Shown here: positions 1 through 64,000 of the stretch, in pieces
How the letters are laid out: each line of letters starts with the position of its first letter
Numbering within the stretch: position 1 is the first letter of the stretch
NCBI GenBank assembly: GCA_022447825.1
Contig: JAKUTY010000005.1
Span: 1-64,000 of the forward strand
From: SAR202 cluster bacterium
GTDB lineage: Bacteria > Chloroflexota > Dehalococcoidia > Lucifugimonadales > UBA826
Length of the DNA: 64,000 nucleotides
Direction: 5' to 3'
Notes under the pieces: generated by a model
What the model saw: the letters and a program-made list of their open reading frames with translations, nothing else
Database searches by the model: none
Told to the model about the DNA's origin: nothing
Translations under genes and position numbers: made by a program

Positions 1-496
1 CAATTATATCTCCCCACACGTCGGCTATTAAAAATAACTGAGGGACACCTGTTACTTGTCCATAATGATGGTTTCCATCAGTGGTTTTGTCCCCTAACTT
101 GAATTGCAATGTTCTATTTAAAGTAAGGTCTATAGTTACTGTAGTATGTGGTTGGTCTAGGCCGTATTGAGCAGGGTTATCGATTATCACAGTTGTTTCT
201 GATAAGTCTCTTTTAGTTTGAGGTCCCCCTAAAAGAAAATCTACCGCTCCCCATCTTATGCGGTCTGGAGGCAGCAATTGATCTGTATTGAACGCCCAAG
301 TATTTGATTTTGTTCTAACGAATGATGTGTTATCTCCCATATGATCAATTGAAATTCCCATCATATCGTCGACATGTACTTGGTAAAACCAAGGTTTGAC
401 TACTTTAGCCTCCTCAGTATTAAAAGGATCAATCACGTAGACTATCCCTGCAATGATTGCAATAAACAAAAGTGAAATTGTGTATTTAATATTCAT
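1..496 (-). CDS. DUF4340-like membrane-anchored protein (C-terminus beyond window edge)
   Basis: Reverse-strand reading from ATG at 496 gives MNIKYTISLLFIAIIAGIVYVIDPFNTEEAKVV...LLPPDRIRWGAVDFLLGGPQTKR..., open to the edge; start overlaps the stop of the GldG-like gene (TAATG). Not in the ORF track because no stop is in the window. Confidence 0.7.
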   Translation of the reverse strand, partial: MNIKYTISLLFIAIIAGIVYVIDPFNTEEAKVVKPWFYQVHVDDMMGISIDHMGDNTSFVRTKSNTWAFNTDQLLPPDRIRWGAVDFLLGGPQTKRDLSETTVIIDNPAQYGLDQPHTTVTIDLTLNRTLQFKLGDKTTDGNHHYGQVTGVPQLFLIADVWGDII

Positions 497-2145
497 TATC
501 TACGTCTCCACCAAACTACAAAAGCTATTAATATCATCGCAAAAGGAGGTATGACCCAACTAGACCATTTCACAAACTCTTTTTCCAAAGAATTCACAAC
601 AAATTCCCTATATGGCATTAATTTAGGCCTGATAGAAATTAATTCATAATCTTCGGCTAACCAATTAACAGAATTTAAAAACATATCGCCATTATCATTA
701 CTGTAGAAATATTTATTTGAAGCAAAATCGGAGTCTCCAAAAACTACTAGTTTAAATAAATCTTGATTAGAAGTAAGATCCTCGAAAGCTCCAGTAGCTT
801 CTATCACTCCTGCAATTGTGTATTGGCCAGTATATTTCTCTACGTCGTATTCAGAGTCTTCACCAGGAGCTACTAACCAACTTATAGGTGTTGTAGAAGC
901 CAATTCAGAAAATTTGACGTGGCTTCTCAATGCGAATTCTTCTTGAGGAGGCGTAATTAATGCAGCTGTATCAGGAAAAAATGCTACTGATACTTCATCA
1001 GCTATATTGATATTTGGATGAACTGCACTAGTAGCAAATTGTGCGTTGGATTTTTGCAATAAAGGTGTCAAAGTTTCACCTCCCACATTACTAATAGCAT
1101 CTGCTACCTTTTGAGGGCTAACTACTACACCGTAAAGATAAATTAAATCATTAAATAATTTAGGTGGGTTTGGATTTAACATCATTAATATTCTTCCACC
1201 AGATTTAGCATAATTAACTAAAGCTTCAAATTCTGTTTCAGTTAAATCTTGATCAGGTCCAGCAATAATAACTACTGAGGCATCACTAGGAACTTCTTGA
1301 AATTGCTGTAAGTTTAATGGCATGACAAAATAATTATCTCTTTGCATTCCTGCTATAGCTAAGTCAAGTCCAAAATCTTCTTGTTTTTCAAACATTGGAT
1401 CTATTGTTGCAGTAAGCTCCCCATGGCCAGTTAAGTAATAAATTATTTTCTTTTGTGCTCCAGTAGAAATTAATATTCCAGTGATAAATTCTTGTTCAGT
1501 GAAATTCGTTACTATATGGTTTTGTTCATCGTTATAGGAAAACACTACTGATGGATACTTTGTTACTCCAAAATTTAAAGCTTCAGATCTGTTGATTTCA
1601 GGGTCTACAAACCTATATGAAAAATTATCAGATTTTCTACTAAATTCATTAAGTATGTCTTCTACAGTAGTTTTTGTATTTTCGCTGGCAGTATTTTCAA
1701 CAAAGAAAGCGTGTGCAACCACTTCTTGATTTTGTTTTTCGAGCTCGTTAAGTACACTCACAGTTTGAGGGGATAGTGTGAAAAATCTAGTTGCTGTGAC
1801 GTCAATTCTGTTTGGATTAGTGAACATAAAATAGTTTGTAATTAATAAAATTACAAATACAGCTAAAGTCATTAATGCAGCGTTTAATCCAAATCTCCCT
1901 CTACGGCCTGATACAAATATTGCTATAGCCCTCGGAGAAAGCCCAATAGCTATAAACATTAAAATTGCTCCCAAAGAAGTTACTAGCAGCAGCACATCTG
2001 ACATTTCGTCAAATGTGAGATATAAACCTCCACCTAATAGGAAAGCAAAAACTCCTGTTACTCCTGAGACTAGACTCCAAAAAGAAGTAGACTTGATCAA
2101 ATTGAATAATATTGAGAGGTAACTTTTTTCTTGCAATGGGTTCAT
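496..2145 (-). CDS. GldG-like ABC-type transport auxiliary protein
   Basis: ORF of about 550 aa with N- and C-terminal TM segments and a GldG-type extracellular domain (YYLTGHGE, VVIIAGPDQDLTETE); start at 2145 (MNPLQEK) overlaps the upstream stop. Confidence 0.8.
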   Translation of the reverse strand: MNPLQEKSYLSILFNLIKSTSFWSLVSGVTGVFAFLLGGGLYLTFDEMSDVLLLVTSLGAILMFIAIGLSPRAIAIFVSGRRGRFGLNAALMTLAVFVILLITNYFMFTNPNRIDVTATRFFTLSPQTVSVLNELEKQNQEVVAHAFFVENTASENTKTTVEDILNEFSRKSDNFSYRFVDPEINRSEALNFGVTKYPSVVFSYNDEQNHIVTNFTEQEFITGILISTGAQKKIIYYLTGHGELTATIDPMFEKQEDFGLDLAIAGMQRDNYFVMPLNLQQFQEVPSDASVVIIAGPDQDLTETEFEALVNYAKSGGRILMMLNPNPPKLFNDLIYLYGVVVSPQKVADAISNVGGETLTPLLQKSNAQFATSAVHPNINIADEVSVAFFPDTAALITPPQEEFALRSHVKFSELASTTPISWLVAPGEDSEYDVEKYTGQYTIAGVIEATGAFEDLTSNQDLFKLVVFGDSDFASNKYFYSNDNGDMFLNSVNWLAEDYELISIRPKLMPYREFVVNSLEKEFVKWSSWVIPPFAMILIAFVVWWRRR

Positions 2146-2858
2146 TATCGCCACCGTCTAGTTTCTAAAGAACGGATTGTTAAGAATAGGAAAATGATTA
2201 TCAAGCTTAGGAAGTAAATAATATGACTAGTGTCAATAATTCCTCTAGAAAAGTCAGTTAATCTTTGGTCCATTGATAGTGCATTCAAAAAGTTAGCAGC
2301 TGTGCCTTCAACAAGTGATGCTACAGCGTCAATAAATGAGAATATGACTAGAATAGCAATTGATACTACTGCGGCTACAATCTGGTTGCCTGAAAGAGAT
2401 GACCCTAAAATTCCAATTGATAAAGCTGCAGCTCCGTGTAATACCAATCCTAAATATGTGCTTAATATAGGTCCTGTGTCAGGTTGTCCAAATAAATATA
2501 GTAATAGTACGTAATATAAGGTGGCAGACTGAATAAATAAAAGCATAAACAAACTAGCTAAATATTTTCCGACAACGACTTCCCATTCTCTTACTGGAGA
2601 AGTTAACAATAATTCAAGAGTACCAAGTTTTTGTTCTTCTGAAAGTAATTTCATTGTAATTAGAGGTGCTAAAAATATTATAAAAGAGCCTGACCAATTT
2701 GAGATTCCTCTAACACTAGCTTCTGCAAAAGGTCTTGTAATATCGAATACGAAAAAAACTCCGGTGAGTACCAAAAACATCGCTCCAACAATGTAAGCAG
2801 AGGGAGTTGAAAAGTAAGATCTTGTCTCTCTAAAAGTTATTGCAATTAAGTTTTTCAA
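2145..2858 (-). CDS. ABC transporter permease (GldF-like)
   Basis: 237 aa, multiple TM segments, LLSEEQKLGTLELLLTSPVREWEVVVGKYLA typical of ABC-2 permeases. Confidence 0.85.
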   Translation of the reverse strand: MKNLIAITFRETRSYFSTPSAYIVGAMFLVLTGVFFVFDITRPFAEASVRGISNWSGSFIIFLAPLITMKLLSEEQKLGTLELLLTSPVREWEVVVGKYLASLFMLLFIQSATLYYVLLLYLFGQPDTGPILSTYLGLVLHGAAALSIGILGSSLSGNQIVAAVVSIAILVIFSFIDAVASLVEGTAANFLNALSMDQRLTDFSRGIIDTSHIIYFLSLIIIFLFLTIRSLETRRWR

Positions 2859-2875
2859 TTAATATTTCCTGCTAT

Positions 2876-3814
2876 TTATTCTTCATGTACAGTAATTTTT
2901 AAAAATATTTCTTCAAGTGACATGCCAATAGATTGTAATTTAAGGAGTTCCCATTGGTTTTCTAGTACCACAGATGCTAATTGAGATCGGATTTCTGATC
3001 CAACATCAACTGAAATTTGATATCTATGATAACCACTCCCAGTAATCGGGACTCTTTCAACTGCATTGACATGATCTACCTTCTCTAATACTGGAATAAT
3101 TTCTTGATTAGGCCCTTTTATTTCAATTTCAACTCTTTCTACTCCAGACAGGTTTGTGCCTAAGTTTTTCGGGTTATCTACTGCAGCAATTTGACCTTCA
3201 TTGATAATAATTACTCTGTCACAAATCATACTAACTTCGGGTAGTATGTGCGAACTTAAAATCAGAGTATGAGCCTCTCCCAATCCTTTTATTAATTGCC
3301 TAGTTTCAACTACTTGAATTGGGTCAATGCCGATGGTTGGTTCGTCCAAAACTAGAACATCAGGTTCATGAAGAATTGCCTGGCTAATTCCAACTCTTTG
3401 TTTATAACCTTTAGATAATTTTCCGATAATAGTTTTGTAATAGTCTTGAAGACTGCAAATTTCAACCACCTCAGAAATTCTTTGTGTTATTTTTTTTGAA
3501 TTCATTCCACGGATTTGACCCATGAATGAAAGATATTCTGATACATTCATTTCCAAATATAAAGGTACGGTCTCTGGAAGATAACCTATGTGTTTCCTAG
3601 CATTTAAAGATTCCTCTAAGATGTCAAATCCGGCAATCTCCACTGTTCCAGAAGAGGGTGGCATGAATCCAGTTAGGATTTTCATAGTTGTGGATTTACC
3701 TGCACCGTTGGGCCCTAAAAATCCTAAAATTTCACCTTTAGGAACTTCAAAGCTCAAGTTAGTGATTGCTGGGAATTCACCATAAAATTTTGTAACGTTA
3801 TCTACTTTTATCAT
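2876..3814 (-). CDS. ABC transporter ATP-binding protein (GldA-like)
   Basis: Walker A GPNGAGKST, LSKGYKQRVG signature, Walker B VLVLDEPTIGIDP. Confidence 0.93.
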   Translation of the reverse strand: MIKVDNVTKFYGEFPAITNLSFEVPKGEILGFLGPNGAGKSTTMKILTGFMPPSSGTVEIAGFDILEESLNARKHIGYLPETVPLYLEMNVSEYLSFMGQIRGMNSKKITQRISEVVEICSLQDYYKTIIGKLSKGYKQRVGISQAILHEPDVLVLDEPTIGIDPIQVVETRQLIKGLGEAHTLILSSHILPEVSMICDRVIIINEGQIAAVDNPKNLGTNLSGVERVEIEIKGPNQEIIPVLEKVDHVNAVERVPITGSGYHRYQISVDVGSEIRSQLASVVLENQWELLKLQSIGMSLEEIFLKITVHEE

Positions 3815-3929
3815 TTATAAAAATTATTATTATTCGATTACTAGCTTCAAATAGTAATTCAATAAAAAATTATGTTCAAGCAGAAACGGTATGCTTGCAT
3901 GATAAAATTCTACTATTAGAGAGTAAAAG

Positions 3930-5114
3930 TTGAAAAATGAACAAATTTATCTAGATCATGCGGCTACAACACCATTACGAAAAGAGGTGTTAGATTCCAT
4001 GATGCCATTTTTAGTAAATGATTTTGGAAATCCATCAGCTCTTTATCAGCAAGGTCAAATTGCTCGAAAAGCTGTAGATGAATCTAGAGAATTAATTGGA
4101 GAAATTCTTGGTGCTAGGGTAGGGGAAATAGTAATTACTAGTGGTGGCACTGAATCAGATAATGCCGCAATTAAAGGTTCGGCTTTAGCTATGAGGAAGT
4201 ATGGGAATCACATAATTACTTCCCAAATTGAGCATGAAGCTGTTTTGAATTCTTGTGAACAATTGATAGATTTTGGATTTGATATTACATTTTTGCCTGT
4301 CGATTCTGATGGTTTAATCAATCCTGACGATGTAATTAAAGAAATACGTTCTGAGACAATCTTAATTAGTCTTATGATGGCAAATAATGAAATAGGGACT
4401 ATACAGCCTATAAAGGCCATTTCACAAAAAATTAAATTGGAATCAGAAAAAATTGGACATCCAATTTTATTCCATACTGATGCGGTTCAGTGTGTGGGTT
4501 CTTTAGATGTTAATTTCAAAGATTTAGAAGTAGATTTATTAAGCCTTTCAGCTCATAAATTTCAAGGTCCTAGGGGTGTTGGTGCTTTATTGATTAAGCG
4601 AAATACTCCGTTTTTACCATTATTGACAGGTGGTGGCCAAGAAAGAGATCGTCGTTCTGGAACTGAAAATGTAGCAGGAATTGTAGGTATGGCTAAAGCA
4701 CTACAATTATCTAACCTAAACAAAGATTTGGTTAATGAAAAATTAATTGTTTTAAGAGATAAGATTATTGAAGAGGTATTGAAGTCAGTTAAAGGTAGTT
4801 TTTTGAATGGTCATCCCACCCAAAGACTGCCCAATAATGTTAATTTTTCTTTTGATTCAGTAGAAGGTGAGCCTATATTGCTTGGTTTGGATTTTGCTGG
4901 AATTTCAGCATCTAGTGGTAGTGCCTGTTCCGCTTCAGTCAATAAGCCGTCTCATGTTTTGTTAGCTATTGGTAGAAATAATGAGCTTGCACAAAGTGCT
5001 TTGCGAATCACATTAGGTCCAACTAATACTGAAGAAGAAGTGGAATACTTCTTAAAAATTCTGCCAGAATTAATAACCAAGTTAAAATCTATGCCATCAT
5101 TACAAAAATCTTGA
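3930..5114 (+). CDS. cysteine desulfurase (NifS/IscS family)
   Basis: [10 protein letters not shown] start, [18 protein letters not shown] lysine motif, SSGSACSA active-site Cys region. Confidence 0.93.
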
Positions 5115-5178
5115 TTTTAATGTTATTGATTGAAAATTAATTGTTAGGTACGATAATGGTTTATATGATGGGTGAAAA

Positions 5179-5760
5179 ATGAAGATTTATATTTGTTTAT
5201 TAATTTCAATGTTTTTTTTAGTATCTTGTGAGTCTATTGAAGAGATTAATCCTTTATCAGGAGATTCTCGAGAATATCCCTTTGCTTCTGCAGGTAGGAA
5301 TATAGAAGTTCATGCTAAAGAACCACGAGTAGTAGACATAGCATATTTTACAGATTCAGTTACTGATCCTAATGGTTTATTAGTATCTAAAAAATTTGAA
5401 TTGACTCCATCAGCTTCTAATAAACAGCTTGTTTTATTAGATTTAATGATAGTGAACAGATCTAGTACTGTTATCCCTATGCTTTTTGATGAAGATGCAG
5501 TCAGAATAGGGGACCGTAGAGGTAAAAGAATAGAAGCATCAAATCCATATCAAATCGCAAAAGAATTAAATTTACAAACTGATATCGTGGGAACTGAGGT
5601 TAATCAGCTTGTATGGGGAGATATTGAATTGCCTCGTCAGACTCAAATTGGTGGAACTATGATTTTTGAAGTCCCTAAAGGATTATTACTAGGTACTTTG
5701 TTTTGGGATGAGATAGAATTCATTCCAATAGATTATATTGATTACAAGAAAAACAAATAA
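5179..5760 (+). CDS. putative lipoprotein, unknown function
   Basis: Signal peptide with lipobox-like FFLVSCES. Confidence 0.6.
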   Translation: MKIYICLLISMFFLVSCESIEEINPLSGDSREYPFASAGRNIEVHAKEPRVVDIAYFTDSVTDPNGLLVSKKFELTPSASNKQLVLLDLMIVNRSSTVIPMLFDEDAVRIGDRRGKRIEASNPYQIAKELNLQTDIVGTEVNQLVWGDIELPRQTQIGGTMIFEVPKGLLLGTLFWDEIEFIPIDYIDYKKNK

Positions 5761-5769
5761 GGAGTAACT

Positions 5770-6099
5770 ATGTCAGATCCTGTAGAAATTACTGATGAAA
5801 ATTTTCAAACAGAGGTATTAAACTCTGAGACTCCCGTGTTGGTAGATTTTTGGGCTGATTGGTGTCAGCCCTGTAAAATGATAGCTCCAGTTGTAGAACA
5901 AATTGCTGAAGAATATGACGGTAAGGTCAAAATAGGTAAATTAGATGTTGATACTAATCAACAGACATCTCAAGCTATGGGTATTAGAGGAATTCCTGCA
6001 TTAATTATTTTTAATAACGGTAAACCTGTAGATCAAATAATAGGTGTTGTTCCAAAATCAATAATTCAGAAAAAAATAGATGAGGTTTTAGCCTCTTAA
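5770..6099 (+). CDS. trxA: thioredoxin
   Basis: PVLVDFWADWCQPCKMIAPVVEQIA; active site WCQPC. Confidence 0.93.
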   Translation: MSDPVEITDENFQTEVLNSETPVLVDFWADWCQPCKMIAPVVEQIAEEYDGKVKIGKLDVDTNQQTSQAMGIRGIPALIIFNNGKPVDQIIGVVPKSIIQKKIDEVLAS

Positions 6100-6103
6100 T
6101 TTT

Positions 6104-6201
6104 GGGGGCGGATGGGGCCTGGTGGTCCCCGCGGACTTCAAATCCGTTGGCAGCGGTCCTTCGATTGGTGCGGTGGGTTCGACTCCCTCGCGCTCCCGCC
6201 A
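6104..6201 (+). tRNA. selC: tRNA-Sec (anticodon UCA), CCA encoded
   Basis: Anticodon arm GCGGA-CTTCAAA-TCCGT; GGGG/CCCC D stem; long variable arm (GCAGCGGTC-loop-ATTGGTGC); TTCGACT T loop; 8-nt acceptor GGGGGCGG/GCGCTCCC; discriminator G plus CCA. Two imperfect pairs (G-G at acceptor pair 8, U-U in T stem). Confidence 0.85.
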
Positions 6202-6216
6202 CACTGGTGAAATTTT

Positions 6217-6687
6217 ATGGGAAAGAAATACTGGCTAATGAAATCGGAACCGGATGATTACTCTATTGATGATTTGATAAATGAAGAAAATTCTACTGCC
6301 GAATGGGATGGTGTAAGAAATTATCAGGCAAGAAATTACCTTCGTGACCAAATTAAAGTTGGAGATGAGGTCCTCTACTATCATTCAAATTCCAAACCTT
6401 CTGGAGTAATAGGTACTGCAGAGGTGGTTAAGAATGGTTACCCTGATTTTACAGCCTGGGACCCAAATTCAAAGCACCCTGATTTTAAAAGTACTCCTGA
6501 GTCACCCATTTGGTATATGGTCGATATTAAGGCTACCAAAAAATTCAACCAAATAATTTCATTGCAACAAATTAAGCAAATTCCTGAATTGTCTCAAATG
6601 GTCCTAGTAAAAAATTCTAGGCTTTCTGTTCAACCTGTTACTTCTGAAGAATTTGAAATAATTGATCAAATTGGTTCAAAAAAATAA
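6217..6687 (+). CDS. EVE-domain (PUA-like) protein
   Basis: YWLMKSEPDDYSIDDL...WDGVRNYQARNYLRD...VGDEVLYYHS is the EVE family pattern. Confidence 0.9.
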   Translation: MGKKYWLMKSEPDDYSIDDLINEENSTAEWDGVRNYQARNYLRDQIKVGDEVLYYHSNSKPSGVIGTAEVVKNGYPDFTAWDPNSKHPDFKSTPESPIWYMVDIKATKKFNQIISLQQIKQIPELSQMVLVKNSRLSVQPVTSEEFEIIDQIGSKK

Positions 6688-6692
6688 AAAAT

Positions 6693-7127
6693 TTAATTTT
6701 GAATAAATTCAATCCAATTTCCTTCAGGATCCTGACAGTAACAAATTCCCTTTTCTCTACCATCTTCAGTAATAGTCATAATGGGAGGGGTCACAAAATT
6801 AACACCTTTAGACAGAAGATCTTTATATAGATCTTCTATCTTTTCCACATTGAAACATATATGAGATGCTCCTAATTGATGGCGTTCCAAGTGACCTGAA
6901 GGGCTTTTAGGATTAATAAAATATACTAGCTCAAGTGTATGTTCTCCTCCTTTACCCACAAAAATTAAAGTTCTGTGAGCACCTGGGATTCCTGTATGGT
7001 CGCCACTCTCTGGAGCACGACTATCAACTTCACGTTCTATTTTTAACCCTAAATCATCTCTATAAAAAGAAATCATTTTCTCTAAATTTTTTACTACAAA
7101 TCCAGAATGATTAAATCCTGTAATCAT
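6693..7127 (-). CDS. VOC family (glyoxalase/dioxygenase-like) protein
   Basis: FNHSGFVVKNLEKMISFYRDDLGL...GICYCQDPEGNWIEFIQ. Confidence 0.85.
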   Translation of the reverse strand: MITGFNHSGFVVKNLEKMISFYRDDLGLKIEREVDSRAPESGDHTGIPGAHRTLIFVGKGGEHTLELVYFINPKSPSGHLERHQLGASHICFNVEKIEDLYKDLLSKGVNFVTPPIMTITEDGREKGICYCQDPEGNWIEFIQN

Positions 7128-7162
7128 TGGTCCTCCATTCTAATTAAATAATTGCAAATAAT

Positions 7163-7435
7163 ATGTATGAAATGTACCCTACACACATGGAAAAAATTAA
7201 ACAAATATTTAGAATCCCCTACATTTGGGGAGGTTTAGCTTTATTGAACGGTCTTGTTTTTGCAGCTCAATCTATTTCTGTATGGATTGTTGCAATTTTG
7301 ATGCTCGTATTTTTAGGATTCTTGAAAATTCAAGGTGAAGCGCAACAATCTACTGAAGGTAAAATATTTGCAGGCGGTCCGTTGATAATGGTTGGGTGGA
7401 TAGTTGGGTTTTCTGTTCGAGGAATAATTTTATAG
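7163..7435 (+). CDS. small membrane protein, unknown
   Basis: 90 aa with two to three hydrophobic segments; start may be the internal Met at 7190. Confidence 0.5.
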   Translation: MYEMYPTHMEKIKQIFRIPYIWGGLALLNGLVFAAQSISVWIVAILMLVFLGFLKIQGEAQQSTEGKIFAGGPLIMVGWIVGFSVRGIIL

Positions 7436-7453
7436 AAAATGTCTATAAACCTC

Positions 7454-7480
7454 AAAAAAAAGACGCGTTTACTTGACGCT
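7454..7480 (-). terminator. candidate rho-independent terminator of the YyaL-like gene
   Basis: Reverse strand reads AAGCGT-CAAGTAA-ACGC-GTC-TTTTTTTT: short stem followed by T8, just downstream of the stop at 7508. Confidence 0.5.
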
Positions 7481-7507
7481 TTGCATACTACAGGGGGTTT
7501 TTCGGAT

Positions 7508-9562
7508 TTAAAGCGCTCTATGGCCGAAAATCGAATCCTCTAGTAGATTTACTGAGTTTATAGGAAGTTCGCAGTTGTAATTGTTACAAATGAACACTGT
7601 GGATCGATCTTCGATAGGACTTCTTTCATTGAATAGGGGAGATATTATTTCTGAACTCTTTTTATATTTAGGGAATGAAGCATTCCCTACTATTACCTTA
7701 TTTGGGATAAATTTTTTGTAAATAATTTTTTGCATATCTGAAATAGAAGAGAAGTCGTAAGACAATAAACAAACTTGAACAGTGTCGTTGTTGTGCATCA
7801 GGAGTACTTTCAACCAATTTGAAAAACCGCTTGGGAAATCCCCAATCAAACGACCAATAATTGAATATTGAGATATTAATATATCTAAATATTCATGGTT
7901 ATTGGTTATTGAGTGTAGTTTTTGTAATGCTTTTACTGCTTCAGAAATACCGGAAGGGGTGGCGTTGTCATAAAAATTGATGGGGTCAACTATCAGTTTT
8001 TCTCCATGCTTTGGGGAGTCAGTAAAAGTATTCTTTTTCTGGTCATAAAAACTTGAGATCATTGTTTCTGTGAGATCGATAGCCTTGCTGAGCCATGTGG
8101 GATCAAGGGTTGCTTCGTGTAAAGTAATAATTGTGTTAATTAAAGACGAATAATCTTCTAAAAAGGCGTAGCCAGACACCTTATTTTGCTTGAAAGAGCG
8201 AAAAAGTCCATTATTGTTTTCGGAAATTTCTAATATCGATTTTGTGTTTAGTTTAGCAATTTCAAGGTGTTTTTCAATGCCAAAATATGTGTATGAGGTT
8301 AAGAATGCTTGGCTGGTGATAGCATTCCATGATGTGATGTGCTTTTCGTCGGTAAATGGGCGTGTTCTCAGGCGTCTTATGCTGCTTAGTTTTGACCTTA
8401 TATTCTCGAGGGTCGCGTTTTGAGTGAGGAAGCCTTGGTTAGTGTTGGATGTTGAATACCTTAATATGTTTTTGTTCTCAAAGTTCCCTTCGTCAGTGAT
8501 GTCAAAATTTTGTTGGAGTATCAAAAACTCTTCTGGTGTAAGTGCCTCTGCAATATGTTTTGTGTGCCATGTGTAATACTTTCCTTCTTCTCCATCAGTG
8601 TCTGCGTCTTGGGCTGAGTAAAAGAGGCTCGTATTGGGGTCCATCATTTCATTTTCTATGTATGAAAGTATATCTATTGCTGCATTTTTGAATTTAATGT
8701 TATTTGTGACGATAAAGCATTGAATTAATGCTGGGACGATTAATGCATTGTCATAGAGCATTTTTTCAAAATGTGGAATAGTCCATGACGGTTCTGTGGA
8801 ATATCTGTGAATTCCTCCGCCGATGTGATCATATATCCCTCCGGAAATTATCGAATTCAATGAGTTTTCTACCATATTTATCGCTTCAGAGTCGGGGTTG
8901 TAGAAGTGGTAGCTTAGTAAAAAGTCGTAAATTTGCGGTTGAGGAAACTTGAGAGTTTTACCGAACCCTCCGTTTTCTTTATCGAAGTCCTGAAGCAGAT
9001 TGTTGTAAGCTTCATCAGTTATATCGGTTAGTGAAATGGTTGATTCATTGGATCTGGGGATAGATATTTTTGATACATGCTCAACTATTTGTTTTGAGGA
9101 GAGTTCGATGTCCTTTTTTCGGTTTTTGTAGGCATCTGTAATTGATTGAAGTAATTGTGTGAAACTAGGCATTCCTTGTTTAGGGTAGGGAGGGTACTCT
9201 GTCCCTCCAAAAAAAGGCATTTTTTCTGGTGTTAGAAATACTGTTAGTGGCCATCCTCCTTGTCCGCTCATTGATTGGACAGCAGACATGTATATTGAAT
9301 CTAAGTCAGGTCTTTCTTCTCTATCGACTTTGATTGATACGAAGTTTTGGTTCATCAGGTCGGCAGTTGCGAGATCTTCGAAAGATTCAGACTCCATTAC
9401 GTGGCACCAATGGCACGAAGAGTATCCAATACTTAATATAACGGGTACGTCCCTCTTTTTGGCTTCCTGAAACGCCTCTTCTCCCCAAGGAAACCAATTT
9501 ACCGGGTTGGTGGCATGTTGGATTAAGTAGGGGCTGGTTTCGTGAATTAGTCTGTTAGGCAC
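7508..9562 (-). CDS. YyaL/DUF255 thioredoxin-domain protein with six-hairpin glycosidase-like C-terminus
   Basis: [63 protein letters not shown]. Confidence 0.93.
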
Positions 9563-9583
9563 CGTCAGTCCTGAGTTTTTAGA

Positions 9584-9660
9584 TGGTGTCCCAGGAGGGA
9601 GTCGAACCCACGACCTACAGATTAGAAGTCTGTCGCTCTATCCAGCTGAGCTACTGGGAC
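9584..9660 (-). tRNA. tRNA-Arg (anticodon UCU), CCA encoded
   Basis: Reverse complement GTCCCAGTAGCTCAGCTGGATAGAGCGACAGACTTCTAATCTGTAGGTCGTGGGTTCGACTCCCTCCTGGGACACCA; 7-bp acceptor; anticodon TCT. Confidence 0.93.
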
Positions 9661-9790
9661 ACTTTTAGATAATATTTTCGCTTCTTTATCATGACGCGTC
9701 AATGTTGGGGTTGTGATTAATGACGTTAAGCACATGGATTTTATTTTTTGAAATAATTAGAAATGTCCAAGAAAAGATTGAAAAAAACAA

Positions 9791-9819
9791 TTGACATAGT
9801 TTAAAACAATAAATATTAT
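9791..9819 (+). promoter_or_regulatory. sigma70-type promoter for the small HTH gene
   Basis: TTGACA (9791-9796), 17-nt spacer, TATTAT (9814-9819). Confidence 0.75.
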
Positions 9820-9846
9820 CTAAGTCCAATGATTTTGGAGGTTTAT

Positions 9847-10077
9847 ATGTCCAATCGGAAAACAAGAAAAATGTTAGCTGTAGAAGAACGTTTTCGTCAG
9901 CCTTTAGAAAAGATGTTGCCAGAAATGGTTACTGAACAAGGTTTGACTGCTACTGCTGATTATCTTGGTGTTAGTAAAGCAACTTTAGGTTATTGGTTGT
10001 TAAAATTTCGAATTGACGTACGCAGAGTTGCCTTAGCTCCCGGTGATACTATGCAAGTTTATAGGATTGATGATTAA
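9847..10077 (+). CDS. small HTH-type DNA-binding protein
   Basis: TATADYLGVSKATLGYWLLKF helix-turn-helix; ATG 9847 preceded by GGAGG is a better start than 9829. Confidence 0.7.
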   Translation: MSNRKTRKMLAVEERFRQPLEKMLPEMVTEQGLTATADYLGVSKATLGYWLLKFRIDVRRVALAPGDTMQVYRIDD

Positions 10078-10217
10078 TGACTACAAACAGAGATGAAAAA
10101 TTGAATAAAACCCCTGATATATTAGTTGAGAGTCCTTTACTAGATTCACAATTATTAAAGCTCAGGATCGACCAAGATCCTAAAAAGTTTGGCTTTCTCT
10201 TTTTAGGGCGCTTCTAG
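10077..10217 (+). CDS. candidate small ORF (46 aa) coupled to the HTH gene
   Basis: ATG overlaps the upstream TAA (TAATG). Translation MTTNRDEKLNKTPDILVESPLLDSQLLKLRIDQDPKKFGFLFLGRF*. Below the ORF-track size cutoff; its end is antisense to smpB. Confidence 0.35.
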   Translation: MTTNRDEKLNKTPDILVESPLLDSQLLKLRIDQDPKKFGFLFLGRF

Positions 10218-10641
10218 CTTCTCTTGCCTGATCTCTAGTTTTGATTAAATTTCTTTTATCGAAGTTTTTTCTCCCTTTGCCTATTCCGATAAGTATTTTT
10301 GCGTAATGTCCCGATATGTACATCTTTAATGGTACTAGGGTTGATCCATTTTGTTCTGATGCTGCAATAAACTTTTTTAATTCTTTTCTGTGCAATAAAA
10401 GTTTTCTGCTTCTCATTGGGTCTGATGTGTTTGCTGCAAATGGATAGGGTGCTATATGCATATTATGAAGCCATAACTCTCCCTTAATAGGGTATGCATA
10501 AGACCCAGTTAGGTTTGCCCTGTTTTCTCGTATAGATTTTATCTCTGAAGAATTCAGTACTAATCCAGCCTCGATAGTTTCTGTGATATCGTAATCAAAA
10601 TTAGCCTTTTTATTGGTGATGAGGATTTTGTTTTGTTTCAT
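10180..10641 (-). CDS. smpB: SsrA-binding protein SmpB
   Basis: NKKANFDYDITETIEAGLVLNSSEIKSIRENRANLTGSYA...GKGRKNFDKRNLIKTRDQARE. Confidence 0.95.
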   Translation of the reverse strand: MKQNKILITNKKANFDYDITETIEAGLVLNSSEIKSIRENRANLTGSYAYPIKGELWLHNMHIAPYPFAANTSDPMRSRKLLLHRKELKKFIAASEQNGSTLVPLKMYISGHYAKILIGIGKGRKNFDKRNLIKTRDQAREARSALKRESQTF

Positions 10642-10650
10642 ATGTAAATA

Positions 10651-11910
10651 TTACTTGATCAATGAATTGATGATTTCGTACCCCTTGTCTAACTGATCTA
10701 CCGCTGCTTTTTGCTCGTCGTTTGAAGAAACTACTATATCTGGGGCAAGTCCTCCTTCTATAGGTCTCTTGTTTGGTGTATACCAGCGCCCTATAGACAT
10801 ATACAAAGCTCCTCCATTTGGTAGGGGGGCATATTGATTGACTGTCCCTTTTCCAAAAGATTTTTCACCAATGATTGTAGCTCTACTATGGTCTTGGAAA
10901 GCTCCCATCAGGATTTCGCTACCACTGGCACTAAATCTGTCTACTAAAACAACCAAAGGTAAATCTTTCGAAATGCATTCCGAATTTGATTTCCATATTT
11001 TTTCTCTGTTGTACCTTTCTTCTACTAAAATTATTAAGTCTTCATCGAGAAAAAAGTCGGCAATTTCGAAAACTTGTTGCAAGTATCCTCCAGGGTTTCT
11101 CCTTAAGTCTAAAATAATTCCTTTTGCTCCAAGTTTTATTTCTTTTTCTAAAATATTTTTCAGTTTTGATGGCGTGTTTGCGTTGAATTGGGTAATTCGG
11201 ATATGGGCTACTTCATTTCCTGAATCACTTCTTAATATTACGCTTTCTAATTGAATCACTCCTCTGGTGACTTGAATTACTACAGGGGACAAATCACCTA
11301 AATGGCGTATTTCTAAGTCTACAGTTGTTCCTTCAGGACCACGTATTAAAGCTACTGCTTCTAGTAATGACATTCCTTCAAGGGATGTGCCGTTCACTGA
11401 AAGGACTATGTCGCCAGCTTTTATTCCTGATGACTCTGCTGGACTGCCTTCTATAGGGCTAATAATTTGGACCATTCCGTCTTCTCTCATCCTAACGTGT
11501 GCACCAATTCCTTGGAATTCTCCAGATAAATCTTCTTTATCTATTTCATAGCTAACTGTATCTACATAAGATATGTATGGATCAGGAACAGAGTTGATTA
11601 ATCCTTGTATTGCGGCTTCCTCTAGTTCATCAGTATCAAATATATCTCTGTCTATATGTTCAGAATTCAATATTTCCCAAGCTTTCCATAACGATTCAAA
11701 GTCATTAGGCACAGCTCTCGGGGTTCCTGATTCGGGTGAAGTTGGGATTATTTCAAACGGGTAGGGAGCAGATGAGTTTGGAGTCAGTGGTTCTGCTGAA
11801 GAGTTCACCGAGTTTTGCGAACAACCTGAAAGCAAAACAACCACAGTTAAAAGTGGGATGATAAAAATCGATCTAAAAAATATAAAAAGATATGTATTTT
11901 TAATCCACAT
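10651..11910 (-). CDS. S41 family C-terminal processing peptidase (PDZ domain, lipoprotein-like N-terminus)
   Basis: GIGAHVRMREDGMVQIISPIEGSPAESSGIKAGD PDZ; ILDLRRNPGG; SASGSEI catalytic Ser; GKGTVNQ catalytic Lys. Start chosen at internal ATG (MWIKNTY); the track ORF starts at 11955. Confidence 0.92.
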   Translation of the reverse strand: MWIKNTYLFIFFRSIFIIPLLTVVVLLSGCSQNSVNSSAEPLTPNSSAPYPFEIIPTSPESGTPRAVPNDFESLWKAWEILNSEHIDRDIFDTDELEEAAIQGLINSVPDPYISYVDTVSYEIDKEDLSGEFQGIGAHVRMREDGMVQIISPIEGSPAESSGIKAGDIVLSVNGTSLEGMSLLEAVALIRGPEGTTVDLEIRHLGDLSPVVIQVTRGVIQLESVILRSDSGNEVAHIRITQFNANTPSKLKNILEKEIKLGAKGIILDLRRNPGGYLQQVFEIADFFLDEDLIILVEERYNREKIWKSNSECISKDLPLVVLVDRFSASGSEILMGAFQDHSRATIIGEKSFGKGTVNQYAPLPNGGALYMSIGRWYTPNKRPIEGGLAPDIVVSSNDEQKAAVDQLDKGYEIINSLIK

Positions 11911-11984
11911 ATAAAAACCCCCAGATGCTTTATAGGTATAAATACATTTTATCAATTAGTGCGTACGAAATGTTAAACAAGTTA

Positions 11985-12013
11985 TTGACTTAAATGAAAT
12001 AAGCAACCATAAT
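11985..12013 (+). promoter_or_regulatory. sigma70-type promoter upstream of the 12064 gene
   Basis: TTGACT (11985-11990), 17-nt spacer, CATAAT (12008-12013). Confidence 0.65.
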
Positions 12014-12053
12014 CTTGAAATCTATTTCAGTGTTATTTCAAAAAATGAAATAA
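11995..12053 (+). promoter_or_regulatory. candidate operator: five TGAAAT/ATTTCA half-sites, including TTATTTCA-aaaaa-TGAAATAA
   Basis: TGAAAT at 11995, 12016 and 12046; ATTTCA at 12024 and 12035. Two form palindromes (TGAAAT-ct-ATTTCA; TTATTTCA-N5-TGAAATAA). Confidence 0.5.
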
Positions 12054-12063
12054 GGGTGTTTTT

Positions 12064-12990
12064 ATGACTAGGACTAGAGTTGTTCGTACATATCCAGCTC
12101 ACGACTTAAAGAGTGCATTAGTTTTGACTGAAGCAATAATTACACAAAATGCAGGTTTGCCTATAGATAGAAAATTGTTGGCTGAAACATTAAATACTAG
12201 CGATAGAAGTAGTAGTTTTGTGACTCTTTTGGCTGCTTCTCAACAATATGGCCTTACTGTGGGTAAATATAATTCTAATGAAATATCAGTCACTGAACTG
12301 TCTAAATCTATTTTTTCTTCAGTAGAAGAAGAATCTTATTCTGTTAATTTAATGAAAGCTTCATATAATCCAGATAAATTTAAGGAAATGAAAGATTTAC
12401 TTCAAGGTCAATTGATGCCTGAACCAAGGTTTTTAAAAAATCTGATATCACAGAACATTCAAATTCATGAAAGTCAGATAGAGGAATTTATAAAGATATA
12501 TACATCTAATGATAATTTTGTAAATAAAAGTAAAAAAGTTGATGTATCTCCAACAAATGTTAGCCCAATTCAAATAAATCGCAATTCAGATGCTGTCGTT
12601 TGCATATTTGGAGGTAAATCAACAAAAGATCAACTAATATTAGATTTGTCACAAAAACTTAACTTGCGGTATGTTCACGTAGATTTTAATGAAATATCAT
12701 CAAGTCTCGGCACTATTCAAGATATAAATATTGCTGGGTCTATAGTTTGTTTACCTGACGAATTTTCTGATTATTTAAATCCTACTTCTATATTTACGTT
12801 GGGTGTTGCTAATGGGTTTAGTCCAGGTAAAGTAATCGTAATTGGTATGACTGATGAACTCGAAAATTTTCTAAACACTCAGATCTTCCAAGGGGCAACT
12901 ACGATTTACGGTTCAGATGATTCCAAAATACAGTTAGATGTTTTATCTGCCATGAATCAATTAGGTATTCTTTCATTATCCATAAACTGA
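12064..12990 (+). CDS. unknown two-domain protein: N-terminal helical/wHTH-like region, C-terminal possible TIR-like/nucleotide-binding fold
   Basis: N-term YPAHDLKSALVLTEAIITQNAGLPIDRKLLAETLNTSDRSSSFVTLLAASQQYGL; C-term VVCIFGGKSTKDQLILDLSQKL...IFTLGVANGFSPGKVIVIG. Fold assignment is inference. Confidence 0.5.
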   Translation: MTRTRVVRTYPAHDLKSALVLTEAIITQNAGLPIDRKLLAETLNTSDRSSSFVTLLAASQQYGLTVGKYNSNEISVTELSKSIFSSVEEESYSVNLMKASYNPDKFKEMKDLLQGQLMPEPRFLKNLISQNIQIHESQIEEFIKIYTSNDNFVNKSKKVDVSPTNVSPIQINRNSDAVVCIFGGKSTKDQLILDLSQKLNLRYVHVDFNEISSSLGTIQDINIAGSIVCLPDEFSDYLNPTSIFTLGVANGFSPGKVIVIGMTDELENFLNTQIFQGATTIYGSDDSKIQLDVLSAMNQLGILSLSIN

Positions 12991-13039
12991 CTGTAGTTTA
13001 CATAACATATATAGTGCGCAATCGTTGGTTATGGAAAAA

Positions 13040-14188
13040 CTATACTCTATTGAATATTTGGGTTTCTAATGTCTGTAGTATTTCTTTTTTACCTAATCCT
13101 GTTGTTGCTGAACAGAATATCGGATTTGGTAAAAATTTAATTAAGTCCATTAATTGTTCGTCTGAATAAGGATCTGCGCTTGGATCTAATTGGTCTGATT
13201 TATTTAAAATTGTTACTACAGGTTTTTTGTCTAAACCTAAATCTTTCCACAATGATTGAACTGCATTTACTTTCATTGTTTTATTTCTATCAGTAACATC
13301 AATTACGTGCATCATCATGTCTGCCTCTAATGTTTCTTCTAATGTTGCTCTAAATGATGCTATTAGATTTGTCGGTAGTTTTTGTATAAAACCTACAGTG
13401 TCTGTGATCAGTGCACTTTTATTTTTAAAACTAACTTTTCTAGTTGTTGGATCTAATGTTGAAAAAAGTTTGTCTTCAGAGAGTACGTTTGATCTTGTTA
13501 ACATATTTAACAAAGTGCTTTTACCTGCATTTGTATATCCCGTTAATGTAATTGTGGGTATCCCTGAGTTTTTTCTTTTTGATCGGTACCTTTGCCTATG
13601 GGCTTTTACTTTTTCTAATTTAGTTTTTAATTGATTGATTCTGTTCCTTGCTAACCTTCTATCTGTTTCTATCTGTGATTCTCCAGGTCCTCTTGTTCCT
13701 ATGCCACCACCTAACCTTTCCAAGTGAGTCCACTGCCCAGCCAGCCTTGGTAATAAATATTCGTGTTGTGCCAGCTCTACTTGTAACTTTCCTTCCATCG
13801 AAATGGCTCTTGAAGCAAAAATATCTAAAATCAGTGATGTTCTATCTAAAACTTTTATTTTCTCACCTAGTAATGTCTCTAGGTTTAGTTGTTGATTTGG
13901 AGTTAATTCATCGTCACAAATTACGGTAGTTATTTGATTGACATTCAAATACTCTTTAATTTCTATTAATTTTCCTTTTCCTAAGTACGTATTTGAATGT
14001 TTATCTAATGTTTGAGTAAATGTATTTATTACTTCTGCGCCGGCACTTTCTGTCAATTCTTTTAGTTCTACCATGGAATCTTTTAGGTTAAATAAGGTTT
14101 TTTTACCTTTAATATTTATACCAAGTAATAGAACTTTTTCTTTTTCTTTTTTAACATTTATTAAGCGTTTAGAAATATGAGCCCCCAA
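13040..14188 (-). CDS. hflX: GTPase HflX
   Basis: LPRLAGQWTHLERLGGGIGTRGPGESQIETDRR and G1 GYTNAGKSTLLN. Confidence 0.95.
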   Translation of the reverse strand: MGAHISKRLINVKKEKEKVLLLGINIKGKKTLFNLKDSMVELKELTESAGAEVINTFTQTLDKHSNTYLGKGKLIEIKEYLNVNQITTVICDDELTPNQQLNLETLLGEKIKVLDRTSLILDIFASRAISMEGKLQVELAQHEYLLPRLAGQWTHLERLGGGIGTRGPGESQIETDRRLARNRINQLKTKLEKVKAHRQRYRSKRKNSGIPTITLTGYTNAGKSTLLNMLTRSNVLSEDKLFSTLDPTTRKVSFKNKSALITDTVGFIQKLPTNLIASFRATLEETLEADMMMHVIDVTDRNKTMKVNAVQSLWKDLGLDKKPVVTILNKSDQLDPSADPYSDEQLMDLIKFLPNPIFCSATTGLGKKEILQTLETQIFNRV

Positions 14189-15358
14189 TTATTTTTTAGG
14201 TATTGACCACCCTTTTAGTCTTTCTAATCCCTCTTGGAGATCTTCTTCAGAAATTGTTAAAGATAGTCTTATGTAACCTTCTCCGCTTGGCCCATAACCA
14301 TTTCCAGCAGTAACCACTACATTTCTTTCTTCTAATAATATTTCCGCAAATTCTGCAGACGTATATCCGTTTGGAACTTTTACCCATACGTATAGGCTTG
14401 CTAGGGGTGCTTTTGCAGATAATCCAATTTGGTTAAGTGCATCTACAACTCTATCTCTTCTTTGTTGATAAACATTGTTCCTCTTAGATATTTCTTCGTC
14501 TGTAGCTTTTAAAGCTTCAATTCCCATGAACTGAACAGCATTTGGTATACCGGAGTCAAGATTTGATTTGATAACCATTAATGCATTAATCATCTCTTTG
14601 TTCCCGGCTGCCATTCCTATTCTCCAGCCGGTCATGTTGTAACTTTTAGATAGAGAATGAAACTCTAATCCTACATCTTTTGCCCCTTCTACCTCCAAAA
14701 AGCTGATTGGTTTGTAATTGTCATATGCTACTTCTGTATAACATGCATCATGCATCACAGCTATATCATAAGATTTCGCGAAATCTATTACTTCTTGAAA
14801 GTATTCTTTAGTAGCTATTGCACCTGTGGGATTATTTGGATAGTTAAGCCACATCACCTTAGCCTTTTTTGCTATATCGGAAGGTATTTCTGATAAGTTT
14901 GGCAGCCACCCTTCTGATTCTTTAAGGTTCATCCAATGGCAATCTCCTCCCGCAAACCATGTTCCTACTGAATAAACAGGGTACCCAGGATCTGGAACTA
15001 AAGCGATGTCTCCAGGATTTATGAAGCACAATGATGCATGCCCTATCCCTTCTTTTGCTCCTATTAGAGGAAGTACTTCATTATCCGCATGAAGTTCAAC
15101 ATTGAATCTTTTTTTATACCATTCGGAAACTGCTTTTCTAAATTCGGGTAAGCCATCTGTTTCAGGGTATCTGTGATTTGGGGTGTCGAGAGACGTATTT
15201 CTTAATTCTTCTATTACGCTCGATGGTGTAGCAAGGTCAGGGTCACCTATACCGAATGAAATTACTTTGATCCCTTGAGATTTTTTTGCGGCTATTTTTC
15301 TACTGATTTCCAAAAATAAATAAGGTGGAACTTTTTCAACTCTGTCAGCTAATTGCAT
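14189..15358 (-). CDS. dapL: LL-diaminopimelate aminotransferase / class I-II aminotransferase
   Basis: ADRVEKVPPYLFLEISRKIAAKKSQGIKVISFGIGDPDLATP; SLSKSYNMTGWRIG; adjacent to dapF. Confidence 0.85.
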   Translation of the reverse strand: MQLADRVEKVPPYLFLEISRKIAAKKSQGIKVISFGIGDPDLATPSSVIEELRNTSLDTPNHRYPETDGLPEFRKAVSEWYKKRFNVELHADNEVLPLIGAKEGIGHASLCFINPGDIALVPDPGYPVYSVGTWFAGGDCHWMNLKESEGWLPNLSEIPSDIAKKAKVMWLNYPNNPTGAIATKEYFQEVIDFAKSYDIAVMHDACYTEVAYDNYKPISFLEVEGAKDVGLEFHSLSKSYNMTGWRIGMAAGNKEMINALMVIKSNLDSGIPNAVQFMGIEALKATDEEISKRNNVYQQRRDRVVDALNQIGLSAKAPLASLYVWVKVPNGYTSAEFAEILLEERNVVVTAGNGYGPSGEGYIRLSLTISEEDLQEGLERLKGWSIPKK

Positions 15359-15372
15359 TATTTCTCCTATTA

Positions 15373-16212
15373 TTATTCCCAGATTCCTGAAAAAACTTTT
15401 TCAACAGGTCCAGTCATTAACACTTCATTATTATCTACCCAAGAAATTTCTAAATCTCCTCCGGGTAATGATATGGTTCACGAATCATCGATCAAGCCCT
15501 TGAGTTTTGCGGCTACTGCAACGGCGCATGCGCCTGTTCCGCATGCCATAGTAATCCCCGACCCTCTTTCCCATACTCGTACTTTTAGATGAGACCTATT
15601 GATTACATTTACTATTTCAAAATTGATTTTATTTGGAAAAATCTTATTTGTTTCTACTAAAGGACCAATATCAGTTAAAGGGTATTGGTCTACATCTTCT
15701 TCAATAAAACTAATTGCATGAGGGTTACCCATAGACACAAATGAAAGTTTCATTTGTTCATGCCCGATAGTTAATTCATGATCTAAAACTGCAGATTGTT
15801 GAGAATCTATGTTCACTGGAATTTGTGATGGGTTTAGTATAGGTAAGCCCATTGAAACAGTTGCTCCAGTCATTTTATTATTAGTTCTGATAGGTTCTAC
15901 TGTTAAAATCCCTGCTCCTGTTTCTACAAGAACTTTTTTTTGATCAGGTTGGATTAAATTTTCGTTTATAGCGAAACTTACAAGACATCTGATTCCATTT
16001 CCGCACATTTCACCTTCAGAACCATCAGAATTAAACATCCTCATTTTTATATCGGCTATTTCTGAATTCATAGCTAAAATGAGTCCATCTGAACCTATTC
16101 CCTTATGTCTGTCACTCATATTCACTGCAATTTGAGCCCAGTCTTCAGAAATGTTGGATGCGTCTATATAGACATAATCGTTTCCGGCACCATGCATTTT
16201 AGTGAATTCCAT
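15373..16212 (-). CDS. dapF: diaminopimelate epimerase, interrupted by one in-frame TGA (15478-15480)
   Basis: N-part MEFTKMHGAGNDYVYID...GNGIRC...ACGTGACA; after TGA the same frame gives TISLPGGDLEISWVDNNEVLMTGPVEKVFSGIWE*, the canonical DapF C-terminus. Confidence 0.9.
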
Positions 16213-16226
16213 ATAATTAGCCCCTA

Positions 16227-17144
16227 TTATGTTAATAACGAAATGTGATGATTAATTTTATCAAGGATTTGGGTTTTGGGAATATCAGTCAGATTAAACC
16301 ATTGAATCCGGGAATCATTTAATTTAAACCAGTTATATTGTGACCGTATATATTTATGTGTTCTAAACTGAATTTTTTCAATACATGTATCTAAGTCGAT
16401 CTCGTTTTTTAGTAATTGGGCCGTTTCTAAATACCCGATACTAGTCATAGCTGACAATGAATCTGTATACCCTTTTTGAATTAATGAATTCACTTCTTCA
16501 GGTAGTGAATTGTGACAGAACATTTGTTTAATTCTGTTATCCACTTTACTGTATAAAGTAGTTCTATCAATTGTGATTCCTAATATCTGCATGTTATTTG
16601 TTATGTGATTCTTGGAATTATTAGAAATATCTGGAGTGGGATTCAAGAGCTTTTCAATTAATCTGATTACTCTTCTTGGATTATTAAAGTCTATCTCGAT
16701 TTGATTTGTGAAGTTTGGCAGTTTAAGTAAAAATTCTTGTAAGCCTTTGATTCCATGGTTTTGTAAAACAAAATCCAAATCCTTCCTTAGGTGATTGTTG
16801 GGTGGTATATCTGAAAGATCCCAGTTTTCAACTAGTGACCAGATGTATTGACCAGTTCCCCCAACCAAAATAGGTGTATTGCCCCTATCTTTTATTTCGT
16901 CAATTTTAGTTTTAACGTGGATTCTGAAATCATAAACACTAAATTGTATTTTCGGGTCTATAAACCCGTATAAATGATGGGGAATATTATCTTGTTCTGA
17001 TATTGAAGGCGTAGCTGTACCTACATACATATGTTTGTAGATTTGACGACTATCGAAATTTACTACTTCACCTGAAACTTTTTTTGCAATATCTATAGAG
17101 AGCTTAGATTTGCCTACACCTGTTGGACCTACAATTATTATCAT
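16227..17144 (-). CDS. miaA: tRNA dimethylallyltransferase
   Basis: IIIVGPTGVGKSKLSIDIAKK...NFDSRQIYKHMYVGTATP...LVGGTGQYIWSL. Confidence 0.95.
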   Translation of the reverse strand: MIIIVGPTGVGKSKLSIDIAKKVSGEVVNFDSRQIYKHMYVGTATPSISEQDNIPHHLYGFIDPKIQFSVYDFRIHVKTKIDEIKDRGNTPILVGGTGQYIWSLVENWDLSDIPPNNHLRKDLDFVLQNHGIKGLQEFLLKLPNFTNQIEIDFNNPRRVIRLIEKLLNPTPDISNNSKNHITNNMQILGITIDRTTLYSKVDNRIKQMFCHNSLPEEVNSLIQKGYTDSLSAMTSIGYLETAQLLKNEIDLDTCIEKIQFRTHKYIRSQYNWFKLNDSRIQWFNLTDIPKTQILDKINHHISLLT

Positions 17145-17145
17145 T

Positions 17146-17943
17146 TTATGTAGGAGATAGGGTAATGATTTTATCTAGAATCATTTGAAACTTTTGCAGA
17201 TCTACACTTGAAGACCCAACTAAAACTCCATCAATATCACTTGCCGAAAGGTAGTCAGTAATATTCTCATTATTTACACTTCCCCCGTATAAAATTTTAA
17301 TTAAGCTTAAATCGAGGTGAGGGATATTTTGCTTCAGTATCTTTTTGATAAGTTTAGATTTTAAATTTACCTCTAAAGGAGATGTTGCAACTCCCGTTCC
17401 GATGGACCCTGTCGGTTCATACGCAAAAACTACTTGATGAGATATGTCTATGTCAGCAACTGATGACAATATTTGCTCTCTCAGGTAACCTTCAGAATCA
17501 TTTTTTAATAGGTTTTCTGGTTCACCTATACAAATAACTGGCTCTAATTTGTTTTCAAGTATTAAAGCCGTTTTTTTGTTTAAGTCAGCATTTTTTTCCG
17601 CAAATATGTTGCGTCTTTCTGAGTGCCCCACCAATATTGATTCACAATATCCCTGAATGGCCATAATTGAAGTTTCGCCGGTAAAGGCCCCAGTTTTTTC
17701 GTAGTGAATATTTTGACAACCCATAGAAAGTTTTAGTTTTTTGTTAGGCAAATCACAATTTGAAATAATCTTGCTAAGTGATCTCAATGATGACGTTGAC
17801 GGGAATAGTTTTAAATTGATATTTGGGGTGTTGTCAGGGAGAGTTAATGTTTGTAGGCTTGATAATATACCTCTAAGTAGAGATTCGGACTGTTCGTCGT
17901 CTAAGTAAATTTTCCAGTTACAATAAATATAAACATCTTTCAT
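17146..17943 (-). CDS. tpiA: triosephosphate isomerase
   Basis: NWKIYL, GHSERRNIF, VFAYEPTGSIGTG, ILYGGSVNNEN. Confidence 0.93.
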   Translation of the reverse strand: MKDVYIYCNWKIYLDDEQSESLLRGILSSLQTLTLPDNTPNINLKLFPSTSSLRSLSKIISNCDLPNKKLKLSMGCQNIHYEKTGAFTGETSIMAIQGYCESILVGHSERRNIFAEKNADLNKKTALILENKLEPVICIGEPENLLKNDSEGYLREQILSSVADIDISHQVVFAYEPTGSIGTGVATSPLEVNLKSKLIKKILKQNIPHLDLSLIKILYGGSVNNENITDYLSASDIDGVLVGSSSVDLQKFQMILDKIITLSPT

Positions 17944-17966
17944 GGATATCTCGATATATTAATATA

Positions 17967-19184
17967 TTAAGGGCCGAATTTGTGAAGTTTTTCAGCGTGC
18001 GCGAGCACCAAAAGCATTAGATGTTCTGCAGAAATAGATCCTGCCGAACCTAATTGAGTGAATGAAGTTTCATTAAACTCGATTTCAGGCGTAGATTGGG
18101 ATATTTTAGAATTAATTAAAAATGGCACAGGGTGCCAGCTATGTGATGAAAGGTATGAAGGTGTAGAGTGGTCTCCGGCTACCACTAATACATCGGGGTT
18201 TAAATCAAGTATTTGAGGAATGAAGGAGTCGAATGTTTCCAAAGCCTGAACTTTGGCATTAAAGTTTCCGTCCTCCCCTGCACTGTCAGCAGGTTTATAG
18301 TGTACAAAGTAATAGTCATATAGATTTTTGTGAAAGTTTTCAGATAGTGTGGAAAATTCATCTGTAAATTCTTGACCACACTCTAGAACGTTCATTCCTA
18401 ATAATCCTGATACTCCTCTGTACATTGGGTAACCAGCAATACACGCTGCATTTAACTTATAGTTCTCACAGAAATCTGGAAGAGTTGGGGTGCTGGAGAA
18501 TCCTCTTAAAATTATTCCATTAGCTCGAGATTTTGCATTTTTCAATAGTTTAATTGCTTCTTGGGTAAACATGTTTACGGCTAAAGATGTACTGGATCCT
18601 TTATCTGATATTGGATTGGACTGAAGGATTTCAGAACCTTCTATTTGAGGGTCAGTTTCGGTAATTTCATGAGAGACCCCTTGTCCTTTGATAACTACTA
18701 CAAATCTGTAATCCATCACAGGGTAAACTTCAAAGTCAAAACCAGGAATTTCTATAGTATTCAATAGCTTAACTAATTCTTTGCATTCATTTGTACTTAG
18801 CCTGCCTGCTCTGCGGTCAGTAATTACACCTGACTGGTCAGTGAGGCAAAAGTTTCCACGAGCAGCTACGTCCTTACCATCTATTTGGGCATTAATTCCA
18901 AGTCCCTCTAAAACGCCTCTTCCCAATAAGTACTTAACAGGGTTATAGCCAAACAATGCCATATGACCCGGACCGCTCCCAGGTGTAATTCCAGGTAATA
19001 CAGGTGTAGAAACACCACATGTACTTATTTTAGATAGCTTATCTAAGTTTGGAAGATTTGCCACTTCTAATTCGGATAAGCCTGTTTGCGGGTTTTTCAT
19101 TCCTCCTAATCCATCTGCAACTAACATAATGATTTTAGAGGATGTTTTTCTCGTAATTGATTGTATGTATGGAAAATCTATCAT
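17967..19184 (-). CDS. apgM: 2,3-bisphosphoglycerate-independent phosphoglycerate mutase, archaeal (ApgM) type
   Basis: IMLVADGLGG...LPNLDKLSKISTCGVSTPVLPGITPGSGPGHMALFGYNP...LLGRGVLEGLG. Confidence 0.92.
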   Translation of the reverse strand: MIDFPYIQSITRKTSSKIIMLVADGLGGMKNPQTGLSELEVANLPNLDKLSKISTCGVSTPVLPGITPGSGPGHMALFGYNPVKYLLGRGVLEGLGINAQIDGKDVAARGNFCLTDQSGVITDRRAGRLSTNECKELVKLLNTIEIPGFDFEVYPVMDYRFVVVIKGQGVSHEITETDPQIEGSEILQSNPISDKGSSTSLAVNMFTQEAIKLLKNAKSRANGIILRGFSSTPTLPDFCENYKLNAACIAGYPMYRGVSGLLGMNVLECGQEFTDEFSTLSENFHKNLYDYYFVHYKPADSAGEDGNFNAKVQALETFDSFIPQILDLNPDVLVVAGDHSTPSYLSSHSWHPVPFLINSKISQSTPEIEFNETSFTQLGSAGSISAEHLMLLVLAHAEKLHKFGP

Positions 19185-19185
19185 T

Positions 19186-20394
19186 TTATATATCTTCTAA
19201 TACAGCTATACCTGGCAGCTGTTTTCCTTCTAAAAATTCTAATGATGCTCCACCACCTGTTGAGATATGATTAATGTTATCTTGAACTTGAAAGTGTATG
19301 GATGCATCAACTGTTGATCCACCACCTATTATAGATTTAGCAGAACTTCTAGCAACTGATTTAGCAATTTGCTTGGTTCCGTTACTAAAACTTTCCCATT
19401 CATAAATTCCCATTGGTCCATTCCATAATATTGTTGAGCTATTTTCAATAATTGATTCGTAATGTGAGATTGTTTTGGGGCCTATATCTAATATCATTTC
19501 ATCTGTACAGATATCTTTGATCGAACAAGTGCGATATTGAGTATGCTCATTAAAATCTTTTCCTACAATGACGTCTTGAGGAAAACATAGATGATTTGAA
19601 TTGTCAATTTTATCTTTATAAATCATTTGTGAGCATAAATCGATTAAATCAGGCTCTACAATTGATTTGCCTACTTCAACATTCTGGCTGAGCAGAAACG
19701 TAGCAGCCATTCCTCCTCCTAAGAGAATATTATCCGATTTAGGTAGAATGTTTTCGATTACTTTGATTTTATCTGAAACTTTAGCACCACCTAAAATTGC
19801 AGTAAAAGGAGTTTTCGGGTTATCCGTAATACTTGATAATTCTTTAATTTCTTTTTCCAGTAATAATCCAGCAACAGACGGTACAAATTGAGGGATTCCT
19901 GATATGGATGCATGAGATCTATGGCTTGCACCAAAAGCATCATTTACATATACATCACATAAAGACGATAGAAGTCTAGAGAATTCAGTACTGTTTTCTT
20001 CTTCTTCTTTGTGAAACCTAAGGTTTTCAAGCATCAAAATATTATTTTGTGACATTTCTGAAATTCTATTAAAAATCGAAGAATCAATCGGGTATGTGAT
20101 AAATCCTACTTCTTTTTCTAAAATTCCAGACAATATTTGGCGAATTGGATCTAATGAAAGTTCTTTATGATATTCTCCTTTCGGCCTACCAAAATGAGAG
20201 CAAATTATGACTTTGCAGTTATTTTTTAATAAAAATTTTATTGTTGGAATTGTTGAAATTATCCTTGTTAAATCCAAAACCTCTCCACTAATGGGGTCAA
20301 ATGGTAAGTTGTAATCAACTCTAAGCAATACGGTTTTTTTTTCAAGATTAATATTTTGAATAGATTTTTTTGAAATAGTCATTATTTCAGGCAA
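19186..20394 (-). CDS. pgk: phosphoglycerate kinase
   Basis: VLLRVDYNLPFD, CSHFGRPKG, NDAFGASHRSHAS, AILGGAKVSDK, ILWNGPMGIYEWESF. Confidence 0.95.
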   Translation of the reverse strand: MPEIMTISKKSIQNINLEKKTVLLRVDYNLPFDPISGEVLDLTRIISTIPTIKFLLKNNCKVIICSHFGRPKGEYHKELSLDPIRQILSGILEKEVGFITYPIDSSIFNRISEMSQNNILMLENLRFHKEEEENSTEFSRLLSSLCDVYVNDAFGASHRSHASISGIPQFVPSVAGLLLEKEIKELSSITDNPKTPFTAILGGAKVSDKIKVIENILPKSDNILLGGGMAATFLLSQNVEVGKSIVEPDLIDLCSQMIYKDKIDNSNHLCFPQDVIVGKDFNEHTQYRTCSIKDICTDEMILDIGPKTISHYESIIENSSTILWNGPMGIYEWESFSNGTKQIAKSVARSSAKSIIGGGSTVDASIHFQVQDNINHISTGGGASLEFLEGKQLPGIAVLEDI

Positions 20395-21356
20395 TCCTGT
20401 AGTAATTTATTAAATGAATCCGATCCTGTGATTTCTTGGATTTCACTGTAAGCATCTTTTTGTAAAATTTTTATTAAATTTTCTGATTCTTCTTTTGTGC
20501 CTAAATCAGAGATTATTGTTCGAACTTTTTCTAAATCATTTTTCTCTAATACTCTTTTGAAATACACTTCTCCGATCAGCCTTTTTTGTTTAGGTTCACC
20601 TTTTTCTATATCTGACAAAACGTGGAACAATTTTTTTTTGTTGAGGAAATCTATTGGTTGGCTTTCGTCATCTGACCATAATTGGTTGATATCAGATTGA
20701 ATATTCATAGCGAGTCCTAATGACTGCCCAGCTGTAAAAAGATTTTGTTGTTTTTCAGGACTCATTTCGCTGAGACAAGCCCCAATTGCTAGGCATAAAC
20801 CGATGATAGAGCCTGATTTATCTTTAGACATAGAGATATATTCATCAGTAGATGAGTTTAGCCCTTCTTGCATCTCTAAGTCGCTAAATCGGCCTTCCAG
20901 AGACTTTAAACATGCAAAGTCTAGCCATGAGACACACTCAGAAGTGATGTGATTAGAAAAATTATTTGATGAGAGCTCTAACTAAGTAACTCTGGCAAGT
21001 GAATGCATTGCGTCTCCTGCATTAATTGCTTGAGCTGGTCCCCATACCCACCATACAGCATCGTTTGAACCGTTTTGGGGGTTCCCTGACTCAATATCGT
21101 CATGGATCTCAAGAAATGCATTAATCATTTCTAATGTTAATGCAGCAGGTAGAATTTTTTCATTTTTTAATTCAACACTGTAGCAAAAAGATTTTAGGAT
21201 TTGGGCGTACATACGCTTTTTTGTTACTGAGTTTTGTTCGTGAAGACCAAAATGGTAAGACATCATGTCGTAAAGGGGCAATTTTTTGGAGTCAAAGAAT
21301 GATTTGAGAGATTCATTGATTTCATTCTCAAAGTTTAACAATCTATCGTTAATCAA
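20382..21356 (-). CDS. polyprenyl synthetase family protein, interrupted by one in-frame TAG (20982-20984)
   Basis: First ORF contains EIHDDIESGNPQ (first Asp-rich region) and ends AGDAMHSLARVT*. Same frame then continues LELSSNNFSNHITSECVSWLDFACLKSLEGRFSDLE-MQEGLNSSTDEYISMSKDKSGSIIGLCLAIGA...LGLAMNIQSDINQLW with no further stop. Confidence 0.88.
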
Positions 21357-22009
21357 CTTTTATCCTCATTGAGTGTGGACCTGATTTTTTCTGAAGAGAC
21401 GGCTCCTTCTCTCAATATATTGTGAGGTATAGTAGTAAAATCAACAATAGTTGAAGCTAAATCAGAATCTAAATTTCCTCCATCGATGTACAAATCCGGA
21501 TGAAAATTTTGAAATTGAACTGTAGCTTCTTGAATTGATCTCGCTGCTTTCTTCCCACTAATATTCGCACTAGTTCCGGTAATTGGAGATTTTGTTAATT
21601 TACATAGCTGTATTGGAACTTCATGATCAGGAATTCTGAAGCCTGCAGAGTCTAATCCTGAAACTGTAATTTCAGGTATTTTTTCTGACTTTTTAAGAAT
21701 TGCTGTTAGGGCACCCGGCCAAAATCGATTGGTAATTTTCTTAATGTCGTCAGAAATTTTTTGAGTGGTAAAATGTTCTAAATCTTCCGGTTTTTCGATG
21801 AAAATAGGTACTGGTGTATTTGGAGGTCTTTGCTTGATGTCAAAAATCTTTTTAACAGCATTTTCGTTAATTGCTATTGCTGCAAGGCCGTAAACAGTGT
21901 CAGTTGGTATACAAACAACTCCACCGTCCAAAAGAATGTTGGACGCAACCACTAAAGATTCTTGATTTATGGGGAGTATATATGGAATGCTCATATCTAT
22001 AATATTCAA
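21353..22009 (-). CDS. tsaC: L-threonylcarbamoyladenylate synthase (TsaC/Sua5/YwlC)
   Basis: GGVVCIPTDTVYGLAAIA...KRPPNTPVPIF...PGALTAIL...ITGTSANISG. Confidence 0.93.
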   Translation of the reverse strand: MNIIDMSIPYILPINQESLVVASNILLDGGVVCIPTDTVYGLAAIAINENAVKKIFDIKQRPPNTPVPIFIEKPEDLEHFTTQKISDDIKKITNRFWPGALTAILKKSEKIPEITVSGLDSAGFRIPDHEVPIQLCKLTKSPITGTSANISGKKAARSIQEATVQFQNFHPDLYIDGGNLDSDLASTIVDFTTIPHNILREGAVSSEKIRSTLNEDKS

Positions 22010-22042
22010 TCGAGTATAACATTCGAGTTTTGAGGTGAAAAC

Positions 22043-23713
22043 TTGTCAAACAATGAAATGGGTCAGTCAAAATCTAACAATCGAGTGTCAGGTAGCGATG
22101 ACCTTGAAGTATCAGCATATTTAGAAATTTCCCAGGAGAAATCTTCTCAAAGTCAATTTTCAAGCATTACAGATGAATCTCAGCGTGATTCGATTTTAAT
22201 TATAGATTTTGGGTCTCAATACAGTCGTTTAATAGCTAGAAGAATTCGTGAAAGTAAAGTTTATTGCGAAATAATTTCGCATAAATCATCGTGGGATGAT
22301 ATTTCTAAATTGAATCCAAAAGGAGTGATTTTATCTGGAGGACCCTCAAGTGTTTATGATGAATCAGCTCCGTTATGTCCCTTATGGGTTTATGAGTCAG
22401 GACTCCCTATTTTAGGGATTTGTTACGGTATGCAAGTAATGGTTCATCAATTAGGAGGAACTGTTTCAAATTCTGCTAAAAGAGAATACGGCCATGCCAT
22501 TCTCCATCAAAATTCTACTCAAGAAAAACTTTTTAATGGTCTTGGTGCTTCAATGTCAGTGTGGATGAGTCATGGAGATAGAATTGATGCGCTACCTCCA
22601 GGGTTTGAGTCAAAAGCATTTACAGATAATTCTCCTATTGCAGTGATTGGAAATAATGCAAATTTATTTGGTATTCAATTTCATCCAGAGGTAGTTCACA
22701 CTCCACAGGGTAAAGAGATTTTAGAAAATTTCCTATTTCAAGTCTGTGAAATTTTACCAGACTGGACACCCGGTAATTTTGTTAATGAAACAGTAGAAAA
22801 AATAAGAGAACAGGTAGGTGACGGTAAAGTGATTTGTGCTTTATCGGGAGGTGTAGATTCTGCAGTAGCAGCTACGTTGGTTCATAAAGCTGTTGGAGAC
22901 CAACTTACATGTATTTTTGTTAATAATGGTCTGATGCGGAAAGAAGAACCAGAAAGAGTCCAAATCACCTTTGAAAAATACATGAAAGTAAATTTCATAT
23001 TTAGTGAATCTTCTGAAAGATTTATTAGAAAGTTGAAAGATGTGACAGACCCTGAAAGAAAAAGAAAAATAATTGGTGAAGAATTTATTAATGTTTTTGA
23101 CGAAGAGGCTAATAGATTAGGAGAGGTTGATTTTTTAACTCAAGGTACTTTGTATCCTGACGTAATTGAAAGTAGTGATAGCTCAGTTTCAGCAACAATT
23201 AAAACTCACCATAATGTGGGCGGTTTACCAGATCACATGAAACTTAAATTAATTGAACCCCTTAGATATTTGTTCAAAGATGAAGTAAGGCAAGTAGGCT
23301 TGGAATTAGGGTTATCTGAAGAGATGGTATTTAGGCAACCTTTTCCAGGTCCAGGATTAGCGATAAGAATTTTAGGCGAAGTTACAGAAGAAAAATTGGA
23401 CATTTTGAGAGCGGCTGATTGGATAGTAATGGATGAGATTAAGGCGAATAATTTATATCAGGAGTTATGGCAAACCTTTGCAGTTTTAACAGGTGCAAAA
23501 TCTGTAGGAGTTACGGGGGACTTTCGTACTTATGGACATGTAGTAGCTATCAGAGCAGTTACCAGTGATGACGCTATGACAGCAGATTGGGCACGACTTC
23601 CTTATGATGTACTCGCTAGAATTTCCAGTAGAATTGCTAATGAAGTAGATAACGTGAGTAGAGTAGTTTTTGATATCACTAGTAAGCCCCCGGGAACTAT
23701 TGAGTGGGAATAA
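22043..23713 (+). CDS. guaA: GMP synthase (glutamine-hydrolysing)
   Basis: [43 protein letters not shown]-term [12 protein letters not shown] start with upstream GAGGTG. Confidence 0.96.
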
Positions 23714-23743
23714 AGTTACACATTTTTTAATTCCCCTAAAACT

Positions 23744-23760
23744 AACCCTCAATAAGGGTT
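23744..23760. other. hairpin AACCCT-caata-AGGGTT between guaA and the next gene
   Basis: Perfect 6-bp inverted repeat after the guaA stop; no clear T tract on the + strand. Confidence 0.4.
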
Positions 23761-23790
23761 TAAAGTTGATTTACATTGAGTGAGAGTGAG

Positions 23791-24222
23791 ATGATTCCAA
23801 AAATTACTTTTTTCAGTTTGTTGTTAATCGTGTTAATTGCTTGCCAACAAGAAATAGAAGAATCCGTGCAGGTAATGCAAAAAAGTTCAATTAATAAATA
23901 CAATTGGAATAGCAGATTGTTATTAATTAATATTGATAACACTGAAAATGAACTTTACCAGTCGTTATTAAAATTTCAGATTGAAAAATTTTGTGAATTT
24001 GAAGATAGAAAACTAATCGGAATCAAATTTGAAGATGGAATTAACAATGCTTATTTCACTCCTGATTTTATCTCTAATAAGTACGGTATGTGGTTAGTAG
24101 GATATGATGGAACGGTAAAAGGATTTTCTGAAGATCAGTCTTTTTTATATCAAATTTTTGATATCATCGATCAAATGCCCATGAGGCAAAATGAAATTCA
24201 AAATAATCCTTCAAAATGTTAA
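23791..24222 (+). CDS. DUF4174-like lipoprotein
   Basis: Lipobox-like LIVLIACQQ; RLLLINIDNTENELYQSLLKFQ... YGMWLVGYDGTVKGFSEDQ...IIDQMPMRQNEI resembles DUF4174. Confidence 0.65.
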   Translation: MIPKITFFSLLLIVLIACQQEIEESVQVMQKSSINKYNWNSRLLLINIDNTENELYQSLLKFQIEKFCEFEDRKLIGIKFEDGINNAYFTPDFISNKYGMWLVGYDGTVKGFSEDQSFLYQIFDIIDQMPMRQNEIQNNPSKC

Positions 24223-24241
24223 TAACTTATAAAGGATTCAA

Positions 24242-25396
24242 ATGTTTAATAGATTAAGTAATTGTCATAATTCCAGTGATTTTAGAAACTTAGCAAAAGA
24301 ACGGATTCCGTCAGCTATTTTTCACTATATAGATGGTGGTGCTGATGATGAAGCCACTTTAAGGCAAAATACTAAAGCTTATGAAAACTGTGATTTAGTC
24401 CCAAGTGTTTTAAAGGGTGTAGAAGATATAGACATGAGCGTTACAGTAATGGGTCAAAAGCTCAATTTACCATTATTTTTCTCCCCTACTGCATTACAAC
24501 GATTGTTTCATTACCAAGGAGAGAGAGCAGTTGGTAAAGTTGCAGAAAAATTAGGAACATTTTTTGGTATTTCATCTTTAGCAACTGTAAGTATTGAAGA
24601 GATAGCCAATAGTATTTCTTCTCCAAAAATGTTTCAGCTCTATATTCATAAAGATAAGGGATTAAACGATAGTATGATTGAAAAATGCATCGAGTATGAT
24701 TTTGATGCAATAGCTTTAACTGTTGACACTATAGTTGGTGGTAACAGAGAACGTGATTTTTATACTGGTTTCACATCTCCACCTAGATTGAATGTTGGAA
24801 GTTTTATAAGTTTTGCTACCCATCCTCGTTGGACTTTGAACTATTTGCTTAGAGAAGGATTTTCATTACCTCAATTACAAGATCACATCAAACAAGGGAC
24901 AGATATTACTATTTCAGTTGGTGAATACTTTAATTCAATGTTAGACCAGAATATGGATTGGGATACTGTTGCCGATATCAATAAAAAATGGGGCAGACCT
25001 TTGTGTTTAAAGGGCATTATGTCTGTAGAAGATGCTAAAAAAGCTGTAGATGTTGGAGCGTCCGCTATCATGGTTTCTAATCATGGGGGAAGACAGTTAG
25101 ATGGATCTAGATCTCCTTTTGACCAGTTATCAGAAATTGTTGATGCAGTTGGTGATAAAGTGGATGTGATTTGTGACGGAGGAATCCGAAGAGGGACTCA
25201 TGTTCTCAAAGCATTGTCAGTAGGTGCTAAAGCTTGCTCTGGAGGAAGAATGTATTTATACGCTCTTGCTGCTTCTGGAGAAAAAGGTGTTGAAAAAGCA
25301 ATGGGTTTGATGCAAGACGAAATCCAAAGAGGTATGAAATTGATGGGTGCAAAAACTGTACAAGATTTAACTCGCGAAAATATTCGATTTAGATAA
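24242..25396 (+). CDS. FMN-dependent alpha-hydroxy-acid dehydrogenase/oxidase family
   Basis: [44 protein letters not shown]. Confidence 0.92.
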
Positions 25397-26577
25397 TGAC
25401 AATACTCGGAACTCCTTTTTCACAACATTCTACAAAAGTACTTATGCTTGGGTCTGGAGAATTAGGTAAAGAGGTTGTTATTGAATTCCAAAGACTAGGG
25501 GTTGAAGTTATTGCTGTCGACAGATACGCAAATGCGCCGGCCATGCAAGTTGCTCATAGAAACTATGTGATTAACATGCAAGATCCAGATGAATTGAAAA
25601 ATGTAATTTTTTCAGAAAAACCAGATTATATAGTTCCTGAAATTGAAGCTATTTCTACTAAAACACTAATAGATTTAGAATCTGAAGGATTTACAGTAAT
25701 ACCATCTGCTAATGCAACAAATTTAACTATGGATAGAGAAGGAATTCGAAAACTTGCTGCAGAAAATCTCAAAGTACCAACATCAGATTTTTTATTTGCT
25801 GAAAATTTCAATGAATTTCAATCTTCTATAGAACGTATAGGGCTTCCTTGCGTAGTTAAACCAGTTATGTCTAGTTCTGGAAAAGGTCAATCATTAGTTA
25901 AAAATGATTCAGAAATTCAAAATGCTTGGGAGTATGCTATTGCTGGATCAAGGGGTGAATCAAGTAAGGTGATTGTAGAAAGTTTTATTGATTTTGACTA
26001 TGAAATCACACTTTTGACTATTCAAACTACTAATGACTGCTTATTTTGTGAACCCATTGGTCATAGACAGGAAAATGGAGATTATCAAGAATCTTGGCAA
26101 CCTCAAGAGATGACTATAAAAGCACTTAATGAAGCAAAAAATATTGCTCAGTTAGTGACTTCAGCATTAGGAGGTAACGGGTTATTTGGAGTTGAATTTT
26201 TTGTTAAAAATGATGAGGTTTTTTTTAGTGAATTAAGTCCTCGCCCTCATGACACTGGAATGGTAACTTTGATTAGTCAGGATTTAAGTGAATTTGCATT
26301 ACACGTGAGAGCTATTTTAGGACTGCCGATTTCTAACATAAATTTTAGAGGACCAGCTGCATCATCTGTAGTTTTGGTGAGTGGATCATCTGAAAATGTT
26401 CGATTTGAAATTTCCAGTGATGGCCTTAGTGAACCAGATACTCAATTACGCCTTTTTGGTAAACCGTCGGTTAATGGAGAACGACGAATGGGAGTGGCCT
26501 TAGCCCTAGGAGACAATGTTGAAATGGCTAAACTAAAAGCAAATAAAGTATCTAATTCTATAAAGCCGGTTTTATGA
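25396..26577 (+). CDS. purT: formate-dependent phosphoribosylglycinamide formyltransferase
   Basis: [40 protein letters not shown]. Confidence 0.95.
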
Positions 26578-26873
26578 TTGATGAAATAACAAAAATTTCA
26601 TATGGAACGCAGTTTCAACAGAAAGTTTGGCAAGAGTTAATCAAAATTCCTTTTGGTAGTGTTATGACATATAAACAGATCGCTAACTTAATCGGTACTC
26701 CCCTCGCTTCTCGTGCAGTTGCAAATGCCTGTGCTAAAAACCCCTACCCCATTATCATTCCTTGCCATAGAGTTATTCGTTCTAATGGAGACATTGGTGG
26801 TTATAGTGGTACAGGGGGAATAAATAAAAAAAGGAAGTTACTCAATTTTGAATTTGGGTATGAAAAATTTTAA
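26574..26873 (+). CDS. methylated-DNA-[protein]-cysteine S-methyltransferase
   Basis: [24 protein letters not shown]...[13 protein letters not shown] (PCHR active site); 4-nt overlap with purT. Confidence 0.92.
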
Positions 26874-26877
26874 TGAT

Positions 26878-28137
26878 ATGAAAGTTTTACTTGTAGGGAA
26901 TGGCGGTAGAGAAAGTGCTTTGGCATGGAAAATTGCTCAAAGCCCTAAACTGTCACATTTATACATATCTCCTGGTAATGCTGGAACTCAGCAATTTGGA
27001 TTAAATTTGAATTACAGAGATTCTGAAATTGAAAAATTATTAGAGTTTGCAATTAACAATCAGATTGATTTAACTGTTGTGGGCCCTGAGGTTCCACTTG
27101 ATTTAGGAATTGTAGATTTATTCAAAGAAAATGGGCTCAAAATATTTGGCCCATCACAAATTTGTGCTCAAATTGAATCAAGTAAATCTTTTGCTAAGCA
27201 AATAATGCAAAAAAGAAATATTCCTACTGCAGATTCTAAGTTATTTACAAACCCTAAAGAAGCATATGAGTATGTAGAAGATTTTTCAGGTCCATTGGTA
27301 GTGAAAGCTGATGGATTGGCAGCAGGTAAAGGTGTGTTTGTATGTGCAAATAAATCTGAATCTAAAAATGCAATAAATGAATTAATGGAACAGAAAACAT
27401 TTGGTTCTTCTGGGGAATCAATATTAATTGAACAATTATTAACAGGCTGGGAAGCTAGTGCTTTCGTGTTTTGTGATGGTAATTCATTTTCTTCTTTAAT
27501 TGCAGCCTGTGATCATAAGCGGATTGGCGAAGGCGACACAGGTCCTAATACTGGAGGAATGGGTGCATTTTCACCTCCAGCTAATTGGGATGAACAAATA
27601 GAACAAGATGTGTTAGAAAATATTGTTACTCCGATGATTGAAGAAATGAAAATAAATTATGTTCCATATGTCGGAGTTCTTTTTATAGGATTGATGATTA
27701 ATGAAGAAGGTCCAAAAGTGATTGAATTTAATTGCAGACTTGGAGATCCTGAATCTCAGGTGATTTTGCCATTAATGAAATCAGATATTATTGATGTCAT
27801 GCTGTCATGTATCAATGGTGATATTCAAAAAAATAATGTCCAGTGGAGTTCAAAATCATCAGTGGGAGTTGTAATGGCTTCGGGGGGATATCCAAAAGAC
27901 TATGATGTGGGATTTGCAATTAAAGGATTAGACACTACTGATAATTTAGTTAATATATTTTATGCTGGTGCAGAATTGGACCACATGGGTAATACAATTA
28001 CTTCAGGAGGACGAGTACTAACTGTTAATTCTGTTGCAGATACTATGAGTCTAGCTATTAAAAAATGTTACGAGAATTTAGACCGAATTCAATTCGAGGA
28101 TTCTTACTACAGAAAAGATATAGGAACAAATATTTAG
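26878..28137 (+). CDS. purD: phosphoribosylamine-glycine ligase
   Basis: MKVLLVGNGGRESALAWKIAQSP; GPEVPL; DGLAAGKGV; GGMGAFSPP. Start moved from the track's 26848. Confidence 0.95.
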   Translation: MKVLLVGNGGRESALAWKIAQSPKLSHLYISPGNAGTQQFGLNLNYRDSEIEKLLEFAINNQIDLTVVGPEVPLDLGIVDLFKENGLKIFGPSQICAQIESSKSFAKQIMQKRNIPTADSKLFTNPKEAYEYVEDFSGPLVVKADGLAAGKGVFVCANKSESKNAINELMEQKTFGSSGESILIEQLLTGWEASAFVFCDGNSFSSLIAACDHKRIGEGDTGPNTGGMGAFSPPANWDEQIEQDVLENIVTPMIEEMKINYVPYVGVLFIGLMINEEGPKVIEFNCRLGDPESQVILPLMKSDIIDVMLSCINGDIQKNNVQWSSKSSVGVVMASGGYPKDYDVGFAIKGLDTTDNLVNIFYAGAELDHMGNTITSGGRVLTVNSVADTMSLAIKKCYENLDRIQFEDSYYRKDIGTNI

Positions 28138-28145
28138 GATTACTA

Positions 28146-29438
28146 ATGATTGAAAGATATGCTAGAGAAAAAATGAAGGCTGTATGGTCTGACAAAAATA
28201 AATATGATAAATGGTTGCAGATTGAAATAGCAGTTTGTGAGGCTTGGGCAAAAATAGGCTTGATTCCTCAAGATGATATTAAAAAAATCAGAAATGCTTC
28301 ATATGATTTCGATGTGTTCACAGAAATTTTGCAAACAACTAAACACGATATGACAGCTTTTATTAAAGCAACTACCATTAATTTAGGAGAGGAAGGAAGA
28401 TGGATTCATCAAGGTCTAACTACTAGCGATGTGTGGGATACATCCACTAGTATGCAATTAGTTGAAGCTTGTGAATTATTAGATTATGAATTAAATGATC
28501 TAAGAGAAGCCTTAAAAGATAAGGCCATAGAACATAAGAACACTTTGATGATGGGTAGAACTCATGGAGTTCATGCCGAACCAGTTACTCTAGGTCTTAA
28601 GATGGCACTATGGTGGGATGAGTTAAATAGAGGAATTGAGAGATTACATCAAGCAAAATCTTCTATATCTGTAGGTAAAATTTCAGGCCCTGTTGGTACC
28701 CATGCTACAGCTCCCCCGCAGATAGAAATAGAAGTGTGTGCTTTATTAGGTTTAAAACCTGCTCCTGTATCTAACCAAGTAATCCAAAGAGATCGCCATG
28801 CCCACTTTATGACTACACTGGCATTGATTGCTGCTACTTTAGAAAAAATAGCAACAGAGATTAGAGGGTTACAAAGAACTGAAATAAGAGAAGTTGAAGA
28901 GCCGTTTGGAGATGGGCAAACAGGATCGTCTTCTATGCCACATAAAAGAAATCCTGAGTTGACTGAGAGGGTTTGTGGTTTGGCTAGATTGATAAGAGGT
29001 TATGCACTAACTTCTATTGAAAATGTAGCTTTGTGGGGAGAGCGAGATATCAGCCATTCCTCTGCAGAGAGACTAATATTTCCTGATGGTTGTATGGCTT
29101 TAGATTACATTACTAATATCTTGACTGAAGTGATATCTGGATTGAGGATTTATGAAGATAGAATGGCAGAAAACATGGAAATTACTAATGGGTTACTTTT
29201 TTCTCAAAGGACAATGTTGAAATTAGTTGAGAAAGGAATTAGTCGTGAAGATGCTTACAAGTTAGTACAGAATTATTCTATGCAAACTTGGGATGAGAAA
29301 TTAGATTTTAGAGAATTGATATGTAATGATTTGCAAGTCAAAAATTTATTGTCGCAAAGTGAATTAGACGATTTGTTTGACTATAAATCCTATACCCAAT
29401 ATGTAGATGAAATTTATGCTAAAGCAGGGTTAAGTTGA
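28146..29438 (+). CDS. purB: adenylosuccinate lyase
   Basis: MIERYAREKMKAVWSDKNKYDKWLQIEIAVCEA; TSDVWDTS; GSSSMPHKRNP. Start moved from the track's 28065. Confidence 0.95.
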   Translation: MIERYAREKMKAVWSDKNKYDKWLQIEIAVCEAWAKIGLIPQDDIKKIRNASYDFDVFTEILQTTKHDMTAFIKATTINLGEEGRWIHQGLTTSDVWDTSTSMQLVEACELLDYELNDLREALKDKAIEHKNTLMMGRTHGVHAEPVTLGLKMALWWDELNRGIERLHQAKSSISVGKISGPVGTHATAPPQIEIEVCALLGLKPAPVSNQVIQRDRHAHFMTTLALIAATLEKIATEIRGLQRTEIREVEEPFGDGQTGSSSMPHKRNPELTERVCGLARLIRGYALTSIENVALWGERDISHSSAERLIFPDGCMALDYITNILTEVISGLRIYEDRMAENMEITNGLLFSQRTMLKLVEKGISREDAYKLVQNYSMQTWDEKLDFRELICNDLQVKNLLSQSELDDLFDYKSYTQYVDEIYAKAGLS

Positions 29439-29441
29439 AGT

Positions 29442-30329
29442 ATGATTGATTCTACAGCTTTATTAGAATCAGATTTCCCCAATTTGATCCACAGAGGTAA
29501 GGTTCGCGATACTCATTTTGTTGATGAGGAAACTTTATTAATGGTTGCTACAGATAGAGTCTCTGCGTTTGATGTAGTTTTACCAACAGGGATTCCTGGA
29601 AAAGGTAAAGTACTTAATCAAATGGCATCTTTTTGGTTTGAGAAAACAAAACATATTATCCCAAATCATTTTTTGAAATTAGGAGTTGATGATCAAAGAT
29701 TAGATTGCTACTCTTCTGATTTGAAGGCAAGATCCATGTTGGTAAAAAAGGCTGAAAGGTTAGATGTTGAATGTGTTGCTAGAGGCTATATAACTGGTTC
29801 AGCTCTTTTAGAGTATCAAGAAAAAGGTTCCACAAGTGGAATTAAGCTACCAGAAGGATTAGTGGAGTCTGATAAATTGAAATCTACAATTTTTACTCCT
29901 TCTACTAAAGCAAATGAAGGTCACGATGAGAATATCAGTTTTGATCAAATGATTAGCATTGTAGGTTCAGACATAGCGGAAGAGTTGAGACATGTCACTT
30001 TGGATTTGTATAGTTTTGCCCATGATTATGCACTAAGTAAAGGTATCATTATTGCAGATACTAAATTTGAATTCGGAATAATAGATAATCAAATAATTTT
30101 AATTGATGAGATTTTAACTCCCGACTCTAGTAGGTTTTGGGATTTTACAAAATATGAACCTGGAAAAGTACAAGAAAGTTTTGATAAGCAATTTATTAGA
30201 AATTGGTTATTGGCCCAGAATTGGGATAAAGAGTATCCGGGACCTCAATTACCAAGTGCTATTATTTCTGAAACGAGTAGAATTTACCTAGAAGTATTTG
30301 AAACTTTAACCGAATTAAAAATAAACTGA
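29442..30329 (+). CDS. purC: phosphoribosylaminoimidazole-succinocarboxamide synthase
   Basis: LIHRGKVRDTHFVDEETLLMVATDRVSAFDVVLPTGIPGKG. Confidence 0.95.
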   Translation: MIDSTALLESDFPNLIHRGKVRDTHFVDEETLLMVATDRVSAFDVVLPTGIPGKGKVLNQMASFWFEKTKHIIPNHFLKLGVDDQRLDCYSSDLKARSMLVKKAERLDVECVARGYITGSALLEYQEKGSTSGIKLPEGLVESDKLKSTIFTPSTKANEGHDENISFDQMISIVGSDIAEELRHVTLDLYSFAHDYALSKGIIIADTKFEFGIIDNQIILIDEILTPDSSRFWDFTKYEPGKVQESFDKQFIRNWLLAQNWDKEYPGPQLPSAIISETSRIYLEVFETLTELKIN

Positions 30330-30333
30330 GAGA

Positions 30334-30525
30334 GTGATGACTACACAAAAAACACCTAAAAAAGATAGATTAACTGCTACCCAAGCTAGAGCTGCTCGTA
30401 GAGATAGGCAATCAGCTAAAAGTAAAATTAAAAGATGGCTCATCACAATTGCTGTTTCATTGGTAGCTATATTGTTGATATTGGGATTGATTGCTCCGAT
30501 GTTAACTTCATTGTCAGGTAATTAA
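30334..30525 (+). CDS. small basic single-TM protein, unknown
   Basis: 63 aa, Lys/Arg-rich N-terminus then WLITIAVSLVAILLILGLIAPML; tightly packed between purC and purS. Confidence 0.6.
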   Translation: MMTTQKTPKKDRLTATQARAARRDRQSAKSKIKRWLITIAVSLVAILLILGLIAPMLTSLSGN

Positions 30526-30529
30526 TTTT

Positions 30530-30772
30530 TTGAAAGTCAAAATTTTTATTAGTCTTAAACCCACAGTAAGTGACCCTCAGGGCACAACCATAAAAGGTGC
30601 ACTGCATAAACTTGGATTTAATATGGTTAATGATGTTAGGGCTGGAAAGTTTATTGAATTAGACATTGAAGATGGTGAAGAATCTGATATCAGGCTTCAG
30701 GTGTCTGAAATGTGTCAAAAACTACTTTCTAATCCGATTATAGAAGATTTTGAATTTGAATTAGAGAAATAG
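30530..30772 (+). CDS. purS: phosphoribosylformylglycinamidine synthase subunit PurS
   Basis: KVKIFISLKPTVSDPQGTTIKGALHKLGFNMVNDVRAGKFIEL. Confidence 0.92.
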   Translation: MKVKIFISLKPTVSDPQGTTIKGALHKLGFNMVNDVRAGKFIELDIEDGEESDIRLQVSEMCQKLLSNPIIEDFEFELEK

Positions 30773-30773
30773 T

Positions 30774-31379
30774 TTAGGCGTTAATAGTTCCTTTAGTACT
30801 AGAAATTGAATCTCCTACTCTAGGATCGAAAGATACTGCTGTTTTTAGAGATCTAGCTAAACTCTTGAATGAAGCTTCAGCGATGTGGTGGTTGTTAATT
30901 CCTGAGACCACTTTTAAATGCAGATTAATTTTTGCCTCAATTGCAAATGCTTCCATGAAATGACGAATTAAATCCGAAGGTAATCCACCTAGATCAGAAT
31001 CTGTCAAAGGTGATTCTACGCATGCGTATCCCCTACCCCCGCAATCTACAACTGTTAAAACTAGGGCCTCATCCAAGGGTACGTATGTATGTCCCATTCG
31101 TGTGATGCCTTGCCCGTCAGATAATGCTTCGTTAATTGTTTGGCCTAATGTAATAGCTATGTCTTCTACTAAATGATGATAACCCACTTCAATATCACCA
31201 GATGCTTGAATATCTAAATCCATCAACCCGTGACGTGCTATTTGTGCAAGTAGATGGTCTAACATTCCGTTACCGGTTTTTACATTGTATTCGCCTGTTC
31301 CATCCAAATTGATTTTGACATTAATGTCAGTTTCGTTAGTTTTTCTTTTTTTCTGGGCTATTCTTTGTGATTTACTCAT
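30774..31379 (-). CDS. hisB: imidazoleglycerol-phosphate dehydratase
   Basis: RKTNETDINVKINLDGTGEYNVKTGNGMLDHLLAQIARHG; HHLVEDIAI. Confidence 0.95.
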   Translation of the reverse strand: MSKSQRIAQKKRKTNETDINVKINLDGTGEYNVKTGNGMLDHLLAQIARHGLMDLDIQASGDIEVGYHHLVEDIAITLGQTINEALSDGQGITRMGHTYVPLDEALVLTVVDCGGRGYACVESPLTDSDLGGLPSDLIRHFMEAFAIEAKINLHLKVVSGINNHHIAEASFKSLARSLKTAVSFDPRVGDSISSTKGTINA

Positions 31380-32469
31380 GATTCATTGCTTTTTGAATTG
31401 TTTTTAGGACTTTTTGGTTTTGCATTTCTGTACCAATTGAAATTCTAAATGAATTTTTTAGTCTTTCAGTATTGAACTTCCTAACGAATATACCGTTTTC
31501 TTCTAATTCTCCATATACAGTTTTGCAGTGATTTTCTGTGAATTCACACAAAATGTAATTGCCGGATGAGGGATAGGCTGTTAATCCGTTGATTTTATTT
31601 AGCTCAACATGCATCCGATTTCTATCAACTATTATCTTGTCGACATTTCTTTGCAAAAACTCTATGTCGTCAAATGAGGCTAGTAATGCAGCTTCAGCAG
31701 CTACATTCACATTGTAAGGGGGTTTGATTTCCATTAAGTATTTTGTAGCCGCAGAATGCATTAATCCGTAACCTACTCTTAACCCAGCTAATCCTGCCCA
31801 TTTACTCATGGTTCTTAGAACAATTAAGTTTGGATGTTCTAGAACTAAATTTTGTACTGAAGATTTTGCAAATTCAAAATACGCTTCATCAACTACTATC
31901 AGGATATCTTTTTGTAAAAGATATTTAATGTGATCAAGGCTGACTGTATTTCCCGTAGGATTGTTTGGAGAGGTAATGAATATTAGTTTTGTAGTAGAGT
32001 CGATATTTTTTTCGATTTCTTCGATATTTAAATCATAATTTGAATCTCTCTCTGCAAATTTTACATTTGCTCCAGCAATTTTGGCACAAAAACTGTACAT
32101 ACCAAATGTGGGTGAACAATCTAAAATTGAGTCTCCGGGAGAAATAAATATACGGAAAATTAAATCAATAATTTCGTCTGCGCCTGCACCAGCTACTATG
32201 TTTTCAATTGGGAGCCCAGTGTATTTACTTATTGCGTTTCTGATTCTGATTTGGTCAGGATCAGGATATAAGTGTACTTGTGTTTGATTAATAGATTCTA
32301 TAGCTTTTGGTGAGGCCCCGTATGGGTTTTCGTTACCATTTAATTTTATGATTTCAGTTTCAGGTATGCCTGATTTTTTAGATAGAAGTTCTGGTGGGTT
32401 GACTGCATCATATGTTGCCAAAGAAAGTAAATGCGGTCTGACTATTTTGTCGATATTAAAGTTTTTCAT
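31372..32469 (-). CDS. hisC: histidinol-phosphate aminotransferase
   Basis: IIKLNGNENPYGASP; ITSPNNPTGNTV; RTMSKWAGLAGLRVGYG. Confidence 0.95.
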   Translation of the reverse strand: MKNFNIDKIVRPHLLSLATYDAVNPPELLSKKSGIPETEIIKLNGNENPYGASPKAIESINQTQVHLYPDPDQIRIRNAISKYTGLPIENIVAGAGADEIIDLIFRIFISPGDSILDCSPTFGMYSFCAKIAGANVKFAERDSNYDLNIEEIEKNIDSTTKLIFITSPNNPTGNTVSLDHIKYLLQKDILIVVDEAYFEFAKSSVQNLVLEHPNLIVLRTMSKWAGLAGLRVGYGLMHSAATKYLMEIKPPYNVNVAAEAALLASFDDIEFLQRNVDKIIVDRNRMHVELNKINGLTAYPSSGNYILCEFTENHCKTVYGELEENGIFVRKFNTERLKNSFRISIGTEMQNQKVLKTIQKAMNHE

Positions 32470-33788
32470 TATTCAAATAATTCTTTTCTGATTTCTGCTG
32501 CTTCTGCATGGCCTGTTAATCCTTCTTCTTTGGCTATGGTTGCTGCTAATTCACCAATTTTAATGGAATTTGATTGAGAAATATTAACTATTGGGACTGT
32601 TTTTTGAAAAGTATGTACTCCTAATCCTGAATTGAATCGGGCTGTGCCTGCTGTAGGCATTACATGACTTGGGCCTGCGCCATAATCGCCTAAAACTTCA
32701 TGGGAAAATTCGCCTAAAAATATCATTCCGGCATTTAACACGAATGGTACCCATTTTTGAGGATTCTCAACTGCTAGGCATAAATGCTCAGGGGCGAAAA
32801 TATTGCCAAGAGTTAAAGATTCCTCAATTGAGTCTACGAGGCAAATAGCTCCTTGCTGTTGTAAAGAAATTTTGGCAATACTATTTCGGGCTATTCTAGA
32901 TACCCTTATCTCTAATTCAGATTGCACTTTTAAGGCTATATCATTCGAATTTGTTATAAGAATTGGTTTTGCTAATTCATCGTGTTCAGCTTGAGCTATT
33001 AAGTCTGCTGCAACAAGGGTTGGATTAGAAGAGTTGTCTGCAATTACTAAGGTTTCTGTTGGTCCATACAGCCCATCAATCCCGACATCTCCAAACACTA
33101 TTTTTTTTGCTAATGTCACAAATAAATTTCCAGGTCCACAAATAATATCGACTGGTTCAATAGTTTCTGTTCCATATGCTAGTGCAGCTACAGCTTGTGC
33201 ACCGCCAACTCCATAAACTTTGTCTACTTTGGCTATGTATGCAGCAGCTAATACTGAATCCGGTATATCCCCATTGGAATTAACTGGACATGTGATTGAA
33301 ATTTTTTTTACACCTGCAATCTTTGCTGGGATAGTGGACATTAGTACAGTAGATGGATATCGTGCAGTGCCTCCAGGTATATAAGCTCCAACAGAATTTA
33401 CAGGAATGAAGTTTTGTCCATAACCTTCTGTTTCGTCATACCAAGACTTAGGTAAGGATTTTTTATGGAATTCGGTAATCCTTTCAGCTGATAGAGTTAA
33501 TGCTTTTTGAAGGTTTTGAGGTATTTTGTTGTAAGCATCCTCTAATTTATTCTGGTTGATGACAAAATTATTAGTTGCATGCCCTTCTATTTTAAGTACA
33601 AGATCTTTTATTGCTTGATCTCCAGAATTACGTACTTGATCAACTATTTTCTGTACATATGAGTGTGCATCAAGTGGCTCTCCAAAAACCAATTGAGATG
33701 ATTTTAAGATAGAATCTGAATTAAGATTAATGAAACGGTTTGCAGATAGAAATTCTTTAGATTTTTCAAAACCTTTAATTATATTCAT
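32469..33788 (-). CDS. hisD: histidinol dehydrogenase
   Basis: VGAYIPGGTARYPSTVLMSTIPAKIAGV; GVGGAQAVAALAYGTETI; GPGNLFVTLAKK. Confidence 0.95.
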   Translation of the reverse strand: MNIIKGFEKSKEFLSANRFINLNSDSILKSSQLVFGEPLDAHSYVQKIVDQVRNSGDQAIKDLVLKIEGHATNNFVINQNKLEDAYNKIPQNLQKALTLSAERITEFHKKSLPKSWYDETEGYGQNFIPVNSVGAYIPGGTARYPSTVLMSTIPAKIAGVKKISITCPVNSNGDIPDSVLAAAYIAKVDKVYGVGGAQAVAALAYGTETIEPVDIICGPGNLFVTLAKKIVFGDVGIDGLYGPTETLVIADNSSNPTLVAADLIAQAEHDELAKPILITNSNDIALKVQSELEIRVSRIARNSIAKISLQQQGAICLVDSIEESLTLGNIFAPEHLCLAVENPQKWVPFVLNAGMIFLGEFSHEVLGDYGAGPSHVMPTAGTARFNSGLGVHTFQKTVPIVNISQSNSIKIGELAATIAKEEGLTGHAEAAEIRKELFE

Positions 33789-34524
33789 TTAAAAATCCAT
33801 TTATAGCTTTGTCTATATTATCTTTACTAGTGGATTCAAATTCTTCTAATAAATTCTGTGGCAATAAATTCAAAACATTGTTTATGTTTTGAATGGGGTC
33901 TGCCAAAAAGTTCTGGGTGAATGGAATTGCTTCGTGTTGAGCATTTCCGTTTGAGATGCGTTTAGCCATAAAGTTGAGCCTGTCCCATGAAAATCCAAGA
34001 TTTAAAAAGTTACAGATCCAATCTCTCCACTCGTTCAAAGAGTTGTTACTTAAAAAAGGAAGTGACACTTTTTCTATATTACATTTTTCAATTGATTCAA
34101 TTTTTGATTCGATTGAACCCCAATATTGGCTGTCCATGTACATTTGGATTGCTCTGTCTAAGACAAGTATGGGGGTAGATTTTGGGAAAACGTTTTCATT
34201 TGAAAAATGTTTTCTGAAAACTGTAGTGATCCAAGTTTCATCCAAAACTAAATGAGTTACGTAGCCAGTTAAAAATGTTTTTATAATTTCATCCTGATCT
34301 TTAATTTGATGTATTTCAGGAAATTTTTGCGTCATGTTTGCAATTCCCTCTCCCACTGAATTAAAGTCCAAGTCTACAAAATGGTACACAGATCTATTTT
34401 CTTTAGTTATTACTCTGATATCTGGAGATGTAGCTCCTAGTAAATATATAGGAAGAAATTCTTGTGGCATTGTCTCTGGGACTGATTTCATAGCAAAGTG
34501 AATGTGTGTAGCTAAATTAGGCAT
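33775..34524 (-). CDS. zinc-dependent phospholipase C-like (Zn_dep_PLPC-type) protein
   Basis: MPNLATHIHFAMKSVPE...PIYLLGATSPDIRVITKENRSVYHF...FLTGYVTHLVLDETWI; His/Asp pattern. Confidence 0.65.
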   Translation of the reverse strand: MPNLATHIHFAMKSVPETMPQEFLPIYLLGATSPDIRVITKENRSVYHFVDLDFNSVGEGIANMTQKFPEIHQIKDQDEIIKTFLTGYVTHLVLDETWITTVFRKHFSNENVFPKSTPILVLDRAIQMYMDSQYWGSIESKIESIEKCNIEKVSLPFLSNNSLNEWRDWICNFLNLGFSWDRLNFMAKRISNGNAQHEAIPFTQNFLADPIQNINNVLNLLPQNLLEEFESTSKDNIDKAINGFLNEYN

Positions 34525-35242
34525 CCTTAACCCTTTTGCTTAAGTAGCTTTGTAGTTTTGTAACAATTTGATTAATTATAGCTAGCTTATTTGATTGATC
34601 TGATATGGATTGGCTGTTAACAATCAAGCAAGATTCAGAATCAAGTATGATTCCACCAGATATTGTTTTGAGCTTGTTAGCTTTCATTGTAGTTCCTGTT
34701 GATGTAATGTCAGTGATTATGTCAGCTGAGCCCATTTCTGGAGCTATTTCCAAAGTTCCGCTTGAAGGAACAATAGAAAAATTTGAAATGCTATTTGAGA
34801 TTAGAAAATGTTCAGTCAGTCTAGGGAATTTGCTAGCTATTTTAAGATTCAATCCTTTACGTTTAAAATCTGTAGCAACTTCTGCTAGATCAGCAATTGA
34901 AGAAACATCAAACCATGATTCTGGAACCCCAAAAGCTAATGAACAAGCCCCAAAACCTAAATTATTTAACAAGATTTGAGTATATTCAGGGTTAGTTTGA
35001 AATTCTAAATAACGGTCATACCCTACTATTCCTAGATCGGCATTTCCTTCTTCAACTTTCCAAGTAATATCAGCACTTCTTTGGAACAAAATAGAAACTC
35101 CAGCAAGGGCTGGTATTTCGCCAATATAACGGCGTTTATTAGGTCTATTTACTTCTAATCCACAATTATTTAAGAATTCTAAAGTGGGATCATACAGAGC
35201 ACCGCTACTTGAAATTGCAAGAGTTAAATCTGAAGAAGTCAA
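34517..35242 (-). CDS. hisG: ATP phosphoribosyltransferase, short form
   Basis: LTLAISSSGALYDPTLEFLNNCGL; DITWKVEEGNADLGIVGYDR; SADIITDITSTGTTMKANKL. Confidence 0.9.
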   Translation of the reverse strand: MTSSDLTLAISSSGALYDPTLEFLNNCGLEVNRPNKRRYIGEIPALAGVSILFQRSADITWKVEEGNADLGIVGYDRYLEFQTNPEYTQILLNNLGFGACSLAFGVPESWFDVSSIADLAEVATDFKRKGLNLKIASKFPRLTEHFLISNSISNFSIVPSSGTLEIAPEMGSADIITDITSTGTTMKANKLKTISGGIILDSESCLIVNSQSISDQSNKLAIINQIVTKLQSYLSKRVKDA

Positions 35243-36438
35243 GTTTCACCTCTATCTATTGAAATGATTTCATCAATATTTACTGCAAATCCAATGGCAG
35301 GTATATCTGTGTGGTGGCCTAGAGCTCTAAAAAGTCCGTCATATCGACCACCGCCACCAATAGTTTTGGTGTTTTGATTTATCTCAGTTTCTATGTCGAA
35401 TATTATTCCTGTGTAATAGGTCAATCCCCTATTACGTTCAAAGTCTATTAAAAATGTTACATCTAGATTTTTTGGAATAGAGACTTCTTTCACTACGTTG
35501 GAAATATACGAAATTGAATTTAATAGTTCTTGTGGGTAAGAGGTAGATTTAATACTAACTACATTAGTCTTAGAAAACTCTCTGAAAAAATTTAATAAAA
35601 CTGTAAGAATTTTATTATATTCAGTTGATTTTAATGAATTTATTTGCTTCTTTCTTAATCTTTCTGCAACTTCATCTGCTGTTCTTCTGCCAAAATTATA
35701 TGAATCTTTTTTAGATTCCAGATCTGTCAAAAGTTTTAGAATTTTATCTTCTGTTGACGAATCGGTATCTGACACAACCTTAGATAATAGACCTAATTCT
35801 AAAGCCTTTTGAGTTAGCGCTTTTGTTGAGTCATCAACTTGAAGTTTGTTTATGTTGTCTAAGGTAAAATCAGTTAAAGCTTCAGTGAATCCGGAATTCC
35901 CAAGAAATTCTCTTATTGGTCCTACGTTTCCAATTGCAACTGTGAGGTTTTTTATGGGGGTTTTAGAAATACATTCTAGAGATAAAGATAAAATTTCAGC
36001 ATCAGATTGGATAGAATTATTCCCTATTAGTTCTGCTCCCAGTTGTGTGAATTGTTTGGTAGATGAAGGCAGGTTTTTTTCTTGGTTTCTAAAAACAGGC
36101 CCAGAATACTGGTACCTATATTCAGAGCTGCTGTTCGCATTAGATTCAATCAATATACGTATAATAGAGGAAGTGAATTCTGGACGTAAACTTACTTTTT
36201 TTCCGTTTGGTTCTGAAAACGAATACAGTCTTTTAGAGATTTCACCACCAGATTTTCGTTCATAGAGTTCTGTAGGTTCAAGAATAGGGCAATCTATGGA
36301 AATGTATTCTGATTTACTAAACGCCTCATGTATGCTGTTAGTCAATTTGTTTTTCAAATTTAAATGATTAGTATCAGAGATAAACATCCCTTCCAATTTA
36401 GAAATAGGTAAAGAGTATTTTGAAATCTGTTTTTCCAT
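35239..36438 (-). CDS. hisZ: HisZ/HisS-like class II synthetase paralogue (probable ATP-PRT regulatory subunit)
   Basis: FTSSIIRILIES, FRNQEKNLPSSTKQFTQLGAELIG, GLTYYTGIIFDIE, GGGGRYDGLFRALG; next to short HisG. Start set at MEKQISKYSL. Confidence 0.8.
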   Translation of the reverse strand: MEKQISKYSLPISKLEGMFISDTNHLNLKNKLTNSIHEAFSKSEYISIDCPILEPTELYERKSGGEISKRLYSFSEPNGKKVSLRPEFTSSIIRILIESNANSSSEYRYQYSGPVFRNQEKNLPSSTKQFTQLGAELIGNNSIQSDAEILSLSLECISKTPIKNLTVAIGNVGPIREFLGNSGFTEALTDFTLDNINKLQVDDSTKALTQKALELGLLSKVVSDTDSSTEDKILKLLTDLESKKDSYNFGRRTADEVAERLRKKQINSLKSTEYNKILTVLLNFFREFSKTNVVSIKSTSYPQELLNSISYISNVVKEVSIPKNLDVTFLIDFERNRGLTYYTGIIFDIETEINQNTKTIGGGGRYDGLFRALGHHTDIPAIGFAVNIDEIISIDRGET

Positions 36439-36452
36439 AGATACAAATTCTA

Positions 36453-36470
36453 CAATACTACGGAGTATTG
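36453..36470. promoter_or_regulatory. palindrome CAATACT-acgg-AGTATTG in the hisZ/purE divergent intergenic region
   Basis: Perfect 7-bp arms, 4-nt centre. Confidence 0.45.
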
Positions 36471-36524
36471 AAAAACTTTGTTCAACAGAATTATCATGAA
36501 CATACAAAAAATATGGAGATAAAT

Positions 36525-37040
36525 ATGGCAAATAATCAATCGGTTTCTCCAAAAATTGGCGTTTTAGGCGGGAGTACATCAGATTTTCCAGTTCTAGAGA
36601 AAGCAATAAATTTATTAGATGAATTACAAATTAGTAATGAATTAAGGGTAGTTTCTGCTCACAGAACACCGGACTGGTTATTTGAGTATGCAGAAACGGC
36701 TGAATCTAGAGGTATTCAAGTAATAATTGCGGGTGCTGGAGGAGCAGCGCATCTGCCTGGAATGTTAGCTGCAAAAACAGTGATTCCAATAATAGGCGTT
36801 CCTATTCCATTAGAGAATTTAAAAGGGATGGATTCATTGTTGTCTATTGTTCAAATGCCTCGAGGTGTGCCAGTGGCTACGGTTGCTATAGAAGGTTCCG
36901 AAAATGCAGCCTTACTAGCTGCTCAGATCTTAGCGGTTTCTGACCTCGACCTTAGAGAACGATTAAAGATATGGAGAAGTGATTTAACTGAAAAAGTTTT
37001 AAATAATCCAAGTGCTAAAGGGCTTGATGATGGAATCTAA
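36525..37040 (+). CDS. purE: 5-(carboxyamino)imidazole ribonucleotide mutase
   Basis: IGVLGGSTSDFPVLEKAINLLDELQI...VVSAHRTPDWLFEYAE...AGAGGAAHLPGMLAAKT. Start moved from the track's 36468. Confidence 0.95.
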   Translation: MANNQSVSPKIGVLGGSTSDFPVLEKAINLLDELQISNELRVVSAHRTPDWLFEYAETAESRGIQVIIAGAGGAAHLPGMLAAKTVIPIIGVPIPLENLKGMDSLLSIVQMPRGVPVATVAIEGSENAALLAAQILAVSDLDLRERLKIWRSDLTEKVLNNPSAKGLDDGI

Positions 37041-38163
37041 GAATTTGCTACTTCCAGGTGCTTATCTAGGAATGTTAGGGGGCGGACAGCTGGGAGGTTT
37101 TTTTAGTGAGGCAGCTTTAAGAATGGGGTACAAGGTTGTAGTTTGGGACCCTAATGAGAAAGCTCCCGCTAAAAGATTTGCTGAGAAATCTCAGAGTACA
37201 GATTTTTTAGATTTTGAATCAGCAGATTTTTTTTTAAATGATGTTGACGCTGTGTCTTTAGAGTGGGAAAACGTCCCATCAGAATTGGTACAGTTTTTAG
37301 AAGATAAAACGATTGTTAGACCTAGTAGCAAATCTTTAGCATTAGCACAAAATAGAATTACTGAAAAAACCTATTTGACAAAGAACTCATTTCCTTTAAC
37401 TGATTTTTGTCCTATTTACTCTTTTGACGACTTTGAAAAAGTTCAATTTGATATGCCTTGGATAGTTAAAACTGCCACTTTGGGTTATGACGGACACGGA
37501 CAATGGAGCATTAATCAAGTTGATGACCTTCAATCTATCGAAGGTGAGGGACCTTGGGTTGCTGAAAGTAAAGTTGAGTATTTATGTGAAATTTCTGTGA
37601 TAGTAGCGAGTGATGGTTCGGGAAAAACAATGTCATTTCCTGTGATTGAAAACACTCATTCTGAAAATATATTGAGAATGAGTATATACCCAGCTCGAAT
37701 TCCGAATAAAACCCAAATAAACGCAAAAAATATAGCAGAAAAAGTAGTTTCTTCGTTGGGAGACGCAGGTGTTTTTTGTGTAGAAATGTTTATGGTTGAT
37801 GAAGATACCGTCTTAGTAAATGAAATAGCTCCCCGTCCACATAATTCTGGTCACCTGACTATAGATGCTTTTTCTATTTCGCAATATGAGATGCAAGTTA
37901 GGGTTTTGTGTGGATTACCTTTGTCTCAACCTTTACCTTTAGGTCCAGTCGTGATGCTAAATGTTTTAGGATTTGAAATGGAAAATTTGCTTAAATCTGA
38001 TTTAATGGATGAGATACTTGATAAGACTAATTGCAAGTTATATATGTATGGGAAGGATCAAATTAAAAATAGAAGAAAGCTAGGTCATATGATTTTTACA
38101 GGTACAGAGCTTTGTGATTTGATTACTCAAGCAAATTTCGTTCACGAAAAAATTAAAGTGTGA
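37027..38163 (+). CDS. purK: 5-(carboxyamino)imidazole ribonucleotide synthase
   Basis: LGMLGGGQLGGFFSEAALRMGYKVVVWDPNEKAPA; EIAPRPHNSGHLTIDA. Confidence 0.95.
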   Translation: MMESKNLLLPGAYLGMLGGGQLGGFFSEAALRMGYKVVVWDPNEKAPAKRFAEKSQSTDFLDFESADFFLNDVDAVSLEWENVPSELVQFLEDKTIVRPSSKSLALAQNRITEKTYLTKNSFPLTDFCPIYSFDDFEKVQFDMPWIVKTATLGYDGHGQWSINQVDDLQSIEGEGPWVAESKVEYLCEISVIVASDGSGKTMSFPVIENTHSENILRMSIYPARIPNKTQINAKNIAEKVVSSLGDAGVFCVEMFMVDEDTVLVNEIAPRPHNSGHLTIDAFSISQYEMQVRVLCGLPLSQPLPLGPVVMLNVLGFEMENLLKSDLMDEILDKTNCKLYMYGKDQIKNRRKLGHMIFTGTELCDLITQANFVHEKIKV

Positions 38164-38164
38164 T

Positions 38165-38240
38165 TGGTACGCCTGGAGGGATTCGAACCCCCGACACCTG
38201 GTTCCGAAGACCAGTGCTCTATCCGCTGAGCTACAGGCGC
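38165..38240 (-). tRNA. tRNA-Arg (anticodon UCG), CCA encoded
   Basis: Reverse complement GCGCCTGTAGCTCAGCGGATAGAGCACTGGTCTTCGGAACCAGGTGTCGGGGGTTCGAATCCCTCCAGGCGTACCA. Confidence 0.95.
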
Positions 38241-38252
38241 GAATTATGTATA

Positions 38253-39392
38253 TTATACAGACCGAATCATATCTAATTTCTTAATATAGTTATCCCCTTC
38301 ATCTAAAATGGTGATTTTTCCTGAATTAGATACTTCTATGTCCTTACAGTCTTCTAAGAACTCTAAATGAGCTACTATTTCTGACATTGCTGCAAAAATG
38401 TTGGACCCCAATAATTTACTCTTTTCGAAAATCCCCCTTGTCAGGTCCTCTAATGAATCTGAATTGTAATTTAATCTCTGAATAATTCTTTTTAATCTTT
38501 TTTCATGATGAGAGATGATTTCTAAACCTCTTGATTGGTCTATCCAATTAAATTCTCCTTTGTTATGAAGCCTGTGAGCAGGTAGAATTGAATACTCGTT
38601 TCCCAGTCGCATTGTTGTTGACAGAGAGTTTAAATAAGTGCCTAATCCAAACCAAGGTGATGTGTTTTTTAGAAAACTTGGCAGAGATTTTGAAATCTCT
38701 TGTTGAATAATTGTATTTGATGTTGGATGTGGGGTGATTTCTGGCAGTATATGGTCTCCAGTAAACATAAAATTATCCAGAAGTAGAACAATTTGATCAG
38801 GAGAGTGGCCAGGGGTTTGTATTATTTGAATATCTTCAAATAATTCTTGATCTGATAGATTCCTAGAAATAACTGTACTTTTTTTATTTAAATAGTAATC
38901 AGAATATTGATTCCATCTAGAGAATCTATCAGATTCTGAAATTAAAATAGAAGAAATTCTCATTAATTCTTTTTGTAGAATAGAGGATTCTCTATCTTGA
39001 ATTTCCCAGATTTTATATTTTTTTAGTGGGGCGTAATTTTTATGAGCCCATAGTTCAGCATTAGTAAAACTACAAAATTCATGAGCTGTTCCATCATGAT
39101 CAGAGTGACCGTGTGTAAAAATTACTCTTTTAATGTCTTTTGTGCTTATAGGTAATTGAGAGTAACCATCAAGAAAATTTTCAAAAGACCCTGGAGTGCC
39201 TAAGTCTATGACAGTAAAACCGTCATTTTCAAAAATGTATGACCATGTTGGTCCAGTTCTTCCAGTTGATGATTGTGCTACTGCAACGCCATAAACTGTC
39301 CTGCCGTTTTGTGTTTCTAATTGAACAACCCATCCATCCCCATTATCTTGACCTTTTCTAATTACATTTTTGAGTGGGATATTTTGTGACAT
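38253..39392 (-). CDS. MBL-fold metallo-hydrolase
   Basis: VIFTHGHSDHDGTA, IIQTPGHSPDQIVLLL, MFTGDHILPEITPHP. Confidence 0.92.
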   Translation of the reverse strand: MSQNIPLKNVIRKGQDNGDGWVVQLETQNGRTVYGVAVAQSSTGRTGPTWSYIFENDGFTVIDLGTPGSFENFLDGYSQLPISTKDIKRVIFTHGHSDHDGTAHEFCSFTNAELWAHKNYAPLKKYKIWEIQDRESSILQKELMRISSILISESDRFSRWNQYSDYYLNKKSTVISRNLSDQELFEDIQIIQTPGHSPDQIVLLLDNFMFTGDHILPEITPHPTSNTIIQQEISKSLPSFLKNTSPWFGLGTYLNSLSTTMRLGNEYSILPAHRLHNKGEFNWIDQSRGLEIISHHEKRLKRIIQRLNYNSDSLEDLTRGIFEKSKLLGSNIFAAMSEIVAHLEFLEDCKDIEVSNSGKITILDEGDNYIKKLDMIRSV

Positions 39393-39418
39393 TCAATCTC
39401 CTGATACGTCAATAAATG

Positions 39419-39496
39419 TGGGGTGAGCGAAGGGATTCGAACCCTCGATCTCCAGGGCCACAACCTGGCGCCTTAACCTACTTGGCCACGCTCACC
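39419..39496 (-). tRNA. tRNA-His (anticodon GUG) with G-1 and encoded CCA
   Basis: Reverse complement GGTGAGCGTGGCCAAGTAGGTTAAGGCGCCAGGTTGTGGCCCTGGAGATCGAGGGTTCGAATCCCTTCGCTCACCCCA; loop TTGTGGC. Confidence 0.92.
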
Positions 39497-39552
39497 ATAG
39501 AAGTTAAAAAGTCTAGCATCGGGGGCACAAGAGGTCAACGGAGAGTAGTGGA

Positions 39553-39852
39553 TTAATTATTTAATTCTTTAGTTAATGATTCTAATAGATCTTCTACCAT
39601 TATGTCTGTTTTTGTATGATGTCTCAACGGTAATTGAGGGTCAACTATGTAGTAGTTTCTTCTACCATTTTTTTGACGAACAATATATCCAGCATCTTCG
39701 AGATCTGAAATTATTTTATGCGTCGTTCTCTCTGTTACTCCTATATAATTGGCTATCTCTCTTGCGGTACTGGTAGAGTTATGGAAAATGTAACTTAACA
39801 CTAAACCGTGGTTAGTAATAAATGTCCATTTTGCAGAAGAATTAGTAGTCAT
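39553..39852 (-). CDS. winged-HTH transcriptional regulator (MarR/ArsR-like)
   Basis: SYIFHNSTSTAREIANYIGVTERTTHKIISDLEDAGYIVRQKNGRRNYY. Confidence 0.85.
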   Translation of the reverse strand: MTTNSSAKWTFITNHGLVLSYIFHNSTSTAREIANYIGVTERTTHKIISDLEDAGYIVRQKNGRRNYYIVDPQLPLRHHTKTDIMVEDLLESLTKELNN

Positions 39853-39940
39853 AAATTTACTCTATTGTTATTTTGCGAAATTAGAATCTATCATATTCAT
39901 ATTAATTATGACAATATAAAAAAAATATTGCGGAGTATTT

Positions 39941-41215
39941 ATGATTGAACAAGAAAAACTTTTACATAGGGCTTCTAAAGTTTTCCCTCAAGGGAACCTA
40001 GGTAACGTCAATTATGATTTGATTCTTTCTAATGGTTCACGGTCTAGAGTGTGGGATCAAAATGGTAAGGAATATGTAGATTATCTCTTAGGTTCAGGGC
40101 CAATGATTGTTGGGCACTCTCACCCAAGGGTTAATGATGTAGTCATGAATCAATTATCCAAAGGGACTACGTTTTTCATTACTAATGACTTATCAATCCT
40201 TTTGGCTGAAGAAATTATTGATGCTGTTGCTTGTGCCGAAAAAGTTAGGTTTTGTAGTACAGGCTCAGAAGCTACTTTATACGCTATGAGGCTAGCTAGA
40301 GCTTTTACTAAAAAAGATAAGATCTTAAAGTTTGAAGGTGGTTACCACGGAATGAATGATTATGCTTTGATGAGTATGTATCCAAAATCATTGTTAGAAT
40401 TTCCTGTAGCTGAACCTGATTCTGCTGGTATTCCTAAATCTGTTCAATCAGAAGTACTAGTTGCTCCATTTAATGACTTGGAAACTACCAAAAATATAGT
40501 TTCTGAACATTTAGATGATATTGGAGGAATAATTGTTGAACCTCTTCAGAGATTAATTCCCCCAGTTCCAGGTTTTCTTCAAGGGTTGAGGCAAATAGCA
40601 GATAATTTTGAAATTCCTTTAATATTTGATGAAACTGTTACTGGTTTTAGGCTTGCATACGGAGGAGCTCAAGAATTTTATGGCGTCACTCCAGATATAT
40701 GCACTTTAGGAAAAGCCATAGGAGGCGGGTTTCCTTTGACAGCAGTAGCTGGTAAGAATCAATTTATGGAAAACTTTGATAAAGATCTTGCTGATTCAGA
40801 TTCATTTTTGCCTCAGGTTGGAACTTTAAGTGGTAATCCTATTGCATGTGCAGCAGGTTTAGAGACATTATCAATTTTGAAAGAAGATGGTACCTATCAA
40901 AAAATGTTTGAATATGGGGACATGGTCAAATCCCACCTTAAAAAAGAATTTTCATCTGCAGGAATTGAGTCCGTAGTACAAGGTGAAAGTGTTCTTTTCG
41001 ACATATTTTTTTGTGATGCTAATACAGAAATTAAGGATTACCGATCTACATTGTCAGCTGATGTAGGTATGCTTGATAAGTTCAACAGATCACTTTTATC
41101 TTCGGGAGTTTTAAAAGGTGCTAGCAAATTTTACTTTTCGTCTGTCCATAACGATGATGATTTAGATATGACAATACGAGCAATTGATAAGGCTGTGAAA
41201 GAATTTAAGAGTTGA
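39941..41215 (+). CDS. class III aminotransferase (glutamate-1-semialdehyde aminomutase-like)
   Basis: YVDYLLGSGPMIVGHSHPRV; FCSTGSEATLYAMRLARA; FDETVTGFRLAYGG; TLGKAIGGGFPLTAVAG. Confidence 0.9.
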   Translation: MIEQEKLLHRASKVFPQGNLGNVNYDLILSNGSRSRVWDQNGKEYVDYLLGSGPMIVGHSHPRVNDVVMNQLSKGTTFFITNDLSILLAEEIIDAVACAEKVRFCSTGSEATLYAMRLARAFTKKDKILKFEGGYHGMNDYALMSMYPKSLLEFPVAEPDSAGIPKSVQSEVLVAPFNDLETTKNIVSEHLDDIGGIIVEPLQRLIPPVPGFLQGLRQIADNFEIPLIFDETVTGFRLAYGGAQEFYGVTPDICTLGKAIGGGFPLTAVAGKNQFMENFDKDLADSDSFLPQVGTLSGNPIACAAGLETLSILKEDGTYQKMFEYGDMVKSHLKKEFSSAGIESVVQGESVLFDIFFCDANTEIKDYRSTLSADVGMLDKFNRSLLSSGVLKGASKFYFSSVHNDDDLDMTIRAIDKAVKEFKS

Positions 41216-42500
41216 TTTCTGTGGCTGAAATGAAATTTGGTGGATTCGAAGGATTAAAAGATAATTTTACTTTCTGAATAGTATTAGCTTTTGGTCTAGT
41301 TGTCTTGTTTTCTACACGAATATAATTTTTAGTTAGCCCATAGATTGAATTTGTAGAGTGGTTATAGTTTTCCCAAAGAATCTCTTCTTTTAAATGGTCT
41401 TGTTTGTGCCTGAATTCTTTGAACATTTCTAATCTGATTTCAGTTAGCTCGCTTGATCTGGAATTTTTTATTATTGAATCTACATTATCTTTTAGAAAAA
41501 ATGCGGATGTTTTAGGCCTTTTTGAAAATTTGAATATATGCATATCTGAAAACTGAGAATATTTACTAAGGCTTTTTGATAATTGAAAATCACTTTCAGT
41601 TTCATTAGGGAATCCTACAATCACATCAGTAGTAATAGATGCATTTTTAAAATTGTTGTTAATAAGATCCACCGCACTAGTAAATTGTTCAGAAGTATAT
41701 CTTCTTCTCATTTGTTTAAGAACTTGATTACTTCCACTCTGCATGGGTATGTGAAAATGGTTACATAATCTTTTATTATCCCAGACTTCTAGTAATTCAT
41801 TAGAAATTTCTTGAGGTTGTAAAGATGAAACTCTAACACGAGGAATAGTGGTATTTTTCAAAACTTCTTTTAGCATTTTTGTTAAATTCATGTCATGAAG
41901 ATCAAATCCATATGAACCTAATTGCGTGCCTGTCATGACAATTTCTTGAAATCCTAATTCCTCAAATTTTTTTATTTGATTGATTAATGTTTTAACTTCT
42001 ACACTTTTTTCTCTTCCTCGAACGCGTGGAACAATACAGTAAGCACAAATTTGATTGCAACCCTCTTGAATCTTTATCATTGCCCTATTTTTACTAGGCA
42101 TTAATTGATCTATTTCAAGTAAAGTTTCCTCCGGCGAAATTGAGAGTAAAGAATTAATAGAATTAACAATTTCTGATTTTGATTCGTTTCCGAAAACTAA
42201 ATCAACTTCAGGTAAAGATTCTAGTTCCTCTTTGGCTCTTTGAGCATAACATCCTGTAACTACTACTATTGAATTGGGGTTTTGGTTTTTAAAAGATCTT
42301 GCAGATTGACGACCTTTTCTATCTGCTACATGAGTTACTGTACAAGTGTTCAATATGTATATATCACAATCATCTTTACTCTCACTAATCAGATATCCGT
42401 TTTGAGATAACTCAAGGGATAAATTTAATGAATCTGATTGGTTTAATTTACACCCGTGAGTTTCAATTGTTACTTTAGGTTTTTTAGATAATATTGTCAT
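41205..42500 (-). CDS. MiaB-family tRNA methylthiotransferase (MtaB-like)
   Basis: ETHGCKLNQSDS; NTCTVTHVADRKGRQ; IQEGCNQICAYCIVPRVRGREKS (radical SAM CxxxCxxC). Confidence 0.92.
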   Translation of the reverse strand: MTILSKKPKVTIETHGCKLNQSDSLNLSLELSQNGYLISESKDDCDIYILNTCTVTHVADRKGRQSARSFKNQNPNSIVVVTGCYAQRAKEELESLPEVDLVFGNESKSEIVNSINSLLSISPEETLLEIDQLMPSKNRAMIKIQEGCNQICAYCIVPRVRGREKSVEVKTLINQIKKFEELGFQEIVMTGTQLGSYGFDLHDMNLTKMLKEVLKNTTIPRVRVSSLQPQEISNELLEVWDNKRLCNHFHIPMQSGSNQVLKQMRRRYTSEQFTSAVDLINNNFKNASITTDVIVGFPNETESDFQLSKSLSKYSQFSDMHIFKFSKRPKTSAFFLKDNVDSIIKNSRSSELTEIRLEMFKEFRHKQDHLKEEILWENYNHSTNSIYGLTKNYIRVENKTTRPKANTIQKVKLSFNPSNPPNFISATEINS

Positions 42501-42556
42501 AAGACATCCTAAGTTTATAATTGCATAATTATATCTATATAATTTTGGATTTATAT

Positions 42557-43057
42557 ATGTTTTTTGAAAAACAAATTAATGAAAATATAGCTTTTGATTA
42601 TGTTAAAGAATCAGTAGATATTCAATCTTACATTGTCGATTCAGAAAATTTTTTAAAGCAAATTAAACATCAAAATGATCCACAGGATACTCAATTAATT
42701 TTATGTGAATTGTGGTTTGAAGCTGACCAGCTCGATCAGTATGTTTTGAATTTTTTCGAATCATTTATTGAAAAGCACAATTTAATAAATTCTCACGTCG
42801 ACGTTTTGAGAGGAGTTGAATCTGACCAGTTTGGAGGAAATGTCTTATATTGTTTGTGGAAAATTGTATGGGATACCCAAAAAGAGGTTTTGGTTTATTT
42901 GAGAACTCCTGAACATAAATTTATTCCAGAAATAATTGTCAAAACTGGAACGAGACAGCTTTCAGAAAGTTTGTTAAGTGGCGTTAGTACACGAGAATTT
43001 TATTCAATACTAGTCAGGTTGATGCTGTCAGAACTCAATGCAAAATCTGAACCGTAA
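42557..43057 (+). CDS. hypothetical protein
   Basis: Complete ORF (MFFEKQINENIAFDYVKE...), no recognised motif. Confidence 0.55.
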   Translation: MFFEKQINENIAFDYVKESVDIQSYIVDSENFLKQIKHQNDPQDTQLILCELWFEADQLDQYVLNFFESFIEKHNLINSHVDVLRGVESDQFGGNVLYCLWKIVWDTQKEVLVYLRTPEHKFIPEIIVKTGTRQLSESLLSGVSTREFYSILVRLMLSELNAKSEP

Positions 43058-43110
43058 TTTTATATACTGTTATAATCGCCAAGATTTCAAATACTTAAAA
43101 TGATGGAGCT

Positions 43111-44349
43111 ATGATGTTAGAGAGAGTTTTTATTACTGGATATTCTGCAGTGAGTCCAATTGGTACAGATAGTAAGTCTACTTGGTCAAGTTTGTTAGAA
43201 GGTCAAAGTGGGGTTGATTATATAAGTTCTTTTGAAACTGATGGTCTAGAAACCACTTTTGCAGCTGAAGTAGACAATTTTGACCCTGACCCTTTTGTCG
43301 GAAAGAAGCAGGCTAAAAGAATGGATAGATTTGTTCAGTTAGGTGCAGCTGCAGCATTACAGGCTCTTGAAATGAGTGGATTAGTAATAGATCAAGAAAA
43401 TGCACCCCAGGTTTCAGTAATGGTAGCAAGTGGAATTGGTGGAATCATTACTCTTTCTGACCAAATAGGAGTATTGAATAGTAGAGGGCCTAATAGAATT
43501 AGTCCCTTTTTAGTGCCAATGATGCTACCTGATATGGCTTCGGGTCAGATAGCAATGCTAACTGGAGCAAAAGGCGCAAATTATTGTACTGTTTCAGCTT
43601 GTGCTAGTGGGGCAGATTCAATAGGTATGGCTTTTGAGGCTATAAGGCGTGGTGATGTCAGTGCAGCAATAACAGGCGGAGCTGAAGCAGCAATTTGTAG
43701 GATTGGTGTTGCAGGGTTTAATGCTTGCCAAGCTTTATCAAAGAGAAATGATGATCCAAAATCTGCATCACGACCTTTTGATTCTCAGAGAGATGGATTT
43801 GTATTAGGAGAGGGTTCTGGAGTTTTAGTAATAGAAAGCGAATCTTTTATGGAAGCTCGTGGAGGAATTCCTATAGCAGAGCTAGTTGGTTATGGGGCTA
43901 CTGCTGACGCCTATCATATTACACAGCCCGGTCCAGAAGGAGAAGGTGGAGCGAGGGCCATGAATAAGGCATTAAATTTGGCTTCAATGCATCCAGAAGA
44001 GATTCAATATATTAATGCTCATGGTACTTCAACTCCTCTAAATGATAAATTTGAAACTATGGCTATGAAATCCGTTTTTGGAGAATCAGCATATAAAATA
44101 CCCGTTAGTTCTACTAAGTCTATGACTGGGCATCTGTTAGGAGCAAGCGGAGCCTTAGAAGCTGTGATTTCAGTTATGGCTATACAAAACGAAATTATTC
44201 CTCCTACTATTAATTTACAAAATTCAGATCCTGATTGTGATTTAAATTACACTCCAAATAATTTTAAGGAACAAAAAATTGAAACTGTCATGAGTAATTC
44301 ATTTGGGTTTGGTGGACATAATGCTTCTTTGATATTTAAAAGAATTTGA
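43111..44349 (+). CDS. fabF: beta-ketoacyl-ACP synthase II
   Basis: VFITGYSAVSPIG; TVSACASGADSIG; NAHGTSTPLND; SNSFGFGGHNASLIFKR; ends TGATGA. Confidence 0.95.
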   Translation: MMLERVFITGYSAVSPIGTDSKSTWSSLLEGQSGVDYISSFETDGLETTFAAEVDNFDPDPFVGKKQAKRMDRFVQLGAAAALQALEMSGLVIDQENAPQVSVMVASGIGGIITLSDQIGVLNSRGPNRISPFLVPMMLPDMASGQIAMLTGAKGANYCTVSACASGADSIGMAFEAIRRGDVSAAITGGAEAAICRIGVAGFNACQALSKRNDDPKSASRPFDSQRDGFVLGEGSGVLVIESESFMEARGGIPIAELVGYGATADAYHITQPGPEGEGGARAMNKALNLASMHPEEIQYINAHGTSTPLNDKFETMAMKSVFGESAYKIPVSSTKSMTGHLLGASGALEAVISVMAIQNEIIPPTINLQNSDPDCDLNYTPNNFKEQKIETVMSNSFGFGGHNASLIFKRI

Positions 44350-44359
44350 TGAGGATTTT

Positions 44360-46039
44360 TTGAAATATCAAAAATGGAACATTGCTGAACCTGTTCCCAA
44401 GAATATTGAAGATGACTTAGGTTTCTCCAATGTTGAATCAACTATTTTATTCAATCGAGGCATTGATACATCAGCTAAAGTAAATGATTTTTTATTTCCT
44501 AAACGTCAGTCAGTTCACGACCCATTTCTGTTTTCGGACATGCAAAAAGTTGTTGATAGATTATCAAAAGCAGTTGATAACAGAGAAATCATTGGTGTTT
44601 TTGGGGATTTTGATACTGATGGATTGTCTGGTAGTGCAGTATTAGCTTTTGCGCTCGAATCATTAGGGGCAATAGTTTTTCCATATATTCCACATAGAGT
44701 TGAGGAAGGTCATGGAGTAAGTACTAATGCTCTTGAATTTTTTCAAGATCGCGGAGTGTCATTGATACTTACTGTAGATTGTGGGATTTCTTCTGTAGAT
44801 GAGATTAATTTGGCAAATAATATGAATATTGAAACTATAATTTCAGATCATCATACAAGTGTTGACGAACTCCCCGAAGCATTTGCAATAATTAATCCCT
44901 CACTTCCGAATTCGAAATATCCATTTGAGCATTTAACTGGAGTAGGTACAGCTTTTAAAATTATTGAGGCTTTATTTTCTTATTTGGGTAGAGATTTACC
45001 TCCTGAAGTTTATGTTTTTTCTGCATTTGGTACTTTGTCAGATGTAGGATTGATGAAAGATGAAAACAGATTTTTGACTTATCAGGTAATTAAGTTGATT
45101 AGATCTCAAGAAATTACAGGGATTGATCAACTTATAGAAGTCGCGGGAATTGAAAAAAGAAGAATTAGAACTCAGGATATGACTTTTGGTTTAATTCCAC
45201 TCATAAATGCACCCGGAAGATTATCTCATGCAAAATTAAGTTTAGACTTGATTTTGAGTAAAAACTCTGAAGATGCTAAAAGTTTGTCAGAACAAATAGA
45301 GCAATTAAATAAACAGAGACAACTAGTAACTGAAAATGCTATGAATGAAGCCTATCAACAAATCAAGCCACAAAATGAATCTGTAATTTTTGTAGGTAAA
45401 CCAAATTGGAATCCCGGAATATTGGGCTTGATAGCTGGAAGATTAGCCGAAGAATTTTATAGACCCGTAATAGCAGTGTCAGGGTCAGGGAATGTTTTGA
45501 GAGCAAGTGGGAGAAGTATTCCAGATTTTAATTTAATTCAAGCTTTAGATTTATGTAATTCATTTTTTGAGAAATTTGGAGGCCATCCAATGGCTGCTGG
45601 ATTTACAATTCAACGTGATTTACTAAAAGATTTTAGAGAGAAGTTTAATGAAATATCATTCGAATTGCTTTCTGATGTCCCCAATGGGCCTTCCGTGAAT
45701 ATTGATGCTGAGATTTCTCCATTATGGTTAACTTCAGACAAATTAAGTTTTTTAGAATCTTTAGAGCCATATGGTAAAGGAAATCCTGAGCCCACATTTC
45801 TCACTAAGAATTTTGAGTTGATAGACTTTCGGCAAGTTGGTGTTGACAAAAATCATCTTAAAATGACATTGATGTATGAAGGCAGAGTTTTTGATGCTAT
45901 AGCATTTAGGCAAGGTAAAAGAGCTATAGAAATTCAGAATGGAAATTTGTTAGATTTAGTTTTTAAGCCTTCTATTAATTTTTGGAATGGAAAAGAAACG
46001 TTAGAATTAATTGTCGATGATTTTTCCTGCTCCAATTAA
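44360..46039 (+). CDS. recJ: single-stranded-DNA-specific exonuclease RecJ
   Basis: GVFGDFDTDGLSGSAVLAFAL; IISDHHTSVDELPEAFAIINPS; FGGHPMAAGFT. Confidence 0.95.
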   Translation: MKYQKWNIAEPVPKNIEDDLGFSNVESTILFNRGIDTSAKVNDFLFPKRQSVHDPFLFSDMQKVVDRLSKAVDNREIIGVFGDFDTDGLSGSAVLAFALESLGAIVFPYIPHRVEEGHGVSTNALEFFQDRGVSLILTVDCGISSVDEINLANNMNIETIISDHHTSVDELPEAFAIINPSLPNSKYPFEHLTGVGTAFKIIEALFSYLGRDLPPEVYVFSAFGTLSDVGLMKDENRFLTYQVIKLIRSQEITGIDQLIEVAGIEKRRIRTQDMTFGLIPLINAPGRLSHAKLSLDLILSKNSEDAKSLSEQIEQLNKQRQLVTENAMNEAYQQIKPQNESVIFVGKPNWNPGILGLIAGRLAEEFYRPVIAVSGSGNVLRASGRSIPDFNLIQALDLCNSFFEKFGGHPMAAGFTIQRDLLKDFREKFNEISFELLSDVPNGPSVNIDAEISPLWLTSDKLSFLESLEPYGKGNPEPTFLTKNFELIDFRQVGVDKNHLKMTLMYEGRVFDAIAFRQGKRAIEIQNGNLLDLVFKPSINFWNGKETLELIVDDFSCSN

Positions 46040-46896
46040 TTTGTATCTTCTCTTCTACGTTCAGCTCGAGTTTTTGCGGGTAGAGAATTGATTCGCTCCT
46101 CTAATATTTCATTCGAATCCCCTACTCTAGCTTTCCATAATAATATAATCACGCTTACTGTAAACATGGTTAAGGACACAAAGTGTGATTGTTGGAGTCC
46201 AAATGCAATTTCTCCATCTTCTCGTAAAAATTGTATAAAGAATCTGCCAAATCCGTAAAAAGCAAAATAAGTTAGCATTACCATTCCCGCAGGTCTGATC
46301 CTGTTGGCTAATTTCCAAACTACAAATATTCCTAGCATATTCCATAATATTTCGTAAGCTATGACAGGTTGGACAGATGTTCCAATTCCATTTGAACAAT
46401 ACACAGCGGCACTTTCAGCGTGATTCCATATGTATCCAAAAAAAAGATCGGTAGCTTTAGCGCAATGTTCACCATTTGCTATATCACCTAATCTCCCTAT
46501 AGCTTGTCCGAAAAATAAAGCTGGGGCAGTGATATCAGCGATTAGTAATGCAGGTTTTTTGGTTAAAATAGCATATGTGGTTCCACCTATGAAGCCACCA
46601 ATAATTCCTCCTAATAATCCAATTCCTCCAGACCATATTGCAAAAATTTCAAATAAATTGTTTCCAAAATAATTCCAGTTATCTACAACATAAACTAAGC
46701 GAGCACCGATTATGCCCGGTAATATAGTCCATGTAGCAATGGAATATATATCATCTGGATCGATGCCATATATTTTTCCCCATCGGGAAATCAAAAATAT
46801 TGCAGCAAGAACTCCTATGGCGCTAAATAATCCATGCCAACTAAGTAAAAAAGATCCTGCTTGTAAAACCCAAGGCCCTGTTTCTATTTCAATCAT
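46036..46896 (-). CDS. lgt: prolipoprotein diacylglyceryl transferase
   Basis: LSWHGLFSAIGVLAAI; GARLVYVVDNW; GGIGLLGGIIGG; FGQAIGRLGDIANGEHCAKATDL. Confidence 0.95.
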   Translation of the reverse strand: MIEIETGPWVLQAGSFLLSWHGLFSAIGVLAAIFLISRWGKIYGIDPDDIYSIATWTILPGIIGARLVYVVDNWNYFGNNLFEIFAIWSGGIGLLGGIIGGFIGGTTYAILTKKPALLIADITAPALFFGQAIGRLGDIANGEHCAKATDLFFGYIWNHAESAAVYCSNGIGTSVQPVIAYEILWNMLGIFVVWKLANRIRPAGMVMLTYFAFYGFGRFFIQFLREDGEIAFGLQQSHFVSLTMFTVSVIILLWKARVGDSNEILEERINSLPAKTRAERRREDTN

Positions 46897-46923
46897 AATA
46901 ACTCTCTATGAAAACTAGATAGA

Positions 46924-46959
46924 ATCTTATCGATTCCATCATTACTGTCAAGATAAGAT
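46924..46959. repeat. inverted repeat ATCTTATC-N20-GATAAGAT between lgt and xer
   Basis: Two perfect 8-nt arms in the divergent intergenic region. Confidence 0.45.
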
Positions 46960-46987
46960 AGAAGTATATCAACTTAAGGGAAATGAT

Positions 46988-47920
46988 GTGATTCAATTAA
47001 TCAAAACTTCGAACTATTCATCTTTGATACAAGACTTCTTAGAACATTTATTTGTTGAGAGAGGTCTGTCTAATAATACTATTTCATCTTATAAGAGTGA
47101 TTTAGAACAGTTTAAAGAATTTTTGGTTTCAAATAAAACAATTTTGTTTACTGAAGTTTCTCAAGAAAACATTTCTCAATTTGTAAAAAATTTTGATTAC
47201 TTAGACTATAAAAAAGCAACTAAATCCAGAAAACTTGCCACACTAAAATCTTTTTATGCCTATTTACATAATGAGTATCTAATCCCATCGGATCCAACTC
47301 AAAATTTTACTTTAAATTCAAAATTTGTGAGACTTCCAAAGATTTTTGAGGTTTCAGAGGTTACAATCCTATTAGATGCACCTTTAAAAATAAATACAGG
47401 CCATGTCGCTATACGTGATCATGCTATTTTACAAATAGCTTATGCAGCAGGATTACGAGTTTCTGAAATTATTAATTTAAGTCTTGGAGATGTAGACTTT
47501 ACCTCTAATTCAGTAAGAGTTTTTGGTAAAGGATCTAAGGAAAGGGTTATTCCAATCCACGATTTAGCAGTTGATAGCCTTAATGATTATGTCCAAAAAT
47601 CTAGGCCGTTAATGGTGAAATCAATCAAAAATAAAACTTTTTTTTCTAATCAAAAAGGACAGCGATTTAGTAGGCAAGGTATTTGGAAAATAGTTAAAAA
47701 ATATTCTCAGCATGTGGGCTTAGTTAAAGGATTTACACCTCATACTTTAAGGCATTGCTTTGCTACCCACTTGTTGAATGGAGGTGCTCCACTTAGACAT
47801 GTACAGACTTTGTTGGGGCATTCGAGTATTGCTACTACTCAAATTTACACACATTTGACCAAAGAATTTGTAAGAGATGAGTATGATTTATCTCATCCTA
47901 GGTCACAAAAAAACATATAA
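46988..47920 (+). CDS. tyrosine recombinase XerC/XerD
   Basis: YAAGLRVSEIINLSLGDVDF; GKGSKERVIPI; TPHTLRHCFATHLLNGGAPLRHVQTLLGHSSIATTQIYTH. Confidence 0.94.
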   Translation: MIQLIKTSNYSSLIQDFLEHLFVERGLSNNTISSYKSDLEQFKEFLVSNKTILFTEVSQENISQFVKNFDYLDYKKATKSRKLATLKSFYAYLHNEYLIPSDPTQNFTLNSKFVRLPKIFEVSEVTILLDAPLKINTGHVAIRDHAILQIAYAAGLRVSEIINLSLGDVDFTSNSVRVFGKGSKERVIPIHDLAVDSLNDYVQKSRPLMVKSIKNKTFFSNQKGQRFSRQGIWKIVKKYSQHVGLVKGFTPHTLRHCFATHLLNGGAPLRHVQTLLGHSSIATTQIYTHLTKEFVRDEYDLSHPRSQKNI

Positions 47921-47960
47921 AATATATAATGTAGTACAAATCAGGTTTTTAGAGGTTAAT

Positions 47961-48317
47961 ATGGCTAAAAAAGGCAAAAAAACAGCAGTTAGACAATCCC
48001 AATTGAATACAAGAAAAAGAAAGAAATCAAGAAGCTTACAAGTTGTTGATTCTAGATTTACTGAGTCTGAGAATTCTGTTAAGCAAATAGATGACAATGA
48101 AACTTTAAGTAATTCAACTCTACCTCAGGAAACTCTTAAAATAGAAGCCCGAAAACCTATTAAACCTGCAAAAGCTCCTGCTCCTGCTCCTACAACTACT
48201 CCTGCTCCCACTGCTCTAACTTATCCATACCTTAATAGAGAATTACTTCAGATTTCGCTTACGTCATTAATAGTTGTTGCAGTTCTAGTTGGATTAAATT
48301 TCACTATTTTTAATTAA
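47961..48317 (+). CDS. small protein: basic N-terminus, Pro/Ala/Thr linker, C-terminal TM
   Basis: MAKKGKKTAVRQSQLNTRKRKKSR...KAPAPAPTTTPAPT...SLIVVAVLVGLNFTIFN; start set after GAGG. Confidence 0.6.
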   Translation: MAKKGKKTAVRQSQLNTRKRKKSRSLQVVDSRFTESENSVKQIDDNETLSNSTLPQETLKIEARKPIKPAKAPAPAPTTTPAPTALTYPYLNRELLQISLTSLIVVAVLVGLNFTIFN

Positions 48318-48323
48318 CTTTTT

Positions 48324-50156
48324 ATGAATCAAACTGATTTTAGCAATCAGCTTTCCAATACTCCTACCTCTCCAGGTGTTTATTTGATGTTTGGGGATGA
48401 TAGTGAAGTTTTGTATGTAGGTAAGGCTTTGAATCTAAAGAGTAGGTTGAGGTCATATTTTGTTCCCAAGCATGAAAATCCTAAGATAAGAATTTTAGTT
48501 GGTTTGATAAATTATTTTGAAGTAATTCTCACTGAATCCGAGCAGGAAGCTTTGATTTTGGAGTGTAATTTAATCAAAGAATATCAACCAAGATTTAATT
48601 CTAGATTGAAAGATGATAAAAGTTACCCCTTTATAAAAATTGATACACGTGAGAAATTCCCTCAGATTTATATCACTAGAAATGTTCAAAGAGGTGATGG
48701 AGCAAAATATTTTGGGCCATATGCTAGTGCCACAAGTGTAAGAAAAACGTTAGGTTTATTGAAAAAACTGTTCCCTTACAGGAGTTGTACTAAAAATATT
48801 ACTGGAACCGATCAGCGTGCATGTCTTGATTTCCATATTAATCGTTGTGTAGGGCCATGTATAGGCGCTGCTGATGAATTTCAATATAGAGAAGTTATCA
48901 ATCAAGTTGAAATGTTTTTACGCGGAGAAACTAAACAAATCTTGAATCAATTACATATAAAAATGTTAGATTTTGCCAAACAATTGGAATTTGAGAAAGC
49001 TTCTATAGTTAGAGATCAAATTAACGCTATAGATAGTGTTCAAGAAAAACAAAAAGTATTGACGACTGACAATGATGATATGGATGTCATTGCGTTAGAG
49101 CAAAAAAATCAAGAAGCTTGGGTAGAAGTTTTTTTTATTAGAAACGGTAAATTAATAGGGAGAGAGCATTATTTAATGAATGTTGCATTAAATGATGAAG
49201 TTTCTGATGTCTTATTGGCATTTTTGAAGCAATTTTATGAATCTACTTTAGATATACCTAAAACTATTTTGATTCAATGTGAGATTGACAATTTATATGA
49301 TGAAATTTCACTTTTTTTATCAAAAAAACGTGGTTCTAAAGTATCTCTTCTTACTCCAAAGCGTGGTACTAGAAAAAAAATGTTGAATATGGTTTCTCTG
49401 AATGCTGCACAGGGAATGAATAGATTAAGTTTGGAGAAAAGAAATCAAGTAGACCAAAATATAATTGCGCTTGATGAAATTCATGAAGCTTTGAGTTTGC
49501 CAAAATTACCCAAGCGCATTGAATGTTATGACATTTCAAATATTCAAGGTACAAATCCTGTAGGAAGTATGATTGTTTTTGAAGATGGTAAACCAAAAAA
49601 ATCTGATTACAGAAAATTTCAAATTAAAAAAGTACAAAATATTGATGACTATATGATGATGCGAGAAATGGTAGGTCGAAGAATTTCAAGATTAAATGAT
49701 GAAAAGTCTGCTGAGAATTGGAAGCGAATCCCGGATTTAGTTCTCATTGATGGGGGTAAGGGCCATTTGGCAGCTGTTTTGCAAGTGTTTCTTGAACAAG
49801 GGGTTTATTCTGAAATTCCATTAGCAAGTATCGCAAAACAAAAAGAGGAGATTTTTATTCCCCAAAACCCTGAATCTATCCAATTACAGCCTCATTCACA
49901 AGGGTTATATTTGATGCAAAGAATTAGAGATGAGGCACATAGGTTTGCGATAACTTATCATCGCCATAGAAGATCAAAAAATTCATTAAAATCTAAATTG
50001 GATTCTATCGAAGGAATTTGACCATCTAAAAGGAAAAAATTATTTAGTAAATTTGGCTCAGTTTCTAATATTGCTGCATCTAATGTTAGTGACTTAACGC
50101 AAATATCTGGTATCAATGAAAAGCTTGCGCAAAAAATTTTATACGAATTGAATTAG
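48324..50156 (+). CDS. uvrC: excinuclease ABC subunit C, interrupted by one in-frame TGA (50019-50021)
   Basis: PTSPGVYLMFGDDSEVLYVGKALNLKSRLRSYF...; after TGA the same frame gives PSKRKKLFSKFGSVSNIAASNVSDLTQISGINEKLAQKILYELN*, the UvrC C-terminal HhH region. Confidence 0.94.
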
Positions 50157-50181
50157 TATGATTTTGGCGTTTAGTTAGCTT

Positions 50182-50625
50182 CTAGAAGTCTTTTGGTTCA
50201 ATCAAATCACTAAATTCATAATACATATCTGGAGAGCAAGTTATTATGGGTTTCGTTAATTTGTAGTAAGCATTTTGAACGAAAAAATTCTCAATGGTTT
50301 TTACGATGTCGATAGAGTTGTCAGTCTCAATGTTTTGAACATTCTCTCCAAAGTAGATATTTGATTCCCTGAAAAGGTTTCCTGAATTGAGTGCATTGGG
50401 TAGGTCGAGTTCTATGGGAGTTAAGTAATCGATCAAACTGGTGAAGGCAATTTCAGATTTTCTATCAAAATGCTGAGATCCCCAAATTAAGAATAAAGAA
50501 TATGTACTTATTCCTAATCTCACTTCTTGTTCTATCGCCCTAAATATCAAATTTTTAGCATGTGGGTCACCCGATTTGTATGCTAGCAAAACTGAGGAGT
50601 CGATTATGGCATCAATCTCATTCAA
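50182..50625 (-). CDS. PIN-domain-like putative toxin (VapC-like, possibly degenerate)
   Basis: DAIIDSSVLLAYKSGDPHAKNLIFRA; overlaps the upstream RHH-like gene. Confidence 0.6.
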   Translation of the reverse strand: MNEIDAIIDSSVLLAYKSGDPHAKNLIFRAIEQEVRLGISTYSLFLIWGSQHFDRKSEIAFTSLIDYLTPIELDLPNALNSGNLFRESNIYFGENVQNIETDNSIDIVKTIENFFVQNAYYKLTKPIITCSPDMYYEFSDLIEPKDF

Positions 50626-50923
50626 AGAAGCCTTCCTTTGCTATCTGTTTTTTCTCTGATTCTGATAGTGAAATAGGTGCTCCTACAGGTCTTTCTGCTT
50701 GCATTAGGAGGTATTCATCTTTTTGCCAAATATTTTTGGGTAATTCGTCTGTTTCTTTGGGATTGATACTGGGTTGTTTGAGGTATTGCGCTAGAGCTTC
50801 TTCAAGGATTTCTCTAATTGATAATCGTTCTTGAGCAGATTTAGATTTTAATGCTAAGTATAAAGGCTCACCTATTTTTGCAAATAATTGCCTCGTTGGT
50901 TCGTTAGAATTATTTCTTGCCAT
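50618..50923 (-). CDS. putative antitoxin (ribbon-helix-helix-like)
   Basis: RQLFAKIGEPLYLALKSKSAQERLSIREILEEALAQYL; 8-nt overlap with the PIN gene. Confidence 0.55.
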   Translation of the reverse strand: MARNNSNEPTRQLFAKIGEPLYLALKSKSAQERLSIREILEEALAQYLKQPSINPKETDELPKNIWQKDEYLLMQAERPVGAPISLSESEKKQIAKEGFFE

Positions 50924-50999
50924 AGTATGATACCTTTTGTTCATAGATTTACTCTCATATTAATGGGTAAATATATTGATATCAAGTTAGGAAAATATT

Positions 51000-52154
51000 A
51001 TGAAATTAATAAATAAAATATTAGTTGCACCCCAATCTTTTAAAGGCAGTATTTCAGCTATGGATGTATGTTTGGCTATGGCTGATGGAGTGCGAAATGT
51101 TTTTCAAGACTGTGAAATAATCATGTGTCCTGTTGCAGATGGTGGAGACGGTACGTTAGAAACATTAGTAGAAATCTCAAATGGTCAAATTAATTCATGC
51201 AATGTTACTGGACCAATTGGTGATCAGATTTCTTCTCAATGGGGAGCAATGGGGGATGGGCATACAGCTGTAATAGAAATGGCTAGAACTTCTGGTTTAG
51301 CATTGATCTCTCTTGATCAACGAAATCCATTGACTGCAACTACATATGGGTTAGGTGAAATTATTCTTGATGCTTTGGATAATGGATTTAGAAAATTTAT
51401 TATAGGAATTGGCGGAAGTGCTACGAATGATGCTGGAGCAGGTATGGCTCAAGCGTTGGGGGTAGGTTTGTTTGATGCTAGTGGAAAATCTTTAGGTTTT
51501 GGTGGCCATGCGTTGAAAGATTTAGATTCTATTGATTTTAGTTCTATTGACCCTAGATTAAATGAATCTACTTTTTTGATTGCTTGTGATGTTAACAATC
51601 CATTGATAGGACCAGAGGGGGCTTCTGCTATTTATGGTCCTCAAAAAGGAGCTGATCCAGAAAAAATTCAAATTTTGGATCAAGCCTTAAAGAATTTTGG
51701 TGAAATTGTAGAAAAACAATTAAAAGTTCAAGTGCTATCTGTTCCTGGTAGTGGTGCTGCAGGTGGCCTGGGGGCAGGTTTTCTCGCATTTTTAAATTCC
51801 CAACTAAAACCTGGGGTAGATATTGTTTTAGATCAAGTAAAAATCGAAGAAAAATTAGAAGGAGTTGATTTAGTTCTTACAGGTGAAGGATCTATAGATT
51901 TTCAGACTATATACAATAAGGCTCCAATTGGAGTTGCAAAATTAGCGCAAAAATATAATATTCCTACTGTTGGTATAGCTGGAATGTTAGGTAAAGATTA
52001 CACTCTGGTGCACAGCGAAGGGTTAAAAGCTGTCAGGTCAATTACTACAGGGCCTATGACTTTAGAAGATGCTTCAAAGTCTGCTTATCAATTAATTAGT
52101 GAAGCTGTAGAACAGAGTTTAAGGTTTATTCAAGTAGGCATGAATTTAAATTAA
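51000..52154 (+). CDS. glycerate kinase (GarK/GlxK type)
   Basis: KILVAPQSFKGSISAMDVCLAMADG; PVADGGDGTLETL; IGIGGSATNDAGAGMAQALG; LTGEGSIDFQT. Confidence 0.95.
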   Translation: MKLINKILVAPQSFKGSISAMDVCLAMADGVRNVFQDCEIIMCPVADGGDGTLETLVEISNGQINSCNVTGPIGDQISSQWGAMGDGHTAVIEMARTSGLALISLDQRNPLTATTYGLGEIILDALDNGFRKFIIGIGGSATNDAGAGMAQALGVGLFDASGKSLGFGGHALKDLDSIDFSSIDPRLNESTFLIACDVNNPLIGPEGASAIYGPQKGADPEKIQILDQALKNFGEIVEKQLKVQVLSVPGSGAAGGLGAGFLAFLNSQLKPGVDIVLDQVKIEEKLEGVDLVLTGEGSIDFQTIYNKAPIGVAKLAQKYNIPTVGIAGMLGKDYTLVHSEGLKAVRSITTGPMTLEDASKSAYQLISEAVEQSLRFIQVGMNLN

Positions 52155-52167
52155 GGAAGGTTTTTTT

Positions 52168-52950
52168 ATGGAATTAGGCTTAAAGGGAAAAATAGCATTA
52201 GTTACTGGAGGAAGTGACGGGATTGGGTTTTCTGCCGCATATGAGATGGCTTTAGAAGGTGCAGAAATAATTATTTGTGCACGAAACCAAAAGAATTTAG
52301 ATATTGCTGCAAATTCGATCAAAGAAAATACTGGAAGAGATGTAACTACAAAATCATGTGATGTCACATCTACAGAAGCTGTAGCACAATTATTTAAAGA
52401 TATAACAGATCAATTTGGTGGCATAGACATTTTAGTTAATAATGCTGGAACTTCTTCAGCCCATCCTTTTTTAAACGCAGATGAGGAAACTTGGGATTAT
52501 GACATTGATTTAAAGTTGTTTGGAGCTATCAGATGCTCGCAAAATGCAGTTCCAATTATGCGTTCTAGAGGTGGAGGAAGAATTATAAATATTACAACTC
52601 CTGGGGGAAAGGCACCTGGTGCAGGTTCTGTTCCAACATCAGTAACAAGGGCTGCAGGAATTGCTTTGACTAAGGCTATGTCAAAAGATTTTGCATCTGA
52701 CAATATTTTAGTCAACACTGTATGTGTAGGATTGATTAAAAGTGGGCAACATAGAATTAGATGGGAGAATTCTGATCAGAAGATATCTTTGGATGATTTT
52801 TACTCTCAAATGGGAGAAAGAGTGCCTATGGGTAGAGTAGGAGAAGCTAAAGAAGTTGGTGGTTTGATTGCATTTTTAGCATCTGATAGAGGTAGTTATA
52901 TTACTGGAGCATCTATAAACGTTGACGGTGGAACTTCTCCAGTTGTTTAA
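52168..52950 (+). CDS. SDR family oxidoreductase
   Basis: [51 protein letters not shown]. The usual YxxxK is not obvious ([14 protein letters not shown]). Confidence 0.9.
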
Positions 52951-54026
52951 TTAACTTGTCCTCTATGCCTCAGTGCATGGTCCAGTAAAACTAATGAACC
53001 CATGGACTCAACTATTCGTACGGCTCTGGGTAATACGCATGGGTCATGACGTCCCCTGCCCTGAAGTTCTACTTGGTTACCAAATACGTCTACCGTATTT
53101 TGAGTTTTCATAATTGTTGCAGTAGGTTTAAATGCGGCAGAAATTATGATGTTTTCGCCATTTGATATTCCACCTTGAATTCCACCTGAATGATTTGTTG
53201 AAGTTCTAATGTTTCCGTTCTCAATAAAAAATTGGTCGTTGTGTTCTGACCCTGTCATATATGTTCCATCAAATCCTGATCCAACTTCAAAACCTCTGCA
53301 GGCTGGAATTGATAAAATGCCTTTTGCAAGATCAGCTTCTAGCTTGTCAAATACAGGTTCCCCCAATCCTACTGGGGCCCTATAAATTACTGCGTTTACT
53401 ATTCCACCTAATGAATCACCGTTTTTACGAGCAGATTTAATAGCATCAATCATTCGGTCTGCCGCTATGGGATCAGGACACCTAACTATATTGGATTCTA
53501 TTTCCTCATTAGTTAATTCATGAGTGATTTCTTCAGAAGAAATATTATGGATTCTAGAAACGTAGGCACGAATATCTGTATTAAACATTTGTTTCATTAA
53601 TTTTTGCGCAATAGCTCCAGCTGCCACTCTACCTATAGTTTCTCTAGCCGAAGCCCTACCCCCACCCTTCCAATTTCTTATTCCGTATTTTGCTTGGTAG
53701 CTGTAATCGGCATGTGATGGCCTAAAAACATCTTTCATGTGTTCGTAATCTTTGCCTTTAGCATCTGTATTCCAGACAATAATAGAAATGGGAGTTCCCA
53801 AAGTTTGGCCTTCAAATACTCCAGAAGTAATTTCTGCTCTATCTCCCTCTTTTCTCTGGGTAGATATTTCACTTTGACCTGGTTTTCTACGATCTAACTC
53901 ATTTTGGATTTCTTCTATAGAAATTTCTAAACCAGGAGGGCATCCATCAATTATCACACCCACAGCATCTCCGTGAGATTCTCCCCAAGTAGTTATTTTG
54001 AAAGATTGTCCGAAAATATTTCCCAT
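52947..54026 (-). CDS. aroC: chorismate synthase
   Basis: [62 protein letters not shown]. Confidence 0.96.
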
Positions 54027-54063
54027 TGATGACCTACGATAATATTGATAAATATTTTTTGTT

Positions 54064-54216
54064 ATGAGAGTATTATACCCCTAACGCTTAGTTACTTAGC
54101 GTTTTTCTATTGGTATTTGGATCCGGGATGTAACACCTGCGGTAGCCTTTCCTTTGGAATGAGAGCTCTTACCGTGGCCCGGATTCTTACACAATAGTAC
54201 CTCTATTACTTCTCAT
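54064..54216. ncRNA. candidate structured RNA, no family assigned (core hairpin 54107-54197)
   Basis: Nested complementary segments: ATCCGGG(54121)/CCCGGAT(54178), CTATTG-GTA(54107)/TAC-a-CAATAG(54188), CGGTA(54140)/TACCG(54170), AACGCT(54083)/AGCGTT(54098) then T run, outer ATGAGAGTA(54064)/TACTTCTCAT(54207). The core 54121-54184 is about 55% GC in an AT-rich window. Confidence 0.5.
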
Positions 54217-54232
54217 ACATTATTTAGGAGAT

Positions 54233-54862
54233 TTGATGGCTACTTTAGGATCTACTGGAAAAGCAGATGCTCAAAACTTTGAAAACAAAAGAAAATTGTT
54301 CCTTGTACCTAATCTCCCAACTCCCCCAGAGATTCAAGAAACAAATGAATCTCTTTTAACTAAACATCGAAATCAAATTCAAGACAATATTGAGTCTCTT
54401 GAAAAGTCATTAGGTCCTGTTCGGTATATTTTCCATGAACTGATTCATGAATCTGACGAGAAAGCTCTATCCGCACTTGATGCTATATCCCCACAACATA
54501 AGCAGATTTGTGAGAGGATTTGTGAGTCTAGTGGAAAATTTATTGCTACAGACGATCAGAAATTACTCTTTCAAATGATGGATTTGCAAAGATGTTTATC
54601 CGTAGGGTTAATTAGCCAAGAGGTCTATAAATTGATCTCGGATTATTTTGAAAAAACTATTAATGATCGAAATCAACATATAGCTAAAATTATTGATGAA
54701 AATATTAAAGAAAATGAAGTTGGATTATTGTTTGTATCGGAGGATCATAAAATCCAATTTTCTTCAGACATACAAGTATTTTATATTTCGCCTCCTAGTT
54801 ATAATGAATTAAAGACTGTTATTGCAGATTTTTACTCTCCTTCATCAGATAATCAAAGCTAA
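54233..54862 (+). CDS. hypothetical protein
   Basis: 209 aa ORF upstream of ilvD; C-term GLLFVSEDHKIQFSSDIQVFYISPPSYNEL; no family recognised. Confidence 0.6.
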   Translation: MMATLGSTGKADAQNFENKRKLFLVPNLPTPPEIQETNESLLTKHRNQIQDNIESLEKSLGPVRYIFHELIHESDEKALSALDAISPQHKQICERICESSGKFIATDDQKLLFQMMDLQRCLSVGLISQEVYKLISDYFEKTINDRNQHIAKIIDENIKENEVGLLFVSEDHKIQFSSDIQVFYISPPSYNELKTVIADFYSPSSDNQS

Positions 54863-54874
54863 AAATAATTCAAG

Positions 54875-56587
54875 GTGGAAAACATGGAAAAAGTTTCTGA
54901 AGTCAATAGAAGTCGAGAATGGTTTGATACTCCTGAATTATACGGTTGGATGAGGCGAGCAGCTTTCAAAGCAGAAGGTTTTTCGGAAGAATCTTATGAA
55001 GGAAAACCAATCATTGGGATATGTAATACTTGGAGTGAGTTAACTCATTGCAACTCACATTTGAGAGATCTCGCAGAAGCAGTTAAGAGGGGTGTTTGGC
55101 AGATGGGAGGTTTCCCTATGGAATTCCCGGTAATGTCATTAGGTGAAGTGAATATGAAACCTACCACTATGCTTTACAGAAACTTGTTAAGTATGGATGT
55201 AGAAGAGTCTATTACAGCTAACCCATTGGACGCAGTAGTGGTGTTAGGAGGCTGTGATAAGACTACCCCAGGTTTATTGATGGGAGCAGCGAGCGCAGAT
55301 ATTCCTACTATTTTAGTGACTGGTGGTCCTCAACTTAAAGGGAATTGGAAAGGAGAAGAACTTGGATCTTGTACTGATTGTAGGCGATATGAGATTGAAT
55401 TAAGGGCAGGTAATATTACAGAAGATGATTGGGCTGAATTGCAAAGCTGTATTGTTAGAAGTAATGGCCATTGTATGACTATGGGAACTGCTTCGACGAT
55501 GGCAACTATAGGTGAAGCTCTTGGATTAGCTTTACCTGGAAATGCTGCAATTCCAGCAGTTGACTCACGTAGGAAACAATTAGCTGAAGAAGCGGGTCGC
55601 CAAGCTGTACGTATTGTAGGAACTGATTTAATCCCCTCAAAATTAATTAATCAAAAATCTATAGAAAATGCGATCAGATGCATTCATGCAATTGGGGGAT
55701 CTACTAATTCAATAATTCATTTGATAGCTATAGCTGGTCGAGTAGGCATTAAATTACCGCTACAACTTTTTGACGACTTAGCTAAAACTACACCATTTAT
55801 TTTGAATCTCAAACCTTCTGGGAAATATTTGATGGAAGATTTTTATTATGCAGGTGGAGTCCCTGCGATGATGCAAAGGATTTCTCACTTACTTAATTTA
55901 GATTCTGAAACAATTACTGGAAAATCTTTAGGTGAAAATATCACGGGTAGTTTTGTCCATAATGATGACATAATTCGCTCAGTAGATAACGCTTTAGATC
56001 CAGAAGGAGGATTAGCAGTATTAAAGGGTAACCTTGCTCCAACTGGTGCAATAATTAAGCCTACGGCAGCGTCTAGTGAGTTGATGGTGCATAAAGGTAA
56101 AGCTGTAGTCTTTGAAGACCATGATGACCTAGCTGCTAGAATTGATGATCCTGATTTAGAAGTTTCTCCTGAAGATATCTTGGTAATGAAAAATAGTGGT
56201 CCAGTTGGTGCTCGTGGAATTCCTGAATGGGGATTTTTACCTATTCCTAAAAAAATTTTAGCTACAGGGGTTAGGGATATGGTAAGGCTTAGTGATGCAA
56301 GAATGAGTGGAACAGCATTTGGCACTGTGGTTGTTCATGTTACTCCTGAATCTGCAAATGGAGGCCCTCTTTCTGCAGTTAGAAATGGAGACATGATTGA
56401 AATTGATGTACCAAACAGAAAACTTAATTTGTTGATTTCAGAAGATGAAATGAAATCAAGAGTTTCTGAAAAAATTTATGAGGGACCTCAATTTAAAAGA
56501 GGATTCAAATGGTTACACGCTCGCCATATATTACAGGCAGATTTAGGTTGTGATTTTGATTTTTTGATCCATGAAGATTTGCAGTAA
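54875..56587 (+). CDS. ilvD: dihydroxy-acid dehydratase (IlvD/Edd family)
   Basis: PIIGICNTWSELTHCNSHLRDLAEAVKRGV; VVLGGCDKTTPGLLMGAASAD; SCTDCRRYE; NGHCMTMGTASTMA. Confidence 0.92.
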   Translation: MENMEKVSEVNRSREWFDTPELYGWMRRAAFKAEGFSEESYEGKPIIGICNTWSELTHCNSHLRDLAEAVKRGVWQMGGFPMEFPVMSLGEVNMKPTTMLYRNLLSMDVEESITANPLDAVVVLGGCDKTTPGLLMGAASADIPTILVTGGPQLKGNWKGEELGSCTDCRRYEIELRAGNITEDDWAELQSCIVRSNGHCMTMGTASTMATIGEALGLALPGNAAIPAVDSRRKQLAEEAGRQAVRIVGTDLIPSKLINQKSIENAIRCIHAIGGSTNSIIHLIAIAGRVGIKLPLQLFDDLAKTTPFILNLKPSGKYLMEDFYYAGGVPAMMQRISHLLNLDSETITGKSLGENITGSFVHNDDIIRSVDNALDPEGGLAVLKGNLAPTGAIIKPTAASSELMVHKGKAVVFEDHDDLAARIDDPDLEVSPEDILVMKNSGPVGARGIPEWGFLPIPKKILATGVRDMVRLSDARMSGTAFGTVVVHVTPESANGGPLSAVRNGDMIEIDVPNRKLNLLISEDEMKSRVSEKIYEGPQFKRGFKWLHARHILQADLGCDFDFLIHEDLQ

Positions 56588-56588
56588 G

Positions 56589-57299
56589 TTATTTTAACCA
56601 ATTACTCAGGTCTTCTAGTACTTCGAGAGTGATTTCATGTCCAATGTTGTATTCATGATATTCCAAATCAAATCCCATTTGGGTTAAGTGATTTTTAGTA
56701 TTCCTGCCGTCTTCAACAGGTAAAACAGAGTCTTGAATTCCATGCGCCATGAAGATTTTTGTAGAGTTTGGATCATTTACTGAGAGCTCTATTTTTTGTT
56801 CAAGGTACATTCGGGAGCTTAAAATTATTGCACCTTCAAATGAAATTTTTGAAGGTAACCCTACATGTATAGTCATCATGCCACCCTGAGAAAATCCCCC
56901 TATATACAATTTTCCTATGTTGTAGTCAGTATTATTCAGAAATTCTTCTATAGAGTTGTTTATCAGTGTAGCAATTTGGTTAATTTCTGATGAATCACCT
57001 ATAGGGATCCAAGCATAACCTGTTTGACCGTAACCAATATTCAATTCATTTGGAGCATTTAGAAATACATAAATATAATCTTCTTTATTGATAGCTGGAG
57101 CAATTCCTACTAAGTCATACATACTTGCACCATATCCATGCAGTAAAATAATTACATCATAATTTTTATTGGTATCTGTTTCATCTGGAGTTGAGACTAT
57201 ATAGGGCAAATGATTTCCAAAGTGTTCTGTAGTTTGCATGAGTTCCTCGTGATAAATTATTGATTTAAGAATAGCAGATTCAAACTTCAAGAGAGTCAA
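56589..57299 (-). CDS. alpha/beta hydrolase, phospholipase/carboxylesterase family
   Basis: VIILLHGYGASMYDLVGIAP; LYIGGFSQGGMMTIHVGL; IFMAHGIQDSVLPVEDGR. Confidence 0.9.
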   Translation of the reverse strand: MTLLKFESAILKSIIYHEELMQTTEHFGNHLPYIVSTPDETDTNKNYDVIILLHGYGASMYDLVGIAPAINKEDYIYVFLNAPNELNIGYGQTGYAWIPIGDSSEINQIATLINNSIEEFLNNTDYNIGKLYIGGFSQGGMMTIHVGLPSKISFEGAIILSSRMYLEQKIELSVNDPNSTKIFMAHGIQDSVLPVEDGRNTKNHLTQMGFDLEYHEYNIGHEITLEVLEDLSNWLK

Positions 57300-57776
57300 A
57301 TGGAATTTAATAACGAATTTTCTATAAATAGCAATAGTGAAGAAGCCACTATTAAAATTGGAAATGTGATTGGAGAAAATATATCCATTGGAGATATCGT
57401 GTTGTTAATTGGGGATTTGGGGGCAGGTAAAACTAAACTGACCCAAGGTATCATCAATGGATTAGGATGTTCTGATTTTGTAAGAAGTCCTACATTTGTA
57501 CTCATTACAGAATACATAGCTGATTTTCCTATTTATCACATGGATCTTTATAGATTAGATACATCTGAAAGTATTGATAGATTATTTTTGGATGAGTATT
57601 TATATGGTGATGGGGTATGCGTAATAGAATGGGCTGATAAGGGAGATGAGTTTTTCCCACATGACAGCTTAATGATTAAGATAGAAAATATTTCTGAAAC
57701 GGCTAGGAAATTAAATTTTAATTTCAATAGAAAGTCTTTCAAAGATTTAGTTGAAAAATTAAAAGGTGCATTGTAA
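57300..57776 (+). CDS. tsaE: tRNA threonylcarbamoyladenosine biosynthesis protein TsaE
   Basis: GDIVLLIGDLGAGKTKLTQGIINGLG; VRSPTFVLITEY; HMDLYRL; VIEWADKG. Confidence 0.95.
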   Translation: MEFNNEFSINSNSEEATIKIGNVIGENISIGDIVLLIGDLGAGKTKLTQGIINGLGCSDFVRSPTFVLITEYIADFPIYHMDLYRLDTSESIDRLFLDEYLYGDGVCVIEWADKGDEFFPHDSLMIKIENISETARKLNFNFNRKSFKDLVEKLKGAL

Positions 57777-57778
57777 TA

Positions 57779-58447
57779 ATGGAATTAAGTATAGACACTT
57801 CTACACGATTTGCTTCTGTTGCGATATCTAAAGAAGGTCAACTGATAGACAAATTGTCATGGAAATCACAAAGGAATCATTCTGTAGAATTGGTTCCTTC
57901 AATCTTGAAATTATTAGAAACACAATCTATTGAAATTCACGATTTAGATGCAATTTTTGTTGCTAAAGGCCCTGGAGCATTTAGTGCTCTTAGAGTAGGA
58001 ATGAGTACGGCTAAGACATTATCTTTTGGTTTAAATATACCGATAGTTGGAATTTCGACTGCTGAAATTGAAATCCATCCATTTATACAAAATCACGAGA
58101 AAATTAATGCATTAATTCCTGCTGGTAGAAACCGGATATATATTGCTGAATATAATCGTAACGTTTTATCTTCGCCTATAAAAGTGATGCTAATAGAGGA
58201 TTTTGTTACACAAATAAAAGAAAATATTTTTTATTGTGGTGAGGGAGTTAATCAAATTTTGGAACAAAATGAATTCTCCGTAAAATTCAATAATGCAAAA
58301 AATGAAATTCCTTCAAGAAATCCTGAAATTTTGTGTAGATTGGGATTTGAAAGAGTTAGAATGAATAAGGCTGATGATTTAGCATTATTAGAGCCTGAAT
58401 ATGTTACTAGTGCCCAAATAAATTCAGCTAAAAAAAATAATTCATAG
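57779..58447 (+). CDS. tsaB: tRNA threonylcarbamoyladenosine biosynthesis protein TsaB
   Basis: ELSIDTSTRFASVAISKEGQL; HSVELVPSI; AKGPGAFSALRVGMSTAKTLSFG. Confidence 0.93.
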   Translation: MELSIDTSTRFASVAISKEGQLIDKLSWKSQRNHSVELVPSILKLLETQSIEIHDLDAIFVAKGPGAFSALRVGMSTAKTLSFGLNIPIVGISTAEIEIHPFIQNHEKINALIPAGRNRIYIAEYNRNVLSSPIKVMLIEDFVTQIKENIFYCGEGVNQILEQNEFSVKFNNAKNEIPSRNPEILCRLGFERVRMNKADDLALLEPEYVTSAQINSAKKNNS

Positions 58448-58457
58448 AAGGTGAAGA

Positions 58458-58907
58458 TTGGAAACTACATTAATATTAATAAAACCTGATGGTGTTCAAA
58501 GAGGTCTTATAGGAGAAATTATCAACAGGTTGGAAAGAAAGGGGTTGAAGATAATAGGTCTGAAATTGATGCAGGCTTCAGATAAAACTGCTAATGAACA
58601 TTATGCAGAACATGTCGGAAAACCATTTTTCAATTCATTGGTTGAATTTATCACCTCTTCTCCACTAGTTGCTTTAGCGGTGCAAGGAGATAATGCGGTG
58701 GATGTATCCAGAAATTTAATGGGATCAACTAATCCCCAAGAAGCGGCCCCAGGAACTATCAGGGGTGATTTTGGAATGACAATAGGAATGAATTTGATTC
58801 ATGGATCTGATTCAACTGATTCAGCAAAGAGAGAATTGGGGATATTTTTCGACGAGAGTGAGATTTTGTCTTTCAACAGGGCTTTAGATGAATGGATTAT
58901 AGAGTAA
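58458..58907 (+). CDS. ndk: nucleoside-diphosphate kinase
   Basis: [58 protein letters not shown] start. Confidence 0.96.
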
Positions 58908-59271
58908 TTGGTCCTATTTGAATTCTATTGGGCCAAACATGCTCGATTCCGTAAAAATCTCTAGAATCTCTGTCGAAAATATGAATTACTAAATCGTGAT
59001 AATCTAAAAGAATCCATCCTGATTTATGATCGCCTTCTTTATGATGAAGCTTTATGCCTTGGGATTTGAGTGTAGATTCAATTGTCTCGCAGATTGCTCT
59101 AGAATGAGTTGATGATTGTGAAGTCATGATTACTGCGAAATCTGTGTAAAAACAATCAGTACTAATATTAAATCGCGCAATGTTTTCTGCTTGAATATCA
59201 TCAGCAATTTTGTAAGCTAGATTTGCAGATTGTAATCCAAAATCTTCTTGGGATTTGGTTTCGGTATTCAT
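58897..59271 (-). CDS. rsfS: ribosome silencing factor RsfS
   Basis: [57 protein letters not shown]. Confidence 0.94.
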
Positions 59272-59331
59272 TAAGACATTATATTACGTAGATATGAAGT
59301 ATGATATATCTACACAAAAATGAGGATGTAA

Positions 59332-60438
59332 ATGAAAAAAGAAAAAGTAATAGTGGCTATGAGTGGAGGAGTTGATTCTTCTGTAGCTGCTTTATTGTTA
59401 AAAAATGATGGATATGATGTTGTAGGAATGACTCTGAGGCTATGGTCTCAAGATTCTTCATCAGAGTATGGCGAAAACAATAGGTGTTGTTCTGTTGAAG
59501 ATGTAGATGATGCTAGACGAGTTTGTCAAATTTTGGATATTCCACATTATTTTGTGAATTTCGAAAAAGAATTTCAGGAGCATGTTGTAAATTATTTTTT
59601 AAATGAATACGATTCGGGAAGGACTCCTCATCCATGTTTTGCATGCAATGACAAAATCAAATTTGATTTTCTTCTTCGTAGAGCCATGTTTTTGGACGCT
59701 GATTACATCGCTACTGGTCATTACGCACAGATTAGCGAATCAGAAAACCATTATTCATTGATGAAAGGAGTTGATTCTCATAAAGATCAATCTTATGTTT
59801 TGTTTACTCTTAAACAAGAAGAGTTGTCTAAGTTGAAGTTTCCAGTTGGTTTGTATCCTAAAGATCAAATCAGACAATTTGCTTTAGATGCAAATCTTCC
59901 TGTGGCTGACAAGCCTGATAGTCAAGAAATATGTTTTATTCCAAGTGGTAATTATCGAGAATTTATTAAAGATAGATTAGAACCTAAGCCAGGTAAATTT
60001 ATTGATATGTTAGGAAACGAAATCGGTGAACATCCAGGTATTCAGTTCTTTACAATAGGGCAAAGGCGTAAATTAGGATTTATATCCAACGATGGTCAAC
60101 CAAGATTTGTAGTAGACATAGATCCTGATAACTATAATGTTGTTTTAGGTTTGGAAGAAGATTTAATGAAAACTACATTTTTAGCAAATAAGCTTAGTTT
60201 CACTAGAGACTTTGAATTAGGTTCAGAAATTCAAGTTACTGCAAAAATACGGTATAAATCCTCTGATGAACCTGCAAAAGTAAAAATTACAGAAACTGAA
60301 GCACTAATAGAGTTTGAAAATCCACAGAGAGCTATTACTCCAGGGCAGCCAGTTGTTTTTTATCAAGAAAATGAATTAATAGGTGGAGGGATAATTGAAA
60401 ATGTCCGTCAACCTGCTCGTGTTTTGAGCAATATTTAA
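59332..60438 (+). CDS. mnmA: tRNA-specific 2-thiouridylase MnmA
   Basis: KVIVAMSGGVDSSVAALLLKNDGYDVVGMTLRLW; CCSVEDVDDAR; GRTPHPCFACND; TGHYAQI. Confidence 0.96.
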   Translation: MKKEKVIVAMSGGVDSSVAALLLKNDGYDVVGMTLRLWSQDSSSEYGENNRCCSVEDVDDARRVCQILDIPHYFVNFEKEFQEHVVNYFLNEYDSGRTPHPCFACNDKIKFDFLLRRAMFLDADYIATGHYAQISESENHYSLMKGVDSHKDQSYVLFTLKQEELSKLKFPVGLYPKDQIRQFALDANLPVADKPDSQEICFIPSGNYREFIKDRLEPKPGKFIDMLGNEIGEHPGIQFFTIGQRRKLGFISNDGQPRFVVDIDPDNYNVVLGLEEDLMKTTFLANKLSFTRDFELGSEIQVTAKIRYKSSDEPAKVKITETEALIEFENPQRAITPGQPVVFYQENELIGGGIIENVRQPARVLSNI

Positions 60439-61059
60439 TTGTATCCAGGATTTGAATTAGAAGATAATCTTTTTCAACAAGGGGCACAATATATAGCAGG
60501 ATTGGATGAAGTTGGAAGAGGGTGTTTGGCAGGTCCAGTTGCTGCAGGTTTAGTTATTTTTCCTTTAGATCTTGATAGGACACTTTTAGGTGAGATTAAT
60601 GACAGTAAAAAGCTATCAGCATCTAAAAGAGAATCGCTCACAATTTTAATTCATCAATATGCTCTAGTTGCTGAAGTCGCAATTGCAGAATCTTATGAAA
60701 TTGATGAAATCGGAATTGTTCGAGCAACTAAACTGGCCATGAAAAGGTGTATACAAAATTCATTAATCACCCCAGAACATTTATTGGTAGACGCTATTAA
60801 CCTAGATGGATTCAATATTCCATATTCTGCGATCATTAAAGGTGATCAAATTTCTGCTTCAATTGCAGCAGCCTCAATTATTGCTAAAGTATTTAGAGAT
60901 AAGCTTATGATAGATTTAGATCAGCAATATATAGGATATGGTCTAGCTAGTAATAAAGGATATGGTACAAGACTACATTTAGATTCGATTCACAACAAAG
61001 GAATTTCTGATATTCATAGAAAATCTTTTGAACCAGTGAAAAGCATGCTTGAAAAATAA
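60439..61059 (+). CDS. rnhB: ribonuclease HII
   Basis: IAGLDEVGRGCLAGPVAAGLVI; NDSKKLSASKRE; ASIAAASIIAKVFRDKLM; TTG start. Confidence 0.95.
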   Translation: MYPGFELEDNLFQQGAQYIAGLDEVGRGCLAGPVAAGLVIFPLDLDRTLLGEINDSKKLSASKRESLTILIHQYALVAEVAIAESYEIDEIGIVRATKLAMKRCIQNSLITPEHLLVDAINLDGFNIPYSAIIKGDQISASIAAASIIAKVFRDKLMIDLDQQYIGYGLASNKGYGTRLHLDSIHNKGISDIHRKSFEPVKSMLEK

Positions 61060-61069
61060 AAGAGGATTT

Positions 61070-61375
61070 ATGCCGATTTACGAGTACAAATGTGAAGATT
61101 GTGATGATATTTTTGAGATATTTTTTAAAACATATTTATCTAATAAAACCCCTAAATGCATTAGTTGCGAATCTTTGAAAGTAAAAAAAATTATCTCTTC
61201 AGTAAGTTTTAATTCTAAATCTAAATCAACAGGTAGTTATTTTTCTGATTCGTCCAATATCGGAAAACATGTGGAACAATCATTTTCGAAACATGGATTA
61301 CAGATGCCTGATTCTGTTAAGAAAAGTATTGATAATGCTAGAAAAGGAAAAATGCCAAAGGGGTTAGATATATGA
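61070..61375 (+). CDS. FmdB-family zinc-ribbon protein
   Basis: MPIYEYKCEDCDDIFEIFF...PKCISCESLKVKKIISSVSF; start moved from the track's 61049. Confidence 0.85.
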   Translation: MPIYEYKCEDCDDIFEIFFKTYLSNKTPKCISCESLKVKKIISSVSFNSKSKSTGSYFSDSSNIGKHVEQSFSKHGLQMPDSVKKSIDNARKGKMPKGLDI

Positions 61376-62010
61376 TTCAAAATTCAGACATTTCAGGCGT
61401 ATATACAATTATTGATCCTGAGGCTACTAAAAATAGAAATATATTTGAAATCACTAAACAAGTTTTGAGTGGTGGTGTAAAAGTTTTTCAATATCGTGAC
61501 AAAATTAATGATCGAAGTGTGTTTTTAGAGAATGCTTTTAAATTAAAAGAATTATCCAAAGAGTTTAGTGCGTGTTTTATTATTAACGACGCTGTTGATA
61601 TAGCTTCAATAGTTGAATCAGACTATATCCACGTTGGTCAATCTGACTTACCCGTTACATATTGTAGGAGAATTTTGCATCCCGATCAGAAAATAGGTAG
61701 ATCTAATGGTAGTATCAATGAGGCGTTAGAATCAGATGATATGGGTGTTGATTATTTAGCAATTGGCGCAATATTTGGAACTGATACTATGGGTAAATCT
61801 CACAGAAAACCTTTAGGCGAAAAAATCGTTTCAGAAATCAAATCTAAATCTGACTTGCCTGTGGTAGCGATTGGTGGGATTGGAATCACTAATTTAGATA
61901 TAGTTAAACAATCTGGTGCGGATAGTGTGTGTATTGTAAGTGCAATTACTTTCGCAGAAAACCCTGAATTGTCAGCAAGAAAAATTGTTGATTTATGGGA
62001 TGAGCTATAA
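61372..62010 (+). CDS. thiE: thiamine-phosphate synthase
   Basis: GGVKVFQYRDKINDRSVFLENAFKLKELS; FIINDAVDIAS; HVGQSDLP; IGAIFGTDTMGKSH; VVAIGGIG. Confidence 0.92.
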   Translation: MIQNSDISGVYTIIDPEATKNRNIFEITKQVLSGGVKVFQYRDKINDRSVFLENAFKLKELSKEFSACFIINDAVDIASIVESDYIHVGQSDLPVTYCRRILHPDQKIGRSNGSINEALESDDMGVDYLAIGAIFGTDTMGKSHRKPLGEKIVSEIKSKSDLPVVAIGGIGITNLDIVKQSGADSVCIVSAITFAENPELSARKIVDLWDEL

Positions 62011-62139
62011 ATGAAATATCTAATCTGTAGCTAACTGTTAATAATTTGCATATATAGTGGGTTGATTTACTATTGACCGTTATCCCGTTTCAAGAGAGAA
62101 TCTCCAACTGTGTATTAAAGCACATAAAAAGGAGTTTTT

Positions 62140-64000
62140 ATGGATAACATCCAAATTATAGCTTTGGCAGCATCTTTGCTATCTTTGCTATTCGCAGTAT
62201 TTCTGACTCGAAATGTTTTGAGTCATGATACAGGTAATGATCAGGTTAAATTTATCGGTAAAGCTATTCAAAATGGTGCTATGGCATTCCTATCTAGGGA
62301 ATATCGAGTTTTAGCAATATTTGTACTAGTTGTGGCTGTTGTAATAGCAGCGTTGATCGATTTTGATTTATTAGGTCGAATGCCTAATGGTGCTACTGAT
62401 TCAGGTATTCCTCAAACAGCAATAGCGTATTTAGTTGGTGCTGTAGGGTCTGGATTAGCAGGATTTATAGGAATGAGTATCGCTGTAAGGGCTAATACTA
62501 GAACTGCAGTAGCTGCACAAAATAAAGAAAATGGTTTGAATGCAGGTTTGCGAGTTGCTTTTAATAGTGGCGCAGTAATGGGTGTATCCGTAGTTGGAAT
62601 TGCATTGTTAGGTGTTACTTTAATGTTTGTCGCATTTACTGATGCAAGCATAGTGGCTGGTTTTGGATTTGGAGCATCTTCTATAGCTCTATTTGCAAGA
62701 GTAGGCGGTGGGATATATACGAAAGCTGCAGATGTTGGAGCTGACTTAGTCGGTAAGGTTGAACAAGGAATTCCTGAGGACGATCCTAGGAATCCGGCTA
62801 CCATTGCGGACAATGTGGGAGACAATGTAGGTGATGTAGCAGGAATGGGAGCAGACTTGTTTGAATCTTATGTAGGTTCAATTATCGCAACAGTTGCTTT
62901 AGCTGCAGCCGGTGCAAGTACCCTTTCAACAGGGGAAAGTGAATTGATTCTATTCCCTCTTCTTGTTTCATCCATAGGAATTGATGCTTCTATCATCGGT
63001 ACTTTTTTGGTTAGAACTGGTGAAGGAGCTTCTATGGGTAGGTTGTTGTGGTCTCTACGAATCGGTATCTTTTCTTCGGGAGCATTAGTCCTTATAGGAA
63101 CTGCAGCAGCAATACTTTTATTAGAACTAGATTTCAATTTATTTTGGGTTGTATTAGTGGGCTTAGTCGCGGGTCAATTAATTGGTACCGCATCTGAATA
63201 TTACACATCTTATGAGTACAGTCCTACTAGAAAATTAGCTGAACAAGCTGAAACAGGTCCTGCCACTATCATGATAGGTGGATTGGGGCTTGGAATGGTG
63301 AGTACAGTTATTCCTGGGTTAGTAGTAATCGTTGCAATGTATGCGGCTTACCAGTTAGCAGATTTATATGGAGTAGCTTTAGCTGCTGTGGGAATGCTAT
63401 CTACATTAGGCATTACTTTGGCTACTGACGCTTATGGACCGGTAGCTGATAATGCAGGCGGTATTGCAGAGCAAGCTGGAATGGATCCTGATGTTCGTGA
63501 AAGAACTGATGCGTTGGATTCTTTGGGTAACACCACAGCTGCAACTGGAAAAGGGTTTGCTATAGGATCTGCAGTGTTAACTGCATTGGCGTTAATGGCA
63601 GCATATTCTAATACTGTCAATGTAAGTGTATTTAATATTATGGATTTGAATGTGATGATGGGATTGATAATTGGTTCTATCACACCATTTTTGTTTTCAG
63701 CCCTAACTATGCAAGCTGTAGGTAGAGCTGCTTATGAAATGGTTCAAGAAGTTCGAAGACAATTCAGAGAAATTACAGGATTGATGGAAGGTACTGCTGA
63801 AGCTGATTATGCTAGAGCAGTTGATATTAGTACAAGAAGTGCAATGCGTGAAATGATTCTTCCTGGAATTATTGCTATTGCCGTTCCAATAGTCGTAGGT
63901 GTAGTTTTAGGTCCTGAAGCATTAGGTGGTGTATTAATTGGATCCATTGCTACAGGTTTCTTATTTGCTATTATGATGGCAAATGCTGGTGGAGCTTGGG
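62140..64000 (+). CDS. hppA: membrane-bound pyrophosphatase (ion-pumping), C-terminus beyond window
   Basis: Open frame from ATG 62140 (MDNIQIIALAASLLSLLFAVFLTRNV...) to the edge, so absent from the ORF track; contains KAADVGADLVGKVEQGIPEDDPRNPATIADNVGDNVGDVAGMGADLFESY and DSLGNTTAATGKGFAIGSA. Confidence 0.95.
   Translation, partial: MDNIQIIALAASLLSLLFAVFLTRNVLSHDTGNDQVKFIGKAIQNGAMAFLSREYRVLAIFVLVVAVVIAALIDFDLLGRMPNGATDSGIPQTAIAYLVGAVGSGLAGFIGMSIAVRANTRTAVAAQNKENGLNAGLRVAFNSGAVMGVSVVGIALLGVTLMFVAFTDASIVAGFGFGASSIALFARVGGGIYTKAADVGADLVGKVEQGIPEDDPRNPATIADNVGDNVGDVAGMGADLFESYVGSIIATVALAAAGASTLSTGESELILFPLLVSSIGIDASIIGTFLVRTGEGASMGRLLWSLRIGIFSSGALVLIGTAAAILLLELDFNLFWVVLVGLVAGQLIGTASEYYTSYEYSPTRKLAEQAETGPATIMIGGLGLGMVSTVIPGLVVIVAMYAAYQLADLYGVALAAVGMLSTLGITLATDAYGPVADNAGGIAEQAGMDPDVRERTDALDSLGNTTAATGKGFAIGSAVLTALALMAAYSNTVNVSVFNIMDLNVMMGLIIGSITPFLFSALTMQAVGRAAYEMVQEVRRQFREITGLMEGTAEADYARAVDISTRSAMREMILPGIIAIAVPIVVGVVLGPEALGGVLIGSIATGFLFAIMMANAGGAW

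Follow-up and report, generated by a model that had tools for sequence, protein, structure and literature searches.

The window analysed here comprises 64,000 nucleotides (positions 1 to 64,000 of contig JAKUTY010000005.1) of a SAR202 cluster bacterium. The genome that holds it, G000, is a 1.38-Mb draft in 53 contigs with an estimated completeness of 97.85% and an estimated contamination of 3.31%. It contains a single copy of uvrC, and uvrB is intact. The uvrC open reading frame stops at position 50021 and the same frame continues beyond this stop to a TAG (Table 1); the coordinates given for this stretch in the first-pass annotation (50019-50156) are exact. When the TGA is read through, the frame (48324-50156) encodes 610 amino acids, in which Pfam identifies a GIY-YIG domain, an UVR motif, two UvrC RNase H domains and HHH_5. 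This full UvrC domain set confirms that the gene is uvrC, and the length of 610 residues, which had been called normal, agrees with that of the relatives, as does the order of the domains. Two overlapping small genes on the minus strand (50182-50625 and 50618-50944) are convergent with uvrC and show a toxin-antitoxin-like layout; this gene pair gave no Pfam match at E 0.001.

The product that ends at the TGA retains the GIY-YIG nuclease, the UVR motif and the RNase H-like nuclease, each above the Pfam cut-off, and the HHH matches alone are missing in comparison with the 610-aa reading. The (HhH)2 DNA-binding domain is encoded in frame past the TGA and is missing from the product if the TGA terminates, just as the first-pass annotation had stated for a truncated protein. 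Its further statement that the tail domain is intact is borne out as well: the 44-residue tail alone matches HHH_5 above the cut-off (E 1.1e-9) and contains no further lesion. The C-terminal UvrC structures 3c65, 2nrt, 8b0q and 1kft from the PDB align across the TGA site. On sequence grounds, a homologous stop-free tail in the same frame as uvrC far exceeds what chance would produce. The second glycine of the G-phi-G hairpin, i.e. the residue replaced here, has been proposed to contact DNA, and the HhH domain of UvrC is required for 5' incision (both reviewed in PMC7835731).

Alignment with the uvrC genes of relatives supports the claim that the TGA sits at a conserved glycine and differs from a GGA codon by one base. 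Each of the 28 relatives in the alignment carries Gly at the site, and the tail is conserved. The UvrC protein of the sister genome G001, which belongs to the same genus, is 90% identical, lacks an interior stop and has GGA at the site, which points to one G-to-T change; the uvrC products of most other family members are 60-62% identical. The TGA itself is private to G000: 250 genomes of the order were searched, and among the uvrC matches listed, which leave out the weakest ones, G000 alone has an interior stop. No other genome of the species came to light, and IMG/VR yielded no other copy of the TGA site. The dN/dS ratio of the tail, which had been suggested as a check, is indeed low (0.12 against G001, compared with 0.07 for the body of the gene and 0.07 for the 45 codons before the stop), but it reflects the history before the change and therefore says nothing on whether readthrough, error or mutation is at work. 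The lack of any further lesion in the tail implies that the change is either very young or not real. A further genome of the genus, G002 (SAR202 AG-426-M11), was dropped as a second witness since it has no usable uvrC tail. In this genome the uvrC frame continues into an inverted lgt (L036:1830-1870) at a common GAAATTC, which results in a false 777-aa fusion and has the appearance of a chimera produced by whole-genome amplification of a single cell.

For a genome-wide view of interior stops, 831 kb of G000 were compared with 1,071 kb of G001, covering 615 orthologous genes and 189,027 aligned codons. Only stops more than 15 residues from the start and more than 5 from the end of the protein were counted. 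Thirteen interior stops were left in G000; seven of these interrupt a long, family-supported protein and were judged genuine on this basis, and six were set aside as lying in start regions or in unsupported short ORFs. The genuine stops comprise three TGA, three TAA and one TAG (Table 1). The reciprocal comparison flagged six stops in G001; as each of them fell close to a start or within a short unsupported ORF, none was accepted as genuine. A codon-score scan for interrupted genes returned mostly shadow ORFs, and the ortholog comparison was used instead.

Table 1. The uvrC frame of the window and the interior stops of G000 judged genuine by comparison with the sister genome G001.
Feature	Position	Strand	Description
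uvrC ORF as it stands	48324..50021	+	565 aa, ends at TGA; GIY-YIG, UVR and UvrC RNase H domains
In-frame TGA of uvrC, codon 566	50019..50021	+	GGA>TGA vs G001; replaces second Gly of G-phi-G hairpin
Intact UvrC HhH stretch after TGA, 44 codons	50022..50153	+	Pfam HHH_5; 7/7 conserved columns kept
TAG, final stop of uvrC	50154..50156	+	aligned TAG in uvrC of sister species G001
Cyclophilin-type isomerase	L190:6074	+	AGA>TGA vs G001
HdrB-like protein	L188:12178	-	GAA>TAA vs G001
Collagen-like repeat protein	L093:16492	-	Gly>TGA vs G001
acVLRF1-type release factor/peptidyl-tRNA hydrolase	L193:19595 (G000:C51)	-	TTA>TAA vs G001
ileS, isoleucyl-tRNA synthetase	L201:7226-7228 (G000:C17)		TCA>TAA vs G001
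Polyprenyl synthetase	20382..21356, TAG at 20984-20982	-	TTG>TAG vs G001

The interrupted ileS deserves particular attention. It is the sole ileS of the assembly, and its TAA lies at codon 633 of 1,054. The gene is essential in bacteria and a true stop at this codon should be lethal. Thus, this TAA can scarcely be the majority allele of a viable population, and the assembly contains at least one stop that is not of that kind. The polyprenyl synthetase has a 324-aa ortholog in G001 and is uninterrupted in G001, in G002 and in other family members. At its TAG several neighbouring bases differ too (ACT TAG TTA versus ATA TTG CTA), and the contig may be locally misassembled at this position; the gene served as evidence on base quality. 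The comparison with G001 revealed no frameshift that could clearly be assigned to G000, and the pattern is therefore one of base substitutions. Since all three stop codons are affected, a single recoded codon is excluded as the common cause. The seven stops represent base changes dispersed over a draft assembly and carry no recoding signal. On the side of G001, one gene apparently falls into two parts through a frameshift close to its 3' end when set against G000 (L170:7229-8480 against L096:12899-14149).

Three causes had been put forward in the first-pass annotation for the uvrC TGA, namely recent mutation, consensus error and functional readthrough. Because the stop is private and the genome holds six more single nonsense codons, of all three kinds and in conserved genes, the former two are kept and readthrough has gained no support. 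We infer that the TGA is probably a wrong base, i.e. an assembly or sequencing error in the consensus, or a minor variant in a consensus of low depth; this explanation is favoured because similar lesions occur elsewhere in the assembly, including in its only ileS. Base errors in the consensus, possibly at low depth, would be the simplest common cause of all seven stops. The living population would then encode an ordinary 610-residue UvrC, in which the 3' cut would fall to the GIY-YIG domain and the 5' cut to the RNase H domain, while the HhH domain would hold the DNA. According to our calculation 5% of random substitutions create stops, and seven stops correspond to roughly 140 changes in 567 kb of compared coding sequence (about 2.5e-4 per base). 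A relative-rate test over 38,888 codons with G002 as outgroup counted 109 radical missense changes in G000 and 119 in G001, but has no power because only about 6 extra changes are expected in its sample. The stop-making bases are transversions in seven of seven cases, always to A or T. The probability of seeing no transition among seven is 0.37 at equal rates and 0.04 at a fourfold transition bias, so the pattern leans weakly to error. Even if the other stops are errors, the one in uvrC could be real. Alternatively, the sampled population may truly have acquired a nonsense mutation of recent date, which we regard as possible and yet clearly less probable than an error. It would leave a UvrC of 565 residues that keeps both nuclease domains, loses the HhH domain and is impaired in 5' incision; a repair gene that is weakened or broken would be segregating in the lineage until it is lost or reverts. 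In the consensus such a mutation is identical in appearance to an error. A lone GGA>TGA beside an intact tail is just what a young nonsense mutation is expected to look like, and the intact uvrB indicates that the rest of the repair pathway is retained. In-frame stops in bacterial genes are common and short-lived (Belinky et al. 2021, PMC7918605). An account by viable mutations does not fit the TAA in the single-copy ileS of the same assembly, however, and a second genome of the species that might share the allele was not found. The literature on uvrC nonsense alleles and on nonsense errors in metagenome-assembled genomes offered nothing useful.

Explanations that leave the TGA in place and have the ribosome pass it fare considerably worse. 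UGA is generally the leakiest stop codon. With functional readthrough, a fraction of the ribosomes would continue past the UGA and yield UvrC of full length, and termination efficiency would thereby tune the level of repair or the presence of the HhH domain. The intact and conserved tail would suit this scenario, and Romero Romero et al. (PMC11126739) measured high levels of readthrough in stressed E. coli cells. We nevertheless consider it unlikely. The stop is conserved in no relative, and a sense codon is present wherever the region is. Neither an unusual RNA structure (fold z -0.07) nor a credible Rfam match, including any SECIS element, was detected at or after the TGA. By the E. coli criteria of the same study, in which an upstream T and a low G content nearby disfavour readthrough, the context ATT-TGA-C is unfavourable. 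The residue inserted at TGA is almost always Trp in E. coli (PMC11126739), and so bulky a residue in place of the G-phi-G glycine would be expected to disrupt the hairpin that binds DNA. Moreover, TAA and TAG interrupt other genes of the same genome alike. Selenocysteine recoding was rejected, given the Gly in all relatives compared and the lack of a SECIS in Rfam or of a stable fold. That this organism decodes TGA as glycine or another residue, as in Gracilibacteria/SR1, is highly improbable. Two of the three interior TGAs do lie at glycines, but by calculation a share of about 0.22 of random mutations to TGA should hit Gly codons, and one of the two genes encodes a glycine-rich collagen repeat. 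TGA ends 53 of 319 long ORFs, and for 82 of 87 comparable G000 genes with a terminal TGA the G001 ortholog ends at the corresponding position, uvrC being among the other five. Release factor RF2 is also present (prfB above cut-off), and no UCA anticodon occurs among the 33 tRNA genes, a set that is incomplete and without tRNA-Trp and tRNA-Ile. It would be equally far-fetched to regard all seven stops as real and tolerated because termination at TGA, TAA and TAG alike is unusually leaky, with uvrC, ileS and the others made in full at a low level; acVLRF1, a ribosome-rescue/release-factor-like gene, is itself among the interrupted genes.

If the TGA were real, it would mean that a marine bacterium either is shedding the part of a core repair nuclease that binds DNA or obtains this part by readthrough. 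Caution is called for, as stray nonsense codons occur in about 1% of the comparable genes of this assembly. Any single in-frame stop in it needs read support before being given meaning. Most likely the TGA in uvrC stems from an error in the sequence or from a copy of the gene that is trivially broken, and does not represent a new way of reading genes.

Among known systems, the uvrC stop can be compared with the private nonsense changes and pseudogenes of draft genomes. As in these, a single-base stop is found in a single genome within a conserved frame, and several more such stops occur in the same assembly; uvrC here differs in having neither a second lesion nor a decaying tail. In Gracilibacteria/SR1 UGA is recoded to glycine. 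A UGA at a glycine position is shared with this system, whereas in G000 TGA terminates normally, RF2 is present and a UCA tRNA was not found among the 33 tRNA genes. The conserved in-frame stops with proposed readthrough described by Belinky et al. 2021 (PMC7918605) likewise precede sequence under selection, as the uvrC tail appears to be in comparison with G001; those stops were required to be shared between species, and the uvrC stop is unshared. With respect to UvrC of bacterial nucleotide excision repair, the domain set, order and length are the same when the TGA is read through, whereas the consensus frame as it stands is cut at codon 566, which removes most of the HhH domain.
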